DNA of 64,000 bases, taken from NCBI GenBank assembly GCA_016195915.1, contig JACPYS010000011.1, positions 1 to 64,000 of the forward strand. The letters are read 5' to 3'. Below are positions 1-64,000 of the stretch, in pieces. Each line of letters opens with the position of its first letter. Position 1 is the stretch's first letter. Below the pieces are notes generated by a model. The model ran no database searches, was not told the DNA's origin, and saw only the letters and a list, made by a program, of their open reading frames with translations. Both the position numbers and the translations under genes were made by a program. This DNA is from Betaproteobacteria bacterium (lineage in GTDB: Bacteria > Pseudomonadota > Gammaproteobacteria > Burkholderiales > SG8-39).

Positions 1-37
1 AAGAAGCCCTGAGACAGTTTCACCGCGGTACGCATCG

Positions 38-1366
38 ATGGCACACGAGCAGCTCGTCGCGGAGTACCAACGCCGCCAGGAGGGCCAGGCTCAAGCCTTC
101 TTCCACAAACTCGACGAGATCAACGACGAGGACCTGCGCACCCTGCTGCAGCGCTACCTGAAACGCGAGTGGCCGGAGGCCGCCGTGGAGCAGTTCGACC
201 CGCTCGCGCGCGAGATGCCCGGCGAGAGCTTCCCGTTCGGCGACTACGACGTGGTAATCCTCGATTACATGCTGGGCCGCGGCGACGGGCTGGAGTGGCT
301 GCGCGCGTTCAAGCGTCGCGCCGATTGCCCGCCGATCATTTTTCTCACGGGCGCCGGCAATGAGGTCATCGCCGTGCGCGCGATGAAGTTCGGCGCGGAC
401 GACTACCTGCGCAAGCAGGAGTTGACGCGGGAGCGCCTGATCAATTCGGTGCGCGACGTCGCCGGAAAATCGATCGAGGCGACGCTCCCGCCGGACGTCG
501 CTGCGCGACTGGAGGGACACACGCTCGGCGCGCGCATTCACGTGCCGGGAATCCGCATCCTGCGCCTGATCGGCGAAGGCGGCATGTCGCGCGTGTACCT
601 CGCCTCGCGCGAAGCTGACGACGAACCCCTGGTCGTGAAGGTTCTGCGCCCGGAGGTCACGCAGGACAAGACCTCCCTGGACAGGTTCCTGCAGGAATAC
701 AGCCTGATCGAGCGCATTACCAGCCGGCACGTGGCGCACATCCATGGGCACGGCGTTTCGGCCGAGCACGCCTACCTGGTGATGGAATTTTTCGATGGCG
801 GCGACCTGATGAAGCGGCTCGGCGGGGACCAGTTGCCGCCCGGGCAGGCGCTAAGGATCTTCAGCGAGCTGATGTACGCGCTGGGCGACATCCACGAGCA
901 GGGCATCCTGCATCGCGACCTCAAACCGCAGAATCTGATGTTCCGCGCCGACGGGAGCCTCGCAATCGTCGATTTCGGCATCGCCAAGCACGTCGATGCC
1001 GTCGATCGGACGGGGCACGGCGAGATCCTCGGCACGCCGCGCTACATGAGCCCGGAGCAGGTGCGCGGGCTCACGCTCGACCTGCGCACCGACATCTACA
1101 GCGCCGGTGTGCTTCTCTACCAGATGCTGGTGGGCAAGCACCTGTTCGAGGGCGATACCGCAGTGGAAGTGGCGCTGCACCACATCAACACGCAGCCGCC
1201 CGAGCTGCCGGAGCCGCTCGCCAGATTCCAGAGCCTGCTCGACAAGCTGCTCGACAAGGACCGGGACTCGCGCTTTCGAAATGCCGACGAGGTGCTTGGC
1301 TTCATGGCGAGGAAATACCTGCAGGACGCGCCGATCGCCGCCGCGCCTGCGGAAAGAAATTCCTAG
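38..1366 (+). CDS. Receiver domain-Ser/Thr protein kinase fusion
   Basis: A 442-residue predicted cytoplasmic signalling protein. The N-terminal part (about residues 25-145) is a response-regulator receiver: phospho-acceptor D76 in VVILDYML, T104 and K126 are in place, but the first acidic position is divergent (INDEDLR). Residues 170-425 are a Hanks-type kinase with GEGGMSRVY (179-187), K201, HRDLKPQN (292-299), DFG (312-314) and SPEQ in the APE position. It has no transmembrane or PASTA segment, so phosphorelay input probably acts through the receiver. The frame stays open upstream of this ATG to the window edge, so the true start may lie outside. It converges on the neighbouring two-component pair, sharing a CTAG where both genes stop. 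Confidence 0.88.
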   Translation: MAHEQLVAEYQRRQEGQAQAFFHKLDEINDEDLRTLLQRYLKREWPEAAVEQFDPLAREMPGESFPFGDYDVVILDYMLGRGDGLEWLRAFKRRADCPPIIFLTGAGNEVIAVRAMKFGADDYLRKQELTRERLINSVRDVAGKSIEATLPPDVAARLEGHTLGARIHVPGIRILRLIGEGGMSRVYLASREADDEPLVVKVLRPEVTQDKTSLDRFLQEYSLIERITSRHVAHIHGHGVSAEHAYLVMEFFDGGDLMKRLGGDQLPPGQALRIFSELMYALGDIHEQGILHRDLKPQNLMFRADGSLAIVDFGIAKHVDAVDRTGHGEILGTPRYMSPEQVRGLTLDLRTDIYSAGVLLYQMLVGKHLFEGDTAVEVALHHINTQPPELPEPLARFQSLLDKLLDKDRDSRFRNADEVLGFMARKYLQDAPIAAAPAERNS

Positions 1367-1755
1367 GAGGGCAGCGCGTTCCAGATCGCGCGCAGCTGTT
1401 CCGGCAGGTCTTTGGGGGAAAACGGCTTGGAAATCACACCGGCGGCGCCGAGCGCCTGCAATTCCGCGGTCTCGCGCTGTTGCGCCCGCGCGGTGATGAA
1501 CACCACCGGATAGTGCTTCGTTTCCTGGGTCTCGCGCATTTTCTTGAACAGCGTAGGCCCGTCCATTCCGGGCATCATCCAGTCGAGCATCACCAGCTCG
1601 GGCTGGAACTGCTTCATCGCTTCGATCGCCTGCAGCGGATCGCCGACCACCTGGACCGTCATCTTGCCCACGCGCTCGAGCGACATGCGCACGATGCGCT
1701 GAATGTCCTCATCGTCCTCGACGTAGAGGATGCGGTTGAGCGGTTGCGCTGGCAT
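1363..1755 (-). CDS. Single-domain response regulator
   Basis: A 130-residue stand-alone receiver of CheY type. The acidic pocket EDD (13-15), phospho-acceptor D58 (VMLDWMMPGMDG), T88 and K110 (ISKPF) are all present, and there is no output domain. It starts 17 bases after the histidine kinase stop on the same strand, so the two form a transcription unit and this is very likely the kinase's partner. The start is the first ATG before the beta1 strand RILYVEDD. With no DNA-binding domain, its output must be through a protein partner; the adjacent receiver-kinase protein is a natural but unproven candidate. Confidence 0.93.
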   Translation of the reverse strand: MPAQPLNRILYVEDDEDIQRIVRMSLERVGKMTVQVVGDPLQAIEAMKQFQPELVMLDWMMPGMDGPTLFKKMRETQETKHYPVVFITARAQQRETAELQALGAAGVISKPFSPKDLPEQLRAIWNALPS

Positions 1756-1772
1756 GGCGCGAGTATAGCCGC

Positions 1773-3569
1773 TCAGTGCTCGCGATGTTTCGGCAGTTCG
1801 AAAAAGAACATCGTGCCGCCGCCTTCGCGGTCCGCGAAGCCGACGCGCCCGCCCATCAGCTCGATCAGGCGCTTGCAGATCGCCAGGCCGAGGCCGGTGC
1901 CGCCCTTCTGGCGCGTATCGGTGGAGTCGGCCTGCGCGAAGCGCGAGAAGATGCGGTTGCGGAAGTTCTCCGGGATGCCGGGACCCCGGTCGTTGACCGC
2001 GACCCGCACGTCGCCGCCCAGGTCGTGCAGTTCCACGGAAACCGTCTCGTCCCGCGGCGAGAACTTGGCGGCGTTGGAAATCAGGTTGGTCATGATCTGA
2101 AGCACGCGCTTCACATCCACGTTCACCGTCACGCCGGGCAGGTTTTCGGCCAGCGTGAGCTTCACGTGGTAGCGCTCGGCAAACCCCTGGTTGAGCTTGA
2201 CTGCCTCCTCCACCAGCGCTTCGAGCGGCATCGGCTCGGGGAACAGCGTGAGCTTGCCCGACTCGATCTTTTCGATGTCGAGGATATCGTTGATCAGGTC
2301 GAGCAGGCGCTGGCCGTTGCGCTCGGCCACCTGCGTGAGTTCGGCAACGTCCTTGTCGAGCTCGCCGAACACCCCGCTGTTGATCAGCTGCAGCGAGCCC
2401 AGGATCGAGGTGAGCGGCGTGCGCAGTTCGTGCGACAGCGTCGAGGTGAACTCCTGCTTCATGCGCTCTGCCTCGAGCTGCTGCGTGATGTCGCGCCCCT
2501 GCGCGATCACCGAGATGACGTGGCCTTCCTGGTTCACCAGCGGCGTGAGGCTCCACTCGCACACCAGCTCGACGCCGTCGCGGCGCGTGTTCTGGTAACG
2601 CGCCGAGGCGACCGGCTGCCCGAGGCGCACGAACTCGGCCCAGCGCTCCGCCACGCTGGCGGACTCTTCCTTGGGATACAGAAAGTCTGCGCTGCTCTGC
2701 CCGATGATCTCCCGCGCGGTGTAACCGAACAGGTTTTCCGCCGCCGGGTTGGCGGTGAGGACACGCCCTTCGGGATCGAGTTCGAAGATCGGAATGGGCG
2801 AACGCTCGGCGAACAGGGCCAGCTTGCGGCCCGAGGCTTCGACCTGATGGCGTGCCGCGTCGAGTTCGACCAGGCGCTGTTCGAGCTGTTGGTTGAGCGC
2901 GGTGTAGTCCTGCGTGAGCCGTCCGTAGGACTGGCGCAGGCGGTAGCCAGAAACGAAAATATGATTCAGGCGGTAGGCCACCGCGATGTTGATCGCAAGA
3001 AGGATCGGAATCATCAGCGCCAGCTCGGAGAACAGGCGCGTGCCATAGGTGAACAGCACTGCTTCGAACGGCACGATCACGCCGAAGGCGAACAGCGCGA
3101 ACACCCACCATACCGCCGAGAACAGCGGCAGCCCGCCGGCCGTCATGGTCGCGAGAACGAATGCGAGGAACACCCTCTGCTCGTCGCTGATGGAGGGAAA
3201 GAAAACCGCGGCGGCGAATCCCCAGACGACGCCTTCGGCGAGCGCCCCGATCGCGAACCAGCGCAGCCACCGCTGCGGCTCCGCCCCGCGCTTGGCGTCG
3301 GCGAGGTAACCGCGCACCACGACAAAGCGCGCGGCGGCAACCAGCAAGGCCACAAATGCCCAGAACACCACCAGGTCGCGCGAACTGGGGCTGTAGAGTT
3401 CATAGACGACGAGCGCCGCGACGAGCAGCGCGCCGCCGATGCCGATCGGCGCCTGGCGATAGAGCAGTTCGACCTGGTCCGCGAGTACGCGCCGCGCATC
3501 GGTCGCGTCCCGCTCTGCTCCGGGAGCTTGAGGGGCGTCGTCGTGCGGCGCGTTCGGGATCGAGGACAT
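1773..3569 (-). CDS. Membrane-bound PAS sensor histidine kinase
   Basis: A 598-residue hybrid-less histidine kinase of the inner membrane. Five or six hydrophobic helices occupy roughly residues 41-200 without a large periplasmic loop, so the sensor is probably intramembrane. A short coiled-coil stretch (about 215-245) leads to a PAS domain (249-365), then HisKA with H380 in STLSHELRTPLTS, and HATPase_c with N495/N499, DRGPGIP (527-533) and GGTGLGL (556-562). All catalytic boxes are intact. The start was placed at the ATG giving MSSIPNAP; longer in-frame extension is low-complexity Arg/Ala and overlaps imuB. It is co-transcribed with the downstream response regulator. Confidence 0.93.
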   Translation of the reverse strand: MSSIPNAPHDDAPQAPGAERDATDARRVLADQVELLYRQAPIGIGGALLVAALVVYELYSPSSRDLVVFWAFVALLVAAARFVVVRGYLADAKRGAEPQRWLRWFAIGALAEGVVWGFAAAVFFPSISDEQRVFLAFVLATMTAGGLPLFSAVWWVFALFAFGVIVPFEAVLFTYGTRLFSELALMIPILLAINIAVAYRLNHIFVSGYRLRQSYGRLTQDYTALNQQLEQRLVELDAARHQVEASGRKLALFAERSPIPIFELDPEGRVLTANPAAENLFGYTAREIIGQSSADFLYPKEESASVAERWAEFVRLGQPVASARYQNTRRDGVELVCEWSLTPLVNQEGHVISVIAQGRDITQQLEAERMKQEFTSTLSHELRTPLTSILGSLQLINSGVFGELDKDVAELTQVAERNGQRLLDLINDILDIEKIESGKLTLFPEPMPLEALVEEAVKLNQGFAERYHVKLTLAENLPGVTVNVDVKRVLQIMTNLISNAAKFSPRDETVSVELHDLGGDVRVAVNDRGPGIPENFRNRIFSRFAQADSTDTRQKGGTGLGLAICKRLIELMGGRVGFADREGGGTMFFFELPKHREH

Positions 3570-3655
3570 TCGGTGCGGGGTCTTCTTCTTATGCGGAATT
3601 ATAGAGGCAGCGCGGCGCGCCCGGGGAGGCTTGCGTCCGTTGACATTGAAGTCGA

Positions 3656-5101
3656 TCAGGCGAACAGGCCGTGCAGGAACCAGCCGGACGCCTCGCGGTA
3701 GATCCATACGCGCCCGCCGCGCACGGTGCGCGCTGCAAAGTAGTCGCGCCGGACATCGTTTCCGTCCCACCAGCCGCTCGCAATGCGCTCGGGGCCGGCA
3801 TCGAGTTCGAGTCTTCCGGCAAGCCAGGGCGCTGCGTTTCTCAGGGCAAGCGGGCGCGGCGGCTGCACCAGCCACAGCGGCCGGGGAGCCCGGCTTGCAC
3901 CGGGACGCGGGGACTTCGCCACCGCTTGCGCATCCGGCCCTGCCTCGCGGAACGCAAGCTCCGGACGGTGCTCTGGAATGAGCTGCAGACCGCACACCGC
4001 AGTCTCGCCCAATCGCGCGCGCAGCCGCTCGATCAACTGGGCGCGCGATTCGGTCGAACTTTCCGATTCCCCGAACAGCGAGAACAGCCGCGGCGCAAGC
4101 TGCATCGAGGACTCGAGCCTCAGGCCGAGCCCGGAGACCCGTGCGTGCAGATCGACGCGCGCAAGTCGCTCGCGCGCAAGCTCGAGCAGGTGCCGGGCAT
4201 CGCGGCTCGGCACCGAGAGCTTCAGCGCGATCCGCGTCGCCGGGAGCCGTTCGTGCCCGAGTTCAATGGCGATTTCCGTTGCACCCAGGTTGCGCGCAGT
4301 GAGCCCTCCGGCGAGTTCGCCCAGCAGCCGCCGCAAGCCGAAAATGATTCCGTCGACGGTCTCGGCGGGCGCCGGCAGCTCGAGACTCGCGGCGTAGCGC
4401 TCGGGCGGCGTGAACGGCAGTTGCGGATCGGGTGCCTCGCCGAGAACGCGGCGCAACTGTGCTGGGAGGGCCTGGCCGAAACGGCGCGCAAGACCGCCGG
4501 CGGGCAATGCAAGGCATTCCCCGAGCGTGCGCAGTCCGAGCGCTTCGAGCCCGGTGAGGATTTCCGGCGCGGCATCGAGACAGGCGAGCGGAAGTCTGGA
4601 CAGATGCGGAGCAAGCTGCGCGTGCGTTTCGAGCACCAGTTCGAAGCCGGCATGCGCCAGCAACCCGGCGGCGCCCGGTGCGGGAGCGCAGGCAAGCACC
4701 GCTTCGTAGCCGAGTTCCGCGAGTCCGGCACGCACGCGCGCGAGCATCGCCTCCAGCCCGCCAAACAGTTTCAATCCGCCTCCGATCTCGGCCAGCAGCA
4801 CCGCGCGCGAGGGGCTCAGGCTCAGCTGTGGCGTGAACTGTCCGGCCCAGATCGCCACGCCCTCGAGCGCACGGCGTTCCGCGGCTGCATTGCGCGGCTG
4901 AACGAGCAATCCGGGAGCCAGCGTGCAGGCTGCGGACACCGGCATGCCGGGCGCCACACCGGCGCGCGCGGCGGCAGGATTCGCGATCAGGACCTCGCCG
5001 CGATCACGGCGCGTGGCAACGGCAAAGGCGCCGGCGCCATTCGACGCGCCGGGAAACACCTCGAGCGCCAGCGCCGGGAAATGCACGGCGAGCCACAGCA
5101 T
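3656..5101 (-). CDS. imuB: ImuB, Y-family polymerase-like mutasome subunit
   Basis: A 481-residue protein of the ImuB/DinP-like family, third gene of a lexA-imuA-imuB operon. It opens with the typical WLAVHFPALALEVF, where the acidic Y-family metal ligand is replaced, as known for ImuB, which acts as a scaffold rather than a polymerase. The C-terminal signature WFLHGLFA is characteristic. In known systems ImuB links ImuA and the error-prone polymerase DnaE2 to the beta clamp during SOS mutagenesis. Here the expected dnaE2 does not follow: downstream lies the unrelated histidine kinase. The start is 7 bases after the imuA stop. Confidence 0.9.
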   Translation of the reverse strand: MLWLAVHFPALALEVFPGASNGAGAFAVATRRDRGEVLIANPAAARAGVAPGMPVSAACTLAPGLLVQPRNAAAERRALEGVAIWAGQFTPQLSLSPSRAVLLAEIGGGLKLFGGLEAMLARVRAGLAELGYEAVLACAPAPGAAGLLAHAGFELVLETHAQLAPHLSRLPLACLDAAPEILTGLEALGLRTLGECLALPAGGLARRFGQALPAQLRRVLGEAPDPQLPFTPPERYAASLELPAPAETVDGIIFGLRRLLGELAGGLTARNLGATEIAIELGHERLPATRIALKLSVPSRDARHLLELARERLARVDLHARVSGLGLRLESSMQLAPRLFSLFGESESSTESRAQLIERLRARLGETAVCGLQLIPEHRPELAFREAGPDAQAVAKSPRPGASRAPRPLWLVQPPRPLALRNAAPWLAGRLELDAGPERIASGWWDGNDVRRDYFAARTVRGGRVWIYREASGWFLHGLFA

Positions 5102-5108
5102 GGGAAAA

Positions 5109-5738
5109 CTAGGCGGCCCCGAGATCGAGCGCGAGGGGTGCGCACTCCCCGCCGCCGCGGCGCTTCGTTATGGTGAGCAGCGATTTTCCGCCGCGCGCAG
5201 AGAGGCGCAGGCGCAGCACCGCAGGCGTCGCGTGGCGCGCGGCCTGTGCGGCGGGAAAATACACTCCCATGGAGCGGCCCGCCTCGGCGGCGAGCGAAAG
5301 CTTTTTCAGCATGCGTTCGTTCGGCGCGGGGAGCCATGCGAGCACCGCGCTCGCGGCGCCCGAACGCAGCGTCTGCTCCGCGGCCCACGGCGCGTCCTGC
5401 TGCTGCGGGGAGCGAACGAGCACGATGCGCGCAAGGTCGATGCCGAGGTTGGCGAGCGCCGGCGCGTAGAGGAAGTGCGGCGGGGCGATGAACGCGATCC
5501 AGCGCTCGTCCTCGCGCGAAACGCGCGAGAGCGCGGGACCGAACAGCGAGACTTCTCCGATGCCTTCGGTTTCGGAGATCAGTTCGGTGAGCGCGCCGCC
5601 TGGCCAGCCGCCGCCCGGGAGCAAACGGTCGAGTTCGGGAAAACCGGTCGGCACACCCGGTTTTGCCGCCGCGGCGGGCGCGACACCGCGCCAGACGAGC
5701 GCTGAGCACTCGAGGAGCGAGCGCAGGGCTGCAGCCAC
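5109..5738 (-). CDS. imuA: ImuA, RecA-like SOS mutasome protein
   Basis: A 209-residue protein of the ImuA/SulA-like family (RecA-fold, translesion mutagenesis). The family pattern GFPELDRLLPGGGWPGGAL followed by TELISETEGIGE is clear at residues 30-65, and the C-terminal half has the RecA-core-like beta strands (LLTITKRRGG). It sits 18 bases downstream of lexA and 7 bases upstream of imuB, all on one strand, so it should be expressed only on SOS induction from the lexA promoter. Family assignment is firm; ImuA's biochemical role is known mostly from Caulobacter, mycobacteria and Myxococcus relatives. Confidence 0.88.
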   Translation of the reverse strand: MAAALRSLLECSALVWRGVAPAAAAKPGVPTGFPELDRLLPGGGWPGGALTELISETEGIGEVSLFGPALSRVSREDERWIAFIAPPHFLYAPALANLGIDLARIVLVRSPQQQDAPWAAEQTLRSGAASAVLAWLPAPNERMLKKLSLAAEAGRSMGVYFPAAQAARHATPAVLRLRLSARGGKSLLTITKRRGGGECAPLALDLGAA

Positions 5739-5756
5739 TGCCGGTGCCTCACGGCG

Positions 5757-6383
5757 CTAGAAAGACCTGCCGTTGCGGATCACGCCGACGGCAACGCCTT
5801 CGATGGAGAAATCCCCGGAGCGCAGATCGACCTCGATCGGCTCGAAGTCCGGGTTCTCGGGCAGCAACTGCACGCTGTTGCCGCGGCGGCGCAGGCGCTT
5901 CACCGTAACCTCGTCGCCCAGGCGCGCCACCACCACCTGGCCGCTACGCACCTCGTGCGTCTTGTGCACGGCGAGCAGGTCGCCTTCCAGGATGCCCGCG
6001 TCGCGCATCGACAGGCCGCGCACGCGCAGCAGGTAATCGGCGTGCGGCGTGAACAGGTTCGGGTCGATGGCGTAGCGCCCCTGCACGTGCTCCTCGGCGA
6101 GGATCGGAGAGCCGGCGGCGACCCGGCCGATCACCGGCAGTTCCATCACTCGCCCCAGGCTGCGCGATGCGCGATCCATCACGCGCAGGCCGCGCGAGGA
6201 ACCGGAGGAGATCTCGAGCGCGCCTTTCTTTTCCAGCGCGCGCAGGTGCTGTTCGGCGGCGTTGACCGAGCGGAACCCCATCCGCTCGGCGATCTCGGCG
6301 CGCGTCGGCGGGAAACCTGTCGACTCGGTGAGATCGCGCACCAGTTTCAGGATTTCGCTCTGGCGTTCGGTCAGGTCGTCCAT
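5757..6383 (-). CDS. lexA: LexA repressor
   Basis: A 208-residue SOS repressor. The N-terminal winged HTH (residues 1-65, [24 protein letters not shown]) is followed by the S24 self-cleavage domain: cleavage site A90-G91, nucleophile S125 (RGLSMRDAG) and general base K162 (VTVKRL). Length matches the usual 200-215. RecA-stimulated autocleavage would derepress this operon. The start ATG has GGGAGG (minus strand of 6390-6395) seven bases upstream. It leads the lexA-imuA-imuB operon and sits behind a palindromic LexA box, so it is autoregulated. Confidence 0.97.
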
Positions 6384-6424
6384 GTCATGCCTCCCATGCG
6401 GTTCCTCATGCTGTGTCTCCTTAC

Positions 6425-6442
6425 ACTGGAATTATATCCAGT
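6425..6442. promoter_or_regulatory. LexA box upstream of lexA-imuAB
   Basis: ACTGGA-ATTATA-TCCAGT is a perfect inverted repeat. Its core CTGGAATTATATCCAG has the CTG-N10-CAG spacing of the gamma/betaproteobacterial LexA operator. It overlaps the -10 hexamer of the lexA promoter, the classical position for autorepression. Confidence 0.85.
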
Positions 6443-6458
6443 ATGAGCGGGATTGCAA
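6431..6458 (-). promoter_or_regulatory. lexA sigma-70 promoter
   Basis: On the minus strand TTGCAA (6458-6453) is followed after 16 bases by a perfect TATAAT (6436-6431). The -10 lies inside the LexA palindrome, and transcription would start about 40 bases before the lexA ATG. Confidence 0.7.
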
Positions 6459-6480
6459 GTAGGGGTGTAGTGGAAGCAGA

Positions 6481-6518
6481 TCACTGCTCTACAGTGAGTG
6501 GGTAGGTCAGGATATAAT
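6481..6518 (+). promoter_or_regulatory. Promoter and operator of the first toxin-antitoxin pair
   Basis: TCACTG-CTCTA-CAGTGA (6481-6497) is a perfect inverted repeat, and a perfect TATAAT follows at 6513-6518, 34 bases before the antitoxin ATG. The repeat covers the -35 region (no good -35 hexamer is visible), so binding of the antitoxin or complex there would repress, as is usual for Phd/VapB-type operons. The operator role is inferred. Confidence 0.5.
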
Positions 6519-6551
6519 TCAGCCAGTTCATCCAGATTTCCGGAGCGCGCC

Positions 6552-6803
6552 ATGGCAATCGTCTGGCCCCTGCAGGAAGCGAAGAACAAGTTGAGCGAAG
6601 TGATCGATCGCGCGGCCAAGGGCGGGCCGCAGGTCGTCACCCGCCACGGCAAGCGCGTTGCGGTCATCGTTTCAGCGCGCGAGTTCGACCGGCTGAGCGG
6701 CGCCGGCGCATCGCTGTGGCAATACTTGCGCTCGGCTCCGACGAAGGGCGTGCGGCTGCGGATCGAGCGCGACCGCTCCCCCGGCCACCCCGTCAGACTG
6801 TGA
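6552..6803 (+). CDS. Phd/YefM-type antitoxin
   Basis: An 83-residue antitoxin. The N-terminal half (PLQEAKNKLSEVIDRAAKGG, then VVTRHGKRVAVIVSAREFDRL) is the Phd/YefM DNA-binding fold; the C-terminal tail is Arg-rich and probably wraps the toxin. A GTG 54 bases upstream would add residues without the family pattern, while the chosen ATG has GGAG six bases before it. Its stop overlaps the toxin start (GTGA), which implies translational coupling. Confidence 0.85.
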   Translation: MAIVWPLQEAKNKLSEVIDRAAKGGPQVVTRHGKRVAVIVSAREFDRLSGAGASLWQYLRSAPTKGVRLRIERDRSPGHPVRL

Positions 6804-7219
6804 GCATCCTGCTCGATACCTGTGTCATCTCCGAACTGATCAAGCCTGCTCCGGACCCGGTCGTCCTCGCGTGGACCGGGAACACGCCGGAAGGCAGCTG
6901 TTTCCTCTCCACCATTACGCTGGGAGAAGTGATGGATGGAATCTGGCGGCTGCCCGCGGGCAAGCGGCGCTCGCGGCTCGAGGCCTGGTTCGAAGGGCTG
7001 CTCGCGCGCTATGAAGCTCGCATTATTCCGGTTGACGCAGCAGTAGCGCGCAAATGGGGACGTCTCGCGGGTGAACTCGCGCGCCGCGGCGCACCGACCC
7101 CGATGGCCGATGGCCTGATTGCTGCAACTGCGCTCGTCCATGGCCTGAAGCTCGCGACGCGCAACATCGCCGATTTCAGGCCGTTCGAGGTGGAGCTCGT
7201 GAACCCATGGAACGGGTGA
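6800..7219 (+). CDS. PIN-domain toxin (VapC/FitB type)
   Basis: A 139-residue PIN ribonuclease starting at a GTG that overlaps the antitoxin TGA. The acidic metal-binding set is complete: D6 (ILLDTCVISELIKP), E12, E43 (LGEVMDG), D104 (MADGLIAATA) and D125 (TRNIADF). Closest in pattern to FitB/VapC toxins, which cleave tRNA or rRNA. An upstream ATG in the same frame was rejected because it extends back into the antitoxin with non-PIN sequence. Confidence 0.88.
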   Translation: MSILLDTCVISELIKPAPDPVVLAWTGNTPEGSCFLSTITLGEVMDGIWRLPAGKRRSRLEAWFEGLLARYEARIIPVDAAVARKWGRLAGELARRGAPTPMADGLIAATALVHGLKLATRNIADFRPFEVELVNPWNG

Positions 7220-7344
7220 TGCGCCTCCTTTCGGCCGCCTGGTGCTCGCCCAACGCCAAACCACGCGTAGCGATCGCGATTCTTGACAGCTCTTGATATT
7301 CCGGGATTCCGAAGCATTCACCGTCGCAGACCACGAGAAAACCC

Positions 7345-7932
7345 ATGCCCGAGCCACAGATGGTTGACCCTCACGACGTCGTAATGACCGGCGAAAACTC
7401 ATTTATCCGGCTCTCGGAGGATGGCGGCAAGACCGTCGCGGACCGCGTCAGCCACTGGCGCGTGCTGTGGTCGCCTGCCGGGCAGGGGCACGCGCTGTTC
7501 ATCGAAAGCCCGCTCACGGGCAAGGGGCCGCGCGTCTATGCAGACAACGGAGGCGTCGCGCGCTTTCTGCAACGCACGATCGAAGTCATGCTCCACAAGC
7601 CCTTCGCCGACGAGTCGCTGCCTGTCATCGACGCCGAATTCGAGCGCACCGGCAATTCGCTCAGCACGATCGAGGAGCGCGTCGTTTCCGACGAGGACGA
7701 AATCATCCTCGGCTACTGGGACCTGATGGCGCCGTTCGTCCTCACGCTGCCGCCGGGAGCAATGGACCGCCCGCTCGGCGTCTACAGCACGTTCCTGCCC
7801 GCGCGCGGCGCGCAGCTCTCGGTCAACGGTGAAGCCGCTAGCGCGAAGCTGTTTCTGCAGGATCGCTTCGGCAAGCCGGGATCGAGCTGCAGCCTCGCGT
7901 GGTCGGAGACGTGGACGAGGCCGAGGGGATGA
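7345..7932 (+). CDS. Conserved-looking protein of unknown function
   Basis: A 195-residue soluble protein that I do not recognise. It has no signal peptide or membrane segment. The mix of alternating hydrophobic strands (VSHWRVLWSPAGQGHALFI, APFVLTLPPGAMDRPLGVYS) suggests a beta-rich fold. It is translationally coupled to the Bug receptor downstream: its TGA lies in ATGA with the receptor's start. This coupling suggests a role with the receptor's substrate, perhaps as a small enzyme or binding protein. That is inference from position only. Confidence 0.7.
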   Translation: MPEPQMVDPHDVVMTGENSFIRLSEDGGKTVADRVSHWRVLWSPAGQGHALFIESPLTGKGPRVYADNGGVARFLQRTIEVMLHKPFADESLPVIDAEFERTGNSLSTIEERVVSDEDEIILGYWDLMAPFVLTLPPGAMDRPLGVYSTFLPARGAQLSVNGEAASAKLFLQDRFGKPGSSCSLAWSETWTRPRG

Positions 7933-8900
7933 TGCGCCGGCTTCTCGTCTTTATTGCCGGCCTCGCGCTTTCTTCTCTTGCGCCGCCGCCGGCCAGCGCG
8001 CAGAGCTATCCGGCGAAACCCATCCGTTTGATCGTGCCCTGGGCGCCGGGCGGCACCACCGACATACTCGGCCGCATCATCGGCCAGAAGATGAGCGAGA
8101 ACTGGGGGCAGCCGGTGGTGATCGACAACCGCGGCGGCGCCGCGGGTAACATCGGTTCGGAGGCCGCGGCGAGATCGCCTGCCGACGGCTATACCCTGCT
8201 GCTCGGCACGATGAGCACGCACGCGATGAACCAGTTTCTGTACGCCAGGATGAGCTACGATCCCGTCAACGATCTGGCGCCGATTTCGCTCGTCGCCAAT
8301 GTCGCGACCGTACTGGTGGTGCATCCGTCGTTGCCGGTGAAGAACGTCAACGAACTCATCGCGCTGGCCAAAGCCAGACCCGGGCAGCTCAATTTCGCTT
8401 CCGGCGGCATCGCCAGTTTCAACCAGCTGTGCGCCGAACTGCTCAAGCTGACCGCCAAGATCGATATCGTGCACGTGCCGTACAAAGGCGGCGGCCCGGC
8501 GGTCGCCGACCTGGTGGGCGGCAAGGTGGAGATGCTGTTCACCGGGGCGCCGGTCACCATGTCGCACATCAAGTCGGGCAGGCTGAAACTGCTCGCGGTG
8601 ACCGATTCGCAGCGTTCAGCAGCGCTCGCCGATACGCCTACCGTCGGGGAATCGCTGCCGGGCTACGAATTCAACAACTGGTACGGGATGATGGCGCCGG
8701 CAGGCACGCCCAGGCCCGTCATCGAACGGCTCAACTCTGAAATCCTGCGCATCCTCGCCCTGTCGGACGTGCGCGAAAGATTCATCGGCCTCGGCGCCGA
8801 CCCGACACCCAGCACGCCCGAAAGATTCGGCGCCGTGATGAAGGCCGATGCAGAGAAGTGGGGCCGGATCATCAGGGAATCGGGCGTGCGCGCCGACTAG
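7929..8900 (+). CDS. Bug/TctC-family periplasmic solute receptor
   Basis: A 323-residue tripartite-tricarboxylate receptor of the Bug family. Residues 1-24 are a Sec signal peptide ending ASA-Q; the mature start SYPAKPIRLIVPWAPGGTTDILGR is diagnostic, and further family patterns are VVIDNRGGAAGNIGSEAAA and HVPYKGGGPAVADLVGG. Such receptors bind carboxylates or amides. No tctA/tctB membrane genes are in the window, so this is an orphan receptor. The MM start was chosen over an upstream GTG because it gives a standard signal peptide and ATGA overlap with the preceding gene. Confidence 0.9.
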   Translation: MMRRLLVFIAGLALSSLAPPPASAQSYPAKPIRLIVPWAPGGTTDILGRIIGQKMSENWGQPVVIDNRGGAAGNIGSEAAARSPADGYTLLLGTMSTHAMNQFLYARMSYDPVNDLAPISLVANVATVLVVHPSLPVKNVNELIALAKARPGQLNFASGGIASFNQLCAELLKLTAKIDIVHVPYKGGGPAVADLVGGKVEMLFTGAPVTMSHIKSGRLKLLAVTDSQRSAALADTPTVGESLPGYEFNNWYGMMAPAGTPRPVIERLNSEILRILALSDVRERFIGLGADPTPSTPERFGAVMKADAEKWGRIIRESGVRAD

Positions 8901-8933
8901 AATGCCGCAGGACGCGGCGGTCAACCGGGAGAG

Positions 8934-10160
8934 ATGACCATGAGCATGATACCTGCGGACATCACGCATCACTGGAAGGACCTCGTCAAGGTGTTCCTGA
9001 AGCTGGGCGCCATGAGTTACGGCGGCCCCGCGATCATGGGCATCATGCAATCCGAGATCCAGGAAAAGCGCGGCTGGCTTTCGAAACAGAAGTTTCTCGA
9101 GGGGCTTGCGCTGGTGAACATGCTTCCCGGTGCGGGCGCCACGCAACTCGGAATATTCATCGGTTACCACCGCGCCGGATGGCGGGGCGGCGTTCTGGCC
9201 GGATTGTGTTTCATCCTTCCGGCGTTCTTCATCATGCTCGCCCTGACATTGCTTTATTCGACTTACGGCGCGTTGCCCGTGATGCGCGATGCGTTCTATG
9301 GCTTGGGCCCCGTCGTGCTCGGAATCTTTGTCGTGGCGCTCTGCAGGCTGGGCAGAACGGCGCTCAAGGGGACGCGTCAGATTCTTCTCGCTGGCGCTGC
9401 GGCCCTGGCGGTCGCGTTCACCCCTCTGGGAATCGTTACCACCCTGTTGCTGGCGGGATCCGTCGGCGTGATGCTCTATCACTCCCGGGCGCTGGGGCTG
9501 CGCGCGGCGCTCGTAATGCTGGCGCTGTTCGCAGTCTTTCACTGGGGATATCTGCCGCAGGCCGGCAATGTGCCGATCGGCCACGGTGCGGCAACGGGCC
9601 AGACGGGCGTTCCTGGTTTGTGGGGAATCGGTTCGTTCTTCTTCACCGTCGGTGCATTCACATTTGGCGGCGGCATCACCATGCTGGCCTTCGTCCAGGA
9701 ACAGGTCGTGAACCAGTTGCACTGGCTTACGCCGCAGGAATTCCTGGACGGCCTGGCGCTCGGCCAGTTGACGCCGGGACCGATACTCATGCTTGCGGCC
9801 TACGTGGGATACAAACTTACCGGCATTGGAGGCGCACTGGCCGGCGCAGGCGCGATCTTCTTGCCGTCGTTCGTCCTGATGCTGTCGGTGTTGCCCGTAC
9901 TGGCGCGATTCCGGGAATTGCTGTGGATCAAGGCGGCGATGAAGGGCATCACCGCGGCCGTCATTGGCGCGATCTCGGTTTCGTTGCTGCAAATGGCGCC
10001 GCATGCGGCGCCCGATGCTTTTACCTCATTCCTGGCGATGCTCACCGTCGCCGCGATGTTGTGGTGGCGTATTGGTCCCCTGCCATTGATGCTGGGTGGA
10101 AGCTATATCGGCGCGACGAGCCGGTTGAATCCGTTGGAGCGTCTGAAGGAGCTTGCGTAA
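8934..10160 (+). CDS. chrA: Chromate transporter, CHR family
   Basis: A 408-residue inner-membrane protein with two homologous CHR halves: LKLGAMSYGGPAIMG near residue 25 and FTVGAFTFGGGITMLAF near 240, each followed by several hydrophobic helices. This is the long-chain ChrA type, which expels chromate coupled to the proton motive force. No chrB or chrR neighbour is present, so chromate is assumed from the family only; CHR proteins may carry other oxyanions. GGGAGAG precedes the ATG; a second ATG two codons on is an alternative start. Confidence 0.88.
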   Translation: MTMSMIPADITHHWKDLVKVFLKLGAMSYGGPAIMGIMQSEIQEKRGWLSKQKFLEGLALVNMLPGAGATQLGIFIGYHRAGWRGGVLAGLCFILPAFFIMLALTLLYSTYGALPVMRDAFYGLGPVVLGIFVVALCRLGRTALKGTRQILLAGAAALAVAFTPLGIVTTLLLAGSVGVMLYHSRALGLRAALVMLALFAVFHWGYLPQAGNVPIGHGAATGQTGVPGLWGIGSFFFTVGAFTFGGGITMLAFVQEQVVNQLHWLTPQEFLDGLALGQLTPGPILMLAAYVGYKLTGIGGALAGAGAIFLPSFVLMLSVLPVLARFRELLWIKAAMKGITAAVIGAISVSLLQMAPHAAPDAFTSFLAMLTVAAMLWWRIGPLPLMLGGSYIGATSRLNPLERLKELA

Positions 10161-10182
10161 CGTCGCGGTAGACGGGTGACGG

Positions 10183-11076
10183 ATGCAGCTCAACTGGCCC
10201 TACGAAGGCGCGGCACTGCCGGAGGCAAACGCCCAGCGTTTTTCTCAGCCCGCGTCGAATATCTGCCTCGATTTTCATGGCGATCCGCGGACTGCGCAGC
10301 TCGTCGTATTTTCCGATGGCAACCATCACATGGCGTTGGCCGAGGTGCTGGCGCTGTTCCGCTCGCGCAATCCGCAGGTCGGCGATGTCTTCTACGCCAC
10401 CACGCCCCCGCGCGTGATCGTGGCAGCTCTCCAGTCCGGCGCGCTCCTGCTTGGCAACCTCAGGCTGTCGGTCAAGCCGCATGTGTTCATCGGCCCGGCG
10501 GCGGTGTTGGAAAGCCTTCGCCAGGGCGGTTACGTCGGCGCGCATAGCGCGTTGGTGAAGAGCCGCGGCAATGTGTTGCTGGTACGCAAGGGCAATCCCA
10601 AGCGAATCTGCGGCGCCGCCGATCTGGCGCGCGGGGACGTGCGGATTTTTCTTTCCAACCCTTCGACCGAAGCCGCAAGTTACGAGGTTTACTCGGGCAC
10701 GCTGCGTCGGATCGCAGCGCGCTGCGGACTCGATTTCAACTTTCTCGAGGCAGTACCGGACCCATCACCGCGCATCGTTTACGGAGACTGCATCCACCAT
10801 CGCGAGGCGCCGCAATGCCTGGCGGATGACCGCGCGGACGTCGCAGTGGTCTACCATCACCTGGCGCTGCGCTATGCCCGCATATTTCCGGACTGCTTCG
10901 AGATGGTGGCGCTCACCGCGCCCGAGGACCCCGATCAGGTGATCAGCACCGTTCACATCGGACTGGTCGGCGACGGCGGCGAGTGGGGTGCCCCCCTGCT
11001 CGCGTTCATGCTGGACAGCGATGTTGCCGAGGCGTACCGGCGTCACGGCCTGACGCCGGCCGGCGCTACTGCTTGA
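10183..11076 (+). CDS. Periplasmic-binding-protein-like domain protein, cytoplasmic
   Basis: A 297-residue protein resembling the substrate-binding fold of molybdate/tungstate (ModA-like) proteins: LVVFSDGNHHMALAEVLALF at 40-60, LLVRKGNPKRICGAADLARG, and LSNPSTEAASYEVYSGTL. No signal peptide is visible, so it may be a cytosolic sensor or regulator rather than a transport receptor. It follows chrA by 22 bases on the same strand and may be co-transcribed. Its last 11 bases overlap convergently with the next gene. The family call is moderate and the ligand is unknown. Confidence 0.65.
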   Translation: MQLNWPYEGAALPEANAQRFSQPASNICLDFHGDPRTAQLVVFSDGNHHMALAEVLALFRSRNPQVGDVFYATTPPRVIVAALQSGALLLGNLRLSVKPHVFIGPAAVLESLRQGGYVGAHSALVKSRGNVLLVRKGNPKRICGAADLARGDVRIFLSNPSTEAASYEVYSGTLRRIAARCGLDFNFLEAVPDPSPRIVYGDCIHHREAPQCLADDRADVAVVYHHLALRYARIFPDCFEMVALTAPEDPDQVISTVHIGLVGDGGEWGAPLLAFMLDSDVAEAYRRHGLTPAGATA

Positions 11077-13492
11077 ACTCGATGAACACGGCCGAAGTCC
11101 ACACTTTGGCGTCGTCCGTCTGGCGGCCGCAGAAGTAGACCGGCCGGAAGCCGCGCGGACCGTTTTGCGGAGCGACTTCCAGCGTGCCGCTCACCTCGCG
11201 CGGGGTCGGCGTTTCGGCGATGCGCTCGATCGCGAGGAACAGTTCGCAGCCGCCCAGCTCTCTGCGCAGCCGGCCGCTGCCTGCGAGCAACTCCGCGCCG
11301 CTCAGATCCCACTCGAAGCTCGGGCAGTGCACGAACGGATTGCCGGCGGTCGGATCGCCGACCTTGACATAGCTGTCGATGCGTCCTGCGATTCGGATGC
11401 GGCAGTGCCGCAGGTTGCTCACGTCGATCACGACCGAATCCGAGTCGCCGTAGGTGTCGGTCCGGAATCCGATGTCGGTGGGCCCCGCGCGCCAGCATGA
11501 TTCTTCCGGATGCTCGAAACCTCCTCCGGCAAAGGCATTGATGGTGCCGTTGGTGATGCTCACCGTCCCACGCCATTCCGCCCAGCGATATCGGTCGGGA
11601 ATGCGTGCACCGCCCCAGCGCACGCGGATCTTGCGCTCGCAATAACCGGTTTCCTGCTGCAGATCGCGGTGCCAGATCATCCCGCTGTGGTCGTACGCTG
11701 CGATCTCGTCCCAGCCCTGCAGACCGAGGAAGCGGTAGTCGATGCGGGCTGCGCCTTTCGCGCGGAATTCGTCGCCCTGGATGTAATTGCCGCAGCGCGC
11801 CAGCGCTACCAGTCGCTCGCCGGTGGCGGCAAAGGTGTGACGCGCACGTAGCGCCCGCCCGATCGTCGCGCGATCGAGCTTGTCCGCGATGATGCCGGTG
11901 ATGCCGCCCTTGGTGCCGAATACCTGCGTGCCGGGCAGGCCCCCACCGGGACGGCCGCGATGCTCGTCGCCGCTGGCCGAAGCGCCGAGCTTGTAGCCGC
12001 GCGCAATCACGTCCTGATAGAGCCAGCCGAAGTGTCCCCATGCCGAGGTGATCTCGATCAGCCGCTCGAGTTCCGGATGATGCCAGTCGGGAATATAACG
12101 GCGCCCGCCGACGTGCGGCATGATGAGGTGATTTTCCGGATCGTCGATATAGGCGAGCCACAGCTCCTCGATCGGCCAGCGGCCGAGATCGACGCCGGTG
12201 CCCTTCATGTCCTCGTTCCAGGTGAACGTGCGGTTGTGCTCGCCCTTCGCGTTGTATGGAAAATCGGGTTCGCCGTCGCCGAGGAATACCACGTTGTGGT
12301 CGCCTCCAGCGGTCGAACTGCCGCACCATTCCTGCACCGGGTAACACACGAACTCGCCGTCCCGGTGAAGTTCATGCATCGATTTGACGCCGAGTGCCCA
12401 GTTGGCGTCGGTGATCTGGAAATCATTGGCCGTGTAGGCCATCACATCGAGTCCCGCAATATCGCGCCCGTAAGTCGTGTTGTAGTCCGGGCTGTTGGTG
12501 CCCACGGTGTCGTGAGAATGCACATGCAGATCGCCGTAGAAGACGCGCGCGCAGGGAGCGTTCTGGTCCACGGTCACGTAATGAACTGTGCCTCTTACGT
12601 CGAGCTTCCCCGGCATGCCCGCGCTCACCGTGAGTTCGCCAGGCTCGCAGGGCAGGTCCGCGATCGCCATGCTGGACCAGACTCCCGCAGTGAACTCCGT
12701 CGACTTGCGGTAGACCGGCTTGCCGCCGCGCTGCGCCGTGACCTCGACGCGGCCACCGGCATCGACGCAGGCATTGCCCCAACGGTCGTGCGCGGAGAGC
12801 CGCAGTCTGAACGGCGTGCCCGGACGAACCAACCGGGGGCCCACGAGCGAAAGGTTTTCCGCCTGGCCGGGAACGATATCGATGACTACGTCTCCGGGAA
12901 CCGCCACGAAGCGCGATGTGCCGAGCGGATCGACGTAGCAGCGAAAGCGGAACTTGTCTTCGACGAAGCTCTGCACGCGCGTGCCCGGTCCGCCCGCGCG
13001 GCGGTCGCCGAGCCGGATGACGATGTGGTCGCCCGCGTTCAGATAGCCATCGACGGTGTCGACGATCACTGCCTTCTGGAAGGGCCGCTCGTGGCCCTTC
13101 TGGTCGAAGCGGACCTTGAGCGATTGCACGCTGGCCGGGCTTTGTCCCGGCACGAGTTCGCCCGCCTGGTATTCGGCCGACACGTAATTCGCGCCGGCCG
13201 GATCCACGGTCTGGAACAGCGCCCAGTCGGAGTAGAACTTGAATGTCGCCTTGAACCACGCGCCGTCGGCCACGCCCGATGCGCCGATCTCGTAGTCGAG
13301 AACGATCTCGGACCATTGACCCGCGACCAGCCGGTCGACATTGCAACTCACCTTGCCGACGAACGGCCTGGCCTGGTTCCGGTCGTAAAGGCCTCGCGGC
13401 GCCACGTAGTCGCCGAGACGCTTGCGCAATTCCGTCTCGCTCGGCTTTTGCGCCGGCGCCCTGACGAGTTCTGTCATCTTGTTCAATTGCAT
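11066..13492 (-). CDS. DUF3604/PHP-like metal-dependent protein
   Basis: An 808-residue soluble protein. About 300 N-terminal residues are beta-rich with immunoglobulin-like stretches (PGTPFRLRLSAHDRWGNAC). Then comes a PHP-like metal site, FYGDLHVHSHDTVGT (318-332), as in DUF3604 proteins, with later His/Asp clusters (GGDHNVVFLGDG, MPHVGGRRYIPDWHH, GASASGDEHRGRPG). PHP enzymes are phosphoesterases or amidohydrolases; the substrate here is unknown. It starts 45 bases after the DASS transporter stop on the same strand, so the enzyme probably acts on or near the transported anion. The ATG chosen has AGGGAGA just upstream. Confidence 0.75.
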   Translation of the reverse strand: MQLNKMTELVRAPAQKPSETELRKRLGDYVAPRGLYDRNQARPFVGKVSCNVDRLVAGQWSEIVLDYEIGASGVADGAWFKATFKFYSDWALFQTVDPAGANYVSAEYQAGELVPGQSPASVQSLKVRFDQKGHERPFQKAVIVDTVDGYLNAGDHIVIRLGDRRAGGPGTRVQSFVEDKFRFRCYVDPLGTSRFVAVPGDVVIDIVPGQAENLSLVGPRLVRPGTPFRLRLSAHDRWGNACVDAGGRVEVTAQRGGKPVYRKSTEFTAGVWSSMAIADLPCEPGELTVSAGMPGKLDVRGTVHYVTVDQNAPCARVFYGDLHVHSHDTVGTNSPDYNTTYGRDIAGLDVMAYTANDFQITDANWALGVKSMHELHRDGEFVCYPVQEWCGSSTAGGDHNVVFLGDGEPDFPYNAKGEHNRTFTWNEDMKGTGVDLGRWPIEELWLAYIDDPENHLIMPHVGGRRYIPDWHHPELERLIEITSAWGHFGWLYQDVIARGYKLGASASGDEHRGRPGGGLPGTQVFGTKGGITGIIADKLDRATIGRALRARHTFAATGERLVALARCGNYIQGDEFRAKGAARIDYRFLGLQGWDEIAAYDHSGMIWHRDLQQETGYCERKIRVRWGGARIPDRYRWAEWRGTVSITNGTINAFAGGGFEHPEESCWRAGPTDIGFRTDTYGDSDSVVIDVSNLRHCRIRIAGRIDSYVKVGDPTAGNPFVHCPSFEWDLSGAELLAGSGRLRRELGGCELFLAIERIAETPTPREVSGTLEVAPQNGPRGFRPVYFCGRQTDDAKVWTSAVFIEFKQ

Positions 13493-13536
13493 TTCTCCCT
13501 GTTTTGGAGCCCGATCGATTGCGGTTCCCGCAGTCC

Positions 13537-15111
13537 TCAACCCGCTTTGCCGAACGGCCACGGCGCAGCTGGATCCCATACCGGCATGCCAAGGAACGCG
13601 TACCACGGCGCCATCACCAGGATGCCGTAGGCGATCGCGATCAGCACCGAAACCCAGCCCACCCTGGCGTAGTCGGTCATGCTGAAGGTGCCGCTCGAGT
13701 ACGCGATGACGGCGGCGGTAATCTGGGTGGGCAGGAGATAGGCAAAGGTGTCGGTGTCGGCGATCAGCATGGTGAAGGCCACCGGGTGCAGCCCGAATCT
13801 CGGGGCAAGCGCGATCAGGATCGGCGCCAGCATCGTGATCGCGGCGACGTTGGACAGCATGCCGAGCCGGATGACATGGGTACCGGCCATGAGAATCAGC
13901 AGGATCATCCACCAAGGCTGCCCCGCTGCCACGGGGTGGATTACGTCGGCGAACCACTTGGCGAGCCCCGAGCTCCCGATTGCCGATGATAGCGATAGCG
14001 CGCCGGCGAGCAGCAACAGCGTGCCCCAGATGGTGCGGTCCTGAAGCTCTTTCCACTTGAAGCCGAACAGGCCGGGCATGAACAGCAGCGCAATGCCCAT
14101 CAGCGCGGTATTGTGCGACAGGAGGCGTGGCGACACATGCTGCGTCAGCCATCGTTCCGACACCCAGGCGAGCGCGATGAGCACAAATACCGCCAGAATC
14201 AGCCATTCGCTTTGACTGGTCTTCGGCAACTCCTGATGCTGCTGCCGGACCGCCTCATAACCGCCCGCCACCGTTACGTGACGGGTCTTGAAGTAATGCT
14301 GCACCCACCATTGGGTCAGCACGAACATGCCCAGGTAGGGCCATTGCAGCACAAACCAGTCGAAATAGGAAAGCTTCAAGCCGAGCTGCTTGTCGAACAA
14401 TCCAACCAGAATCACATTCGGCAGATGCGCGGTCATGATGCACATGCCGCTGATCATCGAGCCGTAGACCAGCGTCTGGATTACGATCGCCTTCTTGCCG
14501 TTCTTCTCCGCTTCGCTGTCGCCGAAGAACCTGGTGATGCCATTGATCACGGGCAGCATGGTGGCGGCGCGCGCGTTGGCGGCCGGGATGATGAGCGACA
14601 GCACCATGTTCACGGCGAACATCGCCCAGATCACGCCGTTTACGGTTTTCACCTTCATCCAGTTCAGCATCGACAGCGCGATGCGGCGGTCGAGCCCTGC
14701 CGCCTGCATGATCGCGGCGAACAGAAACGCCGCGAGGCACAGAAACAGTACTGGCGTGGTAAAGCCGTCGGCCGCCTTGGGAAACGGCGACACCGCATTC
14801 GCGAGCACGAGCAGCATCGGGATCAAGATCCCCGATATGCCGACCGGAATCGATTCGAAAATCCACATGGTGCACGCCCACACCATGACGGCGAGGGTGG
14901 CCTGACCCTGCGCTGACAAGCCAGCCGGCGTAGGCATTCCAAGGAGAACGAAGAAAAACAGCGTCCATGCGAGGGCGAATCCGATGAGCGTCTTGCGTGG
15001 ACTTAACCCGGCGGCAATGATGTTGGCGCGGAACTGCGCGAGAAAGCCGACCGTGGCAATGGATCCCTCCATTCCGGCACTCGGTTCGGATTGTTGCCTG
15101 GTTTCGGCCAC
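13537..15111 (-). CDS. DASS/SLC13-type anion:sodium symporter
   Basis: A 524-residue membrane protein with about 12 hydrophobic helices. Family patterns are WIFESIPVGISGILIPMLL, IIPAANARAATMLPVI in the first half and LGMLSNVAAITMLAPI in the second, matching divalent anion:Na+ symporters (CitT/SLC13 group), which import C4-dicarboxylates, citrate or sulfate-like anions. It is the first gene of a two-gene unit with the DUF3604-like protein and is divergent, across 141 bases, from a Crp/Fnr regulator that may control it. The substrate is not readable from sequence. Confidence 0.85.
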   Translation of the reverse strand: MAETRQQSEPSAGMEGSIATVGFLAQFRANIIAAGLSPRKTLIGFALAWTLFFFVLLGMPTPAGLSAQGQATLAVMVWACTMWIFESIPVGISGILIPMLLVLANAVSPFPKAADGFTTPVLFLCLAAFLFAAIMQAAGLDRRIALSMLNWMKVKTVNGVIWAMFAVNMVLSLIIPAANARAATMLPVINGITRFFGDSEAEKNGKKAIVIQTLVYGSMISGMCIMTAHLPNVILVGLFDKQLGLKLSYFDWFVLQWPYLGMFVLTQWWVQHYFKTRHVTVAGGYEAVRQQHQELPKTSQSEWLILAVFVLIALAWVSERWLTQHVSPRLLSHNTALMGIALLFMPGLFGFKWKELQDRTIWGTLLLLAGALSLSSAIGSSGLAKWFADVIHPVAAGQPWWMILLILMAGTHVIRLGMLSNVAAITMLAPILIALAPRFGLHPVAFTMLIADTDTFAYLLPTQITAAVIAYSSGTFSMTDYARVGWVSVLIAIAYGILVMAPWYAFLGMPVWDPAAPWPFGKAG

Positions 15112-15252
15112 CTGCTCCTCCTTGACGGATTAGTCCGGCGTTGCTTGGCCGCTCAGCCCGATATCGCGGCGTTGCACCCCGGACAAGGCTTGATTACCAT
15201 TTGAACAGGGCGCAGGCGATACTGTCTGTCAGCCAGCCGACATCGACTCAGG

Positions 15253-16002
15253 ATGACCGCGAATATCGTACCGATCCCTGCTGGACTGCAGGTTGCCGCG
15301 TCGGCCGAGGCGAAGGACGCCGCTTCCACGCTGGTTGCGCCGTCGAATTTCCTGGCGCAGCTGGGTGCCGGCGAGTTTGCGGCCCTGCTTGCGATTGCTA
15401 CAGTGCAGCATTACTGCAAGGGTGACCTCGTATTCCGCTCCGGCGCACCGGGTAACAACGTCTATTTCTTGCGCAGCGGCAAAATCAAGATACATCAGCT
15501 CTCGCCGCTCGGGCGCGAGGTCATCCTGTGGTTCTGCTTTCCCGGTGAAATCTTCGGACTGGCCGAGGTCGCTCGCGGCGGCGGTCGCGTTGTCAACGCG
15601 CAGGCTAGCGAGCGATCCGAGGTGCTGGCCGTGTCCGAGGAAAAATTCAGGACCTTTCTCGGCCAGCATCCAGGTGTCGCGATGCTGAGCATGCAAGTGC
15701 TGTCGTCGCGCCTCCGGGTGCTGGGTGAAATGTTCGTCAACCTGGTTTCCGACGACGTGAATACACGCGTCGCCAAGCTCATCCTGCGGCTGAGCGCCCG
15801 CTATGGAACGCGCGTCGGCAGGGAGGTTTTTCTGAACATCCCGCTCACGCACCAGGAGATCGCCGACATGGTCGGCACTTCGCGCCAGACCGTCACCAGC
15901 GCACTGGGTGCGTTCAAGCGCCAGGGCGTGCTGAGCATCGACAACAGGCGCATACACATCGAGAGCGAAGAACTGCTCAACGAGCTGACGCAAAACAGCT
16001 GA
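15253..16002 (+). CDS. Crp/Fnr-family transcription regulator
   Basis: A 249-residue regulator. The cyclic-nucleotide-binding-like beta barrel spans about residues 40-150 (GDLVFRSGAPGNNVYFLRSGKIKIH, CFPGEIFGLAEVARGG), then a dimerisation helix and a winged HTH (LTHQEIADMVGTSRQTVTSAL, about 200-220). It lacks the N-terminal cysteine cluster of Fnr, so it should not carry an Fe-S oxygen sensor; the effector is unknown. Divergent from the DASS transporter, which is the most likely local target. Confidence 0.88.
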   Translation: MTANIVPIPAGLQVAASAEAKDAASTLVAPSNFLAQLGAGEFAALLAIATVQHYCKGDLVFRSGAPGNNVYFLRSGKIKIHQLSPLGREVILWFCFPGEIFGLAEVARGGGRVVNAQASERSEVLAVSEEKFRTFLGQHPGVAMLSMQVLSSRLRVLGEMFVNLVSDDVNTRVAKLILRLSARYGTRVGREVFLNIPLTHQEIADMVGTSRQTVTSALGAFKRQGVLSIDNRRIHIESEELLNELTQNS

Positions 16003-16063
16003 CCCAGGTTCACGACACCACGAGCCAACACACACGCTTTCCCCGATCGAAAAGGAGAAGACC

Positions 16064-16597
16064 ATGCCCGCAAAGAAATCCGCCAAGAAGCGCGCCGCGC
16101 GCCCCCGTTTCAGCCTGACCAGCACCGATTTCCGGCCGAACGGCACGATCGCGATGGAACAGGTGTTCAACAGCTTCGGTTGCACGGGCGGGAACCTCTC
16201 GCCGGCGCTTGCCTGGTCCGGAGCACCCGCGGACACCAAGAGCTTCGCGCTGCTGGTGCACGACCCCGACGCGCCCACGGGCGGCGCCGGCTGGTGGCAC
16301 TGGCTGGTGGCCAATATCCCGGCGTCGTGCACAGGACTGGCGAAGGACGCGGGCAAGGCGGACGGCTCGGGCCTGCCCGCCGGCGCGGTGCACGTCAACA
16401 CCGATTTTGGCAGCCCCGGATGGGGCGGTCCCTGCCCGCCGGTGGGTGACCAGCCGCACCGCTACAACTTCACGCTTTACGCGCTCAAGACCGAACGGCT
16501 GGACATGAGCGGCGCGAGCGCTTCGCTCGCCGGCTACATGGTCAACGGCAACGCGATCGGCAAGGCCAGGCTGACCGGGAAATTCGGCCGCAAGTGA
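16064..16597 (+). CDS. YbhB/YbcL-type PEBP-family protein
   Basis: A 177-residue phosphatidylethanolamine-binding/Raf-kinase-inhibitor-like protein. Typical elements are NSFGCTGGNLSPALAWSGAP, LLVHDPDAP (residues 66-74), GWWHWLVANIP and GPCPPVGDQPHRYNFTLYAL. The N-terminus is Lys/Arg-rich and shows no signal peptide, so it is probably cytoplasmic. Its role in bacteria is unclear. AAGGAG precedes the ATG. Two cupin genes follow closely on the same strand. Confidence 0.88.
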   Translation: MPAKKSAKKRAARPRFSLTSTDFRPNGTIAMEQVFNSFGCTGGNLSPALAWSGAPADTKSFALLVHDPDAPTGGAGWWHWLVANIPASCTGLAKDAGKADGSGLPAGAVHVNTDFGSPGWGGPCPPVGDQPHRYNFTLYALKTERLDMSGASASLAGYMVNGNAIGKARLTGKFGRK

Positions 16598-16616
16598 CAG
16601 CGGCGGAGTGCGATCG

Positions 16617-17009
16617 ATGAAAAAACCCCTGACCCCCGGTGCGAAGCGTGCCGGACCCGGCGAATACGTGTTCGACATGCACAACGTCAATACGATCATG
16701 GGCGGCCTCGAGTACTCGCCCGTGTTCGGTGCCTGCGTGGAGGGCGAGCGCATGATCGTCGCGCTGATGCGCTACCCGGCGGGAAAACCTTCGGATGCGC
16801 ATTCGCACCCCAACGAGCAGTGGATCTTCATCCTCGAAGGCGAGCTCGAGATCGAGTTCGACGGCAAGTGGCATCGCGCGAAAGCGGGAGAGGCCATCTA
16901 CGTGCCGGCCGACAAGGTGCACAAGGCGGCGAACAGCGGCACGCAGGACGTCGTCTTTTTCACCTGCAAGGATGCTTCGCACGGCCTGCACGGCAAGAGA
17001 GTCGCCTGA
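16617..17009 (+). CDS. Small cupin protein
   Basis: A 130-residue single-domain cupin. The metal-binding motif is present: HSHPNEQWIFILEGELEIEF (His, His, Glu) and a later His in VPADKVHKA. Activity is unknown; small cupins can be dioxygenases, isomerases or sugar-binding sensors. The ATG at MKKPLTPG was preferred over a GTG nine bases upstream because GGAG lies at the right distance. The TGA is directly followed by the ATG of a second cupin. Confidence 0.82.
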   Translation: MKKPLTPGAKRAGPGEYVFDMHNVNTIMGGLEYSPVFGACVEGERMIVALMRYPAGKPSDAHSHPNEQWIFILEGELEIEFDGKWHRAKAGEAIYVPADKVHKAANSGTQDVVFFTCKDASHGLHGKRVA

Positions 17010-17345
17010 ATGCCCGTTTGCAAGCTCGATGAGATCGGCGAGGAGCTCGTTACACCGAAGCATTCGACCGCTCTTGGCCGGCTGGTGACGGGTGAGCAGA
17101 TCGAAGTCGGCGTGCTTCGCTTCAAGGCGGGCGAGGGTGCCACGGAGCATGCGCATCCGCAGGAACAGGTGCTGCTCGTGTTGAGTGGACGGGTACGGAT
17201 GAGCATCGGAGGCCAGGTCCACGAGCTCGGGCCGAGGGAGGTGGCGCACATGCCACCCAACGTTCCACACGGCCTGGCGGCGCTCGAGGACACTGAAGTC
17301 GTCAGCGCCAAGGGGATCGTCGGCGGCGTTGGCCACCGAATCTGA
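17010..17345 (+). CDS. Second small cupin protein
   Basis: A 111-residue cupin with motif 1 EHAHPQEQVLLVLSGRVRM and motif 2 HMPPNVPHGL. It starts on the base after the preceding cupin's stop, so the two are translated together and may form a heteromer. The sequences are only distantly alike beyond the motifs, so this is not a recent duplication. The function is unknown. Confidence 0.82.
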   Translation: MPVCKLDEIGEELVTPKHSTALGRLVTGEQIEVGVLRFKAGEGATEHAHPQEQVLLVLSGRVRMSIGGQVHELGPREVAHMPPNVPHGLAALEDTEVVSAKGIVGGVGHRI

Positions 17346-17381
17346 ACGAGGCGCTTGGTCCAACGGGTCTAGCGCGGCGTC

Positions 17382-17387
17382 TATAAT
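17382..17387 (+). promoter_or_regulatory. Candidate -10 element for a leaderless mRNA
   Basis: A perfect TATAAT ends 8 bases before the ATG of the CocE-type hydrolase. Transcription from it would begin at or next to the start codon, and no Shine-Dalgarno sequence is visible there. No convincing -35 hexamer is seen. Confidence 0.35.
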
Positions 17388-17395
17388 CCCCGCCC

Positions 17396-19108
17396 ATGAA
17401 GATCGAGTGGGATGTGCCGATCGGCATGGACGACGGGCTCGTCCTGCGCGCGGATGTTTTCCGTCCTGACGACGCGGGCAGAAACCCCGTCATCCTCAGT
17501 TACGGTCCCTACGGCAAGGGCCTCGCGTTCCGGGAAGGCTACAAGAGCGCATGGGAGATCATGGCGCGCGAGAATCCAGACGCGCTCGCCGGCTCGTCGA
17601 ACTGCTACCAGAACTGGGAAGTCGTCGATCCCGAAAAGTGGGTGCCCGACGGCTATTGCGTCGTACGCGTCGACTCGCGCGGAGCCGGCCGCTCACCCGG
17701 TTACCTGTGCCACAACAATCCGCGCGAGACCCGCGATCTCCACCTGTGCATCGAGTGGGCGGGGGAGCAGCCCTGGTCGAACGGCAAGGTGGGCCTGAAC
17801 GGCATCTCTTACTACGCGAGCAATCAGTGGCGCGCGGCGGCCACGCAGCCGCCTCACCTCGCCGCCATCTGCGCCTGGGAAGGCTGGAACGACGCCTATC
17901 GCGACGGCGCGCGACATGGCGGGATGATCTGCAGCTTCCGCAAGAACTGGCAGGAGATGCAGGTGAAGACGGTGCAGCACGGTTACGCGGGAGGAAAGAA
18001 AAGCCCGATCACAGGTGAGCCGGTGTGCGGGCCGGACGTCCTGTCGGAGGAGGAACTCGTCAGGAACCGGGAGAACATGTGGGGGGAATTGCTCTCGCGC
18101 GAGCTGGACGGACCCTATTACCGCGAGCGGAGCGCCGAGCTGTCGAAGGTGACGGTGCCGCTGCTCTCCGCGGCGAACTGGGGAGGGCAGGGACTGCACA
18201 CGCGCGGCAATTTCGAGGGCTTCGTCCGGTCGGCGTCGAAGGACAAGTGGCTGGAAGTGCACGGCGGCTCGCACTGGGCACCGTTTTATACGGATTACGG
18301 AGTGGGGCTGCAGAAGCGGTTCTTTGATTTCTTTCTGAAAAACAAACCCAATGGATGGGACCAGCAACCGCGCGTGCTTCTGAATATTCGCCACCCGGGC
18401 GAGAAGTTCGTCGTGCGCTACGAGCACGAGTGGCCGCTCGCGCGCACGAAGTGGACGCGCTTCTACCTCGACTGCGAGAACAGAAATCTGTCCGGCGACG
18501 AGCCCCCGGCGTCGGGTACCCTGAGCTACGAGGCGATGGGTGACGACATCACCTTCAGCACGCCCCCGCTAAAAGCGCCGATGGAGATCACCGGGCCGTC
18601 GGCGCTGAAGCTGTTCGTATCCTCGGCAACGACTGATGCCGACCTGTTCATCGTGCTGCGCGTGTTCGATCCGCAAGGCAAGGAGGTACTTTTTCAGGGC
18701 GCGCTCGATCCGAAAACCCCGGTAGCGCAGGGCTGGCTGCGCGCGTCACACCGCAAACTCGACACGGAGCGCTCGCTGCCCTGGCGCCCGTGGCACACTC
18801 ACGATGAGCTGCAAAAGCTGACTCCGGGGAAACCCGTGGAACTTGACATCGAGATCTGGCCCACCTGCATCGCGGTACCGGCGGGCTACCGTGTCGCACT
18901 GACCATACGCGGCAAGGACTATGAACACGGCGAGCCCGAGGCGACGCTCTCCAACATGAAGAACCCGATGAAGGGCTGCGGCCCGTTCGTCCATGACGAC
19001 CCGGCCGACCGGCCCCCCGAGGTCTTCGGCGGCACGGTCACGCTGCACTTCGAGCGCGGGCCGTTCGTCCTGCTGCCCGTGATTCCGGAGAATCAGGAGG
19101 GGGTATGA
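17396..19108 (+). CDS. CocE/NonD-family serine hydrolase
   Basis: A 570-residue alpha/beta hydrolase of the X-Pro dipeptidyl-peptidase/cocaine-esterase family. The N-terminal core carries VVRVDSRGAGRSPG and the nucleophile S138 in GLNGISYYASNQW. The catalytic His is probably in HGGSHWAPFY; the C-terminal third is the family jelly-roll (PSALKLFVSSATTDADLFIVLRV). Such enzymes cleave esters or amides. No signal peptide is seen, so it is cytoplasmic. It leads a chain of overlapping genes with a Bug receptor and a second hydrolase, suggesting uptake and hydrolysis of one class of compound. Confidence 0.9.
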   Translation: MKIEWDVPIGMDDGLVLRADVFRPDDAGRNPVILSYGPYGKGLAFREGYKSAWEIMARENPDALAGSSNCYQNWEVVDPEKWVPDGYCVVRVDSRGAGRSPGYLCHNNPRETRDLHLCIEWAGEQPWSNGKVGLNGISYYASNQWRAAATQPPHLAAICAWEGWNDAYRDGARHGGMICSFRKNWQEMQVKTVQHGYAGGKKSPITGEPVCGPDVLSEEELVRNRENMWGELLSRELDGPYYRERSAELSKVTVPLLSAANWGGQGLHTRGNFEGFVRSASKDKWLEVHGGSHWAPFYTDYGVGLQKRFFDFFLKNKPNGWDQQPRVLLNIRHPGEKFVVRYEHEWPLARTKWTRFYLDCENRNLSGDEPPASGTLSYEAMGDDITFSTPPLKAPMEITGPSALKLFVSSATTDADLFIVLRVFDPQGKEVLFQGALDPKTPVAQGWLRASHRKLDTERSLPWRPWHTHDELQKLTPGKPVELDIEIWPTCIAVPAGYRVALTIRGKDYEHGEPEATLSNMKNPMKGCGPFVHDDPADRPPEVFGGTVTLHFERGPFVLLPVIPENQEGV

Positions 19109-20058
19109 GGTTATTTCCTGCGTTGTTCCTGTGGTTTGTTTTTTCCGCGGCAAACGCTCAGCCGTATCCCGGCAGGCCGATCAGAATCATCATTCCATTC
19201 CCGCCGGGGAATACCACCGACATCATGAGCCGGCTCATCGCGCCGAAGATCGCCGAGCGCCTCGGCCAGCCAGTCCTCGTCGAGAATCGCCCGGGGGCGA
19301 GCGGCATGCTCGGGCTGGATTACGTCGCGAAATCACCGCCCGACGGTTACACCGTCGCTTGCGGCCAGGGCGGCAACCTGTCGGTGCTACCGCACACGAG
19401 CAAAAACATCCCCTACGACGCGTTGAAGGACTTCGCGCCGATCGCCGTGAGCACGACTAACTACCTCGGCATCGTCGCCAACCCGGGTGAGCCGTTCAAA
19501 ACGATCGGCGAGATGGTGGCCTGGGCCAAGGCGAATCCCGGCAAGCTCACGGTAGCGACGAACGGGGAGGGCGGTTTCCCGCACCTTGCATTCGAACACT
19601 TCAGGTCCATGGCGGGAATCCAGTTCACCCACATTCCATACAAGGGTTCATCGGCAATTGCCACCGACATCATGGGCGGGCAGGTCCAGGCGGGGATCGA
19701 TGGCATCACCGGCATGACGCCGCATGTCAAATCGGGCCGGTTGCTGTTGCTCGCTGTGACCAACAAGACGCGTGTTGCGCTGTGGCCGGACACGCCCGCG
19801 GCCTCCGAGGACGTGCCCGGCTACGAATCGGGCGGATGGTTCGGCTATGTCGCCCCGGCTGCGACGCCGCGCGAGATCGTTCTCAAACTCAACGAAGAGA
19901 TCAACCGCGCGATGCGCCAGCCGGACGTGAGCGACAAGCTCGTGTCGGCCGGGTTGATCATCGTCACCGAGCCGCCGGAGTTCTTCGCCAATTTGCTGAA
20001 GAGCGATTTTGCGAAGTACGGCAAGCTCGTCAAGGACATCGGCTACGAGCCGCGATGA
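19105..20058 (+). CDS. Bug/TctC-family periplasmic solute receptor
   Basis: A 317-residue receptor with a signal peptide (residues 1-18, ending ANA-Q) and the mature start PYPGRPIRIIIPFPPGNTTDIMSR. Further family patterns are VLVENRPGASGMLGLDYVAK and THIPYKGSSAIATDIMGG. The start overlaps the hydrolase stop as ATGA, and its own stop overlaps the next gene the same way. No TctA/TctB partner is nearby. The flanking hydrolases suggest that it binds an ester, amide or acid produced or consumed by them. Confidence 0.9.
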   Translation: MRLFPALFLWFVFSAANAQPYPGRPIRIIIPFPPGNTTDIMSRLIAPKIAERLGQPVLVENRPGASGMLGLDYVAKSPPDGYTVACGQGGNLSVLPHTSKNIPYDALKDFAPIAVSTTNYLGIVANPGEPFKTIGEMVAWAKANPGKLTVATNGEGGFPHLAFEHFRSMAGIQFTHIPYKGSSAIATDIMGGQVQAGIDGITGMTPHVKSGRLLLLAVTNKTRVALWPDTPAASEDVPGYESGGWFGYVAPAATPREIVLKLNEEINRAMRQPDVSDKLVSAGLIIVTEPPEFFANLLKSDFAKYGKLVKDIGYEPR

Positions 20059-21227
20059 GCCAGCCGCCGCGCTACGAACCGTTCGGCTGGCACCACTGGC
20101 CGGAGCATTTCTTCATGTCCTACCAGTTCCGCCGTGGCCTGGGCGAAACGCAGGAGGGCGGCGGCGCGGTGAGCGAGGTGTTCCAGGCGGCGAGCCGCAT
20201 GACGCCCGGCGACGACGAGAGCTGGCATGTCGAATGGCTCAGGGTCGCCGAGAGAAACGATTCGCGAGGGGATGCGGAAGAGAAGGCTGCGCACATCCGG
20301 ACCGCCATGAACTGTTGGCTGCGTGCGGCGGATTACTACCGCTCCGCGGAGTTCTGGCTGCTGCCTGAGGACCCGCGCCGCCTCGCGACCTTCGACAAAT
20401 GCGAGCGCGCGGGCCGCAAGTGGATGAAGTACTTGGACCCGGCCGGGGAGCCGGTGGACATTGCGTACGAAAACGGCGTATCGATGCCCGCCTATTTCAT
20501 CAAGCCCAAGGGCGAGCAGCGATTTCCCGTCCTGATCTCTTTCGGCGGCCTGGATTCGTTCAAGGACGAGTTGTGGTTCATGACGGGCCGTGGCGCCGTG
20601 CAGCGAGGCATCGCGGTGCTGATGGTCGACGGACCCGGGCAGGGAGGCACGTTGCGGCGCCACCGCATTGCAACGCGCTTCGACTACGAAGTCCCTGTCG
20701 GCAAGTGCATCGACTGGCTTCTCAAGCGCCACGACGTCGATGCCTCGCGCATCGCGGTGAGCGGCTCGAGCCTCGGGGGTTACTACGCCGCCCGCGCTGG
20801 TTCGAAGGAGCACCGGCTGGCCGCCTGCATCTCGCACGGCGCGATCTGGGACGTCGAGCAACGCTTTCGCGACCGCGGCGAGGGCCACGCGCTCGCGAAT
20901 CACATGAAATGGGTGTTCGGCGCGAAGACCATGGCGGAGGCGATCGCCAAGGCGACGCCTTTCAAGCTCGAAGGCGTGCTCGGCGAAATGCGCTGCCCTT
21001 ACCTCGTGATCCATGGCGGGCACGACGTGCTCGGCGTGGAGAACTCGAAGACGGTTTACGAGTACGCGAAGTCCAAAGGTGTGAACGTTACCTTGCGGCT
21101 GACCAGCGAGGAGGAGACCGGCGCGGAGCATTGCCAGCACGACAATCCGACACTCGGCCAGGAGTTGATGATCGACTGGCTGGCGGATGTGTTTCGCATC
21201 GACCAGAAAGCGCTTTCCTTCGGCTAG
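20055..21227 (+). CDS. Alpha/beta hydrolase like 2,6-dihydroxypseudooxynicotine hydrolase
   Basis: A 390-residue hydrolase. An N-terminal helical cap (about 1-130) precedes the core with GLDSFK, VDGPGQGGT, nucleophile S239 in AVSGSSLGGYYAARAG, acid D324 in VIHGGHDVLGV, and His 359 or 362 near GAEHCQHDN. This architecture fits the DHPON hydrolase/FrsA-like group, which includes C-C bond hydrolases and esterases. Its start lies in ATGA with the Bug receptor stop. The substrate is not readable; the co-operonic CocE-type enzyme suggests an ester or amide pathway. Confidence 0.83.
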   Translation: MSQPPRYEPFGWHHWPEHFFMSYQFRRGLGETQEGGGAVSEVFQAASRMTPGDDESWHVEWLRVAERNDSRGDAEEKAAHIRTAMNCWLRAADYYRSAEFWLLPEDPRRLATFDKCERAGRKWMKYLDPAGEPVDIAYENGVSMPAYFIKPKGEQRFPVLISFGGLDSFKDELWFMTGRGAVQRGIAVLMVDGPGQGGTLRRHRIATRFDYEVPVGKCIDWLLKRHDVDASRIAVSGSSLGGYYAARAGSKEHRLAACISHGAIWDVEQRFRDRGEGHALANHMKWVFGAKTMAEAIAKATPFKLEGVLGEMRCPYLVIHGGHDVLGVENSKTVYEYAKSKGVNVTLRLTSEEETGAEHCQHDNPTLGQELMIDWLADVFRIDQKALSFG

Positions 21228-21237
21228 GGCGCAGGAA

Positions 21238-22041
21238 ATGAATGTCACCGGAGAGGCGATCGACGGCACCCGATACCGGATCGTCGATGAAAATGGCTAT
21301 CGCTACCTCATGGTCCAGGGCGACGATAGCTTCATCATGAGCACCATGCAGTTCGCGGAGCCCGACGCGCTGGTATCGCGCTATACAAAGAATATGATGA
21401 AGCTTCTTGTCTTCAAGCCGCACCCCAGGGATATGGTGTTGATCGGCCTGGGTGGCGGACAGCAGGCCAAATTCGTGCATGGCCGGATGCCCGACACCCG
21501 TCTCGTCGCCGTGGAGATCGATCCGGCGATGGTGCGCATCGCTCGCGAGTACTTCGGCGTTCCGCCGGATGATGAGCGATTATCGGTGGTCGTCGGGGAG
21601 GGGGGCGCCTATATCTTCGGGCATCCGGATAGTTGCGACGTGATTCTGTCCGATGGTTACGATCAAGATTTCACGTTGCACGATTCGCTTTCGGTTGAAG
21701 ATTTCTACCATGCCTGCCATCGCGCGTTGCGCGCCGAGGGAATCATGGCGGTCAATCTTCATCGCAAGACGCGGGCGTGGTGCGACGCTCATATGTCCAT
21801 GGTGTCGAAGATATTTGCGATGGTCATGGCGATAAATACCAGTGACGACCAGATCGTGTTGATGATGTTCAAGAGCCTGCCGGAGTTCGGTAGCGCAGCG
21901 CTGGCGGAGCGTGCGCAACGGCTGGAGCAGCGTTATGGCCTGGGGCTGCCCGAATTCGCGCGCGAATTTTCCGAGGCCTACACGAAAGGAAGCCGTCAAG
22001 CTTCCGATTTGATCAATTCCGCTCCCTCGTTGCGCGCGTAG
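21238..22041 (+). CDS. Spermidine-synthase-like SAM-binding protein
   Basis: A 267-residue protein of the polyamine aminopropyltransferase fold. Motif I is VLIGLGGGQQAKFVHG, followed by the acidic VAVEIDPAMVRIAREYF and VILSDGYDQD. The polyamine-site Asp pattern of true SpeE is not clear, so it may be a methyltransferase-like relative. It starts 10 bases after the hydrolase stop, with AGGA close to the ATG. The last 46 bases overlap convergently with the SRAP gene on the other strand. Confidence 0.75.
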   Translation: MNVTGEAIDGTRYRIVDENGYRYLMVQGDDSFIMSTMQFAEPDALVSRYTKNMMKLLVFKPHPRDMVLIGLGGGQQAKFVHGRMPDTRLVAVEIDPAMVRIAREYFGVPPDDERLSVVVGEGGAYIFGHPDSCDVILSDGYDQDFTLHDSLSVEDFYHACHRALRAEGIMAVNLHRKTRAWCDAHMSMVSKIFAMVMAINTSDDQIVLMMFKSLPEFGSAALAERAQRLEQRYGLGLPEFAREFSEAYTKGSRQASDLINSAPSLRA

Positions 22042-22661
22042 CTCACCGCCTTGCTCACCGGATATGACTCCATCCGCTCCGCCGGGAACGATCGGATGAA
22101 GCGCATGAGTTTCGCTGCGTCCTGGTTGCCGGGATCGAGCCACGCGGCGTAGTCCTCGCGAGGAACGATCAACGGCATGCGGTCGTGAATTCCGCGCATG
22201 AGTTCGTTGGGCTCGGTGGTGATGAGACTAACCGTGTGCAGCGGACCGTCCGCTCCGTTCCATAGCTCGCTGATCCCGGCAAGTCCGAACAGTTCAGCAC
22301 CCTTGGGACGAATGTAGTACGGCTGCTTTTTTCCACCGACGCTCTTCCATTCGTAGAACCCGCTCGCCGGCACGAGGCAGCGCCACCGTCTGAACGCCGC
22401 ACGGAAAGAGGGCTTTTCGGCCACTGTCTCCCCACGCGCATTCGCCAGCTTGTTGCCGATGGCAGGGTCCTTCGCCCATCCCGGGATCAGCCCCCATCGG
22501 TACAGATCCGCGAGACGGCCGCGTTCCCTGTCTTCGCGAATCACCAGCACATCGCTGCTCGGCGCGATGTTGTACCTGGGTTTGAGTTCCGGCATGTGCT
22601 TCAGGCCGAACTCGATCGCAATCACATCCGGATGGGTGTGGAGGGCATAGCGGCCGCACAT
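21996..22661 (-). CDS. SRAP-domain abasic-site protein (YedK/HMCES)
   Basis: A 221-residue SRAP protein. The catalytic Cys is C2 after Met removal (MCGRYALH), with N74 (LANARGE), E104 (SGFYEW) and H159 (GIHDRMP) completing the active site. SRAP proteins form a thiazolidine cross-link with abasic sites in single-stranded DNA and shield them at replication forks. It stands alone, not in the SOS operon. The C-terminal coding end overlaps the convergent spermidine-synthase-like gene by 46 bases; the last four residues (KSEA) extend past the conserved domain. Confidence 0.93.
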   Translation of the reverse strand: MCGRYALHTHPDVIAIEFGLKHMPELKPRYNIAPSSDVLVIREDRERGRLADLYRWGLIPGWAKDPAIGNKLANARGETVAEKPSFRAAFRRWRCLVPASGFYEWKSVGGKKQPYYIRPKGAELFGLAGISELWNGADGPLHTVSLITTEPNELMRGIHDRMPLIVPREDYAAWLDPGNQDAAKLMRFIRSFPAERMESYPVSKAVSYARNEGAELIKSEA

Positions 22662-22697
22662 GAGAGCAATTATCGCACCGCGGGTTAGAATCGCAGC

Positions 22698-23879
22698 ATG
22701 ATCATCCGCTCGCTGCTCGACACCGACCTGTACAAGTTCACCATGATGCAGGTGGTGCTGCACCAGTTTCCGGGCGCGCAGGTCGAGTACAAGTTCACGT
22801 GCCGCACCGCGGGCGTCGACCTGACGCCGTATCTGGCGGAGATCCGCAGCGAGGTGGGTCAGCTCGAGAGCCTGCGTTTTCGCGCCGACGAACTCGACTA
22901 TCTGCGTTCGTGGCGCTTCATCAAATCGGATTTCGTGGATTTCCTCGGACTGTTCCATTTCAACGACAAATACATCCGCATCGAGCCCGACGCGGCGGCA
23001 CAGGGTGGAATTGACATCACGATCCGCGGCCCCTGGCTGCACACGATCCTGTTCGAAATCCCGGTGCTTTCGATCATCAGCGAGGTGTATTTCCGCAACT
23101 CGCAGCCGAAGCCCGATTTCGAAGAAGGGCGCAGGCGTCTGACTGCGAAAATTGCGATGGTGCGCGCGTGCGAGGCGGAACTGGATTTCAAGATATCGGA
23201 CTTCGGCACGCGCAGGCGTTTCTCGCTCGCCTGGCAGGAGGAGGTGATCCGCACGCTCAAGCGAGAGGTGCCGCAGCTGTTCGCCGGCACCTCCAATACC
23301 TGGCTGGCGATGCTCCTCAATCTCACGCCCCTCGGCACCCTGGCGCACGAGTACATGCAGGCCTGCCAGGCGCTCGGCCCGCGTCTGCGCGATTCGCAGA
23401 CGTTCGCGTTCGACGTATGGGCAAAGGAGTACCGCGGCGACCTCGGCATCGCGTTGTCCGACACCTATGGAATGGACGCCTTTCTGCGGGACTTCGACAT
23501 GTTCCTGTGCAAGCTGTTCGACGGCGCGCGGCACGACTCGGGAGACCCGTTCGAGTGGGGCGAGAAGATGATCGCCCACTACCAGAAGAATCGCGTCGAT
23601 CCGCGCACCAAGACGCTCATTTTTTCCGACCAGCTGACTGTTCCGCTCGCAATCCGGCTGGCGCGGCATTTTCACGGCCGCGCGAAGACCTCGTTCGGCA
23701 TCGGCACCAACCTCACCAACGACCTCGGCTACGAGCCGATCAACATCGTCATCAAGATGACCGAATGCAACGGCCAGCCAGTGGCAAAACTGTCCGATTC
23801 GCCCGGCAAGACGGTGAGCAAGGACGCGCGTTATCTGGCCTATCTGCGCCAGGTGTTCGGACTGGACCCGGCAGGGTAG
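22698..23879 (+). CDS. pncB: Nicotinate phosphoribosyltransferase
   Basis: A 393-residue enzyme of NAD salvage that joins nicotinate to PRPP with ATP. Characteristic stretches are [20 protein letters not shown] at the N-terminus, [11 protein letters not shown] (about 172-182), LAGTSN-like [23 protein letters not shown] and the phosphate-binding [11 protein letters not shown] near the C-terminus. Length and order match bacterial PncB. It is divergent from the SRAP gene across 36 bases, and the MFS gene begins on the base after its stop. Confidence 0.95.
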
Positions 23880-25103
23880 ATGGAGCCTGCGCGGCTGAGG
23901 CGCACCGCGATCGCGGTGCTGGCGACGGTATTCGTCCTCAACCTGTTCGCGCGCGGCAGCGGCGAGACCTACACGGTGTTCCTGCTGCCGCTCGAGCGCG
24001 ACTTCGGCTGGTCGCGCTCCGAGCTCGCCAGCGTGTACGCCCTGTACCTGCTGGTGGGCGGACTGCTCGCGCCGCTGGTCGGCCTGCTGTTCGACCGCCT
24101 GGGGCCGCGGCTCGTGTACACCGCCGGGCTTTGCTGCCTCGCGACTGCGTTCCTCCTTGCCGGAACACTTTCTAGGCTCTGGGAGTTCTATGCCTACGTC
24201 GGCGTGCTGATCGGCGTCGGGGTGGCGCTCAACGGAATGGTGCCGGCCTCGGCGCTGCTTTCCCGCTGGTATCGCGCGCGCCTGTCGACCGCGATCGGAA
24301 TCGCCTTCGCCGCGATGGGTTGCGGAGCGCTGCTGTTCGTGCCAATGACGCAGGCATTGATCGGACAACTCGACTGGCGCGGCAGCTATCGCGTGCTGGG
24401 CTTCGCCATGCTGGCGATGGTGCCGCTGGTGGCGTTCGCCGTACCGTGGCGCAGTTACGTGGCGGGCGATCCGGAACTGCGGCGCGATGCGCACAGGCAG
24501 GCGAGCAACGGAGGAACGACGCTGCGCGAAGCAATACGTACGCGGCGGTATTGGGGGCTCGCCACGATATTCTTCTTCACCTCCACCGGAATGTACGCGG
24601 TGCTGCCGCAAAGCGTGGTGTATTTCATCGACTCCGGGATGTCGCCGCTCACCGCCGCAACCGCTTACGGCGTGACGGGCATGCTGTCGGTGGCGAGCGT
24701 CTCCAGCAGCGGTCTCCTCGCCGAGCGCTTCGGCTACCGGCGGACGGTGAGCGTGAGCTTTGCCGGCACCGCCGCGGGAATCCTGGCCCTGTTCACGCTT
24801 TCTTTCGTGCCGCACTTTGCGCTGATGGCGGCGTATGTGCTGGTGTTCGGCCTGTGCATGGGGGTACGCGGCCCGATCATCTCGACCATCTGCACGCGCG
24901 AATTCGCCGGCACCCGGGTGGCGACGATCTACGGCACCCTGTATTCGACGAATTCGCTCGGCGCTGCGTTTGGCTCGCTCATGGGCGGAGTGCTGCATGA
25001 CGTCACCGGGGGATACCGGGCGGGCTTCCTGTTCGCGCTATGCTCGATCGGCGTCGCAGCAACGCCCATGTGGTTGGTGCGCAAGCTCAGGAATTTCAAG
25101 TGA
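23880..25103 (+). CDS. MFS transporter
   Basis: A 407-residue major facilitator with 12 predicted helices. Motif A-like sequence LVGLLFDRLGPRLVYT lies after helix 2 (about 60-80), and its second-half counterpart is LLAERFGYRRTVSVSFAG. The type resembles monocarboxylate/oxalate-formate-type carriers. It starts directly after the pncB stop and is probably translated with it, which could mean nicotinate or a related acid as substrate; that is inference from position. Confidence 0.85.
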   Translation: MEPARLRRTAIAVLATVFVLNLFARGSGETYTVFLLPLERDFGWSRSELASVYALYLLVGGLLAPLVGLLFDRLGPRLVYTAGLCCLATAFLLAGTLSRLWEFYAYVGVLIGVGVALNGMVPASALLSRWYRARLSTAIGIAFAAMGCGALLFVPMTQALIGQLDWRGSYRVLGFAMLAMVPLVAFAVPWRSYVAGDPELRRDAHRQASNGGTTLREAIRTRRYWGLATIFFFTSTGMYAVLPQSVVYFIDSGMSPLTAATAYGVTGMLSVASVSSSGLLAERFGYRRTVSVSFAGTAAGILALFTLSFVPHFALMAAYVLVFGLCMGVRGPIISTICTREFAGTRVATIYGTLYSTNSLGAAFGSLMGGVLHDVTGGYRAGFLFALCSIGVAATPMWLVRKLRNFK

Positions 25104-25115
25104 GCGAAACGCGTT

Positions 25116-26387
25116 TCAGCCGCGCAGCAACCCCTGCTCGCGCGCGGCGCGCTCCAGCGATTCACGGAAGTCCGGGTGCGCAATCGCAATCATGCGCGCG
25201 GCGCGCCTCGACAGCGGCTGGCCGCGCAGGTCCGCTGCGCCCCATTCGGTGACGAACACGCCCGCCTCCGAGCGCGGGGTCGCCACCGGGCCCGAGAGCC
25301 TGGCGACGATGCGCGATGCCTTCGCGCCGGCGCTCGCCGGCAGGCAGATGAGCGAAACTCCGCCCGGCGACAGGTTGGCGGCGCGCACGAAATCGAGCTG
25401 GCCGCCGATCGCGCCGACGTAACTGCCGCCCGCGGTTTCCGCGTTCACCTGGCCTGTGAGATCGACTTCCACCGCCGAGTTGATTGCGACGAAGCGATCC
25501 ATGCGCGAGAGCACCGCGGGGTGATGGGTGTACTCGCAGGAACGCAATTGCACCAGCGGATTGCGGTCGGCAAAATCGAACAGGACCTCGGTGCCCATCA
25601 GCACCCCGCACACGGTCACGCCCCGGTCGATGGTCTTCCTCGCATTGGTGATGACGCCACGCTGCGCGAGCCGTGCGACGCCGTCGCAGATCAGGCCGGT
25701 GTGTATGCCCAAGTCGCGCCGGTCGGCCAGCGCGGCGAGGATCGCGTCGGGCAGCGAGCCGAGCCCGAACTCAAGCGTCGCGCCATCGGGGATGAACTGC
25801 GCCGCATGCTGCGCGATGCGCACTTCGACCTCGCCCGGCGCGCCATAGGGCGGTGCGACCAGCGGCCGCGACACCTCCGTCATGAGCGCAAAGTCCTCGG
25901 CGCGCATGACGCGCTCGGTGGAGGTCCACGGGACGCGATGATTGATCTCGGCAACGACGCAGCGCGCCGTGTCGATTGCGGCAGCGAGGTACTCTACATC
26001 CAGCCCCAGGCTGTATTCACCGCGTGCGTTCGGCGGACTCACCTGCAGCAGCACCACTTCGGACTTGATCTTCCCGGCCCGGATCAGCGGGCCGATCTGC
26101 GAGTACGGGTAGGGGCAGATGTCGAGCGCGCCCGCGTCGGCGATCCTGCGATTGTGACCGGCGCCGCAATACGCCGTGAGGCGGAGATGGTCCGCATGCG
26201 CGGCCTTGACCGTACCCGACCAGTTCACGCCCATGAACGCTTCGAGCGGCCCGAGCGCAGCGCGTTGCGCAACCAGCGCCTCGACCAGCGTGAGCGGCTC
26301 GGCGCAGGCCTGTCCCCAGATCACCCCGTCGCTGGGACGGATGACTCCGGAGAGATCGAGGTTCGCGGCGTCTACCAGCGGCGGCAT
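25116..26387 (-). CDS. Acetyl-CoA hydrolase/CoA-transferase family protein
   Basis: A 423-residue protein of the acetyl-CoA hydrolase/4-hydroxybutyrate CoA-transferase family. Visible signatures are the GLGSLPDAILAAL motif (about residue 210), THTGL-like GIHTGLICDGV, INSAVEVDLTGQVNAET, and AAGGSYVGAIGG-like turns near 340. The family transfers CoA between short-chain acids or hydrolyses acyl-CoA. It is divergent from a nitroreductase gene across 49 bases. The acyl substrate cannot be told. Confidence 0.88.
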   Translation of the reverse strand: MPPLVDAANLDLSGVIRPSDGVIWGQACAEPLTLVEALVAQRAALGPLEAFMGVNWSGTVKAAHADHLRLTAYCGAGHNRRIADAGALDICPYPYSQIGPLIRAGKIKSEVVLLQVSPPNARGEYSLGLDVEYLAAAIDTARCVVAEINHRVPWTSTERVMRAEDFALMTEVSRPLVAPPYGAPGEVEVRIAQHAAQFIPDGATLEFGLGSLPDAILAALADRRDLGIHTGLICDGVARLAQRGVITNARKTIDRGVTVCGVLMGTEVLFDFADRNPLVQLRSCEYTHHPAVLSRMDRFVAINSAVEVDLTGQVNAETAGGSYVGAIGGQLDFVRAANLSPGGVSLICLPASAGAKASRIVARLSGPVATPRSEAGVFVTEWGAADLRGQPLSRRAARMIAIAHPDFRESLERAAREQGLLRG

Positions 26388-26436
26388 GGACGGGATGCTA
26401 ACATCGCGCCCCGTTGAAAATCACAAGGAGCGCCGC

Positions 26437-27027
26437 ATGCTCGACGCAAATTCCCTCGACCTCCTGTTCCGCGCCGCACGCACTCAGAACGGTTTTCTCG
26501 ACAAACCGGTCAGCGACGAACAGTTGAAACAGATCCACGAACTGATGAAATGGGCGCCGACCAGCGCGAACTGCCAGCCCGCCCGCATCCTGTTCCTGCG
26601 CAGCGCGCAGGCGAAGCAACGCCTCGAGCCGGCGCTCGGCGCGAGCAATGTGGCGAAGACGATGTCTGCGCCCGTGTGCGCGCTGATCGCCTACGACACG
26701 AGGTTCTACGAACATCTGCCGAAGATGTTTCCCCACAACCAGGATGCGATCAACTGGTTCAAGGGCGCCGACAAGAAGGCCATCGCCGACATCACCGCGT
26801 TCCGCAATGGCAGCCTCCAGGGAGCGTACTTCCTGCTCGCGGCGAGGGCCGTGGGGCTGGATTGCGGGCCGATGTCCGGTTTCGACAACGCAAAGGTGGA
26901 TCCCGAGTTCTTTCCGGATGGCCGGTTCAAGTCGAATTTCCTGTGCAACCTCGGCTATGGTGATCCGGCCAAGGTGTTCGCGCGCAGCCCCCGCTTCGAG
27001 TTCGAGGAGCAGTGCTCGATTCTATGA
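26437..27027 (+). CDS. Nitroreductase-family protein (RutE-like)
   Basis: A 196-residue FMN-dependent oxidoreductase. The N-terminal FMN-phosphate region is followed by MKWAPTSANCQPARILFLRS (about 36-55), and the C-terminal half has AYFLLAARAVGLDCGPMSGF. Length and pattern fit the RutE/HadB malonic-semialdehyde-reductase branch rather than classical NfsB. AAGGAG lies six bases before the ATG. A longer in-frame start would run across the divergent promoter region and was rejected. Confidence 0.88.
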   Translation: MLDANSLDLLFRAARTQNGFLDKPVSDEQLKQIHELMKWAPTSANCQPARILFLRSAQAKQRLEPALGASNVAKTMSAPVCALIAYDTRFYEHLPKMFPHNQDAINWFKGADKKAIADITAFRNGSLQGAYFLLAARAVGLDCGPMSGFDNAKVDPEFFPDGRFKSNFLCNLGYGDPAKVFARSPRFEFEEQCSIL

Positions 27028-27040
27028 AGCTCTCCCGTCG

Positions 27041-27118
27041 CTCCCGCGAAGGCGGGAGCCCAGGAATTTAATCGCAAAGGAAATCAACGACCCGATGGAT
27101 TCCCGCTTTCGCGGGAAT
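27041..27118. repeat. REP-like double-hairpin repeat, copy 1
   Basis: Two stem-loops lie between convergent genes: CTCCCGC-GAAG-GCGGGAG (27041-27058) and ATTCCCGC-TTTC-GCGGGAAT (27099-27118). Loop flanks (CCAG after the first, GG before the second, GAC after) recur in copy 2 near 34.6 kb. It may also act as a transcription end for either gene. Confidence 0.75.
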
Positions 27119-27126
27119 GACAACTG

Positions 27127-28758
27127 CTAGGCGTTCGGGTGCAGGAAATTCCAGGGTGAGGTTTCCGAGCCCCGTTCCAAGGGCACTTCGATGATGACGG
27201 GTCGCTCGAGCGCGAGCGCCTTCTCGAGCGCGGCCTTCAGCTCGCCGGGGGTTCTCGCGAGAAAACCCGCGGCGCCGAAATTCTCGGCGAGCTTGACGAA
27301 ATCCGGGTTGGTCAGCAGCGCGCCGATTTCCCGTCCCTTGAACACGTTGCGCTGGTCGCGCAGCACGTTGCCGTAGCTGTTGTTGTTGAAAATAACGGTG
27401 ACGAGGTTGATGCCGTGATGCACTGCGGTGGCCAGTTCCTGCACGCCGAACATGAACCCGCCGTCGCCTGCGATCGACACCACGGCCTTGTCCGGATTGG
27501 CCACCTTCACGCCCAGCGCAGTCATGAAACCGAAACCGACGTTGTCCTGGTAGCCGCCGGTGACGAAAGTGCGCGGCTGGCATACGGGAAATCCGAAGCG
27601 CGAGGTAAAGCCCGCCTGGCAGATTTCCTCAACGAAAAATCCGTCCCGCGGCAGCACGTCGCGAATCGCCTCGAGATAAGCCATCTGCGGTTGCACACCG
27701 CGGATTTCTTCGAGCGTGCGCGCCTTAATCGTGTTGAATTCCTCCTCGCGGGACGCGCGCTTCGCGATTTCGCGCGCGAGCGCATCGACAAGCGCGCGCG
27801 CACCGGTCTTCGCGTCGGCGACGATGCCAACGGCCGGCCGCAGCCGGAACATCTCGGTGGGATCGATATCGATGCGGATCACTTTCAGCCCATCCGGAAT
27901 CTTCATCCAGCGCAGGTATTCAAGCTCGAGGCGGCTGCCGATGCCGAGCAGCACATCGGTCTTCAGCCACAGCTTGTAGCCGGAAGCGCAAGTAAAGCCG
28001 TAGGGCGACTCGTCGCTCACGATGCCGCGCCCGCTGCGGTGCGCGCTCACCGGTGCCTGCAGCATCTTCGCCAGCTCCAGCACCTCGTGGCCCGCGTGGA
28101 CGGCGCCGCCGCCCACCGTGATCATCGGATTCCTTGCGTCCTTGAGCAGCGCGACGGCCGCCGCGATGGTCTCCGGATCCGGCACTGGCGGCGGCGGCAC
28201 GTCCATCGGTACCTCGAGATCGACTTCCGCCTTTTGCGCGAACACGTCCCAGGGAGTCTCTATCGCGACCGGCCGGATGCGGCCGGTCGTGAGCTGCTTG
28301 AACGCTTCGCCGACAATCGCGGGCGCCTGCGCAGGATGATTGATGCGCTCGGCCCACTTGGTCAGGCCGCGCAGGATGGCCAGCTGGTCGGGCAATTCGT
28401 GCAGGATCCCCAGGCCCCGGCCGATGTTGTACGACTGGATGTTGCCGGTGACGCAGAGCACCGGAGCATTGGCGCCGTAGGCAGTGCACAACGCAGCGCC
28501 CGCGTTCAGCACGCCGGGGCCCGGCACGCAGGTAAAGGTGCCCACCTTGCCGGTCGATTTGGCATAGCCGAACGCCATGTAGCCGCTGCCTTGCTCGTGC
28601 CGATTGACGATGAAGCGGATCTTGTCGCGGCATTCGTGGAGCGCATCGATGAAGGCGTAGGTGTGGGCGCCCGGGATCCCGAACACGGTATCGATGCCGT
28701 TACGCACCAGCGATTTCGCGATCGCCTGGCCGGTGGTCAGTTTCTCTGTGGTGCTCAC
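27127..28758 (-). CDS. ThDP-dependent enzyme, acetolactate-synthase-like
   Basis: A 543-residue thiamine-diphosphate enzyme. The catalytic Glu is E55 (VNRHEQGSGYMAFGYA), the central domain follows at about 190-330, and the C-terminal ThDP motif is AGDGGFMFGVQELATA then VIFNNNSYGNV. The overall pattern is that of large-subunit-like acetolactate synthases and related decarboxylases (benzoylformate or oxalyl-CoA type), not of biosynthetic IlvB, since no small subunit is near. It is divergent from an Old Yellow Enzyme gene, with an FNR-type box between. The substrate is unknown. Confidence 0.88.
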   Translation of the reverse strand: MSTTEKLTTGQAIAKSLVRNGIDTVFGIPGAHTYAFIDALHECRDKIRFIVNRHEQGSGYMAFGYAKSTGKVGTFTCVPGPGVLNAGAALCTAYGANAPVLCVTGNIQSYNIGRGLGILHELPDQLAILRGLTKWAERINHPAQAPAIVGEAFKQLTTGRIRPVAIETPWDVFAQKAEVDLEVPMDVPPPPVPDPETIAAAVALLKDARNPMITVGGGAVHAGHEVLELAKMLQAPVSAHRSGRGIVSDESPYGFTCASGYKLWLKTDVLLGIGSRLELEYLRWMKIPDGLKVIRIDIDPTEMFRLRPAVGIVADAKTGARALVDALAREIAKRASREEEFNTIKARTLEEIRGVQPQMAYLEAIRDVLPRDGFFVEEICQAGFTSRFGFPVCQPRTFVTGGYQDNVGFGFMTALGVKVANPDKAVVSIAGDGGFMFGVQELATAVHHGINLVTVIFNNNSYGNVLRDQRNVFKGREIGALLTNPDFVKLAENFGAAGFLARTPGELKAALEKALALERPVIIEVPLERGSETSPWNFLHPNA

Positions 28759-28826
28759 ATTGATTCTCCCTGCATGGCTGCAGCCATTGTCTTACATTCC
28801 TGCCGGGACCGCCTCGATCCGCAGGC

Positions 28827-28840
28827 TTGATCCAGATCAA
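28827..28840. promoter_or_regulatory. FNR/ANR-type box
   Basis: TTGATCCAGATCAA is a perfect match to the Fnr/Anr consensus TTGAT-N4-ATCAA and is fully palindromic. It lies in the 166-base divergent region, 84 bases before the Old Yellow Enzyme ATG and 68 bases before the ThDP enzyme ATG. Confidence 0.7.
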
Positions 28841-28924
28841 CGAGCGCAGATCCTGCGCGCCCAAGATTCGCAGTTCGCAGGCTGCAGCGGCTGCAGCCGC
28901 GCGTCGAACGAGGAGGAGGTACCG

Positions 28925-30037
28925 ATGACGAGTGCGCTTTTTTCCCCCATCACGCTGCGCGGGCTGACGCTCGCGAACCGCATTGTCATATCGCCGATGT
29001 GCCAGTACAACTCGGACAACGGCTCTGCCAACGACTGGCACCTGATGCACCTAGGGCAGTTCTCGCTCGGCGCCGGTTCACTGGTGATGACCGAGGCGAC
29101 CAACGTCAACATGCCAGGCCGCATATCGCTCAAATGCGCGACGCTTTGCAGCGACGAGAACGAGGCCGCCCTCAAGCGCGTCATCGACTTCTGCAGGAAA
29201 TACGGGATTGCGAAGCTCGGCATCCAGCTCGGCCATGCCGGCCGCAAGGGTTCTACGCAACCGCCGGCAGTGGGTGGCAAGCCGCTTGCACCCGGGGAAG
29301 GGGCGTGGGAGACAGTCGCGCCTTCGGCGATTCCCTTCGCGCCCGGTTGGCACACCCCGCGCGCGCTCAGCAAGGGGGAGATCGGGCAGCTCAAGGAAGA
29401 TTTCATCGCCTCGGTCGAGCGCGCGGCGCGGATCGGCTACGACGTCGTCGAACTCCACGCCGGCCACGGCTACCTGATGCACCAGTTTCTGTCGCCCATT
29501 TCCAACCACCGCAGCGATGAATACGGCGGCAACCTCGAGAACCGCATGCGCATGGTGCTGGAAACCTTCTCGGCCATGCGCGCTGCGTGGCCGGCGGAAA
29601 AGCCGATGGGAGCGCGCGTCTCCGCGACCGACTGGGTGGAAGGCGGATGGACGCCGGAAGAGACGGTGGTGCTCGCACGGGAGTTGAAGCAGCGCGGCTG
29701 CGACTATCTCGACGTGTCCTCGGGCGCGCTCGACCCGCGCCAGCAGATCCCGCTCGCGCCCGGTTACCAGGTGCCGTTCGCGGACAAGGTGAGGCGCGAG
29801 ACCGGCATGCCGGTGATGTCCGTAGGCCTGATCACCGGCGCGCGGCAGGCCGAGGACATCATTTCCTCTGGCAAGGCCGATTTCGTGTGCCTTGCGCGCG
29901 GCGCCATGTGGGATCCGCGCTGGGCCTGGCATGCAGCGGAGGAGCTGGGCGCGGAGGCCGCGTACGCGCCGAAGACCATGGCGTGCCATCCATCGATGCG
30001 GCCGCAAGTCTTTCCCGGGCGGCAGAAGGCGGCTTGA
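28925..30037 (+). CDS. Old Yellow Enzyme-family NADH:flavin oxidoreductase
   Basis: A 370-residue ene-reductase of the YqjM-like class. C26 in SPMCQY is the redox-tuning Cys of this class; the active-site His pair is in ELHAGHGYLMHQFLSP, followed by NHRSDEYGGNLENRMR. The FMN-binding C-terminus has VGLITGARQAEDI and DFVCLARGAMWDP. These enzymes reduce activated C=C bonds of enones. GAGGAGGT precedes the ATG. A much longer upstream frame would run over the divergent promoter and was rejected. Confidence 0.93.
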   Translation: MTSALFSPITLRGLTLANRIVISPMCQYNSDNGSANDWHLMHLGQFSLGAGSLVMTEATNVNMPGRISLKCATLCSDENEAALKRVIDFCRKYGIAKLGIQLGHAGRKGSTQPPAVGGKPLAPGEGAWETVAPSAIPFAPGWHTPRALSKGEIGQLKEDFIASVERAARIGYDVVELHAGHGYLMHQFLSPISNHRSDEYGGNLENRMRMVLETFSAMRAAWPAEKPMGARVSATDWVEGGWTPEETVVLARELKQRGCDYLDVSSGALDPRQQIPLAPGYQVPFADKVRRETGMPVMSVGLITGARQAEDIISSGKADFVCLARGAMWDPRWAWHAAEELGAEAAYAPKTMACHPSMRPQVFPGRQKAA

Positions 30038-30043
30038 GCGCGG

Positions 30044-30394
30044 TCAGTCGAAGTTTCTTTTCACGATGATCTGATCGCGCACCGCACCCGACAGGCGCAG
30101 TTTCACCGCCCACTCGCCGGACATTTCGAGTTCGAGCCGGGCGCGGTATTCTCCGGGCTTCGGTCCGGGTGCGGCCTTCACCGGCTTCACGTTATGTGCC
30201 ATCGGCATAGAAGGCATGTCCGCGCCGACCGAGACCTCCACTCCCTCCAGCGGTTTCCCGCCGCGCGAGAGGCGAATGACGCAGTCGTAGGTCATCAGGC
30301 CTTTGGCCGGCTTGCAGTCGATATCCGCTTGGACGCGCTGCGCGATCGCCGGGGCGGCGGCGAGGAGGAGGAAAGCGAGGAAAATGACTCTCAT
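30044..30394 (-). CDS. Small exported FixH/YtkA-like protein
   Basis: A 116-residue protein with a signal peptide (residues 1-18, ending AIA-Q). The mature part looks like a single beta-sandwich: IRLSRGGKPLEGVEVSVGADMPSMPMAHN and PGEYRARLELEMSGEWAVKL resemble the FixH/YtkA-like domain. Met/His-rich MPSMPMAHN hints at copper contact. It overlaps the upstream permease stop as ATGA, making it the last gene of the Liv operon, an unusual place for such a domain. Confidence 0.7.
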   Translation of the reverse strand: MRVIFLAFLLLAAAPAIAQRVQADIDCKPAKGLMTYDCVIRLSRGGKPLEGVEVSVGADMPSMPMAHNVKPVKAAPGPKPGEYRARLELEMSGEWAVKLRLSGAVRDQIIVKRNFD

Positions 30395-31287
30395 GTTTGT
30401 CTGAACATTCGATGGCGCAAACGGTGGACGAATCGCTCGTCGAGCAATCCGCGTGGCCGGAACACGAGCAGCACCGCGACTAGCCCGCCGAACACGATCA
30501 TGCGATAGCCCTGAAACACGCGGCTGCCTTCGAGCAGGCCGATATCGATCAGCACGCCGAGCAACGGCCCGAACACCGTGCCAAGTCCGCCGATCAGCGC
30601 GTAGGCGAGGCTGTGCACGCCGAGCATGATGTCGAAATTGCGCGGCTCGATGTAGGTATTGTGGTGAGCATACAAGGCGCCGCCCAACCCCGCCAGCGCA
30701 CCCGCCGCAGCGGCGATACCCAGCTTGAAGCGTTCGACCTGGATGCCGAGCGAGCGCGCAAGTTCCGGATCCTCACCGAGCATACGCAAGGTGGCGCCGA
30801 GCCTCGAGCGCTCGACGATGACGAACATCGCGAGCGCCAGTGCCAGCGACGCCCAGACGATGGCGAGAAAATCCTGCGGTTCGATGCCTGCCTCGAATAC
30901 CCAGCGGATGCCGCGGAAGCCCTGTGTGCCGTCCGGGCCGACCGGTTCGCCTTCGACCTCGCGCTGGAAATGGATGAGTTCGAACACGATGCGCAGCATT
31001 TCCGCGGCGGCGAGCGTCGCCATCGCGAAATACAGCCCGCGCAGGCGCAGCGTCGGCAGTCCGACGAGGAAAGCCGCGGCTGCGCCCGCGGCCATCGCGA
31101 GCAGGGCGGCGACAGGCAGGGGGATGCCGTACATCGCGGTGGCCACGCCTGCGACATAAGCGCCGACGCCGAAAAATCCCTGCTGACCGAACGACATCTC
31201 GCCGGCGATGAGCAGCAGATAGGCCGACAGGGCGATGAACGAGATCAGCCCGATGTTGGTGAACACGCCGATCGCGTACTCGCTCAC
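30391..31287 (-). CDS. Branched-chain amino acid ABC permease, LivM type (second copy)
   Basis: A 298-residue inner-membrane permease with about nine helices. LivM patterns are LLIAGEMSFGQQGFFGVGAYVAG at the N-terminus, LRLRGLYFAMATLAAAEMLR and the EAA-like AHHNTYIEPRNFDIMLGV then GGLGTVFGPLLG. The GTG start lies in GTGA with the preceding LivH stop. An in-frame upstream extension has no membrane pattern. It pairs with the adjacent LivH copy and is distinct from the other LivM copy in the locus. Confidence 0.87.
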   Translation of the reverse strand: MSEYAIGVFTNIGLISFIALSAYLLLIAGEMSFGQQGFFGVGAYVAGVATAMYGIPLPVAALLAMAAGAAAAFLVGLPTLRLRGLYFAMATLAAAEMLRIVFELIHFQREVEGEPVGPDGTQGFRGIRWVFEAGIEPQDFLAIVWASLALALAMFVIVERSRLGATLRMLGEDPELARSLGIQVERFKLGIAAAAGALAGLGGALYAHHNTYIEPRNFDIMLGVHSLAYALIGGLGTVFGPLLGVLIDIGLLEGSRVFQGYRMIVFGGLVAVLLVFRPRGLLDERFVHRLRHRMFRQT

Positions 31288-32168
31288 GCCTCGGCCTCCG
31301 CGGATGACGCACGCCACAACCCGTACGGACGCACTGCGAGCAGTCCAAACAGCAACAGGAACGCGAGCAGGTCGCGCGATTGCGGCCCGAGAAACCACTG
31401 GCTGTGAGCTTCGAGCACGCCGAGAACCAGGCCGCCCGCCACCGCGCCCGGCAGCGAACCGAGCCCGCCGATCATCATCGCGAGCAGGCCCTTGAGCGTC
31501 GACCACATCCCGAGCATCGGCGTGATCTGCGTGTGCGTGGAGACGATCAGGTACCCGGCGAGGCCGCCGATCGAGGAGGCCAGCAGGAATACCTGCAGCA
31601 GGACGCGCGGAACGTCGATTCCCGCGAGCTGCGCCGCAACCGGAGAATCGATCACCGCGCGCACGGCAAGACCGAAACGCGACCCGGAAAGCACGCGGTG
31701 CAGGCCATAGCTGATGGCCACCGCGCAAGCGAGCATCACCAGCGCCTCCATGCGCAGCGTGAGTGACCCGAATTCGAACGGGGGACCGTCATACATCGCG
31801 GGAAAATCGTATACGTGGCTGGGCATCACCAGCGTCACGGCCTCCTCGAACTGCATCCAGAGCGCAAAGCTCGCCACCATCGCGGCAATTGCCGATCCCT
31901 GCCGGTGCGGTGCGAAGCACAATCGCTCGACGTAGGCACCTGCCAGTACCGCGCCTGCGATGGTGATGATTGCAAGCGCGAGCAGCCCGGCCTGGAAATT
32001 GAGGTGCACCCAGGTCGCGCAATAGCCGCCGAACATGATCGCCGGGCCGTAGGAAAGGTTGACCCGGCGCAGCACGCCGAAGATCAGGGTGAATCCGACC
32101 GCGAGGAGCGCATAGGAAGAACCCATTGCCAAACCATCGAGGGTGTTCTGAATGAGGTCAAAGAACAT
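31284..32168 (-). CDS. Branched-chain amino acid ABC permease, LivH type (second copy)
   Basis: A 294-residue permease with about eight helices. LivH hallmarks are LDGLAMGSSYALLAVGFTLIFGVLR, RRVNLSYGPAIMFGGY, and GMWSTLKGLLAMMIGGLGSLPGA with GGLVLGVLE near the C-terminus. It follows livF by 15 bases and overlaps the LivM copy. Low similarity to the other LivH in this locus suggests an old acquisition rather than recent duplication. Confidence 0.87.
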   Translation of the reverse strand: MFFDLIQNTLDGLAMGSSYALLAVGFTLIFGVLRRVNLSYGPAIMFGGYCATWVHLNFQAGLLALAIITIAGAVLAGAYVERLCFAPHRQGSAIAAMVASFALWMQFEEAVTLVMPSHVYDFPAMYDGPPFEFGSLTLRMEALVMLACAVAISYGLHRVLSGSRFGLAVRAVIDSPVAAQLAGIDVPRVLLQVFLLASSIGGLAGYLIVSTHTQITPMLGMWSTLKGLLAMMIGGLGSLPGAVAGGLVLGVLEAHSQWFLGPQSRDLLAFLLLFGLLAVRPYGLWRASSAEAEA

Positions 32169-32183
32169 GCCGACCGGCGCTGC

Positions 32184-32918
32184 TCAGGCTTTCGCAGAAC
32201 CCAGGTACGCGCGCCGGATGACTTCGTCCTCGGCCATCGCGCCGGGCGTGCCGCTGAAAGTGACCTTGCCCTGCTCCATGAGATAGAAGTGCTGCGCCAC
32301 CTTGAGCGCCATGTGGGCGTTCTGCTCGACGAGGAAAATCGTCGCGCCGTCCATGTGGAGATCCGCGATGATGCGGAAGATCTCCTCGACCACGAGCGGC
32401 GCGAGTCCCAGCGACGGCTCGTCCATCAACAGCAGCTTCGGCCGCGACATCAGCGCGCGCGCCACGGCCAGCATCTGCTGCTCGCCGCCGGAGAGTGTTC
32501 CCGCGAGTTGCGCGGAGCGTTCCTTCAGCCGCGGAAAGCGGGCAAACATGCGTTCCAGGTCCGCGCCGGTCTCGACGCGGTCGCGGCGCTGATACGCACC
32601 GGCCTGAAGGTTGTCGATCACCGTCATGGCGGGGAACACCAGCCGGTTCTCCGGCACCAGCGCGACGCCCTGCGCCACGATGGCGTGCGGCGCACGTCCG
32701 GCGATCTCCGTGCCGGCGAATCGGATCGAGCCGCCGCGCGGCTTGAGGATACCCGCAGTGGTCATCATCAACGTGGTCTTGCCGGCGCCATTGGGACCCA
32801 GCAGGCAGGTGATCGAGCCCTGTTCGACTGAAAGATTCACGCCCTTGAGCGCCTCGATCTTGCCGTAGGCGGTGACCAGCTCGCTGACTTCGAGCAGCGG
32901 GTGGTCCTTCCGGGTCAT
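32184..32918 (-). CDS. livF: Branched-chain amino acid ABC ATPase, LivF type
   Basis: A 244-residue ATPase. Walker A is GPNGAGKTT (41-49), signature LSGGEQQMLAVARAL, Walker B LLLMDEPSLGLAP and the H-loop region FLVEQNAHMAL. Length and the GEQQ signature mark LivF. It starts inside the LivG stop (ATGA) and would pair with LivG to energise one or both permease pairs. Confidence 0.92.
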   Translation of the reverse strand: MTRKDHPLLEVSELVTAYGKIEALKGVNLSVEQGSITCLLGPNGAGKTTLMMTTAGILKPRGGSIRFAGTEIAGRAPHAIVAQGVALVPENRLVFPAMTVIDNLQAGAYQRRDRVETGADLERMFARFPRLKERSAQLAGTLSGGEQQMLAVARALMSRPKLLLMDEPSLGLAPLVVEEIFRIIADLHMDGATIFLVEQNAHMALKVAQHFYLMEQGKVTFSGTPGAMAEDEVIRRAYLGSAKA

Positions 32919-33670
32919 GCGGTTTCCCCACCGAGGTAAGCTTTTCGCACCGCGGCGTCAGCCTGGATCTCGGAAGGCGTGCCTTCGGCGATCTTCTGTC
33001 CGAAGTTGAGCACCGCGATCCGATCGGTCACGTCCATGACCAGCTCCATGACGTGCTCGACCAGCAGCACGGTGATGCCCTGCGCGCGCATTTTCAGGAT
33101 CCGGTCGCGCAACAGTCCGATTTCTTCGTTGTTCATGCCCGCGGCCGGTTCATCCAGCAGGACCAGCTTCGGCCGCGTGGCGAGCGCGCGCGCGAGTTCC
33201 AGGCGCCGCTGCTCGCCGAACGCGAGGTTGGCGGCAAGTTCATCCTGCTTGTGCGCAAGGCCGCTGAACTCCAGCAACTGCGAAATCTCCTCGCGCACGT
33301 CGCCCTGGCCGCCGAGCCAGCGCGAGAGGAAGCCTCGCTTGGCGTGATCGGCGGGCGAGTTCTGCGCCACCCACAGGTTCTGCCAGACGGTGAGTTGGCC
33401 GAACAGCCGGATATTCTGAAAGCTGCGCGCCACGCCGCGGCCGAGGCGCAGGTGGGTAGGCAGCGCACCAAAATCGCGCCCGTCAAACGCAATGCTGCCG
33501 GAGGTGAGCGCGAACAACCCGGTGATCAGGTTCACCGTGGTACTCTTGCCCGAACCGTTCGGGCCGATCAGGCCGAAGATCTGGCCCGCTTCGACCGCGA
33601 GATCGAGGCCGTCCACCGCGCGCACGCCGCCGAAATGGCGCGACACGCCTTTCAGTTCAAGCAGCGCCAC
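32915..33670 (-). CDS. livG: Branched-chain amino acid ABC ATPase, LivG type
   Basis: A 251-residue ATPase. Walker A GPNGSGKST (36-44), Q-loop SFQNIRLFGQLTVWQNL, signature LAFGEQRRLELARAL, Walker B LVLLDEPAAGMN, and VLLVEHVMELVMDVTDR, all typical of LivG. It overlaps the upstream livM by 14 bases and the downstream livF by 4. Confidence 0.92.
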   Translation of the reverse strand: MALLELKGVSRHFGGVRAVDGLDLAVEAGQIFGLIGPNGSGKSTTVNLITGLFALTSGSIAFDGRDFGALPTHLRLGRGVARSFQNIRLFGQLTVWQNLWVAQNSPADHAKRGFLSRWLGGQGDVREEISQLLEFSGLAHKQDELAANLAFGEQRRLELARALATRPKLVLLDEPAAGMNNEEIGLLRDRILKMRAQGITVLLVEHVMELVMDVTDRIAVLNFGQKIAEGTPSEIQADAAVRKAYLGGETA

Positions 33671-34562
33671 GCCGGCCCCGGAATATTCGCCCGATCCACA
33701 GCAGCGCGGGCGCGTCGAGAAAGCCCTTGGGCCGCACGTTCATCGCCAGCACGATCAGCGCGCCGAACAGGAGGTTGCGCCAGTCGCCCAGAAAGCGCAG
33801 GCCCTCGACCAGCAGGCCCTGCACGAATACAACCGCGACCACCGTGCCGAACACGCTCTCCAGGCCGCCCAGGATCGGGTAGGCGAGTGCGAAAGTGGCG
33901 AGGAGGATGCCGAAGCTCGCGTGCTCGATGTGGGTGGTGTAGTGGGCGTAGATGCCGCCGCCCAGGCCGGCGATCATGCCGCCTACGGTCATCGCGCTCA
34001 CCTTTACCGCCGTGAGGTTGATGCCGACCGACTGCGCGGCGAGTTCGTCTTCGCCCACGGCACGCAGCACCGCGCCGTAGCGGGAACGGTCGAACCACCA
34101 CAGCAGCGCCATCGCAAGAATGACGAAACCCCAGATGAACAGCATCACCTCCATCGTCGTCCAGCCGTGCTCGGGAAAGTAGCGGATCTGGCGGAAGCCC
34201 TCGCCACCGACCGGCCCGAGCTTCACACCGCCCTTGGCGACCTGGTAATCGAAGTTGAAGAAAAACAGGCGCACGGCCTCGCCGAACGCGAGCGTGGCGA
34301 TCACGAGCATCAGGCCTTTCACGCGCAGCGCGGGAAATCCCACGGCGCAGGCCACCGCGCCTCCGAACAGCGAACTGACCGCGAGCGCGGGAAGAATGGC
34401 CCAGCCCGCGAGCACCGTGAGCATGCCCGCGACATACGCGCCGACTGCGAAGAATCCGGCCTGTGCCAGGCTCACCTGTCCGGTCAGCAGCACGATGTAC
34501 GCCGACAGGCCGAGCAGCGTGTGCACGCCGATGATCTGCGCCAGGCCGAAATAGAAGTCCAT
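33657..34562 (-). CDS. livM: Branched-chain amino acid ABC permease, LivM type (first copy)
   Basis: A 301-residue permease. LivM features are LLGLSAYIVLLTGQVSLAQAGFFAVGAYV, LRVKGLMLVIATLAFGEAVRLF and AHYTTHIEHASFGILLATF with LGGLESVFGTVV. About nine helices. It lies directly upstream of livG and downstream of a hairpin repeat that separates it from livH. Confidence 0.88.
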   Translation of the reverse strand: MDFYFGLAQIIGVHTLLGLSAYIVLLTGQVSLAQAGFFAVGAYVAGMLTVLAGWAILPALAVSSLFGGAVACAVGFPALRVKGLMLVIATLAFGEAVRLFFFNFDYQVAKGGVKLGPVGGEGFRQIRYFPEHGWTTMEVMLFIWGFVILAMALLWWFDRSRYGAVLRAVGEDELAAQSVGINLTAVKVSAMTVGGMIAGLGGGIYAHYTTHIEHASFGILLATFALAYPILGGLESVFGTVVAVVFVQGLLVEGLRFLGDWRNLLFGALIVLAMNVRPKGFLDAPALLWIGRIFRGRRGAA

Positions 34563-34570
34563 CTATGTCA

Positions 34571-34652
34571 TCCCCGCGAACGCGGGGACCCAGTTAACTG
34601 CCGGCATCTGGATTCCCGCCCGCGCTTGCGCGGGGGCAGGCCCCGCGGGAAT
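34571..34652. repeat. REP-like double-hairpin repeat, copy 2
   Basis: Same architecture as the element at 27.0 kb. The first hairpin is TCCCCGC-GAAC-GCGGGGA (34571-34588). In the second, outer arms ATTCCCGC (34612-34619) and GCGGGAAT (34645-34652) flank an inner stem CCCGCGC-TT-GCGCGGG. It sits between livH and livM inside the operon, where it may stabilise or attenuate the transcript. Confidence 0.75.
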
Positions 34653-34665
34653 GACGGGTTACGTT

Positions 34666-35544
34666 TCAATCGCGACCTCCCTTCGGTGCGAACAGGCCGC
34701 CTGGGCGGAACACGAGGAATACGAACAGCAGCAGCATCACGTACAAATCGCGTTCGGTCACGCCGCGGAACTGCTGCAACACGCTTTCGAAGCCGCCGAC
34801 CAGCAGGCCCGCGATGATCGCACCGGGAATGCTGCCCAGTCCGCCGATCACGGTGACGATCAGGCCCTTGATGGTGAGCGGCGTGGTCAGCAGCGGGGAG
34901 AGGGTGCCCACCGAAGCGCCGATCATGGCGCCGGCGATTCCGCCGAGCAGGCCGGTGACGACGAAGGTCATCGCGTTCACCCGGCCGACGCGTATGCCGC
35001 AAAGCTGCGCCGCCACCGCCTGCTGAGATACCGCGCGCGTGGCGAGGCCGAGCCGGGTCTTGTAGAGCAGCGCGAGCAGTCCGGCCATGCAGACCATGCT
35101 CACGACAAACACCATCAGCAGGTCGCCGCGCAGCGTGAACTCGCCCACGCGCAGCATCACGTCGTCGAACATGGCCGGGTAGTTGAGCGGCACACCGTCG
35201 GTTTCGTGGACAATGATCTCATCGATCAGCAGCAGCATGCCCACCGTGGCCATCAGCGCGGCGAGCGGGTTCGACACCGGGATGAAATGAAAGCAGGTGA
35301 GGTAGACCAGATAGCCGAGCACGCCGCCCGCGAGGAACGCGCCGAAAAATACCGCGAACGCGGGCGCGCCGGCCGCCACCTTCACGATCAGCAATCCGCA
35401 GTAGGCCCCGCCGACCGAGGCCGCCGCGTACGCGAGGTTCAGCTTGTGCATCACACCGAACACCAGCGTGAAGCCGATCCCGATCAGCGCGTAGGTCGCG
35501 CCGAACAGGATGCCGTCAGACGCGGACTGTAGGAAATCCAACAT
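34666..35544 (-). CDS. livH: Branched-chain amino acid ABC permease, LivH type (first copy)
   Basis: A 292-residue permease with about eight helices. LivH hallmarks are ASDGILFGATYALIGIGFTLVFGV, HKLNLAYAAASVGGAY, and LTIKGLIVTVIGGLGSIPGAIIAGLLVGG. First permease gene after the binding protein, separated from it by two strong hairpins. Confidence 0.88.
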   Translation of the reverse strand: MLDFLQSASDGILFGATYALIGIGFTLVFGVMHKLNLAYAAASVGGAYCGLLIVKVAAGAPAFAVFFGAFLAGGVLGYLVYLTCFHFIPVSNPLAALMATVGMLLLIDEIIVHETDGVPLNYPAMFDDVMLRVGEFTLRGDLLMVFVVSMVCMAGLLALLYKTRLGLATRAVSQQAVAAQLCGIRVGRVNAMTFVVTGLLGGIAGAMIGASVGTLSPLLTTPLTIKGLIVTVIGGLGSIPGAIIAGLLVGGFESVLQQFRGVTERDLYVMLLLFVFLVFRPGGLFAPKGGRD

Positions 35545-35552
35545 GGAGAAGA

Positions 35553-35611
35553 AAGGGGGGCTGCGGCAAAATGCCTCTGCCCCCCTTCAAATCCCCCCGC
35601 CGATACGGGGG
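35553..35611 (-). promoter_or_regulatory. Two hairpins between livK and livH
   Basis: AAGGGGGGC (35553-35561) pairs with GCCCCCCTT (35579-35587), enclosing an inner GGCA/TGCC stem. Next to it CCCCCG-CCGATA-CGGGGG spans 35594-35611. Both lie in the transcript between the binding-protein stop and the first permease start. No U-run follows, so 3' protection of the livK message and partial attenuation are more likely than full termination. Confidence 0.55.
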
Positions 35612-35618
35612 TCGTCCA

Positions 35619-36812
35619 TTACAACGGGTTGTGCAGCACCGTCCAGTGGCCGCCCTTCGCCTGAACGAACAGGTAGGGCTTATCGGCCTCGCGGTCGTCG
35701 GTGCGCTTGGTCTCGCCCATCAGGCCCTTGGTGATTTTGAGCTTCGCCAGGCCGTCACGAATTTTGCGGCGGTCCGCCTGCACGTCCTTCGGGTTGCCCG
35801 AGATCTTTTCGGACTCCATCACCTGCTTCAGGATGAACATGTTCTCCCAGGCGGCCATGCTGTGCAGGTCGGCGGCGCCCTTGAACTTCGCGGTCGCGTC
35901 GGAAGCAGCCTTGCCTTCCTTGGTCACCGGTGCGAAGGAAGTCGGGATGATCATGCCCTCGGCCTGCTTTGCGCAGCCCTGCATGGTCTCGAAGGTGGAG
36001 GTGCTGGTGAGGCCGACCAGCAGTTTGGGCTTCACGCCCTGGCGCTGCATCTCCTTGAGCACGCCGCAGGTGGAGAACGGGTGGGCCGAAATCGCGACGA
36101 TGTCGGCGTTCGCCTTCTTCATCTCGCGCACCTGGGTCGCGAAGTTGGTGTCGGCGAGCAGCCACTTGGTCTCGCCCGCGATCGCGTACCCGTTGGTCGC
36201 CGCGCGGTCCTTCATCACCGCGTACCAGGTGGCGCGCGAGTGGGCGAAGTCCTCCTCGACTCCCCCGAACACGGTCTTCATTTCCGGGTGCTTGGTCTTC
36301 AGCCAGTAAAACAGCGAGGAATACATCGTCACTTCATTGGGCACGTTGCGGAATGCCCACTCCGAGATCTTCGCCAGGCCCACCTTGATCGCCACGTCGG
36401 TGAACACCGGCATCTGCAGTCCCGAATCGCTCTTGTCGTCGACCTTCTTCTGCAGGATGCCGAACAGCGGTTCGGCGACGTTAGAGCAGGTCGGGCCGAT
36501 CGCCACGACCGCGTCGGTGCCTGCGATGCGGCGGATGACCGAGATGCCTTCCTCCGCGGTGCAGCGATCGTCCAGGAATTCGACTGCGAACTTCCCCTTC
36601 GAGCCGTCGGCCAGCTTCACGCCGCCTGCCTTGTTGATCTGGTCGGCGGCGGCGAGCAACGCCGCCTCGCTGTTGATGCCGAACCCACGCACCACGCCGG
36701 ACTTGGCGCCGAATCCGGCAATCTTGATGGTCTTGTCCTGCGCAAACGCGCCGGGTGAGGTGAAAGCGGTCGCCGCAAAAGCTGCCGCGACCGCGAGTGC
36801 GATCTTGTTCAT
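35619..36812 (-). CDS. livK: Periplasmic branched-chain amino acid-type binding protein
   Basis: A 397-residue precursor. The signal peptide (1-24) ends GAFA-Q; the mature part is a type I periplasmic binding protein, beginning TIKIAGFGAKSGVVRGFG, with INSEAALLAAADQINKAGG and VVAIGPTCSN. The ligand could be a leucine-type amino acid or an aromatic or other small acid, since LivK-like proteins in this phylum vary widely. It is the only binding protein in a locus with two permease pairs. It is divergent from an acyl-CoA synthetase gene across 72 bases. Confidence 0.87.
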   Translation of the reverse strand: MNKIALAVAAAFAATAFTSPGAFAQDKTIKIAGFGAKSGVVRGFGINSEAALLAAADQINKAGGVKLADGSKGKFAVEFLDDRCTAEEGISVIRRIAGTDAVVAIGPTCSNVAEPLFGILQKKVDDKSDSGLQMPVFTDVAIKVGLAKISEWAFRNVPNEVTMYSSLFYWLKTKHPEMKTVFGGVEEDFAHSRATWYAVMKDRAATNGYAIAGETKWLLADTNFATQVREMKKANADIVAISAHPFSTCGVLKEMQRQGVKPKLLVGLTSTSTFETMQGCAKQAEGMIIPTSFAPVTKEGKAASDATAKFKGAADLHSMAAWENMFILKQVMESEKISGNPKDVQADRRKIRDGLAKLKITKGLMGETKRTDDREADKPYLFVQAKGGHWTVLHNPL

Positions 36813-36884
36813 AGGGGTCTCCTCCTGTTATATGGACGTCTGGTAGATTGACGTTGCCGTGTCAGTGTAAAGGAGGAGGGGGGA

Positions 36885-38567
36885 ATGGCAAAGGCCGAAA
36901 AGAAGAAAGTCCGAATTGTTGCAGCGCGGAAAGAACCAAGAACGCCACGCAATCTCTGGGCAAGCCTCAAGCCGGGTCGCGCGAACTTCGCGCCGCTCAG
37001 TCCCGTCAGTTTCCTGCCGCGCGCGGCGGAGATCCACCCGGAGCGGGTGGCGGTGGTCCATGGCAAACAGCGGATCACGTATGCGGGGTTCTACGAGCGG
37101 GCGCGGCGTCTCGCCTCGGCGTTGGCCAAACGCGGCGTAAAGAAGGGGGATGTGGTTTCGGCGATGCTGCCGAACGTGCCCGCGATGCTCGATGCGCACT
37201 ACGGCGTGCCGATGGCGGGTGCAGTACTGAATACCATCAACACGCGGCTCGATGCCGACACCATCGCCTACATCCTCGAGCATGCCGAGGCGAAGGTGAT
37301 GATCACCGACCGGGTGTACGCGAACGTGGTCGGCCCGGCGCTCGCCAAGATCAAACGCAAGATCCTCGTCGTCGATGTCGACGATCCGCTGTATACCGGG
37401 CCGGGCGAGCGGCTGGGCGAAACGGAATACGAAGTATTCCTGAAAACCGGCGACCCGCAGTTTGCCTGGAAGCTGCCGGCGAACGAATCCGGCCCGATCG
37501 CTTTGAACTACACCTCCGGCACCACCGGCCTTCCGAAGGGGGTGGTCTATCACCATCGCGGCACGTTTCTCGAGTCGATGGGCAACATCACCGCCTGGCC
37601 GATGCCCGCGAAGCCGGTCTACCTCTGGACGCTGCCGATGTTCCACTGCAACGGCTGGTGCTACCCGTGGTCGGTGGTGGCGATGTGCGGCACCCATGTC
37701 TGTCTGCGCGCCGTGGACCCGGCGCTGATTTTCCCGATGATCGTAGAGCATGGCGTGACCCACATGTGCGGAGCGCCTACGGTGCTGTCGATGCTGATCT
37801 CCGCGCCGGCGGAGCAGCGGCGGAAGTTTGCGCATCCCGTGCACATCATGACCGGCGGCTCGCCGCCGCCTGCGAAAGTCATCCAGGCGATGGAGGAGTT
37901 GGGTTTTCAGGTGCTACACATCTATGGAATGACCGAGCTGCAGGGACCTTCGACCTCGTGCGAACCGCAGGAGAACTGGGCTTCGCTGTCGATGGGAGAT
38001 CGCTGCGTGGAGATGGCGAAGCAGGGCGTGCGCTATCAGGTGGTGGAGGGGCACATCGTCGGCGATCCGAAGACCTGTAAGCCGGTGCCGCAGGATGGCA
38101 AGACGATGGGCGAGATCTTGATTCAGGGCAATACGGTGATGCTCGGGTATTTGAAGGATCGGAAGTCGACGCGGGAAGTTTTTCAGGGTGGCTGGATGCA
38201 CACCGGGGATCTGGCGGTGTGGCATCCGAGCAATTACATCGAGATCAAGGATCGCAAGAAGGACATCATCATTTCAGGTGGGGAAAACATTTCGTCGGTG
38301 GAGGTGGAGATTGCCTTGTACAAGCATCCGGCGACATTGCTGGCTGCGGTGGTGTCGAAGCCGGATGAGAAGTGGGGCGAGACGCCTTGCGCGTTTGTGC
38401 AGTTGAAGGAGGGGGTGGCGGCTACCGAGGCGGAGTACATCGAGTGGTGCCGGAACAATTTGGCGCGGTTCAAGGTGCCGAAGAAGGTGGTGTTCGGGGT
38501 GATTCCTACGACGGCGACGGGGAAGGTGCAGAAGTATGTGTTGAGGGAGAGGGCGCGGGGGGTGTAG
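36885..38567 (+). CDS. AMP-forming acyl-CoA synthetase
   Basis: A 560-residue ANL-superfamily ligase. The P-loop-like [12 protein letters not shown] lies at 209-220, followed by [27 protein letters not shown], the hinge [31 protein letters not shown] and the catalytic Lys in [10 protein letters not shown]. The pattern resembles medium/short-chain and aromatic acid ligases. A Lys-rich 20-residue N-terminal extension is unusual. GGAGGAGG precedes the ATG. The final 170 or so codons use G/T-ending codons much more than the start, which marks the border with the AT-richer region that follows. Confidence 0.9.
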   Translation: [560 protein letters not shown]

Positions 38568-38624
38568 AGGGATCAGGGAAAGGTTTGAGACTTTTATTCG
38601 TGCCCCTTTCGCTCGGCGAAGCCC

Positions 38625-40346
38625 ATGACATCTGAGTCATGCGTTTGGATATTCTGTTTCGTACCTGTTAGTACCGGGCCAGCATCCAAGATATTCGGAT
38701 TTTCGGAGTTTCTCCCCGCGTTGGCCCTTCTAGTCGTCATCTATACCATTGCCGATGCTAGATACAAGTTTCGAATTGCAGTTACACCTGGCGCACTCTA
38801 CGTTGCGACGTTCGTCGTACTCGCAATAGTTGGCCTGCAGACGTTGTTAACTGAGATATGGATCGTCGAAGGCTGGTGGGTTCCAAAGACGCAAGGCATT
38901 ACGCGTGCCACATGGCAGGGCGTGTTTGGACTCCTATTCCTTGGCACATTCTTGACATGGATGTACTACGCGTTTATCCGACCACCAATTTTCGGTCGAC
39001 GTAACGCCCGCCGATTCGCACGAGAGCTTTACAGATACATCCTTCGAGGCAACGACGACGAGCTCAAGATCATCGCAAACGAGTTGGCTAGGTCTGCGAA
39101 GTCATTGATCGCGTACGCCAGGCGGTTGCCACCCCGCTTTGCCGAGGATGCAGGGGCAAGAAAAGGGGTCAAAAGAAGCGCGGAGGTTGAAGACTATGCG
39201 CACGACATCCTATTGCTCATTGCCAATCGCAAACTCTGTCGACAAATCGTCGCAACATCGCCGGTTACCGCTCAAGCGCTATTTGAGGAGATGACAAATA
39301 TCGGCAAATTCGACATACCGATCGGACAATTCGCGCGAAACATATCTAGCGAAGCGATCGCGCAGAAGGGGTCGTTTCTGTACGACGAAGCTGAAGGGTA
39401 CTCATCGGGATTGCTAGGCTATCTCAAACCGGTGAGTCACGCAGTTTATGGCAATTTCGCGCTTGTGGAGACACTCGCGAGCAACGTTGCTTCGCCGCTT
39501 GACATCCACTTTGAGGAGCAGTGGGCATGGGACGCCAAACAATGGGAGGCCTATTGTCGTGCAACCCTGATTACACTTACCAATTGCTTGGAGAGAGGTT
39601 GTGGATCGCCGAATTCTTATGCTCTGAACCGGGCAATGCATGGCATCGAGAGCGCTTACCGTGATTTGCACAGACTCAATGATTCTCCAGATGCTTATGG
39701 CACGGACATCTATGATCGGCTTCGCGTGGCTGCCGATTTTGTGAAGAGCGCAATCGACCTAATCGATAAGCAGACCAATCCGCCCCCGCCTCTATGCCGC
39801 GTTCGTGAGGGGACGTACCCAAAGAACATCTATGATCATCTGGCCCTTCTGATATTTGACTTGTGCTTCGCCGCCTCAACCGTAAAGTCACCGCCAGATC
39901 TCTGTTGGACGATCCACCACAATATCGTTTGGAGCACCATTTTTAGCAGAATCGGCAGCGATGGCGCAGCGTGGAAGATAGTGCGCTTGAAGGTGCGCCG
40001 TCTTCTGTACGACGAGATTGCAAAGCTTACCGAGTTCCCGAATTTCAAGGGGTCGAGAATCCTTGGCTTCTGTTTGAATGTGCTCGGCATGAATACGGGC
40101 CGTAATAAGCAGAACTACGGGACGGACGCGTACGCGCTTGCGAAGGCAATCCATTCTTGGACGCGAAAGCACTATCTTTCCATTCGACAGGAGAACCCTG
40201 ATGTTGCTCGGTCTGTGCTAATAGGAAGCCTCAGCTTCGACGAGGCCAGCAACCGGCTGGTTAAGACATATTTCAAAGGACTGAACCGGGAAGCACCTAG
40301 GACTTATTTAGAGTTGGATCTGCCCGGCCGCCTACCCCCAGAGTGA
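38625..40346 (+). CDS. Membrane protein of unknown family, AT-rich
   Basis: A 573-residue protein that I do not recognise. Three hydrophobic segments lie at about residues 28-44, 57-81 and 97-117; the remaining 450 residues look cytoplasmic and mostly helical, with NDDELKIIANELARSAKSL and aromatic-rich patches (NIYDHLALLIFDLCFAAS). No catalytic motif is obvious. Composition is near 50% GC by counting sample lines, against about 65% around it, and codon use is unlike neighbouring genes, both signs of transfer. The ATG has no clear Shine-Dalgarno sequence. The 160 bases after it are equally AT-rich and hold no recognisable gene. Confidence 0.7.
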   Translation: MTSESCVWIFCFVPVSTGPASKIFGFSEFLPALALLVVIYTIADARYKFRIAVTPGALYVATFVVLAIVGLQTLLTEIWIVEGWWVPKTQGITRATWQGVFGLLFLGTFLTWMYYAFIRPPIFGRRNARRFARELYRYILRGNDDELKIIANELARSAKSLIAYARRLPPRFAEDAGARKGVKRSAEVEDYAHDILLLIANRKLCRQIVATSPVTAQALFEEMTNIGKFDIPIGQFARNISSEAIAQKGSFLYDEAEGYSSGLLGYLKPVSHAVYGNFALVETLASNVASPLDIHFEEQWAWDAKQWEAYCRATLITLTNCLERGCGSPNSYALNRAMHGIESAYRDLHRLNDSPDAYGTDIYDRLRVAADFVKSAIDLIDKQTNPPPPLCRVREGTYPKNIYDHLALLIFDLCFAASTVKSPPDLCWTIHHNIVWSTIFSRIGSDGAAWKIVRLKVRRLLYDEIAKLTEFPNFKGSRILGFCLNVLGMNTGRNKQNYGTDAYALAKAIHSWTRKHYLSIRQENPDVARSVLIGSLSFDEASNRLVKTYFKGLNREAPRTYLELDLPGRLPPE

Positions 40347-40507
40347 AGCAACTCGATGTTAAACGTAGAGGATTTCCGCTGGTTGAGACGATCCGACGAA
40401 ACAACCAACCGCTCGCCAATCGCGTTTCTGACGGCAAAGCATGGGCGCTATCGGATTTGGTGGAAAGGAACAGGTGATTTGCACAAAGACTGAAGTAACT
40501 GAAACGG

Positions 40508-42070
40508 ATGACTGAATCCTGGCTGCCCGGTTTGTCCTCCCGCATGACGCCGACGCAAATCGAAGCCTGCATCGGCCAGTGTCCGGCCCTGCGCGTCCAA
40601 CCGTCTTATCCGGGCGCCTGCGTGGCGCCGCATTGGGGGTTGCTCGGCGAGTCAGCGGCGGCGTTACCGCCACCGGTGCGCAAGCGAATCACCCGGGTCG
40701 TGAACCTCCTCGACGCCGGCGACATCGAGCGCGCCGAGAAGACCATCCTTCGGCTCACGCCAGATGCGGTCATCCCGATCGGCGACCGCATGATCCGAGC
40801 AATCAAGCTCAAGGGAATCAGTCCCCGGCTGAGCACGATCAAGCGCGGCGAGGCACGCCACGTGCGCCTGCCGGGCCGCGGCGACATTCCGATCCTGGTG
40901 CCCTACCTGACGCCGGCAGGCACGGTTCGCGAAATCCCCTACGACGTCGGTGAGCCCTACGGCGCCAAGCGCTTCCGCAGCGTCGCGAACGAGATTGCCA
41001 TTACTCGGATCGCGGCCCGCGATGGCTGCCAGGTGCTGGTACCGCTGGGGTTCGGCATCTACCGGGATGCAGATCTGCGCTTCAAGGGCGAGCCTGCCGC
41101 GTTCTCGATCTGGGGACTCGAACATTCCGATGACGAGCGCTTCGACGCGCAGTGGCGGCAGCGCTTTGCGCGCGACAGCGACGACCTGCGGGAACTGGCG
41201 GCACGTGATCGGGTCGGCTACCGGAGCCGCTTCGAGGTTGCCTTCGGGTGGGTTCGTGATCACCTGGAAGCGATCCTCGCCGCGGCCGCGCGCTACCATC
41301 GCGCCGGCCTGGTTCACCACGAGCCGCAATTCGACAACCACGGGTTTTACGGAGACACGCCGACCGTGATGGACTGGGAGGAAGCGGCGCACTGCAGCCG
41401 GCTTACGCGGGCGCAATTCGTCGAGAGCGTCCTCATCGATGTGTTCAAGCTGATCTGCTACTGCTGTGCCTACGAGTGGGAATTCGCGAATCTGGCGGAG
41501 CAGATGAGCGCTGGTCGCGAGCCCGAGCTGTCGCCGCACAACTGGTTCACGGCATACTTCGGAACGCTGAACTCTGCGACGACGGCTCGGCTCGGGGCGC
41601 TGCTGCCGCTGCGTCTGGGCGAATCTGAGGGGCGCAGTGCGTTCCGCGAGGCGATGCTGCCGCTGGTGGAGGAACACTGCAACGATCTCGCGTTCGGCGG
41701 CGGCGTCGACTGGGACGATGTCGCACGGCCATTTAGCTCCGGTTTTTCCGCCGATGCGCCGGCATGGCAACCCGACGCCTCGACCACCTTCGATCTCCGG
41801 CTGTACGTACGCAAGGGTGCGCGGGGATTGCCGGGCAGCGACCGGATCGTTCATCCCTCAGAGCCGATTCGCGAGGCCGAGCAAACGCTATACGACGGAC
41901 GATTCAGCGAGGCGCGGGATCGCTACGAACGGATTCTTGCGCAGGAGCCCGCAGCAAGTCCGCATCAAGCCTACCTGCACCACAACCTCGCGTCGCTGTG
42001 CTTCGCGCTACGCGAGGACGCTGCGGCCAAGGCATGGTTCGACCGGGCCTACCCGCAAGGCCCCGCATAA
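40508..42070 (+). CDS. Kinase-fold-like protein with TPR-like C-terminus
   Basis: A 520-residue soluble protein of no named family that I know. Residues 262-290 read YHRAGLVHHEPQFDN then TVMDWEEA: the spacing of His, Asn277 and Asp289 resembles the catalytic and metal-binding loops of aminoglycoside-phosphotransferase-like kinases. FRSVANEIAITRIAARDGC (156-174) could be the helix that positions the Lys/Glu pair. Residues about 460-515 (AEQTLYDGRFSEARDRYERI, then HHNLASLCFALREDAAAKAW) are one or two TPR-like repeats. GC content is normal for the genome. A kinase call is inference. Confidence 0.65.
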   Translation: MTESWLPGLSSRMTPTQIEACIGQCPALRVQPSYPGACVAPHWGLLGESAAALPPPVRKRITRVVNLLDAGDIERAEKTILRLTPDAVIPIGDRMIRAIKLKGISPRLSTIKRGEARHVRLPGRGDIPILVPYLTPAGTVREIPYDVGEPYGAKRFRSVANEIAITRIAARDGCQVLVPLGFGIYRDADLRFKGEPAAFSIWGLEHSDDERFDAQWRQRFARDSDDLRELAARDRVGYRSRFEVAFGWVRDHLEAILAAAARYHRAGLVHHEPQFDNHGFYGDTPTVMDWEEAAHCSRLTRAQFVESVLIDVFKLICYCCAYEWEFANLAEQMSAGREPELSPHNWFTAYFGTLNSATTARLGALLPLRLGESEGRSAFREAMLPLVEEHCNDLAFGGGVDWDDVARPFSSGFSADAPAWQPDASTTFDLRLYVRKGARGLPGSDRIVHPSEPIREAEQTLYDGRFSEARDRYERILAQEPAASPHQAYLHHNLASLCFALREDAAAKAWFDRAYPQGPA

Positions 42071-42115
42071 TCGCTGAGGCGGACACCGGAACGGAGCGCC
42101 CTCCACAAATCGCCT

Positions 42116-42137
42116 TTACACCTGTAACAGCTATAAT
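42116..42137 (+). promoter_or_regulatory. Promoter and operator of the second toxin-antitoxin pair
   Basis: TTACA-CC-TGTAA (42116-42127) is a perfect short palindrome and a perfect TATAAT follows at 42132-42137, 47 bases before the antitoxin ATG. As at 6.5 kb, the palindrome sits just upstream of the -10, fitting antitoxin autorepression. Confidence 0.45.
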
Positions 42138-42184
42138 ATCCTCTTCGATCCGCGTCGAGTAAGACCTATCCGTCAGGAACCACA

Positions 42185-42484
42185 ATGAAAACAATGACAT
42201 CGCTTGAAGCCCAAAACCGCTTCGGCGAGCTTATCGACACCTCGCAACGTGAACCCGTCCTGATAACACGCCGGGGGCGGCCCGTGTCGATCGTGATTTC
42301 CCCGGGCGGGGATACCCGATCCGCGTTCCTGCATTTCATGAAAGTGGTTCGGGAACTGAGCCCGCTGAGCGGCAAGGCGGCCGCCGAGGCAGTGCACGAA
42401 TTTGCCGTGAATACCGGCAACCAGGCCGCGCAAGACGGCTTGACCGAGGACAAGATCACCGCGCTCGTGCATGCCAACCGCTGA
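42185..42484 (+). CDS. Phd/YefM-type antitoxin
   Basis: A 99-residue antitoxin: SLEAQNRFGELIDTSQREPV and LITRRGRPVSIVISP form the Phd/YefM fold (1-45), and the acidic helical tail (about 50-99) should cover the toxin. It overlaps the following PIN gene by 14 bases, which fixes the pair as one operon. Confidence 0.85.
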   Translation: MKTMTSLEAQNRFGELIDTSQREPVLITRRGRPVSIVISPGGDTRSAFLHFMKVVRELSPLSGKAAAEAVHEFAVNTGNQAAQDGLTEDKITALVHANR

Positions 42485-42887
42485 GCGAGCCCGTATCGTC
42501 GTCGATACGAATGTGCTCATCAGCGCAGCCTTGCTCCCGCAATCGGCATCGGCCCGGACACTGGCCCGGGCGGTGGAAGAATTTCAGCTGATCCAGTCCG
42601 AAGCCACATTGGGCGAACTCATTGACGTGATCATGCGACCGCAGTTTGTCCGCTATCTCGACGAGGAACGGCGATCGCGTTTCCTATTCGTTCTGGCGCA
42701 GGTGTCGAAGTTAATCGGTGTGCAGACCCGGGTGACCGATTGCAGCGACCCGAAGGACAACAAGTTTCTCGAACTGGCGATCGATGGGAATGCACGGCTC
42801 ATCGTTAGCGGAGACTCGCATTTGCACGACATGCACCCGTTTCGCGGTATTGCGATCGTTACTCCGGCAGAACTTCTCGCGCGGTGA
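42471..42887 (+). CDS. PIN-domain toxin (COG1569 type)
   Basis: A 138-residue PIN ribonuclease: IVVDTNVLISAALLP with D12 at the N-terminus, LGELIDVIMRP in the middle, then CSDPKDNKFLELAIDG and LIVSGDSHLHDM supply the other acidic ligands. The pattern is that of the COG1569 putative-toxin PIN family rather than VapC proper. It is paired with the overlapping antitoxin. Confidence 0.87.
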   Translation: MPTAERARIVVDTNVLISAALLPQSASARTLARAVEEFQLIQSEATLGELIDVIMRPQFVRYLDEERRSRFLFVLAQVSKLIGVQTRVTDCSDPKDNKFLELAIDGNARLIVSGDSHLHDMHPFRGIAIVTPAELLAR

Positions 42888-42917
42888 TTGCGCGGTCCCT
42901 GGCTACTCGCTCGCTGC

Positions 42918-42970
42918 ATACTCCGCCGTCAAGACGCGCGCCGGATGCACCATCGGAGGCGGAGTATATT
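42918..42970. repeat. Inverted/direct repeat around the split MqsA-like genes
   Basis: GGCGGAGTATATT occurs at 42958-42970 and again at 43519-43531, where it encodes the last residues and stop of the HTH antitoxin. ATACTCCGCC at 42918-42927 is the reverse complement of its first ten bases, giving an inverted repeat with a 30-base spacer upstream of the antitoxin genes. It could be an operator or a scar of recombination. Confidence 0.5.
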
Positions 42971-43048
42971 TTGTTGTGCCCGAATAACCTGGCCACTGTG
43001 CGAGCCGGACACGATCCAGTGGGTCGAGTTTCGAAACCGGAGGTAAGC

Positions 43049-43285
43049 ATGTCGGCATATAGATGTCGCGTCTGTGGTGGCGAGGCTGCCCGGAATGAGT
43101 TTGTCGATGAAGTGTTGGAAGTCGATGGCCGAAGGGTGCTGGTCGAGCACATCCCGGCGCTCGTCTGCGCGCGCTGCGGCGAAGCGACCTTCATGCGTGA
43201 GACGACCGAACGCATTCGATTGTTAGTCCATGGGCGGGGCCAACCTACCAGGACTGTCCCACTAGAAGTGTTCGAACTTGCATGA
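43049..43285 (+). CDS. YgiT-type zinc-finger protein (MqsA N-terminal-like)
   Basis: A 78-residue protein with two CxxC pairs (YRCRVCGGEA and LVCARCGEATF) flanking a short beta region, matching the zinc domain of MqsA/YgiT antitoxins. The ATG has GGAGGT seven bases before it; upstream in-frame residues show no such pattern. It overlaps the HTH gene as ATGA. In MqsA both domains are one protein; here they are separate. Confidence 0.83.
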   Translation: MSAYRCRVCGGEAARNEFVDEVLEVDGRRVLVEHIPALVCARCGEATFMRETTERIRLLVHGRGQPTRTVPLEVFELA

Positions 43286-43533
43286 ACAAGAAGGCACGCA
43301 GGCTGCGCACGCAGCACCCGGGTGCGTTTCTGGCGGAACTGCTGGGCGAACTGGCTGTTTCGCAGGCAGAGCTTGCCCGTGCGATCGGCGTTTCCGCCAT
43401 GCGGGTGTCGCACATCGTCAAGGGCAAACGCCCCGTGACGGCGGACATGGCTCTGCGCCTGGGGCGCCGCTTCCGTCAATCGCCGCAATTCTGGCTCAAT
43501 CTGCAGGCGCGCTACGAAGGCGGAGTATATTAA
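43282..43533 (+). CDS. HigA-type HTH antitoxin
   Basis: An 83-residue XRE-type HTH protein: HPGAFLAELLGELAVSQAELARAIGV with MRVSHIVKGKRPVTADMALRL is the HigA/VapI pattern, and FWLNLQARYE the usual C-terminus. No higB-like or mqsR-like toxin gene is visible on either side. It is translationally coupled to the zinc-finger gene. Confidence 0.87.
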   Translation: MNKKARRLRTQHPGAFLAELLGELAVSQAELARAIGVSAMRVSHIVKGKRPVTADMALRLGRRFRQSPQFWLNLQARYEGGVY

Positions 43534-43587
43534 TCGGCGCCGGAATCGCCTGGCGAGTTTCAAGCTGCCTGGGAGGGGGCAAACAAC

Positions 43588-44256
43588 ATGTACAAGACAC
43601 TGGTCGTCCTTGCGTTGTGTTTCTCGGGTCTGGCGCAGGCGCAAACGCCGCGCCCGTCTTCACAGGAAGTGTGGAACGACCTGTTCGCCAAGCGCGAGGG
43701 ACGCGAGTACCAGTTCAACAAGTTCCTCGCCGAGACCGTCAAGGGGAAACAGCCCGGCAAGGCGCTCGATGTCGGCATGGGGCAGGGGCGCAACTCGCTG
43801 TTCCTCGCGGCGCTCGGATGGGAGGTGACCGGGTTCGACATTTCGGATGTCGGCGTCAGGCAGGCCAAGGAGACGGCCCAGAAGCGCGGGCTCAAGCTGG
43901 ATGCCCAGGTGGGCGACGTCGACAAGTTCGACTACGGCAAGCAGCGCTGGGACCTGGTGGTGGGGATGTACATGCACGAGTACCTCACGCGCAACGCGAA
44001 GAAGATCGTCGATTCGCTGAAGCCGGGCGGCATGCTGGTGATCGAGGGAATCCACCGGGACATCGACAAGGACAGCCTGCGGGGCGAGCGCTATGGTCAT
44101 CGCACCAACGAGCTGCCAAAGGTATTCGGCCAATTGCGCATTCGCTACTACGAGGACACGGTCGCGCCTGCCGACTGGGAGAAGAGCGGGGGCAAGCCGG
44201 TGCCGATCGTCCGGATGATCGCCGTCAAGGAGCCGGTTGCGAAGAAATCACGGTGA
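43588..44256 (+). CDS. Class I SAM methyltransferase with a signal peptide
   Basis: A 222-residue protein. Residues 1-18 (MYKTLVVLALCFSGLAQA, then Q) form a clear Sec signal peptide. The rest is a complete class I methyltransferase core: motif I KALDVGMGQGRNSLFLA (58-74), acidic TGFDISDVGV, and VGMYMHEYL with LKPGGMLVIEG. Export would place the enzyme where SAM is not known to occur. No internal start would give an intact domain without the leader. GGGAGGGGG precedes the ATG, so the start is well supported. Confidence 0.82.
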   Translation: MYKTLVVLALCFSGLAQAQTPRPSSQEVWNDLFAKREGREYQFNKFLAETVKGKQPGKALDVGMGQGRNSLFLAALGWEVTGFDISDVGVRQAKETAQKRGLKLDAQVGDVDKFDYGKQRWDLVVGMYMHEYLTRNAKKIVDSLKPGGMLVIEGIHRDIDKDSLRGERYGHRTNELPKVFGQLRIRYYEDTVAPADWEKSGGKPVPIVRMIAVKEPVAKKSR

Positions 44257-44320
44257 CGGTCGCGATCGTCCGGGTCCGCGCAATCCGTTATGATGTGCCG
44301 AACCACCGGAGGGGGGAGCC

Positions 44321-45298
44321 ATGACCATCGTTCTCACGCGCATCTCGAGCATGCTGCTGGCAGCAGCCGCGATGCTTTTCGCAGCGGGCGCCGCGCTCGC
44401 GCAACAGGTCGTCAACTACGGTACGCAGCCCGCAACGCATCCGCTGTACATCGCGAAAGCGCTGGGGCTGTTCGCCGAGATCGAAAAGAAGCACAACGTG
44501 CGCATCGTGCTGCGGGTATTTCCCGCCGGACCGCCCGAGAACGCCGCCATGGCGGCCGGCGAATTGCAAATCGCCTCCGCCGGCATGGGACCGGCCATCA
44601 TCGCATCGGCGCGCCTTCCTGCGACGCTGGTCGGCATCACGATCCTCGATCAGACGGCGATCCTGGTGCCGAAGGACTCGACCGCAAAGACCATGGGCGA
44701 CCTGCGCGGCAAGCGGGTTGCGTTTCCGGGCGAAGGCACGCAGCAGTATCCGCTGCTCTTGAAGGCGCTCGCCGACGCGGGCATGAAACACACCGATATC
44801 GAGTTGTTCAAGACCGATGGCTCCCAGATTCCGACGCTGCTGCAGCAGAAGTCGGTCGACGCCGGCATCACCTGGGACCCGCATATCTCCAATGCGCTGG
44901 CCGCCGGTCACTCGCGCGTACTGCTGACCTCCGACAAGATCATGCCGATCAAGGATGGGCACTATGTCGGCAACGGCGAGTACGTTCACAATGATTTTCT
45001 CGCAAAACGTCCGGACGTGGTGCAGGACATCATGAACGCCAACGTCAAGGCGATCGATTTCATCCTCAAGGACCCGAAAGCTGCCGCCGCGATGTGGTCC
45101 AAGGAGATGGGCTTCCCCGAGAGCGTCATCAATTACTCCCTGTCCGAGCGCATTTCGGTCTACAACCGCAATATCGTTCCAGACAAAGCCACCGTCGACG
45201 CCTACGTGGCGTTCCTCAAGAAGGCCGGCATCCTCGAGCAGAAGGACAGCGTCAAGGTGAATACGACGTTTGCCGAGAAGGCGTTGTCGGCGAAGTAG
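44321..45298 (+). CDS. NitT/TauT-type ABC binding protein
   Basis: A 325-residue periplasmic protein. The signal peptide (about 1-27) ends ALA-Q; the mature part has YGTQPATHPLYIAKALGLF and FPAGPPENAAMAAGELQIASAG, typical of NitT/TauT (SsuA/ThiY-like) binding proteins for taurine, alkanesulfonates, nitrate or aromatic acids. GGAGGGGGGAG is a strong ribosome site. First gene of a three-gene ABC operon. Confidence 0.88.
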   Translation: MTIVLTRISSMLLAAAAMLFAAGAALAQQVVNYGTQPATHPLYIAKALGLFAEIEKKHNVRIVLRVFPAGPPENAAMAAGELQIASAGMGPAIIASARLPATLVGITILDQTAILVPKDSTAKTMGDLRGKRVAFPGEGTQQYPLLLKALADAGMKHTDIELFKTDGSQIPTLLQQKSVDAGITWDPHISNALAAGHSRVLLTSDKIMPIKDGHYVGNGEYVHNDFLAKRPDVVQDIMNANVKAIDFILKDPKAAAAMWSKEMGFPESVINYSLSERISVYNRNIVPDKATVDAYVAFLKKAGILEQKDSVKVNTTFAEKALSAK

Positions 45299-45308
45299 CT
45301 TTCTGAAC

Positions 45309-46058
45309 GTGCTCTGGAGGGCAGCGCCGCTCGTCGTGGCCTTCGCCGTGATCGTCGCGGTCTGGCAGACGGTCATCTGGGTTTTCGCGCCGCACGTCTC
45401 GCTGCTGCCGCCGCCGCTGCTGCCCGCGCAGGAGTTCTGGAAGCTGCTCGCCTCCGGAGAGCTCTTCGTCCACACCGGGATGAGCCTGATGCGGGTTGTC
45501 TCGGCCTGGTTGCTCGCGGGCTGCGTCGCAATTCCGCTCGGACTCGCGATGGGCTGGTCTACGCGTTTCGAGCGGATTGCCGATCCGTTCGTCGAGTTGT
45601 TCCGGCCGATCTCGCCGCTCGCCTGGATTCCGCTTGCGATCCTGTGGTTCGGCATCAACGAAGCCGGCAAGATCTTCGTGGTCTTCATCGCCACCTTCTT
45701 CCCGACCCTGATATCGACGGTCGCGGGTGTGAAGCGCATCGACCCGGTCCTCGTCCATGCCGGCCAGGTGCTCGGTTGCATCGATCAGCAATCGCTGTTC
45801 CGCAAAGTGATCCTGCCCGCCGCGCTGCCCTCGATCATCGTGGGCCTGCGGATCTCCTTCGGTACCGGCTGGGCAGCGATCATCGCGGCCGAGCTGGTTG
45901 CCGCGCGCTCGGGCCTGGGCTACCTGATCGCCAACGGCATGGAAGTGCTGCGCGCCGACAAGGTGCTGGTCGGAATGGTCATGATCGGACTCCTCGGCGT
46001 TGCATTCGACGCGCTGTTTCGCCAACTCAGCCGGCGCTACTCGTGGGGACGGACGTGA
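45309..46058 (+). CDS. NitT/TauT-type ABC permease
   Basis: A 249-residue permease of the BPD_transp_1 fold with about six helices. The EAA loop reads FRKVILPAALPSIIVGLRISFGTGWAAIIAAEL. The start is uncertain: the GTG (VLWRAAPLVV) avoids overlap and puts the first helix close to the N-terminus; a TTG 39 bases upstream, inside the preceding gene, is the alternative. Middle gene of the operon. Confidence 0.87.
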   Translation: MLWRAAPLVVAFAVIVAVWQTVIWVFAPHVSLLPPPLLPAQEFWKLLASGELFVHTGMSLMRVVSAWLLAGCVAIPLGLAMGWSTRFERIADPFVELFRPISPLAWIPLAILWFGINEAGKIFVVFIATFFPTLISTVAGVKRIDPVLVHAGQVLGCIDQQSLFRKVILPAALPSIIVGLRISFGTGWAAIIAAELVAARSGLGYLIANGMEVLRADKVLVGMVMIGLLGVAFDALFRQLSRRYSWGRT

Positions 46059-46876
46059 CGCGCAGGCCCGGCAAGGCGATCTCGATCCGCGGGATCGCCA
46101 TGACCTACGCGAGCGCCTCGGGCTCGGCGGTCGAAGCGCTGGCGCCGATCGATCTCGAAATCGGCGCGGGCGAATTTCTCGTCGTCGTGGGTCCGTCGGG
46201 TTGCGGCAAGAGCACGCTCGCCAACATTCTCGCCGGGTTCGGAAAACCCACCGCGGGAGTAGCGCTGATCGAAGGCACGCCGATTACCGGCCCGGCCATC
46301 GACCGGGGAATGGTGTTCCAGAGCTACGCGCTGTTTCCCTGGCTGTCGGTCACCGGCAACGTCGAGTTCGGCCTCGAGCGCAAGGGCCTGTCCAAGTCGG
46401 CGCGTCGCGAAGTCGCGCTCGGCTACCTGCAGTCGGTGGGGCTTGCAGATTTCGCCGACCGGCAGGTGGACGAACTCTCGGGAGGCATGAAGCAGCGCGT
46501 CGCGATCGCGCGCGCGTTTGCGCCCGAACCCTCGGTGATCTTCATGGACGAGCCGTTCGGCGCGCTCGATGCGCTGACGCGCCGCGCCCTGCAGAAGCAG
46601 CTGCTGCAGATCTGGGAGGAGCACCGGAAGACCGTCCTGTTCATCACGCATTCGGTGCCGGAAGCCATTTTTCTCGCCGATCGCATCATCGTCATGACCG
46701 CCCGCCCGGGCTCTATCAAGACCGAGATCCGCGTGGCTCTTTCGCATCCGCGCGATACCACCTCCGCTGCGTTCCGCGACTACGAACGATCGATCTACGC
46801 CCAGCTCGACGAGGAGCTGGTGAAGAGCTTCGCAGTGGAAGCTGCCGATCTGCGTCAGGGCGCTGCAGCGGATTGA
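46055..46876 (+). CDS. NitT/TauT-type ABC ATPase
   Basis: A 273-residue ATPase: Walker A GPSGCGKST (46-54), Q-loop MVFQSYALFPWL, signature LSGGMKQRVAIARAF, Walker B VIFMDEPFGALDALTR, and ITHSVPEAIFLADR, the TauB/SsuB pattern. The GTG start overlaps the permease stop as GTGA. Confidence 0.92.
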   Translation: MTRRPGKAISIRGIAMTYASASGSAVEALAPIDLEIGAGEFLVVVGPSGCGKSTLANILAGFGKPTAGVALIEGTPITGPAIDRGMVFQSYALFPWLSVTGNVEFGLERKGLSKSARREVALGYLQSVGLADFADRQVDELSGGMKQRVAIARAFAPEPSVIFMDEPFGALDALTRRALQKQLLQIWEEHRKTVLFITHSVPEAIFLADRIIVMTARPGSIKTEIRVALSHPRDTTSAAFRDYERSIYAQLDEELVKSFAVEAADLRQGAAAD

Positions 46877-46886
46877 AACCTCGCGG

Positions 46887-47909
46887 CTACGCGTACTCCG
46901 TCCTCAACATCCGCGCCGCCTCCACCATCGAGCGCAGTTTCCCATCCGCCACCTCGCGTGGCAGATATTTCATACCGCAATCGGGCGCGAGGATCACGTC
47001 CTCCGGCTTCATATAGCGCAGCGCACTGCGTATCCGTGCCGCGACCTGTTCCGGCGTCTCGACGCTCGGGTCCAGCAGGTCGATGCAGCCGACCATGATC
47101 TGTTTCCCGGGCAGCTTCCCGAGCACCGCGCAATCCAGTTTTGACTGCGCGGTCTCGATCGAAATCTGCTGGCATCGGCAATCGGCGAGTTCCGGCAGGA
47201 ACGAATAGCCCGAAGGCCGCTCGTGGATGATCGCGGCGTAACCGAAACAGATGTGCACCGCGGTCTTCCCCGTGATCCCCTCCAGCGCGCGATTCAGAGC
47301 GGCGAGGCCATATTCCCGCGCCGTGTCGGGCCGCGCCTGCATGTACGGCTCGTCGATCTGCACCACGTCCGCTCCCGCGGCGAACAGGTCGCGGATTTCC
47401 TCGTTCACCGCGACCGCGTAGTCCATCGCCGCTTCCTGCGCGGACCCGTAGTAGTCGTTCCGCGCCTGCTGGCTCATGGTGAAAGGGCCGGGCAACGTGA
47501 TCTTCACCGGTCGCGAGGTATGGCGCTTGAGGAACTTCAGGTCCTCCACTTCGACGGCGTGCCGGCGGCGAATGCGGCCGACGATGCGCGGCACCGGATT
47601 CGGATGACCCGAACGGTCGAGCGCGCTGCCCGGATTGTCGATGTCCACGCCTTCGAGCGCAGTCGCGAAGCGGTTGGAGTAACTCTCGCGGCGGATTTCT
47701 CCGTCGGTGACGATGTCGAGCCCGGCTTCTTCCTGCGCCCGGATCGCGACCCGCGTGGCGTCGTCCTGCGCCTCGGCGAGAAACGGCTCGGGGATGCGCC
47801 ACAGTTCGCGCGCCCGCACGCGCGGCGGAAAGCGGCCGGCGAGCTTCGCGCGGTCGATGAGCCAATCGGGTTGCGGGTAACTGCCGACCAGCGTGGTGGG
47901 AAATAGCAT
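46887..47909 (-). CDS. MetE C-terminal-like methyltransferase family protein
   Basis: A 340-residue protein of the cobalamin-independent methionine-synthase (UROD/MetE) fold without the MetE N-terminal half. It opens TTLVGSYPQPDWL, has FTDGE-like IVTDGEIRRESY, QIDEPYMQ, and the zinc ligands H and C in AVHICFGY plus C in LAPDCGMKYLP. Such short homologues transfer methyl groups from various donors; the methyl acceptor is unknown. It is convergent with the ABC ATPase gene (10 bases between stops). Confidence 0.87.
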   Translation of the reverse strand: MLFPTTLVGSYPQPDWLIDRAKLAGRFPPRVRARELWRIPEPFLAEAQDDATRVAIRAQEEAGLDIVTDGEIRRESYSNRFATALEGVDIDNPGSALDRSGHPNPVPRIVGRIRRRHAVEVEDLKFLKRHTSRPVKITLPGPFTMSQQARNDYYGSAQEAAMDYAVAVNEEIRDLFAAGADVVQIDEPYMQARPDTAREYGLAALNRALEGITGKTAVHICFGYAAIIHERPSGYSFLPELADCRCQQISIETAQSKLDCAVLGKLPGKQIMVGCIDLLDPSVETPEQVAARIRSALRYMKPEDVILAPDCGMKYLPREVADGKLRSMVEAARMLRTEYA

Positions 47910-47965
47910 TGCGCGAGCGTAGCAGCGCAGGCAGATACCCGCAATCTGTGATATGAAATGCCCCC

Positions 47966-48616
47966 ATGGAAACCCTCAGACAAGTTGCGCTCGCCGCAGT
48001 AACCGTAATCCTGGGGCCACTCATCGCCGGGTGGGCGCAGGCGACGACGGTCTATGTCATGAGCGTAGGCTACTCGGAGGCCCAGGTCGTCATCAACGGC
48101 AACATTGTTCGCAGCGTGCGGATCGGAGAGACCACTCCCGAAGGGGTGCGGCTCACGAACATCGAGAACGGCGTTGCTGTATTCGAAGTCGACAGGTGGC
48201 TTTTCAGGCTCGGTCTCGGGCAGAGCACCTCGTCGCAAGCCGTCGTCCGGATGGGCCCCGACAGCCAGTTCCGGCTCACCGCCTACGTCAACCGCGTTCC
48301 GCTGCTTGCGGTCATCGACACCGGCGCGAGCTTCGTTGCGATGAGCAGTGCCACCGCGTTGCGCCTGGGAATCGACTATCGGCAAGGGCGTCGCGGCCTG
48401 TCACATACCGCGAATGGCGCGGTTGCGTCCTACCTCGTCGATCTTCCGAGCGTCCAGGTGGGCAATATCGTGCTCGCCAATGTGCCGTGCAGCGTTCTCG
48501 AAACCGCCCGGATCTCGCACAACATCGAAATGCTCATCGGAAACAGTTTCCTGAGACACGTCCACATGGAGCGTTCGGGGGACACGATGGTGCTGACGCG
48601 CGGCGATGCATTCTAG
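47966..48616 (+). CDS. Retropepsin-like aspartic protease, exported
   Basis: A 216-residue protein. A hydrophobic leader (about 8-26) targets it to the periplasm or membrane. One aspartic-protease half carries the catalytic D118 (LLAVIDTGASFVAMS) and the flap/terminal LIGNSFLRHV, so it should work as a homodimer like bacterial clan AA (TIGR02281-type) enzymes. It overlaps the lytic transglycosylase gene by 11 bases, which suggests work on the cell envelope. Confidence 0.87.
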   Translation: METLRQVALAAVTVILGPLIAGWAQATTVYVMSVGYSEAQVVINGNIVRSVRIGETTPEGVRLTNIENGVAVFEVDRWLFRLGLGQSTSSQAVVRMGPDSQFRLTAYVNRVPLLAVIDTGASFVAMSSATALRLGIDYRQGRRGLSHTANGAVASYLVDLPSVQVGNIVLANVPCSVLETARISHNIEMLIGNSFLRHVHMERSGDTMVLTRGDAF

Positions 48617-49805
48617 ACTCCTGAAACGACTCATCGACTACGTTCTGCTTTTCTTGCCGCTGATCGCGGGACCCACGCATGCGCTTGCTGGCGATTTCGG
48701 CGCCTGCCTCGGCAAGTTGCGCAGGGACGCAATGGCCAACGGCATCGCCACGCAGATCTTCGATACCGCCATGACCGGCGTCGAACCCGATCAGAGTGTC
48801 CTCGACGCGATGGACAATCAGCCCGAGTTCACGATTCCAATCTGGGATTACCTGGCGAGTCTGGTCGACGAGGAACGCGTCGCCGATGGTCGGGCGCGAC
48901 TCGCGCAGTGGGCAGAGGTGTTGACCAACGCAGAAGAGAAGTTCGGCGTAGACCGGCATACGCTGGTCGCCGTCTGGGGCGTCGAATCGGACTTCGGCAG
49001 GGTGATGGGCCGACGCCCACTCGTGCGCTCACTCGCGACCGGCGCGTGCTTCGGCAGCCGGCAGAGGTTCTTTCGCGGTGAACTGCTTGCCACCATGCGC
49101 ATCCTGCAAAGCGGCGACATGCGGCCCGAGGTCCTGGTCGGGTCCTGGGCCGGGGCCTTCGGCCAGACGCAGTTCATGCCCTCGACCTACCAGAGATTGG
49201 CGGTCGATCTGGACGGCGATGGCCGCCGCGACATCGTCGGATCCGTGCCCGATGCGCTCGGATCCACCGCGAACTATCTCAAGGATGCGGGTTGGGTGAG
49301 CGGCGAGCCCTGGGGCTACGAAGTTCGACTGCCCGCGGATTACCGCGGCCCGTCCGGGCGCCGCACGCGGCAGGCACTGGTGCAATGGAGCCGGCTCGGA
49401 ATCCGGAGAGTCGATGGAATGGATCTCTCCGGCGCCGGCCCGGCTGCGCTGCTGCTGCCCTCGGGCGCGAGCGGACCGGCGTTCATCGTGTTCAGGAATT
49501 TCGATGCCATTTATTCTTACAACGCCGCCGAGTCCTACGCGCTCGCGATTGCTCACCTGTCCGACCGACTGCGCGGCGGCGGCCCGTTCGCTGCCGCATG
49601 GCCGACGGACGATCCCGGCCTGTCGCGCGCCGAACGGCGCGAGTTGCAGGAACGGCTGAGTGCGCGCGGATTCGACGTCGGAGAAGTCGATGGCGTGATC
49701 GGTCCGCGCACGCGCGCGGCCATCGAGGTATTTCAGGCGTCGGCCGGTTTGCCGCCGGATGGCCGCGCGGGGGCTCGGGTCTTACAATCTCTCCGTCTGC
49801 AATAG
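48606..49805 (+). CDS. MltB-type lytic murein transglycosylase with PG-binding domain
   Basis: A 399-residue exported enzyme. The signal peptide covers about 1-28, without a lipobox Cys at the end, so it is likely soluble. The GH103 domain carries the catalytic E127 (VAVWGVESDFG), then GQTQFMPSTYQRLAVDLDGDG and DALGSTANYLKDAGW. Residues 340-396 (AERRELQERLSARGFDVGEVDG) are a PG_binding_1 domain. It cleaves glycan strands of peptidoglycan to anhydro-muropeptides. Its start lies inside the protease gene. Confidence 0.93.
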   Translation: MHSRLLKRLIDYVLLFLPLIAGPTHALAGDFGACLGKLRRDAMANGIATQIFDTAMTGVEPDQSVLDAMDNQPEFTIPIWDYLASLVDEERVADGRARLAQWAEVLTNAEEKFGVDRHTLVAVWGVESDFGRVMGRRPLVRSLATGACFGSRQRFFRGELLATMRILQSGDMRPEVLVGSWAGAFGQTQFMPSTYQRLAVDLDGDGRRDIVGSVPDALGSTANYLKDAGWVSGEPWGYEVRLPADYRGPSGRRTRQALVQWSRLGIRRVDGMDLSGAGPAALLLPSGASGPAFIVFRNFDAIYSYNAAESYALAIAHLSDRLRGGGPFAAAWPTDDPGLSRAERRELQERLSARGFDVGEVDGVIGPRTRAAIEVFQASAGLPPDGRAGARVLQSLRLQ

Positions 49806-49834
49806 CCCGCTGGAATTCTCTGGAGAACCGAAAA

Positions 49835-50803
49835 ATGTCTCAAAAGTTTTTCCCCGCCTTCGCGGCAGCCGCCTGCGCGCTCTTCATACACGCCGCAATC
49901 GCGCAGACCTATCCCACCAAGGCAATCCGCTTCATCATGCCTTACCCGCCGGGCGGAAGCTCTGAAATTCTCGCGCGCCCGATCGCCAACGAGATGACCA
50001 GGAGCCTCGGCCATCCCGTGCTGATCGACTACAAGCCGGGTGCCGGCTCGAGCATCGGTGCCGACACCGTCGCCAAATCTCCGCCGGACGGCTACACCCT
50101 CGTGATGCTGCTCACCGCGCACGCGGTCAACGCGTCGCTGATGCCCAATCTCCCTTATGACACGGTAAAGGACTTCGCGTCGATTACGCTCGCTGCGACT
50201 CTCCCGCTGGTGGTGGTGGTGAATTCGCAGGCGCCGATCAATACGTTGCAGGACTTGATCAACGCCGCGAAAACGAACCCGGGCAAGCTGAATTACGGCT
50301 CGGCCGGCCCGGGCAATACCAGTCATCTGTCGGTCGAATACTTCAAGACCGTGGTTGGCGTCGACGTCACGCATGTTCCCTACAAGGGAAGCGGACCGGC
50401 GATCGCCGGGCTGCTGGGCCGCGAAGTGGACCTGATGTTCGACAGCCTGTCTTCGTCGCTCGGACAGATCCAGGGCGGCAAGTTCCGCGCACTCGCGGTC
50501 TCCACTGCCAAGCGCTCGCACGTGCTGCCGCAGGTACCGACGGTGCAGGAGTCCGGGGTGCCGGGGTTCGACATCTCGGTGTGGTACGGAATTTTTGCCG
50601 CCGCGGGCACGCCGAGCGCGATCGTGCAGAAGCTGAATGCCGAATTCATCAAGGCGATGGCCCAGCCGAAAGCGAAGGAAGCGATCGAAGGCTACGGCTA
50701 TCAGATCGTCGGTTCCACGCCCGCACAACTCGACGCCCACGTGAAACTCGAGATCGCCCGCTGGGCGAAGGTGGTGAAGGACTCCGGCGCGAAGATCAAC
50801 TGA
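49835..50803 (+). CDS. Bug/TctC-family periplasmic solute receptor
   Basis: A 322-residue receptor; signal peptide 1-23 (ending AIA-Q), mature start TYPTKAIRFIMPYPPGGSSEILARP, and HVPYKGSGPAIAGLLG. Third orphan Bug protein of the window. It is followed one base later by a carboxymuconolactone-decarboxylase-family gene and then an SDR, a likely small catabolic unit for the receptor's ligand. GGAG lies upstream of the ATG at a suitable distance. Confidence 0.9.
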   Translation: MSQKFFPAFAAAACALFIHAAIAQTYPTKAIRFIMPYPPGGSSEILARPIANEMTRSLGHPVLIDYKPGAGSSIGADTVAKSPPDGYTLVMLLTAHAVNASLMPNLPYDTVKDFASITLAATLPLVVVVNSQAPINTLQDLINAAKTNPGKLNYGSAGPGNTSHLSVEYFKTVVGVDVTHVPYKGSGPAIAGLLGREVDLMFDSLSSSLGQIQGGKFRALAVSTAKRSHVLPQVPTVQESGVPGFDISVWYGIFAAAGTPSAIVQKLNAEFIKAMAQPKAKEAIEGYGYQIVGSTPAQLDAHVKLEIARWAKVVKDSGAKIN

Positions 50804-50804
50804 C

Positions 50805-51356
50805 ATGATCAAGCACAAACAGCGCGTCGCGATGCGCGACCTCACGCAACTGAACGGCGAGGATGCCGACACCGCAGCGAAGAACCGGCTCGGCGGACGC
50901 GACCTCAACATCTTCCGGGTGATGATGAACCACCCCAAGCTGACGCGGCGCTGGACGGTGTTTGCGGGTCACGTGCTGCACAAGCAGACCCTGCCATTCC
51001 GCGACCGCGAACTGCTGATCCTGCGCATCGGCTGGCTGAACCAGTCCGAGTACGAATGGGCGCAGCACGTGGAAATCGCGAAGCGCGGCGGCATGGCGGA
51101 GGAGGAGATCGAGCGCATCAAGCGGGCGCCCGAAGCAGATTGGAACGCGCACGAGGCCGCGCTGCTGCGCGCGGCCGACGAGTTGTTCGAGAATTCCGTG
51201 GTCTCCGATCAGACCTGGGCAACGCTTGCACAGACGTACTCGATCGAACAATTGATGGACGTGGTATTCACCATCGGCCAGTACAACCTCGTGTCCTGGG
51301 CGCTGAACAGCTTCGGCGTACCGCTCGACGACTTCCTGCCGGGCGCCAAGGCATGA
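50805..51356 (+). CDS. Carboxymuconolactone-decarboxylase-family protein
   Basis: A 183-residue all-helical protein of the CMD/AhpD family: ELLILRIGWLNQSEYEWAQHVEIAKRGG is the family motif, but the two redox cysteines of AhpD are absent, so it is not a peroxidase-type member. Family enzymes decarboxylate or isomerise lactones; some act in aromatic acid catabolism. It lies between a Bug receptor and an SDR with ATGA overlap to the latter. Confidence 0.87.
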   Translation: MIKHKQRVAMRDLTQLNGEDADTAAKNRLGGRDLNIFRVMMNHPKLTRRWTVFAGHVLHKQTLPFRDRELLILRIGWLNQSEYEWAQHVEIAKRGGMAEEEIERIKRAPEADWNAHEAALLRAADELFENSVVSDQTWATLAQTYSIEQLMDVVFTIGQYNLVSWALNSFGVPLDDFLPGAKA

Positions 51357-52150
51357 GGCTGAAAGGCAAGGCCGGCATTGTCGTAGGCGCGGGGCAGACG
51401 CCGGGCGAGACCATCGGCAACGGCCGCGCTGCGGCGATGCTGTTCGCCCGCGAGGGCGCAAAAGTGATTCTCGTCGATCGCAATCTCAAGCTTGCCGAGG
51501 AGACCGCTGCCCTCATCGCCAGTGAGGGCGGCACCGCGCAATGTTTCGAAGGTGACTGGACCCGTTCCGCGGACTGCAAGGCCTATGTCAATGCATGCGC
51601 CGACGCCTGGGGCAGGGTCGATTTCCTGCACAACAACGTCGGCATCGGCACGGGAGACGCACCGCCGTCGCGGGTGACCGAGGAAGCCTACGACCGCATC
51701 ATGCGGGTCAACCTGAAGGGCTGCCTCCTGTCTTGCCAGGCGGTGCTGCCGGTGATGCGCAAGCAGAAGTCCGGCACGATCGTGAACATTTCCTCGATCG
51801 CCGCGGTGGCCTATGCACCGGGGTTGACCGCATACAAACTTTCGAAGATCGGCATGAACATGCTCGGTCAGCAGCTCGCGCTGTCGAACGCGAAGTACGG
51901 GATCCGCGTGAACACGCTGATGCCCGGATTTCTGGACACACCGATGGCAATCGAGGGCATCGCCGAGGCGCGCGGCGTTTCAAATGCGGAACTGCGCATG
52001 GAGCGCGACAGGCTGGTGCCGCTCAACGGCAAGATGGGAACCGCCTGGGACATCGCTTACGCCGCGCTGTTCCTTCATTCCGACGAGGCCAGGTTCATTA
52101 CCGGCGTGGTGCTCCCGGTGGATGGCGGCCAGAGCGCGCGGGTCGGTTAG
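51353..52150 (+). CDS. Short-chain dehydrogenase/reductase
   Basis: A 265-residue SDR. The cofactor loop is GIVVGAGQTPGETIGNGRA, an unusual variant of TGxxxGxG, followed by D60-type VILVDRN that favours NAD. The active site has NNVG (normally NNAG), Ser in IVNISSIAAV, and YKLSK as the YxxxK pair. The C-terminus FITGVVLPVDGGQSARVG is typical. Co-translated with the CMD-family protein. Confidence 0.92.
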   Translation: MRLKGKAGIVVGAGQTPGETIGNGRAAAMLFAREGAKVILVDRNLKLAEETAALIASEGGTAQCFEGDWTRSADCKAYVNACADAWGRVDFLHNNVGIGTGDAPPSRVTEEAYDRIMRVNLKGCLLSCQAVLPVMRKQKSGTIVNISSIAAVAYAPGLTAYKLSKIGMNMLGQQLALSNAKYGIRVNTLMPGFLDTPMAIEGIAEARGVSNAELRMERDRLVPLNGKMGTAWDIAYAALFLHSDEARFITGVVLPVDGGQSARVG

Positions 52151-52156
52151 CGGACC

Positions 52157-53590
52157 TCACAGCCCCGCCTGCGAGACGAACTTGGGATTGAGGTAAGGCT
52201 CGATCGCTTCACTGCCGCCTTCCGAGCCGTAGCCTGAATCCTTGACCCCGCCGAACGGCACCTCGGGCAGCGCAAGCCCGAGGTGGTTGATGGTCATCAT
52301 CCCGGTTTCGACCGACGAGGCGATCGCGTTGGCGGTCTTGGCCGATCGCGTCCATGCGTAGGCGGCGAGCCCGAACGGCAGGCGGTTGGCCTCCTTCACC
52401 GCGTCATCGAACGTGCGGAACGGGTTGATCAATGCGAGCGGGCCGAACGGCTCGACGTTCATCGCCTGGGCGTCGTCGGGCAGCTCGGTGATCACGGTCG
52501 GCTCGAAGAAATTGCCCTGGTCGCCGATGCGGTGACCGCCGGTGCGCACGTTACCACCGTGTTTCTGCGCGTCCTCGACGCTGACCTCCATTGCGCGCGA
52601 GCGCCGCGGATTCGCGAGGGCGCCCATGGTGGTGGCGGAATCGAGTCCATCGCCCACCTTGACCGTCTTGGTAGCCGCGACGAACTTCTCCACGAAACTG
52701 TTGTAAATGCCCTCCTGCACCAGGAAGCGGGTCGGGGAAATACACACCTGTCCGGCATTGCGATACTTGAAGCCCGCCATCGTCCTGGCGGCGAGTTCGA
52801 CATCGGCATCGTCGAAGATGATGACCGGCGCGTGTCCGCCCAGTTCCATGGTGACGCGTTTCATGTACTGGCCCGCGAGCGCGGCAAGCTGCTTGCCCAC
52901 CACGGTCGAGCCCGTGAACGATATCTTGCGGATGACCGGATGCGGGATCAGGTAACTCGAGATCTCGGCCGGATTGCCGTAGACGAGGTTGACCACGCCG
53001 GGCGGAACGCCCGCATCGGCATAGGCCCGGATCAATTCCGCAGGAGAGGCGGGCGTTTCCTCGGGCGCCTTGACGATGATCGAGCAGCCCGCCGCCAGCG
53101 CGGCCGAGAGCTTTCTCACCACCTGGTTGATCGGGAAATTCCATGGCGTGAATGCCGCAACCGGACCCACGGGCTCCTTGATCACCAGTTGGTAGACCCC
53201 TTCCGCGCGCGCCGGAATCACGCGCCCGTAGGTGCGACGCGCCTCTTCGGCGAACCAGTCGATCACGTCGGCGCCCGCGAGGGTCTCGCCCTTGGCCTCG
53301 GCGAGCGTCTTGCCCTGCTCCATGGTCAAGAGCGGCGCGATCATGTCGGCCCTTTCGCGCATCAGGTTGGCCGCCTTGCGCATGATCTTGGAGCGCTCGA
53401 AGGCCGAGATCTTTCGCCAGACGGCGAAACCCTTGCGTGCGGCTTCGAGCGCGCGGTCCAGGTCAGGGCGCTCGGCATAGGCGAGGGTGCCGATCTGCTT
53501 GCCGGTCGCGGGATTGACCACCGGCAGGGTGCGGCCGGAGGCGCTGGCGCACCAGGCGCCGTCGATGAACAGCAGAGTGTCTGGGTACAT
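52157..53590 (-). CDS. NAD(P)-dependent aldehyde dehydrogenase, SSADH-like
   Basis: A 477-residue aldehyde dehydrogenase. [41 protein letters not shown], the catalytic Glu in [10 protein letters not shown] and catalytic Cys in [12 protein letters not shown] are all present, with [15 protein letters not shown] near the end. The overall pattern is of the succinate-semialdehyde/glutarate-semialdehyde group (GabD-like). It is convergent with the SDR gene (6 bases between stops) and follows the transketolase on the same strand after 65 bases. Confidence 0.92.
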
Positions 53591-53655
53591 GGGAGTCTCG
53601 TGGTGGCAATGGCGAAATGCGAAGCGTAACCCGAAAAACCGCGTCGCGTCGCGTT

Positions 53656-56022
53656 CTAGCCCGACGCGGCGTCGGCCGCGGCCCGCAGCTTCCCGAGCCG
53701 AAGCTCGCGCTCGGCCACGAAGCGCCTGATCCCTTCGAATAGATGGCCAGGGCCCAGGTGCGCCTCGTCCATCACCTCGTCTACGGATCCGCCCGTGCGC
53801 CAGCGGTTGTCCCAATCGCTGGCGAGCGAGTACTCGGCGACTATCGGGTGCGCGATCCACTCCCGCATTGTTTTTAGGCTGCGGTTGGTGATGCACATCG
53901 CGTCCCACCGGTCGCCGGTCGATGCGATCTTCTCGCGATAGGCGGGGTCCTGGAGCGCGAAAAGCTGGGGGCTGATGACGGCGACGATGCGCACGTTCAA
54001 CCCCGCCTCGTCGAGCTTCGGCAGGATCTTCACCAGGTTCGCGGTCGTCACGGTTCCCTGCACGAACACCGTGCCTTGCCGCGGGATCCCCGGTTTGAGA
54101 TCGCGCAACAGATAGGCTCCACGCGCCGCCTCGAAGTGCGAGGCCATGCCGAGCTTTGCGCGGTCCGGAATCTCGACCGAAGGACGCGTCAGGTGCAGCG
54201 CCACGATCGGCGCCTGTTGCGCGAACGCAGCCCCCAGCACGACGGGAACCTCGTTGTATTCCCACGGGTGCAGGTCGATCACCTGCCCCTCGGGAAACAG
54301 CTGGGTGACGGCGGTTTCGAAAATGCCGAAGTGCGTGCGCGAATCCTCCGCGGTCTCGGGGCCCGAGTGCCCGGCGATCCAGAGAATCTTCCCGACCTTC
54401 AGTTCGCAGTCCTGTGCGAGCTGCGAAAACAGACGCATCGCCCCGTACTTCAGGTAGGAAAACGAAGCGTAGGTAGAGCACGCTCCCCAGAAACCATCGA
54501 ACGACACCATCGGATCGGCCGCCAGATTCACCGAAGCGAGACCGCACATGATCCCGGCGTTCGTGAACTCCGTGATCTGCTGCGGCAGGAGGCAACCGCG
54601 AGGATTGGTGTCACGCTGGTACCAGCCCCATCCCTTTTCGCCTTCGAAATCCTTCGCGAAACCCGCGATGTTGGTCGAATCCGCGAGGTCCGCGGAGCAC
54701 GCGATGAACATCGGGCGGCCGTAGTTCTTCCTCGCGTACGAATTCACCCAAGCCCCCCACGCCGCGAGCGCGGCGCGGTTCGGTTGCTGCTCGCCGGGTT
54801 TACGGTACATCGCCGCAGGATAGTTCCTGAAATCGTAGATCGCAGGGTCGGAGAACACCGCCGCCGTCTTTCCGCTGAGATAGACGCCGGCGATCCGCTC
54901 GGGGACCGCATCGGCGGCGGCCAGGATCCGATTGCCGATCGTCTCCACGACGTCGCTGCGCTTGCGCAGGACGGAAAACGCGATCTCGAGATTGGCCCTG
55001 GCCTGCGCCGATCTCAGCGCCGGATCTGAAGGCGCCGCCTTGCCTGCGCCCGCGAATTCCACCCCGTATTTCTCCATGAACGGCTTTCGCGCGGCCCAGA
55101 ATTCGGGCGCGTTCATCGGCCAGGGCGTGCCGTGCGACTTGTTGTCGTACTTCCCGTAGCCCCGGCCCTTGCGGGTCTTTCCCCACACCATCGTCGGAAC
55201 GCGAGCCGCATTCGCACCAAGAACGCCCTCGAGTACGACGCGCGTCATCGATGCCCAGTCCGAACCCTGCTCGGTGCCCAGCACGCGCCAGCCATAGGGA
55301 GCGAACCAGTCCGAAGGCGTGCCGTGCACGACTGAAGAGATCGCGTTGTCGTCGATGCCGAAATCGTTCCAGTCCACGAGAAACACGAGGTTCGCGAGGC
55401 CCAGCCCCCACGCCGAGTTCTTCGTCTCGTGCGTGGCACCTGGGGTCAGGCCGCCTTCGCCCTCCATGACAAACACCTTGACCCCTTCGGCACCTGCGAG
55501 CTTGAGGGCCAGCGCCTCGCCGGCAGCCGGCGGCATGCCGTGGCCGGAGGGGCCGGTGTTCGATTTGAGGAACAGCGTTTTGCCCGCCATTTCGGCGTGT
55601 CCCGGCAGGCCGCCGCGATGACGCAGCTTGAGCAGGTCCTCCCAGGTCAAGGCCCAGCGCCCGCCGTCGGGGAACACGAATCGCGCCTCGCCCGCAGCCG
55701 CGCGCATCCTGGCAATCTCGTTCAGCGTCGCCAGCGTCGCGTAGACGAGCGGCACCGTGTGACCGGCCGAGAGAACGAACCGGTCGCCGTAGGTGCGCCA
55801 GGGACGCAGCAGATCGTAGCGCATTGCCCCGGAGAGCATCGTCGAGAGCAGCGCATGAACTTTCGAGCGGGAGCCGCCGGGGTGGCCGGACTGGCGGTAG
55901 TTCAACATCAGGTCGATCGACTCGTCCACCAGGTCCTTGACGACCTCCCAGTGTGCGAACTCGGCCTGCGCTCGTGCATAGAGAAGATCGGTGTCCGAAA
56001 CGGCTGTTGAATCGGTGTTCAT
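53656..56022 (-). CDS. Transketolase-like protein with altered ThDP motif
   Basis: A 788-residue full-length transketolase-like protein: substrate loop [14 protein letters not shown] (45-58), [16 protein letters not shown] (158-173), pyrimidine domain near 480-650 and C-terminal domain to 788. The cofactor motif, usually GDGELxEG, reads GEGGLTPG (188-195): the Mg-binding Asp is Glu and both following Glu are lost, while N219 of the partner motif (DWNDFGID) is kept. It could be a divergent transketolase or a pyruvate-dehydrogenase E1-like enzyme. The ATG was chosen at MNTDSTAV. Confidence 0.83.
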
Positions 56023-56146
56023 CGCGACATTTTCCCCGGCGTGGATGCTGCCCCGGAGTTTAATCGTTTCGACGGAGCGGCGAAGGAGCGGCAGACCCGC
56101 GGCGGGTAGAATAGGCATCCGAAATCAACTGGAACAGAAAACGCCC

Positions 56147-56986
56147 ATGCCCGGCCAACCCGAAATCAAGAACATGGCGCTGTTCTGCGACTTCGAGAAC
56201 GTCGCGCTCGGGGTGCGCGAGTCGAAATATCCGAAATTCGACATCGACAAGGTGCTCGAGCGGCTGCTCCTGAAAGGCAGTATCGTCGTCAGGAAGGCCT
56301 ATTGCGACTGGGACCGTTACAAGGAGTTCAAGGCGGCGATGCATGAGGCGGCCTTCGAGCTGATCGAAATCCCCCACGTGCGGCAGTCCGGCAAGAATTC
56401 GGCTGACATCCGCATGGTGGTGGATGCGCTCGACCTTTGCTACACCAAATCGCACGTCGACACGTTCGTCGTGATCAGCGGCGACTCGGATTTTTCGCCA
56501 CTGGTCAGCAAATTGCGCGAGAACAACAAGCTGGTCATCGGCGTGGGCGTCAAGAATTCGACCTCGGACCTCCTGACCGCCGCCTGCGACGAGTTCATCT
56601 ACTACGACGACCTGGTACGCGAGGACGAACGCAAGAAGGGGCGTGCAGCCGCGAAGAAACCTGCGCGGCCCCAGGCAAAAGGGGTGGCCGCCGCCAAGCC
56701 CGCAGGCGAAGGCGAGAAGGCGCTGGACCGGCGCCAGGAGGCCCTCGATCTCGTGGTGGAAACCATCGAAGCGCTGCAGGGGGAGCGCGGCGAGGACGAG
56801 CGCGTGTGGGGTTCGATGGTGAAGCAGGCACTCAAGCGGCGCAAACCGGGGTTCAGCGAATCCTATTACGGTTTCCGCTCCTTCGGCGCATTGCTCGAGG
56901 AAGCCGAGAAGCGCGCTCTGCTGAGGCTGGAACGCGACGAGCGCTCGGGCGGGCACGTGGTTCATCTGACCGCGCAGGGGGATTGA
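56147..56986 (+). CDS. NYN-domain nuclease with LOTUS/OST-HTH domain
   Basis: A 279-residue protein. The N-terminal NYN (PIN-like) domain spans about 9-150: D15 in FCDFENVALG, DIRMVVDALD and VISGDSDFSPLV give the acidic metal site. An Ala/Lys-rich linker (about 160-190) leads to an OST-HTH/LOTUS-like domain (about 195-275, VWGSMVKQALKRRKPGFSESYYGFRS). Predicted RNA-cleaving or RNA-binding protein; the same pairing is known from MARF1 in animals. The next gene starts 3 bases after its stop. Confidence 0.87.
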   Translation: MPGQPEIKNMALFCDFENVALGVRESKYPKFDIDKVLERLLLKGSIVVRKAYCDWDRYKEFKAAMHEAAFELIEIPHVRQSGKNSADIRMVVDALDLCYTKSHVDTFVVISGDSDFSPLVSKLRENNKLVIGVGVKNSTSDLLTAACDEFIYYDDLVREDERKKGRAAAKKPARPQAKGVAAAKPAGEGEKALDRRQEALDLVVETIEALQGERGEDERVWGSMVKQALKRRKPGFSESYYGFRSFGALLEEAEKRALLRLERDERSGGHVVHLTAQGD

Positions 56987-56989
56987 GCG

Positions 56990-58129
56990 ATGTTTCCGAC
57001 CGTCGCGGTCACAGGCTCCGCATTCGAGCGCGGCCGGCAACACGGAGAGCAGGCGAGTGAGCGCGTGGGGCGTTCGATCGCCACCTATGCGCGGCTGTTT
57101 GCCTATTGCGGCATGGATTGGCACGAGGCGCAACGACGCGCGGCCCCGTATCGCGACGTCATCGGCGGCTTCGACGCGGCGCTGCTCGAGGAGATCGAAG
57201 GTATTGCGGCGGGCTCGGGCCGGAGCACGGACGAGATTCTTGCGCTCAACTCGCGCACCGAAATCCTGCCGCCGAGCTATCCGGGCGATCCTGCGCCGCA
57301 ATGGAAAGCGCTCGCCGAGCGCAACTTGGGAGCCGGCGTCCCTGACTGGGGGGAATGCACTGCGCTCGCGGTCCCGCGCGGGGTAAGCGCCACAGGCGGC
57401 ACGCTGCTCGCGCAGAACTGGGACTGGCTGGGACAACAGCGCGCGGCGTTGATTCTGCTGCGCACCACCGAGGACGACGGCACCGCGATACTCACGCTCA
57501 CCGAAGCCGGCATGCTCGCCAAGATCGGCCTCAATTCGCATGGCTTCGGCGTGTGCCTCAACATCCTGCGCTCGAAGGACGACGGCTCGCGCCCGGGCGT
57601 GCCGGTGCACGTCCTGCTGCGCGCGCTGCTGCGGCGCCGCAGCGCAGCCGAGGCGATCGCATTTGCGGACCAGCTCTCCTTCGGCGCGTCCTCCAACGTG
57701 CACTGCGCCGACGTCGCAGGCGACTGCGCCGGCCTCGAGTGCTCGCCGCGCGGCCTTTACGTGGTGCGAGGGCAGGGCACGACGCTTTGCCACACCAATC
57801 ACTATCTTTGCATCGAGCCGCAGGCCTTCGAGAACGCGCTCGCCGCGAGCCTGTCCTCGCGGCCGCGTCTCGCGCACGCGCATGCACTGGTTTCAGGTAT
57901 GCCGCGCCCGTCGCTTGCCGATGTCGAGCGGATATTACGCGACGAATCCGACGGCTATCTGTCCATCTGCCGCCGGCCCGATCCGTCCCTCGCGCCGGAA
58001 CTTCGCATCGAATCGGTGGCGGGGATCGTCATGGAACTCGAGCGCCGCGTGATGCACGTGGCACCCGATGTTCCCTCTGCGAGCGGATTCAGTTCCGTGA
58101 CGCTCGAGCGAGAGCCCGCCCTGGCGTAG
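56990..58129 (+). CDS. C45-family acyltransferase/amidohydrolase
   Basis: A 379-residue Ntn-hydrolase of the acyl-CoA:6-aminopenicillanic-acid acyltransferase-like (peptidase C45) family. It is expected to self-cleave before the nucleophile C123 (DWGECTALAVPR). Other conserved stretches are LAQNWDW (about 139-145), LTEAGMLAKIGLNSHGFGVCLNIL and GLECSPRG with HTNHYL near 260. The substrates of such proteins include acylated amino compounds; the true one is unknown. Its position next to an amidase suggests N-acyl or amide compounds. Confidence 0.88.
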   Translation: MFPTVAVTGSAFERGRQHGEQASERVGRSIATYARLFAYCGMDWHEAQRRAAPYRDVIGGFDAALLEEIEGIAAGSGRSTDEILALNSRTEILPPSYPGDPAPQWKALAERNLGAGVPDWGECTALAVPRGVSATGGTLLAQNWDWLGQQRAALILLRTTEDDGTAILTLTEAGMLAKIGLNSHGFGVCLNILRSKDDGSRPGVPVHVLLRALLRRRSAAEAIAFADQLSFGASSNVHCADVAGDCAGLECSPRGLYVVRGQGTTLCHTNHYLCIEPQAFENALAASLSSRPRLAHAHALVSGMPRPSLADVERILRDESDGYLSICRRPDPSLAPELRIESVAGIVMELERRVMHVAPDVPSASGFSSVTLEREPALA

Positions 58130-58205
58130 CGCCGCCATTTCGTCGAACGCCAATTGCGGCACGCGCTACGTTGCGGCAGACCGCATCCTGGACCAAGGAA
58201 CCGCC

Positions 58206-58400
58206 ATGCCAACCGATCCCGCACAGACCTACACCGACCTGCTCGCTCTCGAGGGCGTCGCGCTCGAACCCGCGCGCGCGGCCGGAGTGGCTGAACTTCT
58301 GCAGTTGCAACTCGAGACCGAGCGCAAGGCGACGCAGCTTATCGCCTTCGAAGCGGAGCCCTCGGGCTTCGCACGCACGTTGAGGGAGGGAGCCAAGTGA
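58206..58400 (+). CDS. AtzG-like small amidase subunit (DUF4089)
   Basis: A 64-residue protein: YTDLLALEGVALEPARAAGVAELL at the N-terminus and the helical tail look like DUF4089/AtzG, a GatC-like partner that wraps the amidase AtzE. It ends in a GTGA overlap with the amidase start, which supports a 1:1 complex. Too short to judge by motif alone; position and length carry the call. Confidence 0.72.
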   Translation: MPTDPAQTYTDLLALEGVALEPARAAGVAELLQLQLETERKATQLIAFEAEPSGFARTLREGAK

Positions 58401-59806
58401 GCGATCTCCTTGCCATGAGCGCGGCTGAACTCGCCCGCGCGATTCGTGCGCGCAAGACCTCCTCGGTCGAAGCGATGCAGGCGGTGCTGCCTGCCGCGAG
58501 GAAAGCGCACGAGAGGCTCAACTGCTTCGTGCGCATCGACGACGACGGGGCGCTCGCGGCGGCGCGCGCGAGCGATGCGGCGATGGCGCGCGGCCGCAAT
58601 GCCGGGCCGCTTGCCGGCGTTCCGATGGCACACAAGGACATGTATTACCGCGAGGGCGAGTGTTCTTCCTGCGGTTCGAAGATCACCCGCGACCGGCCCG
58701 CGCCGGCGACCGCGACCGCGCTCAAGCGGCTGGATGCGGCAGGCGCGGTGCAGTTCGGCGTACTCAACATGACAGAATTTGCCTACGGGCCGACCGGGCA
58801 CAACTATCACTGGGGTCACTGCCGCAATGCCTGGAACCCCGATTACCTGACGGGCGGTTCTTCGAGCGGATCGGGCACCAGCGTGGCTGCTCGGGCAAAC
58901 TTCGCTGCGCTGGGCTCCGACACCGGCGGCTCGATCCGCCTGCCGTCGCATTTCTGCGGCGTAGCGGGCATCAAGCCGACCTACGGCCGCGTCAGCCGCG
59001 CGGGCGCGATGCCGCTGTCGTTCTCGATGGACACGGTCGGCCCGCTCGCGCGAACGGTCGAGGACTGTGCGCTCATGCTGCATTCGATTGCCGGGCAGGA
59101 TCCCGCCGATGCGACGTCCAGCGCCTTGCCGGTTCCCGATTACCTCGCGGGACTGGAGCGCCCCGTGAAAGGTCAGCGCATCGGTGTTCCGACGGCCTAT
59201 TTCCGCGACGCGCTCGACCCCGGAATCGAGAAACTTCTCGACGCGAGCCTGGACGCGTTCCGCTCGCTCGGCTGCGAGATCGTGGACGTCGCGATACCCG
59301 GCATGGATGCGTGGAACCGCGCCGGCACCGCGATCATCGCTGCGGAAGCCGCCGCCATGCACGCGAACTGGCTGCGCGAGCGGCCGCAGGACTATTCGGA
59401 CCAGGTGCGCGCGCGGCTCGAGATCGGCGCGGGCGTGACCGCAATCCAATACCTCAACGCGCTTCGTTTGCGCGATGCGGCGCTCAAGACGTGGCTCGCG
59501 GAAGTCATGTCCAGGGTCGATGCGGTGCATGCGCCGGTGGTAGCATTCGCAACGCCGAGCATTGCGGAGACGGACGTCGGAGGCGGCGCGAAAATGAATG
59601 AGCTGATGGCCCTGGTCACGCGGCTGATGCGCCCGGTGAATTACCTTGGACTGCCGTCGCTCGCGGTCCCCTGCGGTTTCCAGACCCATGGACTGCCCTG
59701 CGCCTTCCAGTTGATCGGCAGGCCCTTTGACGAAGGGCTGTTGTTCCGTCTCGGTCATGCTTACCAGCGGGCAACCGATTGGCACACCCGGCGTCCAACC
59801 CCATGA
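58397..59806 (+). CDS. Amidase-signature enzyme (AtzE/GatA-like)
   Basis: A 469-residue amidase. The Ser-cisSer-Lys triad is intact: K80 (PMAHKDMYY), S155 (GGSSSGSG) and S179 (GSDTGGSIRLP). LPCAFQLIGRPFDEGLLF is the common C-terminus. The GTG start overlaps the AtzG-like gene. Such enzymes hydrolyse small amides, e.g. carboxybiuret or allophanate relatives. The substrate cannot be told from sequence. Confidence 0.93.
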   Translation: MSDLLAMSAAELARAIRARKTSSVEAMQAVLPAARKAHERLNCFVRIDDDGALAAARASDAAMARGRNAGPLAGVPMAHKDMYYREGECSSCGSKITRDRPAPATATALKRLDAAGAVQFGVLNMTEFAYGPTGHNYHWGHCRNAWNPDYLTGGSSSGSGTSVAARANFAALGSDTGGSIRLPSHFCGVAGIKPTYGRVSRAGAMPLSFSMDTVGPLARTVEDCALMLHSIAGQDPADATSSALPVPDYLAGLERPVKGQRIGVPTAYFRDALDPGIEKLLDASLDAFRSLGCEIVDVAIPGMDAWNRAGTAIIAAEAAAMHANWLRERPQDYSDQVRARLEIGAGVTAIQYLNALRLRDAALKTWLAEVMSRVDAVHAPVVAFATPSIAETDVGGGAKMNELMALVTRLMRPVNYLGLPSLAVPCGFQTHGLPCAFQLIGRPFDEGLLFRLGHAYQRATDWHTRRPTP

Positions 59807-59813
59807 GGCGAAT

Positions 59814-60944
59814 ATGAGCACTTCCAGCAAGGAACCGGCGGCGCCGAAAGCACCGCCGCTGGTGGTCGTGGCCCACGAGTCGGCCGACATTACGAAATTT
59901 TTTGCCTATGTCCTGAAGGACCATTTCAGCGTGCACACGGTCGCCGATGCCGCATCCATGGCCGCGCTGGCTGAAGGCACGCCGAAGCCGGGCATGATCC
60001 TGCTCAGTCTGACGCTGAAGGACATCGACGGTTATGAAGCCTGCCGCCGCCTGAAGGCGAACACATCGACCGCACGCATCCCGGTGATTCTGGTCGCGTC
60101 CCAAAGCGATGCAAAGGAGGAGGCGAAGGGGCTGTCGCTCGGCGCCGTGGACTACATCCTGAAACCCTACAGCCCGCCGCTGATCCTGGCACGCGTGCGT
60201 GCCTACATCTCTTTGCAGACCAGGCAGCTCGCGCTGGAGCGCATGGTGGCCGAACGCACGCATGAGCTGAAGCAGACCCGGCTCGAAGTCATTCGCCGGC
60301 TCGCGCTGGCGGCCGAGCAACGCGAAGGCGGACTCACCAACCGGGTGATCCGCATCAGCCATTACGCCAAGCTGCTCGGGCAGGCACTCGGCCTGCCGGC
60401 CGAGTCCTGCGAGATATTGTTTCAGGCCGCGCCGCTATACGACATCGGCAAGCTCGGCGTGCCGGAATCGATACTGATGAAGACGGACAAGCTCACGCGC
60501 GGCGAGCAGGAGCGCATGAAGAAGCACGCCGAGATCGGCGCGCGCATCATCGGCCAGCACGCGGACCCGTTGCTCGAAACGGCGCGCCTCATGGCGCTGT
60601 CGCACCACGAGCGCTGGGATGGCGGCGGTTACCCGCAGGGCCTCAAGGGCGACGCAATACCGGGGCCCGGCCGGATCATGGCGCTTGCCGACGTATTCGA
60701 GGCGATGACCATGACGCAGCACTACCGCGAGCCGATGGACGTACCGACCGCCGCCAAGGCGATCGCGGAGCAGGCCGGAAAGCAATTCGATCCGCGCGTG
60801 GTCACGGCGTTTCAGAAGGCGCTGCAGTTGTTGATCGAGGTGAAGGCTGCCTACCCCGACGAGCGGGCCGGCATGCACGACCTGAATTTCGCAGCGCCGG
60901 AACCGGTGCAAAAGCCGGCGGGTGCTCCTTCTCGCAGCGCCTGA
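59814..60944 (+). CDS. Degenerate receiver/HD-GYP signalling protein
   Basis: A 376-residue protein with an N-terminal receiver (about 14-130) and a C-terminal HD-GYP domain (about 160-345). In the receiver the phospho-acceptor Asp is replaced by S65 (ILLSLTLKDIDG) and the acidic pocket by AHES; K117 is kept. In HD-GYP the HD pair reads YD (Y209, D210 in APLYDIGK) and the earlier metal-ligand His is R177, while H238, HH 264-265, GYP (272-274) and ADVFEAM remain. Phosphorylation and cyclic-di-GMP hydrolysis are therefore doubtful; a binding or scaffold role is likely. It follows the amidase by 7 bases. Confidence 0.85.
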   Translation: MSTSSKEPAAPKAPPLVVVAHESADITKFFAYVLKDHFSVHTVADAASMAALAEGTPKPGMILLSLTLKDIDGYEACRRLKANTSTARIPVILVASQSDAKEEAKGLSLGAVDYILKPYSPPLILARVRAYISLQTRQLALERMVAERTHELKQTRLEVIRRLALAAEQREGGLTNRVIRISHYAKLLGQALGLPAESCEILFQAAPLYDIGKLGVPESILMKTDKLTRGEQERMKKHAEIGARIIGQHADPLLETARLMALSHHERWDGGGYPQGLKGDAIPGPGRIMALADVFEAMTMTQHYREPMDVPTAAKAIAEQAGKQFDPRVVTAFQKALQLLIEVKAAYPDERAGMHDLNFAAPEPVQKPAGAPSRSA

Positions 60945-60948
60945 ATTT

Positions 60949-61725
60949 TCATACCGCCTCGGTCAGCCGGAATCGCACGCCGCACACATTCACGGTCCGG
61001 TCGCCGGCGGCGCAGCCATGCGCCTGCGCTGCGGCGACGATGGCCGCGCAGTTCGCGACCTCCAGCTCGATTCCCGCCAGCACCGCTTGCGCGGAGTCGG
61101 CGGGCAGAAAATTGATCGCGCCGGAATCGAGTGTGATGCGAAACGTTTCTGCGCTGTGGCGTTTCACGGGCCGGCCAAGAATCTCACCCCAGCGCGCGGA
61201 GAAACGCCGCGGATCGGGGCACTCGATCTCCGCCGCCAGCAGACGCTGCGTGACGTCTTGCCGCACCGCCGCCTGCCAGTCGGAACCGGCGGGAGCGTAG
61301 GGACCTGCCGGGTCTTCGCCGCCGGCGGTATGGTTGAACTCGATCATCGCAGCACCGGTATCCTTCGGGTGCAATTGCACGCCGAGGTAGTCGCCGTGGC
61401 GGATCACGTTTGCGATCCGCACGCCCAGGCTTTCAACATGCCGTTGCCGCCGTACCGGATCGTCGCAGTCCATGATGACCATATAGCCGTGACCTCCGCC
61501 GTGGCGATCCAGAAAACGACCTGCGGCCGTCCCGGGACGCGTAGGCGATACGATTTCGATGAAATTGCTTCCCACGGGGAACAGCACGTTCTCGAGCCCG
61601 TATTTCGCGACGTTGGCATCCCGGTAGCATTCCTCCAGCCCGAGCACGGCCTTGATGCGATCGGTCTCCCGGGCAAGATCCGAGGTAACGAGGCAAACCT
61701 GGCGCAGCCGCAGATACGGCGTCAT
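60949..61725 (-). CDS. VOC/glyoxalase-like domain protein
   Basis: A 258-residue protein with a vicinal-oxygen-chelate-like repeat: QVCLVTSDLARETDRIKAVLGLEEC and HGYMVIMDCDDPVRRQRHVESLG, and a second half from about 130. The pattern is of the glyoxalase-like domain group (PF13468 type), often a metal-poor binding protein. It starts 3 bases after the enoyl-CoA hydratase stop, so both form a unit. Confidence 0.75.
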   Translation of the reverse strand: MTPYLRLRQVCLVTSDLARETDRIKAVLGLEECYRDANVAKYGLENVLFPVGSNFIEIVSPTRPGTAAGRFLDRHGGGHGYMVIMDCDDPVRRQRHVESLGVRIANVIRHGDYLGVQLHPKDTGAAMIEFNHTAGGEDPAGPYAPAGSDWQAAVRQDVTQRLLAAEIECPDPRRFSARWGEILGRPVKRHSAETFRITLDSGAINFLPADSAQAVLAGIELEVANCAAIVAAAQAHGCAAGDRTVNVCGVRFRLTEAV

Positions 61726-61728
61726 GCC

Positions 61729-62565
61729 TCAGGCACCACTGAACGCAGGGGCCCGTTTCTCGACGAAGTGCGCCACGCCTTCCTTGAAATCCGCGCTCGC
61801 AAAACTCTTGCGCATCTCACTGTCGGCGAGGTCGAGTGACTGGTTGAAGTCCTGGCACAACGCCATCCAGACCTGCGCCTTCATGATCGCCATCGAGCGT
61901 GGTGATACCGAATCGGCAAGCGCTCGGGCATAGGCTATTACATCGTCCATGAAGGAGGCTTGCGGGAACACCTTGTTGACGAGGCCGATGCGTTCGGCTT
62001 CGGCGGCGCCGAACTTGCGCGCGGAAAGCAGCAGGTCCAGAGCGTTCGCAGGCCCGATGAGGCGCGGCAACAGCCAGCTGATTCCGTGTTCGGCGATCAG
62101 CCCGCGTTGCGCAAACGAGGTCGTGAACTTCGCGTCGCTGCCTGCGAAGCGCAGGTCGGCATAGAGCGCGAGTACGAGGCCGAGCCCGGCAATCGGGCCG
62201 TTCACGGCCGCGATGACCGGTTTGCTTGCTCGCAGCAGGTAGCCGAAACGGCCGCTGTAATGGGGGGCCACGTCGGCCTCCAGGCCACTTCGGAGTTCAG
62301 GCCTGGTGTCTGCCGTTTGCTTGGCCGTGGCGGTGCCGGGCGTGATCTGCTGCAGCAGCTTCATGTCCGCGCCCGCGCAAAAGCCGCGGCCTGCGCCGGT
62401 AAGGACAATCACTCGCACCGTGTCGTCCGCGATGGCAGCGGCGACCGCGGACTCCAGGCTTCGCCCCATGGCCGTCGTGTAGGCATTCAGGGAATCCGGG
62501 CGATTGAGCGAAACAATAGCGACCTTGTGTTTCACCTCGTACAGCACATCTTCGTAAGCGCTCAT
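61729..62565 (-). CDS. Enoyl-CoA hydratase/isomerase family protein
   Basis: A 278-residue crotonase-fold enzyme: VIVLTGAGRGFCAGADMKLL with the oxyanion-hole region, KPVIAAVNGPIAGLGLVLALYADLRF, and the active-site helix EHGISWLLPRLIGPANALDLL. A Glu pair typical of true hydratases is not fully clear, so isomerase or other activity is possible. The ATG has GGAGG at a good distance; a longer in-frame start lacks one. First gene of a pair with the VOC protein. Confidence 0.9.
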   Translation of the reverse strand: MSAYEDVLYEVKHKVAIVSLNRPDSLNAYTTAMGRSLESAVAAAIADDTVRVIVLTGAGRGFCAGADMKLLQQITPGTATAKQTADTRPELRSGLEADVAPHYSGRFGYLLRASKPVIAAVNGPIAGLGLVLALYADLRFAGSDAKFTTSFAQRGLIAEHGISWLLPRLIGPANALDLLLSARKFGAAEAERIGLVNKVFPQASFMDDVIAYARALADSVSPRSMAIMKAQVWMALCQDFNQSLDLADSEMRKSFASADFKEGVAHFVEKRAPAFSGA

Positions 62566-62749
62566 CGAGCGTCCTCCATCGTTTGGTTTTAACGACCCAG
62601 CCGCCCGTGAGTTTAGCCCGGGCAAACCAATGCATTACGCACGCTCGCCACGCGGGTGTACCAGGAAAAGATGCAGGGGAGTTCTCTTGTATCTCGTTGA
62701 GAATTCACCATAAAGCGTTCACTCATCGTATCAGCCGTACGAAACCGAT

Positions 62750-62796
62750 GTACTTCGGGACGCCTTCCGTGCTTCGTCAGCGCGCCCCCGAAGTAC
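62750..62796. promoter_or_regulatory. Inverted repeat, possible activator site
   Basis: GTACTTCGGG (62750-62759) and CCCGAAGTAC (62787-62796) are perfect reverse complements with a 27-base spacer. The centre is about 80 bases upstream of the sigma-54-like -24 element, a usual distance for an enhancer-binding protein. Confidence 0.4.
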
Positions 62797-62853
62797 CCGA
62801 ATCCGCCTGTAACCGTATGAAAAATAAACGATACCAATACGATCTGCAGCCCC

Positions 62854-62868
62854 TGGCACGATCGATGC
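62854..62868 (+). promoter_or_regulatory. Sigma-54-type promoter
   Basis: TGGCACGATCGATGC matches the -24/-12 consensus TGGCACG-N4-TTGC with one mismatch (A for the first T), and has the required 10-base spacing between GG and GC. It lies 43 bases before the ATG of the small membrane protein. Confidence 0.55.
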
Positions 62869-62911
62869 GTTGTGAAGGTCAAGCACCAACAGATCACCGA
62901 CGGAGAACATC

Positions 62912-63271
62912 ATGACGACCCTCACATACAACACGGCAGTTGGAATCGGCTTCGGCTGGAATCCCACTGGAAACGGCTATACGCCCATCACCGGCGCGAA
63001 AGTCAGCCAAGTCCTCAACAACGCGAAAAATGTAGCGCTCTTCTTCGCAGCCCCCTTCATCGGATTGGCCTACCTGCTCGCGTTCCCGTTCGTCGGTCTT
63101 GCGATGATCGCGTGGATCGCCTGCAAAGCGGTGATGAAAAACGTCGCAGTGCGCCGCATCGCGATCGCGATTGCCGCACCGTTCATCGCACTGGCCTTCG
63201 TGACCGTCGGCCCGGTCGTCGGACTCGGAGCGCTGGTCTGGATCGGCGGCAGAGCGATGCTGAAGACGTAG
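62912..63271 (+). CDS. Small membrane protein of unknown function
   Basis: A 119-residue protein I do not recognise. Two long hydrophobic blocks (about 42-68 and 81-112), each ending in a basic patch, repeat a similar design: VALFFAAPFIGLAYLLAFPFVG and IAIAAPFIALAFVTVGPVVG, suggesting internal duplication. The first 30 residues are polar with Gly and Thr (GIGFGWNPTGNG). GGAGAA precedes the ATG. It stands alone, driven by a sigma-54-like promoter and followed by a possible terminator. Confidence 0.75.
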   Translation: MTTLTYNTAVGIGFGWNPTGNGYTPITGAKVSQVLNNAKNVALFFAAPFIGLAYLLAFPFVGLAMIAWIACKAVMKNVAVRRIAIAIAAPFIALAFVTVGPVVGLGALVWIGGRAMLKT

Positions 63272-63305
63272 ATACCGAAACAACGGTCGATTCGAAGGGC
63301 GAGGT

Positions 63306-63335
63306 CCGAAAGGATCCCGCCTTTCATTCGGTTTT
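63306..63335 (+). terminator. Possible intrinsic terminator
   Basis: GAAAGG-ATCCCG-CCTTTC (63308-63325) forms a 6-base stem with further CCG/CGG pairing outside and is followed by TTTT. Modest stem and short U-run, 35 bases after the small membrane protein's stop. Confidence 0.4.
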
Positions 63336-63390
63336 CCCGCATTTGGACGCTTGCCCGAATGAAGCCTGCCGGTGCAGTATCGGGCATCTC

Positions 63391-64000
63391 ATGACGAAGG
63401 GATTTCTCCCCGGATCGAACGCCTGGCTCGTACTGGTTTGCGGCAGCCGGGTACTTGGCGCGACCTGGTTCGTCGCCTACTCGGCAGTTCTGCCGCTGAC
63501 GCAGTCCGCCTGGGGACTCTCAGGGCGCGACGCGGGACTGATCCAGTCCGCCTTCCACCTCGGCTACCTCACGTCGTTATTCATCGTCGGGTTTCTTGCC
63601 GACCGTTACGGGGCAAAGCGCACCTACGTTCTTACCGGCATCGCCGCGTGGGTGAGCCCGCTCTTCTTTGTCGCTTTTGCCGATGGATTCTGGTCCGCGT
63701 ATTGGCTGCACCTCCTGACGGGGCTGTGCGGCGGCGGCACCTATACACCGGTGCTCGCGCTGATCAACGACAACGTGGAACGCGCGCGCAGAGGGCGCGC
63801 GATGGGGTTGCTGATCGCGGCATCGAGCGCCGGCTATGCGATTTGCCTCGTCACGACAGGGGTCGCCCTCAGGTTCACGGATTGGCGTGGTGCGATGGCC
63901 GTCATCGCCGCGTTTCCCGCGCTTGCCTGGCTGATGACTCTTTACGCCGTTCGCGACACGCCGAACACGATTCATCCGCGCCCGGCCGGCGAGTCGATGC
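63391..64000 (+). CDS. MFS transporter, truncated by the window edge
   Basis: An open frame of 203 codons to the window end. It reads as the N-terminal half of a major facilitator: WLVLVCGSRVLGATWFVAYS as helix 1, then the motif-A loop GFLADRYGAKRTYVLTG at about 70-86 and further helices (LTGLCGGGTYTPVLALIND, GLLIAASSAGYAICLVTTGV). It is unrelated in detail to the MFS gene at 23.9 kb. No strong Shine-Dalgarno sequence precedes the ATG. Confidence 0.82.
   Translation, partial: MTKGFLPGSNAWLVLVCGSRVLGATWFVAYSAVLPLTQSAWGLSGRDAGLIQSAFHLGYLTSLFIVGFLADRYGAKRTYVLTGIAAWVSPLFFVAFADGFWSAYWLHLLTGLCGGGTYTPVLALINDNVERARRGRAMGLLIAASSAGYAICLVTTGVALRFTDWRGAMAVIAAFPALAWLMTLYAVRDTPNTIHPRPAGESM

Follow-up and report, generated by a model that had tools for sequence, protein, structure and literature searches.

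The window, as we call the whole stretch of 64,000 nucleotides analysed here, encodes a REC-HD-GYP protein whose receiver lacks the phosphoryl-accepting residues and whose output domain has lost part of its metal ligands. These losses have separate histories: that in the HD-GYP domain extends through a whole clade, that in the receiver is seen in the window protein alone, so that the two do not represent one joint event, as had been supposed in a preliminary description of the gene. With moderate confidence, we take the protein to be a phosphorylation-independent pseudo-enzyme or weak enzyme, which would retain the GYP pocket together with some of the metal site and would act via c-di-GMP binding and protein contacts. 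By the features tested, it lies outside both the phospho-accepting response regulators and the intact HD-GYP enzymes.

Gene and domain layout

The open reading frame is preceded by a Shine-Dalgarno-like GAGG (59805-59808) that overlaps the stop codon of the upstream amidase gene, and its GC3 is 0.832 (neighbours 0.806-0.823). The whole window gave no Rfam match at gathering scores. The following features were discerned:

59814..60944, + strand, REC-HD-GYP protein, 376 aa (translation, Pfam, AF2)
59868..60197, + strand, receiver domain, residues 19-128 (Pfam), with H21/E22/S65/A95 for D/D/D/T and K117 kept
60006..60008, + strand, Ser65 codon AGT, phospho-acceptor position
60312..60800, + strand, HD-GYP domain (HD_5, residues 167-329; Pfam); best PDB relatives PmGH 4mcw and PA4781 4r8z
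60342..60344, + strand, Arg177 codon CGG, equivalent to the PmGH ligand H189 (PmGH alignment)
60438..60443, + strand, Tyr209-Asp210 for the His-Asp dyad (PmGH alignment)
60603..60635, + strand, kept HH pair (H264/H265) and GYP motif (272-274) (translation)
60690..60728, + strand, D293 kept; E296, Q302 and R305 at PmGH D308, R314 and K317

Both domains are recognized by Pfam (PF00072, 53.5 bits; PF13487, 115.5 bits against a cut-off of 27.2). The AlphaFold2 model, built from 41 sequences, has a mean pLDDT of 92.5, a confident predicted fold that includes the receiver. Foldseek matched the N-terminal part to ordinary receivers and the HD-GYP part to PmGH, PA4781 and DvhD. The translation bears out what had been noted at first sight, namely Ser65 at the phospho-acceptor position, and an intact K117, HH pair (H264-H265), GYP (G272-Y273-P274) and ADVF (A292-D293-V294-F295). 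R177 and Y209 likewise stand where two His ligands are expected. That list of losses was correct but incomplete, as it left out D21H, D22E and T95A in the receiver and, in PmGH numbering, the changes at D183 (Glu), E185 (Gly), D308 (Glu) and R314 (Gln).

The receiver thus has the fold of its family but neither the Asp acceptor, the acid pair (H21/E22) nor the Thr/Ser (A95) of a phospho-accepting domain, and only the pocket lysine K117 is left. Judged by these residues it can probably no longer be phosphorylated. The step from Asp to Ser(AGT) at position 65 takes at least two base changes, as does that from His to Arg(CGG) at position 177; the Y209 codon is TAC.

A clade of HD-GYP proteins without the H189 ligand

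Relatives were collected from the protein's own genome, from sets of 61, 98 and 399 genomes and from a named collection, which together gave 174 loci. Partial own-genome matches that do not span the protein (27 loci, L004-L030) were dropped, leaving 147 loci and, after merging of identical rows, 136. We selected 34 rows on the joint presence of E171 and E296, the counts for which are true by construction, and added two contig-end rows (L046 and L156) on the basis of their other residues, giving a clade of 36 members. Outside the residue counts are 14 of 15 places without a locus (the remaining one, G060, being L040) and also G106:C11 and G107:C14, which served for neighbours only. In a tree of these 36 rows and 25 outgroup rows selected from the 100 non-clade homologues, computed with the diagnostic columns removed, the clade occupied a single branch with a support of 100/100.

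The clade was found in a single order. It occurs in 28 of 98 genomes of the window's GTDB family (E <= 1e-110) and in a single genus from a different family of that order (four genomes among the 399 sampled). None of its members appeared among the best 80 of 476 relatives from the named-collection scan, a selection in which near relatives may be missing.

Position 177 is never His in the clade (Arg in 34 of the 36, Lys and Gly in one each), and His is kept in all 100 non-clade homologues of the 136 distinct sequences aligned, 80 of these 100 stemming from a scan for DNA that encodes the HH-pair motif or a receiver motif. At position 209 the clade has 22 His, 13 Tyr and one Ala, so that Tyr209 recurs in 12 of the other 35 members. 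The state changed repeatedly: at least four changes between His209 and other states are needed on 34 rows, and eight when every state is counted over 61 rows. The remaining site is nearly invariant, with D210, H264, H265 and the GYP each present in 36/36, K213 and H238 each in 35/36 and D293 in 35 of the 35 rows with letters. Q302 is found in 30 of the 34 rows with letters, the other four having Arg. The window protein itself sits on a long branch (1.18) at the base of a group of 11 rows, where its placement is weak (82/50).

Some members deviate further. L152 (G097:C100) combines His209 with Gly177, though it lies inside a Tyr209 group. In L032, L033 and L151, all with Tyr209, a His directly precedes R177 (SHRV), which is perhaps a shifted ligand. 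Outside the clade, L100 (a Lysobacteraceae MAG) is a REC-HD-GYP protein with Arg-Gly for His-Asp on a very long branch.

What is left of the metal site

PmGH (4mcw) shares the HD-GYP fold of the window protein (Foldseek E 1.5e-15, 35% identity), although it has a GAF domain where the latter has a receiver. It is described as trinuclear, with three irons in G-, M- and H-sites; E185 is the bridge between M and H and D222 that between G and M, H189 is named as a ligand of the H-site, and H221 has its place next to that site (PMC4159591). The alignment to this known structure, as had been advised, pairs R177 with H189 and Y209 with H221, and reveals D183 -> E171, E185 -> G173, D308 -> E296, R314 -> Q302 and K317 -> R305 as further changes. 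The equivalents of D222, H250, H276, H277, D305 and the catalytic K225 are kept as D210, H238, H264, H265, D293 and K213, and that of Y285 is kept as well. The domain is an HD-GYP domain by profile (HD_5), fold and GYP motif, but one that lacks the His-Asp dyad (Tyr209-Asp210) and the E185/H189 ligand pair (G173, R177).

Given the roles described for PmGH, the lost ligands (those equivalent to E185, H189 and H221) all lie towards the H-site and the other five are kept; the metal site is thus not simply gone. We infer that H250, H276 and H277 would serve the G-site. H221 may serve the M-site as well, because the di-iron centre of Bd1817 corresponds to the G and M irons of PmGH. In PmGH, D308 is reported to contact H189 and R192 (PMC4159591), and the combined replacement by R177 and E296 hence points to a putative salt bridge.

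The mutants described for PmGH give an impression of what these changes may cost (PMC4159591). Activity was essentially abolished in H189A and H221A, the impact of D183A and D308A was similar and K225 mattered as much as the ligands; E185A and D305A left some activity, and R314A and K317A, which affect guanine contacts, reduced it little. After EDTA treatment a PmGH crystal with only the G-site Fe left still bound c-di-GMP, according to the same source, for which reason c-di-GMP binding is compatible with an intact G-site and GYP.

Arg177 alone would be no proof of inactivity, because RpfG of Xanthomonas is reported as an active phosphodiesterase in which Gly stands for E185 and Phe for H189 (PMC4159591). 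This leads to the strongest of the alternatives, a possibility that we rate low but not negligible: the protein could be an altered, working phosphodiesterase, RpfG-like with a mono- or binuclear G/M-site, constitutive and phosphorylation-independent, in which Tyr209 serves as a ligand or occupies the H-site. Almost all of the 36 members retain K213, the GYP and the rest of the ligands, as would not be required of a pure scaffold (the receptor DvhD, as described, lost both HD and HH), and where His209 was lost, in at least four changes, it became Tyr in 13 cases and Ala in one. On the other hand, H221A nearly silenced PmGH, and the reported proteins without an intact HD dyad, i.e. VC1087 and VCA0895 of V. 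cholerae (PMC4212101) and the YN-GYP protein PA2572 of Pseudomonas aeruginosa (PMC3411652), are inactive. Residual catalysis is nevertheless possible by analogy, considering that RpfG is active without E185 and H189 and that D183 and D308 were exchanged for the similar Glu.

Separate histories of the two domains

The preliminary description had asked for orthologues with the same substitutions. For the HD-GYP domain these recur throughout the clade, but the receiver residues D21, D22, D65, T95 and K117 are canonical in the other 35 members, the window protein being the sole exception. To quantify the difference, each of the 34 full-length members (L046 and L156 excluded) was left out in turn and compared at those columns where the other 33 show no more than one exception. 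Of 26 such columns in the receiver the window protein breaks 10, but of 44 in the HD-GYP domain it breaks 0 (Fisher 1.3e-5), and any other full-length member breaks at most three in either domain. The mean identity of the window protein to the other members is 0.367 for the receiver, where the others have 0.537 on average, and 0.559 for the HD-GYP domain, where they have 0.607.

The receiver of the window protein has thus diverged fast, and on these column and identity figures it seems to have escaped the need for phosphorylation, with the output domain still under constraint. The contrast between the domains disfavours both a sequencing error and general decay. A sequencing error can be rejected, also because the codon changes involve several bases and the same losses occur in relatives (that of H189 in all 35 and Tyr209 in 12), in agreement with the original suspicion that the substitutions are real. 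The proposed maintenance of the fold is likewise supported by the pLDDT, and the HD-GYP domain looks constrained, given its 44 unbroken columns, which also disfavour decay of the whole protein. The receiver loss itself is seen in one sequence (n=1).

The genus is represented by one further genome, G001, which does not share the gene (best match 35% identity). The two genomes have conserved NYN, acyltransferase and amidase genes in common (81.9-82.3% at the DNA level; 91% protein identity for the amidase). Comparison of window positions 59791-63408 with G001 contig C74 (L219, L229) shows that the position held in the window by this gene, between the amidase and glyoxalase-like genes, is occupied in G001 by an MFS gene and an operon for pel exopolysaccharide. 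In G001 the amidase gene is followed by the MFS gene (Pfam) and then the operon, recognized in Pfam by PelD, PelG, the PelB barrel and GH114, and, for PelF, by DUF3492 and glycosyltransferase domains; the names PelF and PelA for these genes are our presumption. The operon and the window gene each end against the same pair of genes, glyoxalase-like (an assignment below the Pfam cut-offs) and enoyl-CoA hydratase. No shared 11-mer was found at the edges of the differing block (120 versus 140 bases). The window's genome gave no pelF match at 1e-60, and among 37 genomes searched pelF matched in five (G001, G004, G006, G020 and G022). The clade was found at 1e-110 in none of these five, which are too few for a test.

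The data also bear on the unlikely scenario of a gene on its way to loss, in which selection was relaxed in the receiver first and would be in the HD-GYP domain later, leaving no function to explain. The long branch, the 10 broken receiver columns and the presence in one genome, with absence from G001, would fit. Yet the conserved HD-GYP columns are unbroken, the reading frame is intact and has its SD-like site, GC3 is 0.832 against 0.806-0.823 in the neighbours and the receiver fold is still predicted.

Clade neighbourhoods and a possible coiled-coil partner

Neighbouring genes were called with a codon-score script and coiled coils by composition and position (for L153 on a truncated ORF of 89 aa). 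L184, L185 and L193 share a gene order that runs from a PAS-kinase and a receiver through REC-GGDEF-EAL and the clade member to the coiled-coil protein and a Kup transporter, and L197 has the same order with an extra gene of 235 aa. A REC-GGDEF-EAL gene is thus immediately upstream of the clade member in the first three; it is one gene of ~240 aa away in L194, L195 and L197. Most of the other clade neighbourhoods examined have none so placed, and in the window neither a kinase nor a GGDEF gene adjoins the gene. At five loci from one genus (L177-L181) a TatD gene adjoins the clade member or is one AMP-binding gene away. A paralogue in the window's own genome (G000:C12, with His209) also adjoins TatD, Pfam TatD_DNase being assigned to the C12 and L180 copies; the C12 copy and not the window gene therefore looks like the positional orthologue of L177-L181.

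In 18 of the 34 assessable cases the clade member either carries an Ala/Glu/Arg-rich coiled coil as a fusion or has one encoded directly downstream, the fusions being L003, L141, L147, L159, L160 and L162. Four of these 18 coils run off the contig; of the other 14, all but L141 have a hydrophobic stretch of 19 residues (mean hydropathy 1.5 or more) near the C-terminus, and 12 of these 13 end in L-[RK]-L-[DE] (in L003 within the piece beyond an in-frame stop). Besides the fusions, the long Ala/Glu/Arg coiled-coil protein is present at L184:7774-10164, L185, L186, L193, L197 and L215:6787-9783, and the L184 copy has no match in Pfam or NCBIfam. The fused paralogue on G000:C6 (L176:4159-7638) stops after 765 aa, beyond which 393 aa of coiled coil and hydrophobic stretch continue in frame. 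Counted by rows, all 18 members with a coil have His209 and 12 of the 16 without have Tyr (Fisher 3e-6). Judged by the tree this association is not significant and was dropped (four independent pairs, two concordant and two uninformative).

It is very unlikely that the protein is a nucleotide-free scaffold acting by protein contact only, possibly with the membrane coiled-coil protein of the clade: the frequency of that coil (18/34), its hydrophobic C-terminal stretch (13/14 readable coils) and a similar, unlinked protein on contig C58 of the window's genome speak for it, but the GYP and remaining ligands are nearly invariant and the window gene has no coiled-coil neighbour at its locus.

Proposed mode of action

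We thus return to the phosphorylation-independent pseudo-enzyme or weak enzyme. Its receiver keeps the fold without the phosphoryl-accepting residues and probably acts as a dimerisation or docking module. The HD-GYP domains of the clade have given up the H-site-side ligands E185 and H189, and in about a third, including the window protein, H221 too. Arg and Glu stand for His189 and Asp308, with D222, H250, H276, H277, D305, the GYP loop and the active-site Lys remaining, and the domain would most likely hold one or two metals. It would most likely also bind c-di-GMP (or pGpG), hydrolysing it little or not at all, and signal by contacting a partner such as a GGDEF protein, a reading favoured by the REC-GGDEF-EAL genes at or near the upstream side of several clade members. 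A non-catalytic role in c-di-GMP sensing or scaffolding, as proposed at the outset, is a possible one. What counts against our reading is the presence of Q302 and R305 at the guanine contacts R314 and K317, as a result of which c-di-GMP may not be the ligand (although R314A and K317A cost PmGH little activity), and that the window gene has no kinase or GGDEF gene next to it.

At a broader scale, and rather speculatively, the clade could represent a distinct HD-GYP branch, in which the H-site metal was exchanged for an R177/E296 pair and the guanine-reading Arg for Q302 (30/34). Such a branch would comprise metal-assisted receptors for a cyclic nucleotide that is perhaps not c-di-GMP, with a membrane-anchored coiled coil ending in L-[RK]-L-[DE] as usual output; the window protein would then be a case that was cut from its kinases as well. 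In any event, the clade offers a natural series on what the metal site needs for binding versus hydrolysis, with 22 His209, 13 Tyr209, no His177 in 36 and the other ligands nearly all kept. Moreover, a receiver that is presumably deaf to kinases, next to a constrained output domain, points to a case in which two-component signalling may have been abandoned by a response regulator that retained its output domain.

Comparison with known systems

The protein most likely works like the known degenerate HD-GYP receptors. Proteins described with a broken dyad (PA2572, VC1087, VCA0895, ECA3548, DvhD and NosR) are inactive or presumed so, the latter applying to NosR. Like the window protein, PA2572 combines a receiver with an HD-GYP domain in which Tyr replaces the dyad His; it does not hydrolyse c-di-GMP, yet has a role in biofilm formation and virulence (PMC3411652). 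Going by its description, it differs from the window protein, in which the dyad Asp is kept. ECA3548, without the HD motif, is presumed or reported inactive and still affects c-di-GMP processes, and VCA0681 is said to work without D308 (PMC4212101). DvhD (9rbz), a c-di-GMP receptor with SQ for HD in which no metal was seen (PMC13090378), is also degenerate and matches structurally (TM-score by target 0.81). It lost both HD and HH, whereas in the window protein only the His of the HD is gone and D210 and the HH pair are present, which sets it apart from such a metal-free type.

RpfG, per the alignment in PMC4159591, shares the REC-HD-GYP layout, Gly at E185 and the loss of H189. It differs in being active and in having Phe instead of Arg at the latter, and the description on which this comparison rests mentions no loss of the HD dyad. 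The best NCBIfam match is the NosR family (NF053512), but membership was rejected since 126.1 bits is well below the cut-off of 400. The published NosR is a receiver with a degenerate HD-GYP domain as well, but is described with an HG-GTP motif and a phosphorylatable Asp (PMC12570481). On the receiver side, the aspartate-less receivers (ALR) described in PMC4395418 are alike in their changed phospho-Asp and acid pocket and their kept pocket Lys; the term 'HD-GYP' does not occur in the main text of that paper. As Asp-less receivers and degenerate HD-GYP domains were each known already, the window protein is a variant that unites the two.
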